This document shows positions 1 to 14,170 of a stretch of DNA of 14,170 nt, piece after piece. Position numbers and translations under genes: made by a program. Each line of letters starts with the position of its first letter. Within the stretch, counting starts at the first letter, position 1. Where the stretch lies: the NCBI GenBank assembly GCA_002686955.1, contig NYZA01000221.1:1-14170 (forward strand). Reading direction: 5' to 3'. Source of the stretch: Gemmatimonadota bacterium. Its GTDB lineage: Bacteria > GCA-2686955. A model generated the notes under the pieces. The model was not told the DNA's origin, did not search any database, and saw only the letters and a list, made by a program, of their open reading frames with translations.

Positions 1-2
1 GA

Positions 3-1130
3 AACGGTGCGAAGCACCGCCAGGGCACGAATCTGCGCCGCCTCGCGACGAAAGTTGGTGAGAAATGCGGGCTAGCTCTCCTCCTCGCTCCCCTTCCACT
101 CGAACCGGCCCGCGCTGATGCGCCCGTCGACTCATCCGCCGCGGCCGGAGGCCTCGAATGGGCTGTGCAGCCGCTCCTCTCCTGGAGCGCCGAACAGGGG
201 GTGGGAGCGGGCCTGCGAGTCTACCTGATCGGTCCACCCCCCGCGCTCTCTCGCGTCCAGGCACAGGCATTCGCCGCGCAACACGATTTCTGGAGCGTTC
301 AGCTCGCCTACCGCAGCTACCGCTTTGCGGGCACCCGCGTGACGATGCGCGGCTCCCTGCTCTGGGAGGAGGATGGAAGCTCTCGCTTCTTCGGCGTCGG
401 CAACGATTCCGCGCTGGGAGACCAGGTTCGCTTCGGACGCAACCGTTTCGCGATCGCGCTCGAGCCGGGGCGTCGCTTCGGCGCGGGCTGGGAGACCCGT
501 CTGCGTCTGAAGCTGGCCAGCGAAGCGCTCGATTTCGATCCCGATCCGACGCGGATCGGCGGCCGCGATTTCGCGTCGGGTGAGACACTGAGCAGTGTCA
601 TCGCGGCGGTGCTCCAGCACGATCGGCGCGACGTGGAGTGGGCGCCGACGCGAGGGAGCCTGGCCCGGCTCGAGTTGGGGCGTGCGCTCGGTCCCGACCT
701 GAGCTACTGGCGCTGGAGAGCCGAAGTGCGCGCTTACCACGCGATCTTCTCCCAGCTCGTGCTGGCGGGGCGAGTGGAGATCGACGCGCTCGTCGGCGAC
801 GATCTTCCTTTCTATGTCATGCCGATCTACGGCGGAGCGACCTATGGACGGGGGCAGTTCGCCGGGCGCTTCCGCGACCTGGTGCGCCGCGGCCTCGCCG
901 CGGAAATACGCTGGGATCCCCTTCCCCGCGCCGGACTCGTCGCTTTCGTCGACGCAGGCGAAGTGGCCCCGGGAGCCTTCGCCGCAGCCCCGGGACCGAT
1001 CCACACAGGCGCCGGACTTGGCCTGCGCTTCACCCCCGGTCCCCCGGGCCTGATCGCTCGTCTCGACTTCGGATACGGAGGGGGGACCGAAGGGCTACAC
1101 ATCTATCTGAACTTCGGGCACGCTTTCTGA
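3..1130 (+). CDS. Omp85/D15-type outer-membrane beta-barrel protein, 5' partial
   Basis: This reading frame is open from the left edge of the window, so the gene probably begins outside it; no ATG or GTG precedes the hydrophobic stretch encoded at about 66-116 (CGLALLLAPLPLEPARA), which looks like a Sec signal peptide. The mature part alternates short amphipathic strands and turns typical of a transmembrane barrel. Near 838-882 it carries YGRGQFAGRFRD, which resembles the conserved (L)RGY...GRFRD loop of the surface antigen D15/Omp85 superfamily, and the protein ends in an aromatic residue (NFGHAF), as outer-membrane barrels usually do. No POTRA domains are visible, so it looks like a barrel-only member of roughly 375 residues rather than full BamA or TamA. 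Such proteins sit in the outer membrane; the cargo or partner cannot be inferred. A CTG at 33 is a less likely start. I am fairly sure of the family and unsure of the exact role. Confidence 0.75.
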   Translation, partial: NGAKHRQGTNLRRLATKVGEKCGLALLLAPLPLEPARADAPVDSSAAAGGLEWAVQPLLSWSAEQGVGAGLRVYLIGPPPALSRVQAQAFAAQHDFWSVQLAYRSYRFAGTRVTMRGSLLWEEDGSSRFFGVGNDSALGDQVRFGRNRFAIALEPGRRFGAGWETRLRLKLASEALDFDPDPTRIGGRDFASGETLSSVIAAVLQHDRRDVEWAPTRGSLARLELGRALGPDLSYWRWRAEVRAYHAIFSQLVLAGRVEIDALVGDDLPFYVMPIYGGATYGRGQFAGRFRDLVRRGLAAEIRWDPLPRAGLVAFVDAGEVAPGAFAAAPGPIHTGAGLGLRFTPGPPGLIARLDFGYGGGTEGLHIYLNFGHAF

Positions 1131-1237
1131 AAGCCGCCATAAACAGCCTGCTGACACCTGCTTGCACCCGCGGTTCCGCGCTTCTCGTGTCGAACGTATA
1201 CCCGATTCTTCCGGTCGCTTTTTCTGACAAAGGGGCC

Positions 1238-1266
1238 TTGACCAGCCGATACCCGCCTACTATCAT
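1238..1266 (+). promoter_or_regulatory. Sigma70-type promoter for the 1272-1382 RNA
   Basis: TTGACC (1238-1243) and TATCAT (1261-1266) each match five of six bases of the sigma70 consensus hexamers and are separated by exactly 17 bases. Transcription would start around 1272-1274, the base where the perfect 12-bp stem of the downstream RNA begins. This coincidence is the main reason to believe it. Confidence 0.7.
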
Positions 1267-1271
1267 GACGA

Positions 1272-1382
1272 TGTCGCCCGGGTATCCTACCCATTTTCCC
1301 TACCACACATCCTACCAATGCTCCCACCCGGGCGACACTAATCACGGGGCGTCCTGTCGCAAGACGAGGCGCCCCGTTTTTT
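1272..1382 (+). ncRNA. Candidate small regulatory RNA or structured leader, about 110 nt
   Basis: The predicted transcript starts with TGTCGCCCGGGT (1272-1283), which pairs perfectly over 12 bp with ACCCGGGCGACA (1326-1337). The enclosed 42-nt loop is pyrimidine-rich, almost free of G, and contains three copies of CCTACC at 1286-1291, 1299-1304 and 1311-1316. A 6-nt linker leads into an intrinsic terminator (1344-1382). An unstructured C-rich loop with repeated motifs, capped by a stable stem and followed by a terminator, is typical of trans-acting small RNAs that pair with G-rich mRNA sites. The RNA ends 15 bases before the next start codon, so a cis-acting leader of the membrane-protein gene at 1398 is the alternative. 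The 5' stem and the terminator do not share bases, which favours a stand-alone RNA. I recognise no known RNA family. Confidence 0.6.
1344..1382 (+). terminator. Rho-independent terminator
   Basis: ACGGGGCG (1344-1351) pairs perfectly with CGCCCCGT (1370-1377). The top of the hairpin forms GTC-GCAA-GAC (1356-1365), a GNRA-type tetraloop, and the stem runs into six consecutive T residues (1377-1382). It is the clearest terminator in the window. Confidence 0.88.
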
Positions 1383-1397
1383 CGTGATGGCCAACCG

Positions 1398-2927
1398 ATG
1401 ATCCGCTTCCCCGCCGATCGTCTCGGCGTCGACGCGGCGGGCGTCCGCGCACTTCACAAGGCGTTTTGGCTCACGACACGCCGCGTCGACCGCCGGCGCA
1501 AAGTAGGGCGTTGGGGGCTGCGCCTCCTTTTCTTGGCAGCCGGCGTTCAGGCGTCGACCCATGTCGACGGCACGGCGGCGGGAGACGCGGCGGCACTCCT
1601 CTATCTCGCCGCCTACTTCCTGCCCCTCGTCTTGCTGGACCACGCCGCCGTCCTCTCGGAGCCGTATGACCTCAGTCGCATCGGCCATCTCCCGGTCCAC
1701 AGGGCGACCTACTATCTCGCCCGCCTCACGACGAGCACGCGGCTCCTCGCTCCCATGCTCGCGGTCTTCGTTCTGCCCGCCGCGTTCCGGGCGCCCGGCC
1801 ATCTCTTCGCCTATGCCGTCGCCGGAGCCGCCCTCTGCACCGCCCTACTCATGCTCGCCAACGGAATCCAGCGCTGGTTCGCCGGCGATGGGGGCCGCAG
1901 CACCGCCCAGCGACGTCTGGCACTTCTTCAGGCGGCCACCATGCTGCTCTACGTCGGAGGCCTCGGCGGGCTGCGGCGACTCCTCGGCGAAGGCGCGGAG
2001 CCGCCGAACTGGCTGACCGCCCCCTGGCAGCCGACCCAGTGGTTCGCCTCCCTCGGCGGCCCCATGCGGCCCGGTGCCTCACCAGCGGCGGCCCTCGCCG
2101 CCCTCCTCTTGGCCGCGGCCGGAGCCTTCTTGGCCTTTCGCCCCACTTCTTGCGCCCACCGCCCACCCATCACGACGACAACCGTCCACCGATCGCCCAC
2201 CTGGCGCCCGCCGCGCTTCGTCCTCAGATGGCTTTTCCCGGGAATGAGGGGCGTGGCGGTCGGTCGCCTGCTCATTTCGCACATTCGACACGACCCCCGC
2301 GTCTTCGCTCAGATCGCGGCCGTCGTCCCCGCCTCGGCGTTGATCCTCGCCGGAACAATGGCCGACGCGGAGCTACGAGACCCCTTCCTGAGTTCGGGGC
2401 AAACCACCACCTGGGGAGTCCTTTATGCCTATATTCTGCTCGTCTACGTCATCCTCTGCGACGGCGTCTCCCGCTCGTCGAACGCCTCCGCCGCCTGGAT
2501 ATTTCGGGCGGCTTGCGTCGATCCAGCGCAGCCCTTCGAGCAGCTTCAGCGGATCATGCGCGTCATGGTGTTCTGGCCCTACCTCTTCGCCCTGAGCGGA
2601 TTCCTGACGCTGCACCACGGCCACCCGCTCCACGCCTTCCTGCACGGCCTCCTGCTTGCACTCGCCGCCGAAGTCGTGGTCAACCTCCTGCGCGCCATTC
2701 GACCGAGGCACCCCTTCAGCGAAGAGCTCGGTGGCGGCGCCCAACCGGTCCGCCTACTCTCCCGCAACCTCCTCATCGCGGCCGTGGGATCGCCCCTGCT
2801 TCTCGTCGTCCACCATTGCGGCCTGCGACTCCCATGGGCCTACGTCGGAGCACTTCTCCTTCTGACTCTTCTCGCAGCATCGCTCTCCCGGCTGGCGACG
2901 GCGCGCGCTCGAACCGAATTGGCCTAG
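1398..2927 (+). CDS. Multi-pass membrane protein, ABC-2 exporter permease-like
   Basis: This 509-residue protein has about ten to twelve hydrophobic segments (for example near residues 64-82, 117-155, 175-192, 229-247, 305-322, 340-360 and several to the C terminus). It has an N-terminal cytoplasmic stretch of about 40 residues rich in Arg and Lys. The segment around residues 90-110 (YDLSRIGHLPVHRATYYLARL region) resembles the D-L...LPVSR..Y..AR-L motif that follows the first membrane segments of ABC-2-type exporter permeases, so it may form the membrane part of an ABC exporter. No ATPase gene lies in the window, which would be unusual for such an exporter. The ATG at 1398 has only a weak ribosome-binding site (GATGG at 1386-1390), and the coding region begins 15 bases after the terminator at 1382. 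Transcription may therefore depend on readthrough of that RNA or on an unseen promoter. Membrane location is near certain; the family is tentative. Confidence 0.7.
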   Translation: MIRFPADRLGVDAAGVRALHKAFWLTTRRVDRRRKVGRWGLRLLFLAAGVQASTHVDGTAAGDAAALLYLAAYFLPLVLLDHAAVLSEPYDLSRIGHLPVHRATYYLARLTTSTRLLAPMLAVFVLPAAFRAPGHLFAYAVAGAALCTALLMLANGIQRWFAGDGGRSTAQRRLALLQAATMLLYVGGLGGLRRLLGEGAEPPNWLTAPWQPTQWFASLGGPMRPGASPAAALAALLLAAAGAFLAFRPTSCAHRPPITTTTVHRSPTWRPPRFVLRWLFPGMRGVAVGRLLISHIRHDPRVFAQIAAVVPASALILAGTMADAELRDPFLSSGQTTTWGVLYAYILLVYVILCDGVSRSSNASAAWIFRAACVDPAQPFEQLQRIMRVMVFWPYLFALSGFLTLHHGHPLHAFLHGLLLALAAEVVVNLLRAIRPRHPFSEELGGGAQPVRLLSRNLLIAAVGSPLLLVVHHCGLRLPWAYVGALLLLTLLAASLSRLATARARTELA

Positions 2928-3024
2928 TCAGTATGTAACGACCGACTCCGAGCGCAAGCTCGTGGACAACGCTGCGGTTAGAGAACCGTTGCGCGCAGAG
3001 CCACCATACGAAAGGAGCCGGTCC

Positions 3025-3087
3025 ATGTCGCAGCAGGAATCTCGTGAGATATCCGGGCTAGCCCCCCCGGCCTCAACGCGCCGGTGA
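3025..3087 (+). CDS. Possible 20-residue small ORF
   Basis: An ATG at 3025 is preceded by a strong ribosome-binding site (AAAGGAG, 3011-3017) at 7 bases and opens a 20-codon frame ending in TGA at 3085-3087. The peptide (MSQQESREISGLAPPASTRR) has no recognisable motif. Its last codons overlap, on the opposite strand, the end of the HD-GYP gene. It could be a genuine small protein, the remnant of a lost gene, or chance. Only the start context supports it. Confidence 0.2.
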   Translation: MSQQESREISGLAPPASTRR

Positions 3088-3810
3088 GATCAGATGCGAC
3101 GAGCCGTCGAACTCGTTCCGCAGCGCCTTCTCGAGGGCCGGATCGCCCTCCAGGCGCAGAAGCGCCTCCACCACATCCACATCGAGCTTCTTGCCGGCGA
3201 GACCCTGCATGGTGGCCATCGCGGGAGTGATCGGGGTGGCGCGTGGGCGGAAGGGGCGCGGCGTCGTCAGAGCGTCGAAAGTATCCGCCGCCGCCACTAT
3301 TCGACAAGCCACGGGAATCTCTCCACTCGTCCGTCGATCCGGATAGCCGGAACCGTCCTCCCGCTCGTGGTGCCACCGCACTATGTTGGCGATATCGTCC
3401 AGATCGGGGACCTTTCGGATGATCCGGTCCCCCCGATCGGGATGCCCCTGCATGATCCGCACCTCATCATCGCTGAGCTTGGTCGCCTTCGTCAGAAGCG
3501 CCTCCGGCATCCCGATCTTACCCACGTCGTGCAGAAGCCCCCCGTACTCCAGAGTCTCGAGCTCCCTTCCGATGAAGCCGAACTGCACTCCGATCATCGC
3601 CGAGATCGAGCTCACCCGTCTCGAATGCTCATAGATCGGGAAGTGCTTCGCCGCGATGGCGGACGAAAGGGAGAGTAGAACCCCCCGCACCACACCTCGA
3701 AAGCGCTGGATCTCCTCTTCGAGCGCATGGAAGGGATTCTCGATCCCTGCCATCTCGCGCTCGACATCCTGCAGAACGTCTTGCAGCTCTCTTTCCGCGT
3801 GGTCCGACAT
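3073..3810 (-). CDS. HD-GYP domain cyclic di-GMP phosphodiesterase
   Basis: The 245-residue product is an HD-GYP metal-dependent phosphodiesterase, a class that hydrolyses cyclic di-GMP to pGpG or GMP in the cytoplasm. Metal and catalytic residues are all visible: H62, the HD pair H94-D95 followed by VGKIG, H123, H147-H148-E149, the GYP motif at 155-157 within EDGSGYPD, and D176 in the AADTFDAL segment. Residues 1-40 are acidic and probably helical or coiled-coil. No receiver, PAS or GAF domain is attached, so any input must come through this helix or a partner. The start is the first ATG of the frame; the bases before it (CAAGAG) give only a poor ribosome-binding site, which would fit translation from a message that also carries the dCMP deaminase gene 97 bases upstream. 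The GGDEF protein at 8968-13590 would have the opposite activity. Confidence 0.9.
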   Translation of the reverse strand: MSDHAERELQDVLQDVEREMAGIENPFHALEEEIQRFRGVVRGVLLSLSSAIAAKHFPIYEHSRRVSSISAMIGVQFGFIGRELETLEYGGLLHDVGKIGMPEALLTKATKLSDDEVRIMQGHPDRGDRIIRKVPDLDDIANIVRWHHEREDGSGYPDRRTSGEIPVACRIVAAADTFDALTTPRPFRPRATPITPAMATMQGLAGKKLDVDVVEALLRLEGDPALEKALRNEFDGSSHLISPAR

Positions 3811-3907
3811 CTCTTGAGCGACCGAGGGAGAATGTGAATGGGTTGGGCCCGCCTCTTCTTCAGTTCGGCAAATCTTCCAACGAACCTGAGAACCGTCGAC
3901 CGGAGCG

Positions 3908-4336
3908 TCAAACCTCGATATGCATCAGGTCGATTCCGAGCCGGCGAGCCACCTCGAAGCTCCTTTTGTCTCGGTAGAACTCGCCGTAGTAGACCCGCTT
4001 CAACCCCGCGTTCGCGACCAGCTTGAAGCAGTTCCAACATGGGCTGGCGGTGATATAGATCGAGCCGTCCTGGATCATCACTCCGTTGCGCGCCGCCTGC
4101 AGAATCGCGTTCGCCTCGGCGTGGATCGTCGCGATGCAGTGCCCATCGACCATGTCGTGCCCGACATCGTCGCAGTGGGGCATGCCGCGGATCGATCCGT
4201 TGTAGCCGGTCGACAAGATCGTTCGATTCCTGACGATCACGGCGCCCACATGTTTCCGGTCGCAGGTCGCGCGGGTCGCCACCTCACCCGCGATGCGCAT
4301 GAAGTAGCTGTGCCAATCCGATCGTTTCTCGGTCAA
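3908..4336 (-). CDS. Deoxycytidylate (dCMP) deaminase family protein
   Basis: The 142-residue protein belongs to the zinc-dependent cytidine/deoxycytidylate deaminase family and most resembles dCMP deaminase (ComEB type), which converts dCMP to dUMP for thymidylate synthesis. The N terminus (SDWHSYFMRIAGEVATRATC) matches the family pattern W-x-x-Y-F-M...A...R-S-T-C, followed by VGAVIV and GYNG. The catalytic zinc site is complete: H72-A-E74, with E74 as proton shuttle, and P-C100-x-x-C103. The start is taken as the TTG at 4336 because it places the homologous N terminus correctly and has an AGGGGG ribosome-binding site just upstream (on the minus strand, 4346-4341). The frame continues far upstream but the extension is low-complexity and not family-like. 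It lies upstream of the HD-GYP gene on the same strand and may be co-transcribed with it. Confidence 0.88.
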   Translation of the reverse strand: MTEKRSDWHSYFMRIAGEVATRATCDRKHVGAVIVRNRTILSTGYNGSIRGMPHCDDVGHDMVDGHCIATIHAEANAILQAARNGVMIQDGSIYITASPCWNCFKLVANAGLKRVYYGEFYRDKRSFEVARRLGIDLMHIEV

Positions 4337-4710
4337 GGGACCCCCTATGGGCTTGGATTCACCACGATCATACCCACTAGGGTCCCCAACACGGAGACCG
4401 CCCCCGAAGACTCTCCTCGGGGGCGGCCCGTCCCGTTCCCTGCCGGTAGCAGGTCTTGGTGGCGCTCTCGGCGCCCGGGTGATGGCCGTCGCTACGGCGG
4501 CAACCGCCCTTGATTCGGTGGCGCCTTCTTCTGTTCGGCGCTCGCCCGTGTGGAGGTGCACGGGCCGTGCCATCGCGCTCGATTCTCCGCAACCGGTTGC
4601 CATTTCGAGCGTCTGGGGCGATTCTGGAGGGAGATGAGGCCCGGCGCTCCTCCCGAATCGACAACGGGAGTGGACGATCCCAGCGCGCCGCCGGCTACGG
4701 AGGTTGTCGA
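4337..4710. other. Divergent intergenic region with consecutive hairpins
   Basis: No convincing gene occupies these 374 bases between divergently read genes. Going rightward they hold a perfect 10-bp inverted repeat, CCGCCCCCGA (4398-4407) and TCGGGGGCGG (4417-4426), with a 9-nt loop. Three 5-bp hairpins follow: CCTGC/GCAGG (4439-4453), GGCGC/GCGCC (4461-4475) and GCCGT/ACGGC (4485-4498). An alternative pairing GGCGG/CCGCC (4496-4508) overlaps the last one. None is followed by a T-run on either strand, so they are not obvious terminators. On the minus strand TATGAT (4372-4367) could be a -10 element for the deaminase gene, but I see no good -35 box. The hairpins could belong to an RNA or an untranslated leader, or reflect GC-rich chance pairing. 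Confidence 0.4.
4699..4703 (+). promoter_or_regulatory. Ribosome-binding site fixing the start at 4711
   Basis: GGAGG lies 7 bases before the ATG at 4711. This identifies it as the true start, although the frame stays open upstream. Confidence 0.75.
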
Positions 4711-5166
4711 ATGACCGGGGACATCCCTCAGGAAGAGGCCTGGCGCGGAGATCGCCACCGAGACGACGGTTCCTGGCGTGGAGATCTACATCCCGAGCGT
4801 CCGCGAGATGCCGAAAGCCCCCTGCCGGAGGCCCCCATCCCACGCCTCGAGACGGTCTACCGGGCGTCCAGCCCCGCCATCGCCGACCTGATTCGCGGCC
4901 TGCTCGACGACCATCAGATCCCCCACATTCGGCTCGCCGATTCGGCCACCGGCATCTTCGGCGTTCCACAGCACCTCGATATCGCCGTCCCTGAGGGCTT
5001 TGGTGAAGAGGCCCTTGCCCTGATCAGGGAATTCGTGGATGAGCGTGCCGGGGTCCCTTCGACAAGGTCGAGTGCGCATGCTGCCGGGCGGGGCCTCCTC
5101 CTTCCCGTCGGCGTCGCCCTGGCGGCGGTCCTCGCGGCCATTGCCGCCGCCTTCCTGCTGGATTGA
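4711..5166 (+). CDS. DUF2007-like protein with C-terminal membrane anchor
   Basis: The 151-residue protein has three parts. Residues 1-44 are polar, charged and probably disordered (rich in D, R, E and P). Residues 46-112 resemble the DUF2007 putative signal-transducing fold: a strand ending in VYRASSPAIADLIRGLLDDH, then IPHIRLAD, then a strand and helix through REFVDE. Members usually keep this V-Y-x-A...A..I...L-x-x-x-x-I-P pattern; their molecular function is not established. Residues 128-150 (GLLLPVGVALAAVLAAIAAAFLL) form a single hydrophobic segment at the extreme C terminus, so the domain would be tail-anchored with its N-terminal part in the cytoplasm. The start is set by the GGAGG at 4699-4703. 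It precedes the carboxylase operon by only 41 bases on the same strand and could be transcribed with it, although no functional link is evident. Confidence 0.7.
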   Translation: MTGDIPQEEAWRGDRHRDDGSWRGDLHPERPRDAESPLPEAPIPRLETVYRASSPAIADLIRGLLDDHQIPHIRLADSATGIFGVPQHLDIAVPEGFGEEALALIREFVDERAGVPSTRSSAHAAGRGLLLPVGVALAAVLAAIAAAFLLD

Positions 5167-5186
5167 CGCCGTCCGGGCGTTCTGTT

Positions 5187-5204
5187 TGACTCACCCTCGA
5201 GTCA
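5187..5204 (+). promoter_or_regulatory. TGACTC-N6-GAGTCA inverted repeat before mccB
   Basis: A perfect dyad, TGACTC (5187-5192) and GAGTCA (5199-5204), ends 3 bases before the mccB start codon. It covers the position where a ribosome-binding site would lie. It could be an operator for a dimeric regulator or an RNA hairpin masking the start. TTGACT at 5186-5191 also resembles a -35 box, but no matching -10 follows. Confidence 0.3.
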
Positions 5205-5207
5205 CAC

Positions 5208-6821
5208 ATGGACATTCTAGAAAGCAGAATCGACGTCGAAGGCGAGGAGTTCCTCGCCAACCGCGAGGCGATGCTCGCTCTGGTCACCGAGCTTCGCGGT
5301 GAGCTGGAGCGCGCCCGAAACGAGCGATCCGAGAAAGCCCGTGCGCGTCACGTGCGGCAAGGCAAGCTCCCGGTTCAGGAGCGTCTCGAGTCGCTGCTCG
5401 ATCCCGGAACACCATTCCTCGAGATCGCTCCCCTGGCCGCGAAAGGGATGTACGATTCGAAGGTCCATGCGGCGGGGATCCGCGGCGGCATCGGCGTCGT
5501 GGAGGGACGGGAGGTGCTCGTCATCGCGACCGACGCGATGGTCAAGGGGGGCAGCATGTACCCCATGAGCGTCAAGAAGTCGATCCGGCTGCAACAGATC
5601 GCGATGGAGAACCGACTGCCCGTGATCAACATGATCGATTCCGGGGGCGCCTATCTTCCGCTGCAAGCGGAAGTGTTTCCTGATGCAGACGACGGCGGTC
5701 AGGTCTTCTACAATCAGGCCCATATGTCGGCCATGGGAATTCCTCAGATCGCCGCCGTGATGGGGTTGTGTACCGCCGGCGCGGCGTACATCCCCGCCAT
5801 GTCGGATCACGTTGTTCACGTCAAGGGGACAGGCGCCATATTTCTAGGCGGTCCTCCCCTGGTGAAAGCCGCGACCGGCGAGATCGTCGATCAAGAGACA
5901 CTCGGTGGCGCGGATCTGCACTGCCGCCAATCCGGTGTATCCGACTACTCCGCCGAGGACGACTACGACGCCATTCGGCGGATCCGGGCTCTGGTCCGGC
6001 GTCTTCCGCCCTCGCCCAAGCAGGTGCCGCATACTCGAGCTCCGCGGGAACCGATCTACGCACCCGAAGAGATCTACGGCATCGTTCCGGCGCGTCTGAG
6101 CGTACCGTACGATGTGCGCGAAGTGTTGGCACGTATCCTCGATGGGAGTGAGCTGCTCGAGTTCAAGCCGCTCTTCGGCCCGACGCTCGTTTGCGGTTGG
6201 GCGCATATCCACGGCTATCCCGTCGGCGTGGTCGGAAACAACGGTGTGCTCTTCTCCGAGAGCGCGCTCAAGGCAACACAATTCATTCAGCTTTGCGATC
6301 GAGAAGGCGTGCCGCTCGTCTTCTTCCAGAACATCAGCGGCTTCATGATCGGAAAGGACTATGAGGCGGGCGGAATCACCAAGCACGGCCATAAGATGGT
6401 CGCGGCGGTTTCGCTCACCCGGGTCCCGAAATTCACCGTGATCATCGGTGGATCGTTCGGCGCCGGGAACTACGCGATGTGCGGGCGCGCGTACAAACCC
6501 AGAATGTTGTGGATGTGGCCGAATGCGCGGATCAGTGTCATGGGGGGGGAGCAGGCCGCCGATGTTCTCGTGACGGTCAAGAACGAGCAGCTGGCCCGCG
6601 AGGGGCAGCCCCCCTTGACCGCCGAGATCGAATCCGCCATGAAGGAGCCCGTGATCCGGATGATCGAGGGCGAATCGGATCCCTGGCACAGCACGGCGAA
6701 TCTCTGGGACGACGGAATCGTCGATCCCGCCAAGACCCGTGATCTGCTGGGGTTGGCGATCTCCGCTTCGTGGAATCAGCCTCTGGCCGAGCGCGCCCCT
6801 TGGGGCGTGTTCCGAATGTAG
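5208..6821 (+). CDS. mccB: Methylcrotonyl-CoA carboxylase beta (carboxyltransferase) subunit
   Basis: The 537-residue product is a biotin-dependent acyl-CoA carboxyltransferase that moves CO2 from carboxybiotin to the acyl-CoA. Hallmarks of the methylcrotonyl-CoA family run the whole length: NREAMLALV near residue 18, KARARHVRQGKL, RLESLLDPGTPFLE, VKGGSMYP, MIDSGGAYLPLQAEVFPD, the oxyanion-hole region with GLCTAGAAYIPAMSD, IFLGGPPLVKAATGE, YGIVP, NNGVLFSESALK, NISGFMIG, GGSFGAGNYAMCGRAY, WMWPNARISVMGGEQAA and the terminal GVFRM. Length and order match full-length family members. Geranyl-CoA or another branched acyl-CoA substrate is possible, but leucine degradation is most likely. The ATG start has no strong ribosome-binding site. 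The next gene follows after only 7 bases, giving a carboxylase operon. Confidence 0.93.
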   Translation: MDILESRIDVEGEEFLANREAMLALVTELRGELERARNERSEKARARHVRQGKLPVQERLESLLDPGTPFLEIAPLAAKGMYDSKVHAAGIRGGIGVVEGREVLVIATDAMVKGGSMYPMSVKKSIRLQQIAMENRLPVINMIDSGGAYLPLQAEVFPDADDGGQVFYNQAHMSAMGIPQIAAVMGLCTAGAAYIPAMSDHVVHVKGTGAIFLGGPPLVKAATGEIVDQETLGGADLHCRQSGVSDYSAEDDYDAIRRIRALVRRLPPSPKQVPHTRAPREPIYAPEEIYGIVPARLSVPYDVREVLARILDGSELLEFKPLFGPTLVCGWAHIHGYPVGVVGNNGVLFSESALKATQFIQLCDREGVPLVFFQNISGFMIGKDYEAGGITKHGHKMVAAVSLTRVPKFTVIIGGSFGAGNYAMCGRAYKPRMLWMWPNARISVMGGEQAADVLVTVKNEQLAREGQPPLTAEIESAMKEPVIRMIEGESDPWHSTANLWDDGIVDPAKTRDLLGLAISASWNQPLAERAPWGVFRM

Positions 6822-6828
6822 GTCTCGA

Positions 6829-8325
6829 GTGTTCAAGAGAGTGATGATCGCGAACCGGGGCGAGATCGCGGTTCGAATCATGCGCACCTGTCGCTCGATG
6901 GGCATCGAAACCGTCGCTGTCTACTCCGATGCCGACGCCGATGCTCTACATGTTCGTGTTGCCGATCGATCGGTCCATCTCGGTGGCGCGGCGCCGAATG
7001 AGAGCTATCTGAGCGTGGATCGGATTATCGACGCGGCCCTTGGGTCCGGCGCGGAGGCGATCCATCCCGGCTACGGCTTTTTGGCCGAAAGCGAGCAGCT
7101 CGCTCGTGCGTGCGTGGAGAGTGGAATCGTGTTCGTGGGACCCTCCGCCGATGCCATCGCGGCCTTGGGCAACAAATCCAGTGCGCGGTCGTGCGCCGAG
7201 TCTTGCGGCGTGCCGGTGATTACCGGTGCAACCCTCGCCGGGAACGGCGCGGGCACCGAAGATCCGGAAACTCTCGCGGCGAAGATCGGTTATCCCCTGC
7301 TCATCAAGGCTGCCGCCGGTGGAGGCGGCAAAGGGATGCGGCTCGTGTCGAATTCGTGTGAGCTCCGAGACGCGATCGATGCGGCCGGCCGCGAGGCGCT
7401 GAACGCATTCGGAAGCGCGGAGCTCATCTTGGAGAGGTTCCTCGAGCGATCTCGCCATGTCGAAGTGCAGATTCTCGGGGATCTGCATGGAAATATCGTA
7501 CATCTCTTCGAGCGGGAATGCTCGATACAACGAAGGCATCAGAAGATCTTGGAAGAGGCGCCCGCGCCCGCGCTGGAGAGGCGGCTTCGCGATGAGATTT
7601 GCGATGCGGCCCTTCGCCTGGCGACGGCCGGTGGCTACACGAATGCGGGCACCGTCGAGTTCCTCATCGACGAGGAGGGAGGGTTCTTCTTCCTCGAAGT
7701 GAACACGCGGCTCCAGGTCGAGCACCCGGTCACGGAGGCGGTGACGGGATTGGATCTGGTCGCCGCTCAGCTCCGTGTGGCGGCCGGTGAGAAACTGAGA
7801 TGGGAGCAGGAAGCGATCACCTGTCGAGGGCACGCCATCGAGTGTCGCGTCTACGCCGAAGACCCCGCCGCGGCCTTCATGCCCTCACCGGGCACGATCT
7901 TGCATCAGGAGGAGCCGGTCGGCCCGGGCATCCGCGTCGACAGTGGCGCCGTGTCGGGGAGCGAGATCCCGATCGATTACGATCCGATCGTGGCCAAGCT
8001 TATCGCTTGGGGCGAAGACCGCGACTCCGCTCGGGGTCGAATGGCGCGGGCCCTCAGCGAGTATCCGATTCTGGGCATCGCGACCACGATCCCATTCCTT
8101 CACGATCTGATCGCGGCCCGGGCTTTCGCGGAGGCGCATCTGTCGACCCGCTTCATCGATGAACATATGGCCTCCTGGACACCCCGGCGCGACGCACTCG
8201 CCGAAGCCTTGGTTGCGTTCGTCGCGGACGCTCGCGAGCCGGTGGCGGCGGCCCCCCGAAACCGATGCGCGGACGAGCAGTCTCACCCTTCCCCTTGGGC
8301 CGGCCTCGGCCGGTGGAGGTTATGA
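6829..8325 (+). CDS. mccA: Methylcrotonyl-CoA carboxylase alpha, biotin carboxylase part
   Basis: The 498-residue protein is the ATP-grasp biotin carboxylase that charges biotin with bicarbonate using ATP. Visible landmarks are KRVMIANRGEIAVRI at the N terminus, AIHPGYGFLAE, the glycine-rich ATP loop AAAGGGGKGM (about residues 161-169), RHVEVQILGD, ERECSIQRRHQKILEEAP, the metal-binding EVNTRLQVEHPVTEA (from E290) and IECRVYAEDP. The start is a GTG 7 bases after the mccB stop, because translation from it gives the family N terminus directly; the upstream extension of the frame overlaps mccB. Usual alpha subunits of this family are about 650-670 residues and carry a C-terminal biotinyl domain. 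Here the chain stops at PSPWAGLGRWRL, the point in the linker domain where fused homologues read roughly SPWA..DGWRLN. The remaining part is encoded by the overlapping next gene. Confidence 0.92.
   Translation: MFKRVMIANRGEIAVRIMRTCRSMGIETVAVYSDADADALHVRVADRSVHLGGAAPNESYLSVDRIIDAALGSGAEAIHPGYGFLAESEQLARACVESGIVFVGPSADAIAALGNKSSARSCAESCGVPVITGATLAGNGAGTEDPETLAAKIGYPLLIKAAAGGGGKGMRLVSNSCELRDAIDAAGREALNAFGSAELILERFLERSRHVEVQILGDLHGNIVHLFERECSIQRRHQKILEEAPAPALERRLRDEICDAALRLATAGGYTNAGTVEFLIDEEGGFFFLEVNTRLQVEHPVTEAVTGLDLVAAQLRVAAGEKLRWEQEAITCRGHAIECRVYAEDPAAAFMPSPGTILHQEEPVGPGIRVDSGAVSGSEIPIDYDPIVAKLIAWGEDRDSARGRMARALSEYPILGIATTIPFLHDLIAARAFAEAHLSTRFIDEHMASWTPRRDALAEALVAFVADAREPVAAAPRNRCADEQSHPSPWAGLGRWRL
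8315..8319 (+). promoter_or_regulatory. Internal ribosome-binding site for the biotin carrier gene
   Basis: GGAGG sits inside the end of mccA. It is 8 bases from the ATG at 8328 and only 2 from the ATG at 8322, so it favours 8328 as the start and supports separate translation of the biotin carrier protein. Confidence 0.7.
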
Positions 8326-8327
8326 CC

Positions 8328-8843
8328 ATGGAGCTCCGGATCGCCGAGGAGGAAGAGAGGCACCTGGTCAGTGCCCGGAGGCTGGAATCGGGCTCGTGGC
8401 AAATCGGTGTCTGTGGTGAGGAGAAGACCGTCCGATGGCGGCGGCTGGATCGGCACCGATTGTGGATCGAGATCGGGGGTCGCGCGCGTGTGGCCCACAT
8501 CGCATCGATCGGATCGAAGAAGCAGATCTTCGTGGCTGGGCAGACCTTCCTCCTGGAGGATTCGTCGTCTATTCCCGCCCCCAAGCGAGGCGAACACGGA
8601 TCGGACTCCGGAGCGATCGTACCACCCACGCCGGCGGTGGTCTCGCGTGTGCTCGTGCGCCAGGGTGATCCGGTTCGCAAGGGAGATGCCGTCATCGTCC
8701 TCAGCGCCATGAAGATGGAGACCACCCTACGGGCACACTGCGACGGCGAGATCGCCGCCGTCCACGTCGCGGAAGGGGCGCGCGTGTCACCGGGTGAGGT
8801 GCTCGTGGAGTTGCGCGGCCGACGATCGTCGATTCCCCTCTAG
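8328..8843 (+). CDS. Biotin carboxyl carrier protein, split-off C-terminal part of carboxylase alpha
   Basis: The 171-residue product ends in a biotinyl domain: GAIVPPTPAVVSRVLVRQGD, then VLSAMKMETTLRAH with the lysine to be biotinylated at residue 129, and a second half-motif of DGEIAAVHVAEGARVSPGEVLVEL. Residues 1-80 are strand-rich (MELRIAEEEERHLV, WQIGVCGEEKTVRWRR, LWIEIGGRARVAHIA). They resemble the distal half of the linker domain that joins biotin carboxylase to carrier domain in fused alpha subunits. The start is set by the GGAGG at 8315-8319; an in-frame ATG at 8322 overlaps the mccA stop as ATGA, so translation is probably coupled. With mccB and mccA it would complete the carboxylase. 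A frameshift in a once fused gene is the alternative explanation. Confidence 0.88.
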   Translation: MELRIAEEEERHLVSARRLESGSWQIGVCGEEKTVRWRRLDRHRLWIEIGGRARVAHIASIGSKKQIFVAGQTFLLEDSSSIPAPKRGEHGSDSGAIVPPTPAVVSRVLVRQGDPVRKGDAVIVLSAMKMETTLRAHCDGEIAAVHVAEGARVSPGEVLVELRGRRSSIPL

Positions 8844-8967
8844 ATCGGTCAATATTCGGATCTATTGGGTCGATTGAGTAGGTAGCCCGGCCTCTCTCAC
8901 GCATCTCCGCCGCGAAGAGTCTGTTGCCAAGGGCTCCACGGCGGGTTGGATTTGCGCTCTTCTCCCC
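8844..8967 (+). other. Gap before the kinase-GGDEF gene
   Basis: This 124-base gap is less GC-rich at its left end. It holds a short dyad, CAATA (8850-8854) and TATTG (8863-8867), that could be an operator. No convincing promoter hexamers and no terminator for the carboxylase operon are visible. Confidence 0.35.
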
Positions 8968-11900
8968 GTGCCGACCCGACAGTTTCCGGAGATCTTCTTG
9001 GCTCCAGCCATTCCGGCCAGGTATCGCGTCGTCGAGCAAATCGGCGAGGGCGCCGCGAGCATCGTGTATCGCGCCATCCGTCGGATCGACGGCTGTGAAG
9101 TCGCCATGAAGATCCACCGGGAGCCGCGCAGCGGAGCGGAGCTCGTCGCCTTTCACAGGGAATTCCGGATTCTCGCCGAGCGGCCGCATCGCAGTCTGAT
9201 AAGGGTCTTCGATTGCGGCGTTCACGATGGCAACCCCTTCGTCGTAATGGAGTTGGCGAAGGGGGGGGACGCGGAGGCCCTTGTCGGCGACTTCCCCGCG
9301 GAGCGACTGCGGGGGGTTGCCGCGGATCTGCTCGAGGGCTTGGCCCATCTCCATGCCCAAGGACTGGTCCACCGCGATCTGAAGCCGGGAAACCTGCTGG
9401 TGGGGGAGGGGAGCTCCGGGCCAACGCTGAGGATCGCCGATCTCGGCCTCTCCGCTTCGGTCGACGAGAACGAGGCCAGCATCGCGGGCACACCGGGCTA
9501 TCTGGCGCCCGAGTATCTCGATGGGGCGCCACCTTCCGTCCGCACCGATCTCTTCGCGCTCGGTTCGTGCCTGTGCGAATTCGCCTGCGGCCATCCCGCG
9601 TTCCCATCCTCTGATCCGGTCAAGGCAATGGTCGAGGCACGAGAGGGGCCTCCGGCGATCATCGAACAGGAGGCGCCGCGGATCCCCCAAGACATCCGGG
9701 AGCTGATCGGCCGGCTCCTCGATCCTCTGCCCGCCCGGCGTCCCGCATCGGCCGAGGCGGCCCTCGAGATGCTCGACGGCGTCGCTGGGCCGACGGGTGG
9801 TCGGCTGGCGCAACCGAGATTGGTCGGGCGCGAAGAAGCGATCGAGGCGATCCGGTGGTCGTTGACCCTTTCGGCGCGCCGCCGTCGTCTCTACTCGACC
9901 TACCTGGCCTGCGAGCCGAAGTCGGGAGGCACGCGTTTGATCTCCGAGGCCGCCACGCTCGGCCGCCGCCTGGGCGTCTCGGTGCATTCGATCGCACCGG
10001 CACCGGGTGAGGACGGACACGCGGCCTTGGCCCGCGCGCTTTTCACCGCTGAGCTCGACCGTCTCGATGCCTGTGGTGGAGCTCCCGTCGCGGATCGGGC
10101 AACATGGTCGACGATTCGAGGCGTCGTTCAGGCGCTCGATTCGGCCGAGACCCCGCCACGGGAAGGGAGCGATGGGGAGAGCGCCGACATTTTCGGCCTC
10201 ATCCTCGCTTTCGGCGCGGTCCTAAGCGAGCTCGCTCGGCACAGAAGAACGCTGCTCCTCGTCGATGCGCCGAAGAGCGCCATGCCACTCGTGGAGAGGT
10301 TGCGCGCCGCGATCCACGGTACCGCGTCGGAAGGGAAGCTGGCGCTGGTGACCGCGCTCCCGCGCTCCGAATCGGTTCGAATCGTCGACAATGGGGACAC
10401 CCACCGAAGGGTGGTGCTCGCGCCGCTCGATCTGGATGGCAGCCGGCGGATGCTCGAGAGCATGCTGCATTCCGAGCGGCTCACGAACGAATTCGTGAGC
10501 GCCGTGCATGCGGCCACTCAGGGCGCTCCGGGCGCCCTGGAAGAGGCGGTCCGCTCCCTGATGCGCACGGGGCAGCTTCGATACGACGGGCGCTGGACCG
10601 CGGAGCTTCCCGGCGCTCGCTTTGAGGTGCCCGAGGCCGAGGAAGGCGAAGCGGTGGCGTTTCCTAGCAACCTCGGAGATGTCGAGCGGCGAGCCGCGGA
10701 GAGCCTGGCCGTTCTCGGCGATGCGACCCTGGCCCTTCTCGCGGCGGTCGCCCGTCGCGAGGTGGTTGAAACGGGCGAGGCCGTGGATCGACTGGAGGCG
10801 CTCGGGTTCGTGGTCCGTCGGCACGACGCTATGGCCCCATGGGCGGAGCCGACTCTACATTTCTCCTCTCGGTCCACGGCCCGTTCGCTGCTCGCCGAGC
10901 TCAAGCCGGTGGCGCGCGCGGTGCTTCACGGTCGTGCGGCCGACGCGCTGGCGGCGGAGATCGAACGGTTCGACCGTGCGACCCGTCCCCGGGCTCATGC
11001 CAGGATCGCCCAGCATCTGGGCGAATGCGGCGACTACCACGGCGCCCGAAACGCCCTCGACGCATCGGGAGAGGGGTACGCCGCCCTCCATCTCTATGTT
11101 GAAGAGGCGGAGGCGCTTGCAAAGTTCGTAGAAGCACACAAAGAGCGCGCTCCGAGCGAGCTGATCGAGGAGCTCCGTCTGGCATGGGGCAGAGCGCTCG
11201 ATCGGGCGGGCAGGGGGAGCGAGGTCGGTCCGGCATTGGAACCGGTGCTTCGATCGGACGATGCCTGGCGCAAGGCCAGCGCGGCGGCGCGTCTGGCCAA
11301 AGCGCTTCTGGGCACGGAACGGATCGATGAAGCGCGGCGTGCGCTCGAGATCGGAGTCCCGGCGGTCAGCTCGCTGCCTGTTGGGGTCGCGGGATCTCTG
11401 CGCGTGGTCCTGCTCCATCGCTTGGCGCTGGTTCAATTCTCGGAGGGGGACGCTGACGGTTGCCAGGAGGTGTTGGACGAGACCGAGGCACTGCTCGACC
11501 GGATTCCTGACGGTCGCGAGCAGCGCGCGAGGATTCAAACGACCCGGGCACGGATCGATCTGGCGAAGGGCGATCGGGATCGAGCGGAAGAGAAATACTC
11601 GGCGGCTCTCTCGGTGTTCGAGGAGGTCGACGATCACAGGCGGGCCACCGCTTGCGAGGTTGCGCTCGGAGCGATCCTCTACCAGCACTCCGAATTCGCC
11701 GGGGCGGCACGCTACTTCCACGATGCCGCGGATCGGAGCAGAAAGGCCAACGATCTTCGGGGCTATCTGGTGGCGCTCTCGAATCGGGCGGTGGCTCAAT
11801 CGGATGGCGGCTCCTGGGCGGAGGCGGCGGAATCGTATCGCGACGTGCTCGCGGTCGCCAAGGGTATCGGCGATCTGCGGACCCGCATGCGCACCCTGAA

Positions 11901-13590
11901 CAATGTGGGCCTCTTGCTACGCGATCGCGGGGAGCTGCGCCGGGCGCGAGCGATGCTCGGCGAGGGCTTGGATCTCGCCAGAACACTGGAGGATCCGGGA
12001 GCGGAGGCGATCCTGGAGGGGAATACTGGCGAGCTCGAGCTCGTAGAGGGGAATCCCGATCTCGCACGGAGCCATTTCGACAACGCCGCGATCGGCATCG
12101 TCGCCGCGGCGCCCGAGCTCGAAGGGGATCCTCTCTTGGAACGTCCGGACGGGATCGAGGCCACTCGTCGGATCGCCGCTTGGGAAGCGGAGTACGGCAA
12201 TCTCGAGCTGGCTCGCGCCATGGTCGTCGCCACCGTCGGGGCTGCCCGGCGCGTCGGCGCGAAGGCGGAGCTGGCGCAGCTCGCCGCCGTCTCGGGGCTG
12301 ATCACGGAACGGTCCGGATCGGATGAGAAGGCGCTGCTGCGCTACGCGAGGGCCCGCCGCGCGATGGAGCTCCTGAATCTGAAGCACGCGGCTCACCGGG
12401 TCGACATCGCCAGGGCTCGGCTTCTGCTGAAGGCCCGCAGGCATGGCGCCGCGCGCGCCCTGCTCGAGCACGCAATGGAGGGATTGGAGCGGCTGGGCGC
12501 TCTCGGAGACCACGGCGAAGCCAATCGCGTCATGATGGAGATCGAGGACGACGAGCCTCTGAACAGGGAGCACCCGCGCTTCACCCCCGGCGACCATCTT
12601 CTGAAGCACCTGCTCGAGATCACGCTGCAGATCAACGCGATCCACGAGCTCGACCCCCTCCTCGATCTGATCGCGCAGAAGACCGTCGAGTTGACTGGTG
12701 CGCGGCGCGCCCAAGTCTTCCTTCGCTCCAGCGCCGACGACGGGCCCCAGTTGGCGGCCTCCGCCTACCGAGAAGGCTCGGAGGCGTTGGACGGCAGCTA
12801 CAGCCGGTCGTTCGTCGCCGATGTTCTTCGCTCTGGAGAATCTCTCGTCGTAACCAACGTCGCCGACGCGGGCGAGATCGCCCGTCGCTCATCGATCAGA
12901 AAGCTACAGCTCCGTTTCATCATCGGTGTGCCGGTCTCAGACATCGAAGGAGTGATCGGCACGCTCTACGTCGACGACGACCGAGCCGTTTACGATGTGA
13001 GTCGCGAGGAGCTCTTCGTGCTTCAATCCCTGGCGAATCAGGCCGCCCTCGCCATCAGGAACGCGCGACTCTTCGAACGGGCGACCGTCGATGATCTCAC
13101 GCGGGTCGCCATGCGCCACTACTTCATCCAGCGCATGGAGGAGGAATTCCACCGGTGTCGGCTGCGCCATCTGCCGCTTTCGCTGCTCATGCTGGACATC
13201 GACCATTTCAAGTTGGTCAACGACCAGTTCGGACACGCGGCGGGTGACGAGGTGTTGGCCGGAACCGCGGCGGTCATTCGCGAAATCATCGGAGAAGCCG
13301 GTATCGTCGGTCGTCTCGGTGGAGAGGAATTCGCCGTCGCCTTGTCCGCAATCGATGCAGAGCAAGCGATGATCATCGCCGAAGAGATCCGGCGGAGTGT
13401 CGAGACGACGCTCTTCCTCCCCGACCATCGGATCACATTCAGTATCGGTGTCGTGACATTGACACCGGAGGCGAACGAGAGCCTGGATCGTCTGCTCCCG
13501 GCGGCCGATGCGGCCCTCTACGATGCCAAGAGACGCGGCCGAAATCGTGTCGTGCAGACCGACAACGCGAGCATCGCTACGGTCGAATGA
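8968..13590 (+). CDS. Ser/Thr protein kinase-ATPase-like-TPR-GAF-GGDEF fusion protein
   Basis: This protein of up to 1540 residues joins a kinase to a diguanylate cyclase. Residues 19-270 are a Hanks-type Ser/Thr kinase with an intact active site: IGEGAASIV loop, K48, E65, catalytic H135-R-D137-LKPGN, D158-L-G and APE at 180-182. Residues 285 to about 560 resemble the signalling-ATPase module usually found here (LVGREEAIEAI), but its P-loop reads ACEPKSGGT (314-322), lacking the first glycine and the lysine. The Walker B-like LLLVDA (D433) lacks the second acid. About residues 690-1190 are helical, Ala/Arg/Glu-rich TPR-like repeats. A GAF domain spans about 1211-1370, and a GGDEF domain about 1372-1532 with DIDHFK (D1410) and GGEEF (1451-1455). 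The inhibitory RxxD site is absent (GEAG). Start: GTG at 8968, or more likely TTG at 8998, which has GGAGA six bases upstream. It probably couples phosphorylation or a ligand signal to c-di-GMP synthesis. Confidence 0.92.
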   Translation: MPTRQFPEIFLAPAIPARYRVVEQIGEGAASIVYRAIRRIDGCEVAMKIHREPRSGAELVAFHREFRILAERPHRSLIRVFDCGVHDGNPFVVMELAKGGDAEALVGDFPAERLRGVAADLLEGLAHLHAQGLVHRDLKPGNLLVGEGSSGPTLRIADLGLSASVDENEASIAGTPGYLAPEYLDGAPPSVRTDLFALGSCLCEFACGHPAFPSSDPVKAMVEAREGPPAIIEQEAPRIPQDIRELIGRLLDPLPARRPASAEAALEMLDGVAGPTGGRLAQPRLVGREEAIEAIRWSLTLSARRRRLYSTYLACEPKSGGTRLISEAATLGRRLGVSVHSIAPAPGEDGHAALARALFTAELDRLDACGGAPVADRATWSTIRGVVQALDSAETPPREGSDGESADIFGLILAFGAVLSELARHRRTLLLVDAPKSAMPLVERLRAAIHGTASEGKLALVTALPRSESVRIVDNGDTHRRVVLAPLDLDGSRRMLESMLHSERLTNEFVSAVHAATQGAPGALEEAVRSLMRTGQLRYDGRWTAELPGARFEVPEAEEGEAVAFPSNLGDVERRAAESLAVLGDATLALLAAVARREVVETGEAVDRLEALGFVVRRHDAMAPWAEPTLHFSSRSTARSLLAELKPVARAVLHGRAADALAAEIERFDRATRPRAHARIAQHLGECGDYHGARNALDASGEGYAALHLYVEEAEALAKFVEAHKERAPSELIEELRLAWGRALDRAGRGSEVGPALEPVLRSDDAWRKASAAARLAKALLGTERIDEARRALEIGVPAVSSLPVGVAGSLRVVLLHRLALVQFSEGDADGCQEVLDETEALLDRIPDGREQRARIQTTRARIDLAKGDRDRAEEKYSAALSVFEEVDDHRRATACEVALGAILYQHSEFAGAARYFHDAADRSRKANDLRGYLVALSNRAVAQSDGGSWAEAAESYRDVLAVAKGIGDLRTRMRTLNNVGLLLRDRGELRRARAMLGEGLDLARTLEDPGAEAILEGNTGELELVEGNPDLARSHFDNAAIGIVAAAPELEGDPLLERPDGIEATRRIAAWEAEYGNLELARAMVVATVGAARRVGAKAELAQLAAVSGLITERSGSDEKALLRYARARRAMELLNLKHAAHRVDIARARLLLKARRHGAARALLEHAMEGLERLGALGDHGEANRVMMEIEDDEPLNREHPRFTPGDHLLKHLLEITLQINAIHELDPLLDLIAQKTVELTGARRAQVFLRSSADDGPQLAASAYREGSEALDGSYSRSFVADVLRSGESLVVTNVADAGEIARRSSIRKLQLRFIIGVPVSDIEGVIGTLYVDDDRAVYDVSREELFVLQSLANQAALAIRNARLFERATVDDLTRVAMRHYFIQRMEEEFHRCRLRHLPLSLLMLDIDHFKLVNDQFGHAAGDEVLAGTAAVIREIIGEAGIVGRLGGEEFAVALSAIDAEQAMIIAEEIRRSVETTLFLPDHRITFSIGVVTLTPEANESLDRLLPAADAALYDAKRRGRNRVVQTDNASIATVE
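8988..8992 (+). promoter_or_regulatory. Ribosome-binding site suggesting a TTG start at 8998
   Basis: GGAGA lies about 6 bases before an in-frame TTG at 8998, whereas the GTG at 8968 is preceded by a C/T-rich stretch with no ribosome-binding site. Use of the TTG would shorten the protein by 10 residues and leave the kinase domain intact. Confidence 0.5.
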
Positions 13591-13595
13591 GATCT

Positions 13596-13626
13596 GTTGT
13601 TCGCGGTCTGAACAACTCTGTTCAGA
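13596..13626 (+). repeat. Two nested inverted repeats behind the kinase-GGDEF gene
   Basis: GTTGTTC (13596-13602) is repeated inverted as GAACAAC (13610-13616). The overlapping TCTGAACA (13607-13614) is repeated inverted as TGTTCAGA (13619-13626) across a 4-base spacer. The middle half-site is shared, giving three related GTTC/GAAC half-sites in 31 bases. No T-run follows, so this is more likely an operator cluster or alternative hairpins than an intrinsic terminator. Confidence 0.55.
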
Positions 13627-13856
13627 AACGACACAAGTTCCAATCGATTTCATTGTTGCAATCTGCATCTCTAGCCTTGAAGTTCGTAACTGCGTTAGTA
13701 GCAACATCTTATTGGGTTGCGATTTGCAATGCCGACTCGGCACGCCTCCTGCTCTATCCGGCAGCGTCAGTTTCAGTTCCCACCGCACCGACAATGACGA
13801 GGGACTCACCATCTCTCGACGAAGTGCACTCGAGGTGGGGCGTGACAACCCCTGTC

Positions 13857-13860
13857 GGAG
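13857..13860 (+). promoter_or_regulatory. Ribosome-binding site for the last gene
   Basis: GGAG, extended to GGAGAG, stands 6 bases before the ATG at 13867 and supports that codon as the start. Confidence 0.65.
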
Positions 13861-13866
13861 AGCAAG

Positions 13867-14170
13867 ATGCCAAGACTCGATTTCATATGTGACAATAGCC
13901 TTGGGGCCAGATCTGCGCTATGGGGTGTGCTCGCGATGGCCTGCTTTGCCTTGTCGGCACCCGCGAATGCAGCGGCGGCGGCGCCGCCGGACGCGAGTGA
14001 CTCGAGTGTCGTTGCCGGCAGGCGCACGATCCAGACTCCCGTCGGTGAGCTCGGCGCACTCGTCGAGGTCGTGGACCGCGAGCTTCTCCTGCAGCTCACG
14101 CCCCGTATGCGTCGTCTTCAGCGAAGCGAGCTCCTCGCCGATTACGGCTTGAGGCTCGAGCGCGACGGCA
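13867..14170 (+). CDS. Secreted protein of unknown function, 3' partial
   Basis: The frame is open from the ATG at 13867 to the right edge, so the gene continues outside the window. The first 35 residues form a plausible Sec signal peptide: an N-region ending in an arginine (GARSAL), a hydrophobic core WGVLAMACFALSA and a cleavage site after APANA. The mature start is Ala/Pro/Asp-rich, followed by RRTIQTPVGELGALVEVV and a charged, probably helical stretch (LTPRMRRLQRSELLADYGL). I do not recognise a family from the 101 residues visible. The product is likely periplasmic or exported. The start has a good ribosome-binding site, and the 276-base gap upstream, which carries inverted repeats, suggests its own promoter. 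Confidence 0.6.
   Translation, partial: MPRLDFICDNSLGARSALWGVLAMACFALSAPANAAAAAPPDASDSSVVAGRRTIQTPVGELGALVEVVDRELLLQLTPRMRRLQRSELLADYGLRLERDG

Follow-up and report, generated by a model that had tools for sequence, protein, structure and literature searches.

We found that positions 1238 to 1382 on the forward strand of the window, the whole stretch of 14,170 nucleotides analyzed here, almost certainly hold an RNA gene under strong selection. The 67-nt stem-loop core of the gene shows no difference (67 of 67 positions) between two genera of the same family, in which the surrounding genes have diverged strongly. Since no Rfam match and no further homologue was found in the sets searched, this identity indicates from sequence that the small RNA is a new, previously undescribed RNA family whose sequence is strongly selected, and the RNA very probably has an important regulatory job. 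In a lineage for which hardly any genomes exist and in which Hfq was not detected, such invariance of a 67-nt RNA between two genera, stricter than that of RNase P RNA, points to a core regulator. Regulation by a C-rich loop with several sites, or alternatively the titration of a protein, could be tested here in a compact system beyond the model bacteria.

Structure of the small RNA gene

The original prediction described a complete small RNA gene with a promoter, a 12-bp stem, a 42-nt G-poor loop, and a GNRA-capped terminator with six T. All of these elements lie where they had been placed, and their positions, together with those of the two neighboring genes, are listed in Table 1.

Table 1. 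Features of the small RNA gene and its neighbors in the window
Feature	Position	Strand	Basis or remark
Omp85-superfamily outer-membrane protein (upstream neighbor)	165..1130	+	Start probably further upstream
Sigma-70-like promoter, TTGACC-N17-TATCAT	1238..1266	+	Promoter scan; counterpart in G001
-35-like box, TTGACC (17-nt spacer follows)	1238..1243	+	
-10-like box, TATCAT	1261..1266	+	
Predicted transcription start	1271..1273	+	5 to 7 nt past the -10 box; both the stem and the conserved block begin here
12-bp perfect stem, 5' arm	1272..1283	+	Fold; identical in G001
Single-stranded loop, 42 nt	1284..1325	+	Fold; identical in G001
YCCYACC copy 1, TCCTACC	1285..1291	+	
YCCYACC copy 2, CCCTACC	1298..1304	+	
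YCCYACC copy 3, TCCTACC	1310..1316	+	
YCCYACC copy 4, TCCCACC	1322..1328	+	Degenerate; extends 3 bases into the 3' stem arm
12-bp perfect stem, 3' arm	1326..1337	+	Fold; identical in G001
Intrinsic terminator	1344..1382	+	Fold; hairpin 1344-1377 with a GCAA loop, then T at 1377-1382
Membrane protein without Pfam match (downstream neighbor)	1398..2927	+	

The promoter is the only sigma-70-like match between positions 900 and 1800 of the window (shuffle expectation, 0.0). The predicted transcript is about 111 nt long, and its gene is single-copy in the genome. The minimum-energy fold of the RNA from 1272 to 1382 consists of the 12-bp stem, the 42-nt loop, and the terminator hairpin, with a free energy of -48.4 kcal/mol (z = -7.3), and none of the 200 shuffled sequences was equally stable. 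As in a free-standing, intrinsically terminated small RNA, a stable fold is flanked by a promoter and an intrinsic terminator of its own, and the whole is conserved as a unit.

The loop is composed of 20 C, 11 U, 10 A, and a single G, and is thus as poor in G as had been claimed. The three CCTACC motifs reported at 1286, 1299, and 1311 are present, but the count of three was too low, as a degenerate fourth copy begins at 1322. When the motif is written as YCCYACC, the four copies start at steps of 13, 12, and 12 nt, and the C-rich motifs sit in the single-stranded loop, as in the C-rich-loop sRNAs. The window contains the triple and the fourfold motif array one time each, and neither was present in 5 Mb of first-order Markov sequence with the dinucleotide make-up of the window. 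When both strands of the two genomes compared below were scanned for three YCCYACC copies, the matches fell solely at the small RNA.

Conservation between two genera

The gene was compared between two genomes of the same phylum, that of the window (G000) and that of another genus of the same family (G001). The nucleotide identity between the two was 84.6% for RNase P RNA, 66% for the coding DNA of the upstream Omp85 gene, about 53% for the terminator sequence, and about 50% for the upstream intergenic DNA, and RpoB was 84% identical in amino acids. Neither the 12-bp stem nor the loop varies at all between the genomes. The promoter of G001 reads TTGACG-N18-TAACAT and lies 5 nt from the stem, as in G000.

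The conserved block starts at the predicted transcription start and ends just before the terminator, and these limits are what a free-standing RNA gene predicts. In the terminator itself the fold is kept in G001, with four base pairs changed on both sides, three changed on one side, and none broken, a count from two sequences that is not statistical proof. Because the fold is kept through four compensatory changes, the RNA appears to be a unit that ends at this terminator. The original prediction was to be given up if related genomes showed no conservation; with the stem-loop identical in G001, and the promoter and terminator kept in this second genus, the reading as a complete small RNA gene is strongly supported.

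A short leaderless coding region (MSPGYPTHFPYHTSYQCSHPGDT...) was considered in place of the RNA, as there is an open frame from the predicted start. The original prediction had argued against coding on the ground that the repeats all fall in different reading frames; since copies 2 to 4 follow at 12-nt steps and share one common frame, this argument fails, and the shared frame speaks for coding instead. However, every synonymous site is unchanged between G000 and G001, the frames continue into unrelated residues with no stop codon common to the two genomes, and a perfect stem and a terminator surround the frame. Because the synonymous sites are unchanged and no stop is shared, the conservation is not accounted for by protein coding; this reading is largely refuted and has hardly any credibility left.

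The position of the terminator, whose end lies 15 nt upstream of the start codon at 1398, raises the possibility that the stem-loop is a cis-acting leader or attenuator of the downstream gene, which would sense something and control read-through of the terminator. The small RNA precedes the same gene in G001, in agreement with such a role. However, neither genome showed the alternative pairing of leader and terminator expected of an attenuator or riboswitch. No antiterminator was found, and in both genomes the pairing of the loop with the terminator did not exceed that with shuffled sequences of the terminator (best pairing, -10.7 versus a shuffled mean of -11.3 [standard deviation, 2.8] and -11.9 versus a mean of -10.0 [standard deviation, 3.1]). 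Furthermore, the terminator sequence has diverged freely, in contrast to the fixed loop, the start of the downstream gene seems to lie further away in G001, and the protein to be controlled is only 32% conserved. Control in cis is, in our judgment, improbable.

Range of homologues

The original prediction recognized no described family, and Rfam agreed: the search of the window with Rfam 15 gave no family at the gathering score (best weak matches, E = 0.47 to 7, far below the cut-offs), and the G001 contig gave none either. Among the matches listed in a scan of public genomes for three CCTACC motifs, a homologue enclosed by the stem was seen in the G001 contig alone, which belongs to a metagenome-assembled genome submitted as 'Gemmatimonadetes bacterium'; further homologues in these genomes may have escaped the scan. 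No homologue of the small RNA was found in plasmids and phages. In viral contigs, a stricter loop pattern gave no matches, and a stem-plus-motif scan gave four matches of 15 nt.

A covariance model run over 386 bacterial genomes gave strong matches (106 bits) in G000 and G001 only; since the two sequences behind the model are almost the same, it could overlook more divergent relatives. Three weak matches (22 to 24 bits) were read as chance, since neither the stem nor the motif array is present in them. A search of 93 genomes from three phyla (those of G135, G067, and G173), which are among the nearest by RpoB, likewise gave no homologue.

A separate observation concerned RNase P. Besides the full RNase P RNA, G000 contains a second, sub-threshold RNase P-like match of 64.8 bits (C72:6956-7194; locus L378), which has no blastn similarity to the locus of the full copy and where no Rfam family reached the gathering score.

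Proposed mode of action

The mechanism that we favor, with slightly more credence than doubt, is that of a trans-acting C-rich-loop sRNA like LhrC, sX13, or RsaE. RNA polymerase would start at the first base of the 12-bp stem, so that the stem would cap the 5' end and hold open the almost G-free loop, and the intrinsic terminator would end the RNA and protect its 3' side. The loop would present four near-identical 7-nt sites, about one helical turn apart, which would base-pair with purine-rich GGURGGR-like stretches at the ribosome-binding sites of several mRNAs and block their translation. The four sites could be redundant or could engage several targets simultaneously.

This antisense mechanism is proposed because the loop anatomy resembles that of the proven C-rich-loop sRNAs LhrC and sX13. 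LhrC of Listeria monocytogenes likewise has several redundant C-rich sites in one short, G-poor sRNA, and it acts on G-rich sites before start codons: each of its three UCCC/CU-rich sites is able to bind such an mRNA site (PMC4132741). However, the three sites of LhrC lie in two loops and a linker, whereas the four sites here share one large loop, and LhrC has five genomic copies and binds Hfq, whereas the present RNA is single-copy and Hfq was not detected. The Xanthomonas sX13 is also a conserved, free-standing RNA with C-rich loops, which target G-rich motifs close to start codons independently of Hfq (PMC3771888). It differs in having three loops with CCCC or CCCCC in place of one 42-nt loop with YCCYACC, and there is no sequence relation between the two. 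RsaE/RoxS and the UCCC-loop sRNAs of Staphylococcus and Bacillus, as far as they are described in PMC4132741, likewise use a C-rich single-stranded motif for ribosome-binding sites; the motif there is UCCC instead of YCCYACC, the architecture is another one, and the RNA described here has no Rfam match.

Hfq (PF17209) was found in 5 of 14 control genomes and in neither G000 nor G001; since each of the two is about 84% complete, its absence is not certain. As Hfq was not detected, pairing with mRNAs would probably be Hfq-independent.

The original prediction had proposed pairing with GGUAGG-like ribosome-binding sites and a scan of mRNA leaders for GGTAGG. The proposal is plausible by analogy with the C-rich-loop sRNAs, and a scan of limited scope did not demonstrate it. 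The search covered ATG starts, the motif form GGTAGGR, one position window, and the two incomplete genomes, with the reversed motif as the control. In this search GGTAGGR was not enriched 2 to 11 nt before ATG, with 62 sites versus 78 control sites in G000 and 38 versus 61 in G001, and none of the sites examined lay before related downstream genes in both genomes.

One DNA match between the two genomes was considered as a common target site and rejected as a separate element. This 80-nt stretch (L285:1555-1634 in G000, at the end of the locus, and L286:1301-1380 in G001) is 80% identical and has unrelated genes beside it. It may be the end of a repeated or mobile element.

Sequestration of another RNA was also considered. 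Four near-identical sites would suit a sponge that titrates a small RNA carrying a GGUAGG-like sequence, and the target search in G000 and G001 found no mRNA targets, which is in line with this function. However, no partner RNA was identified, and no repeated GGTRGGR array was found elsewhere in either genome, though a partner would need one site only. We regard a sponge as very improbable.

In sRNAs that act by pairing, the seed is as a rule better conserved than the stems. The invariance of the stem, equal to that of the loop, therefore counts against antisense pairing and would fit better with a single partner that recognizes the entire RNA. It was also considered that the regularly spaced C-rich sites of the loop bind and titrate an RNA-binding protein, with Rho as the most natural candidate. 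The primary sites of Rho are YC dinucleotides in C-rich, G-poor single strands at regular spacing, and the loop, with 20 C to one G and its motif steps of 13, 12, and 12 nt, fits this description. A closed loop under a strong stem could hold Rho without offering a free strand to move along. That no common mRNA target was found in the search of G000 and G001 is also compatible with a protein decoy.

Published rut descriptors include YC dimers 9 to 13 nt apart in C>G bubbles (PMC9160355) and a regular C every 11 to 13 nt (PMC6407284). The loop is an unstructured C>G stretch with regularly spaced YC dimers, although this discriminates poorly, since many C-rich stretches would satisfy it. Rho rut sites and the loop are alike in being C-rich, G-poor, and unstructured with C at 11- to 13-nt steps (PMC9160355, PMC6407284). 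They differ in that the C-rich stretch here is shorter, lies in a closed loop, belongs to a free-standing RNA that ends in an intrinsic terminator, and has a fixed sequence. Rho sites are described as 70 to 80 nt long (PMC6407284), compared with the 42 nt of the loop. Since any C-rich stretch meets the YC rule, binding of this kind leaves unexplained why every loop base, spacers included, is fixed. Titration of an RNA-binding protein such as Rho is the main rival of antisense pairing but rather unlikely.

A putative four-site closed-loop decoy, its tandem sites about one helical turn apart, that titrates a global C-rich-RNA-binding protein, either Rho or an unknown chaperone of a phylum-level lineage without detected Hfq, is decidedly unlikely. 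If true, it would explain the frozen stem, spacers, and motifs alike.

Neighboring genes and other features of the window

In G001 the small RNA gene lies between the same two neighbors as in G000. The Omp85-superfamily protein has an orthologue at the same place that is 57% identical in protein sequence, and the orthologue of the downstream membrane protein, also at the same place, has 32% amino-acid identity. Beyond the membrane protein, both genomes have an HD-domain (HD_5) gene, the G001 copy of which was read from sequence only.

Elsewhere in the window, positions 5208 to 8843 contain a biotin-dependent acyl-CoA carboxylase cluster with carboxyltransferase, biotin carboxylase, and biotin-carrier genes. 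Positions 8968 to 13590 encode a 1540-amino-acid protein with an N-terminal protein-kinase domain and TPR repeats, and its C-terminal part, judged by eye, resembles GAF and GGDEF domains.
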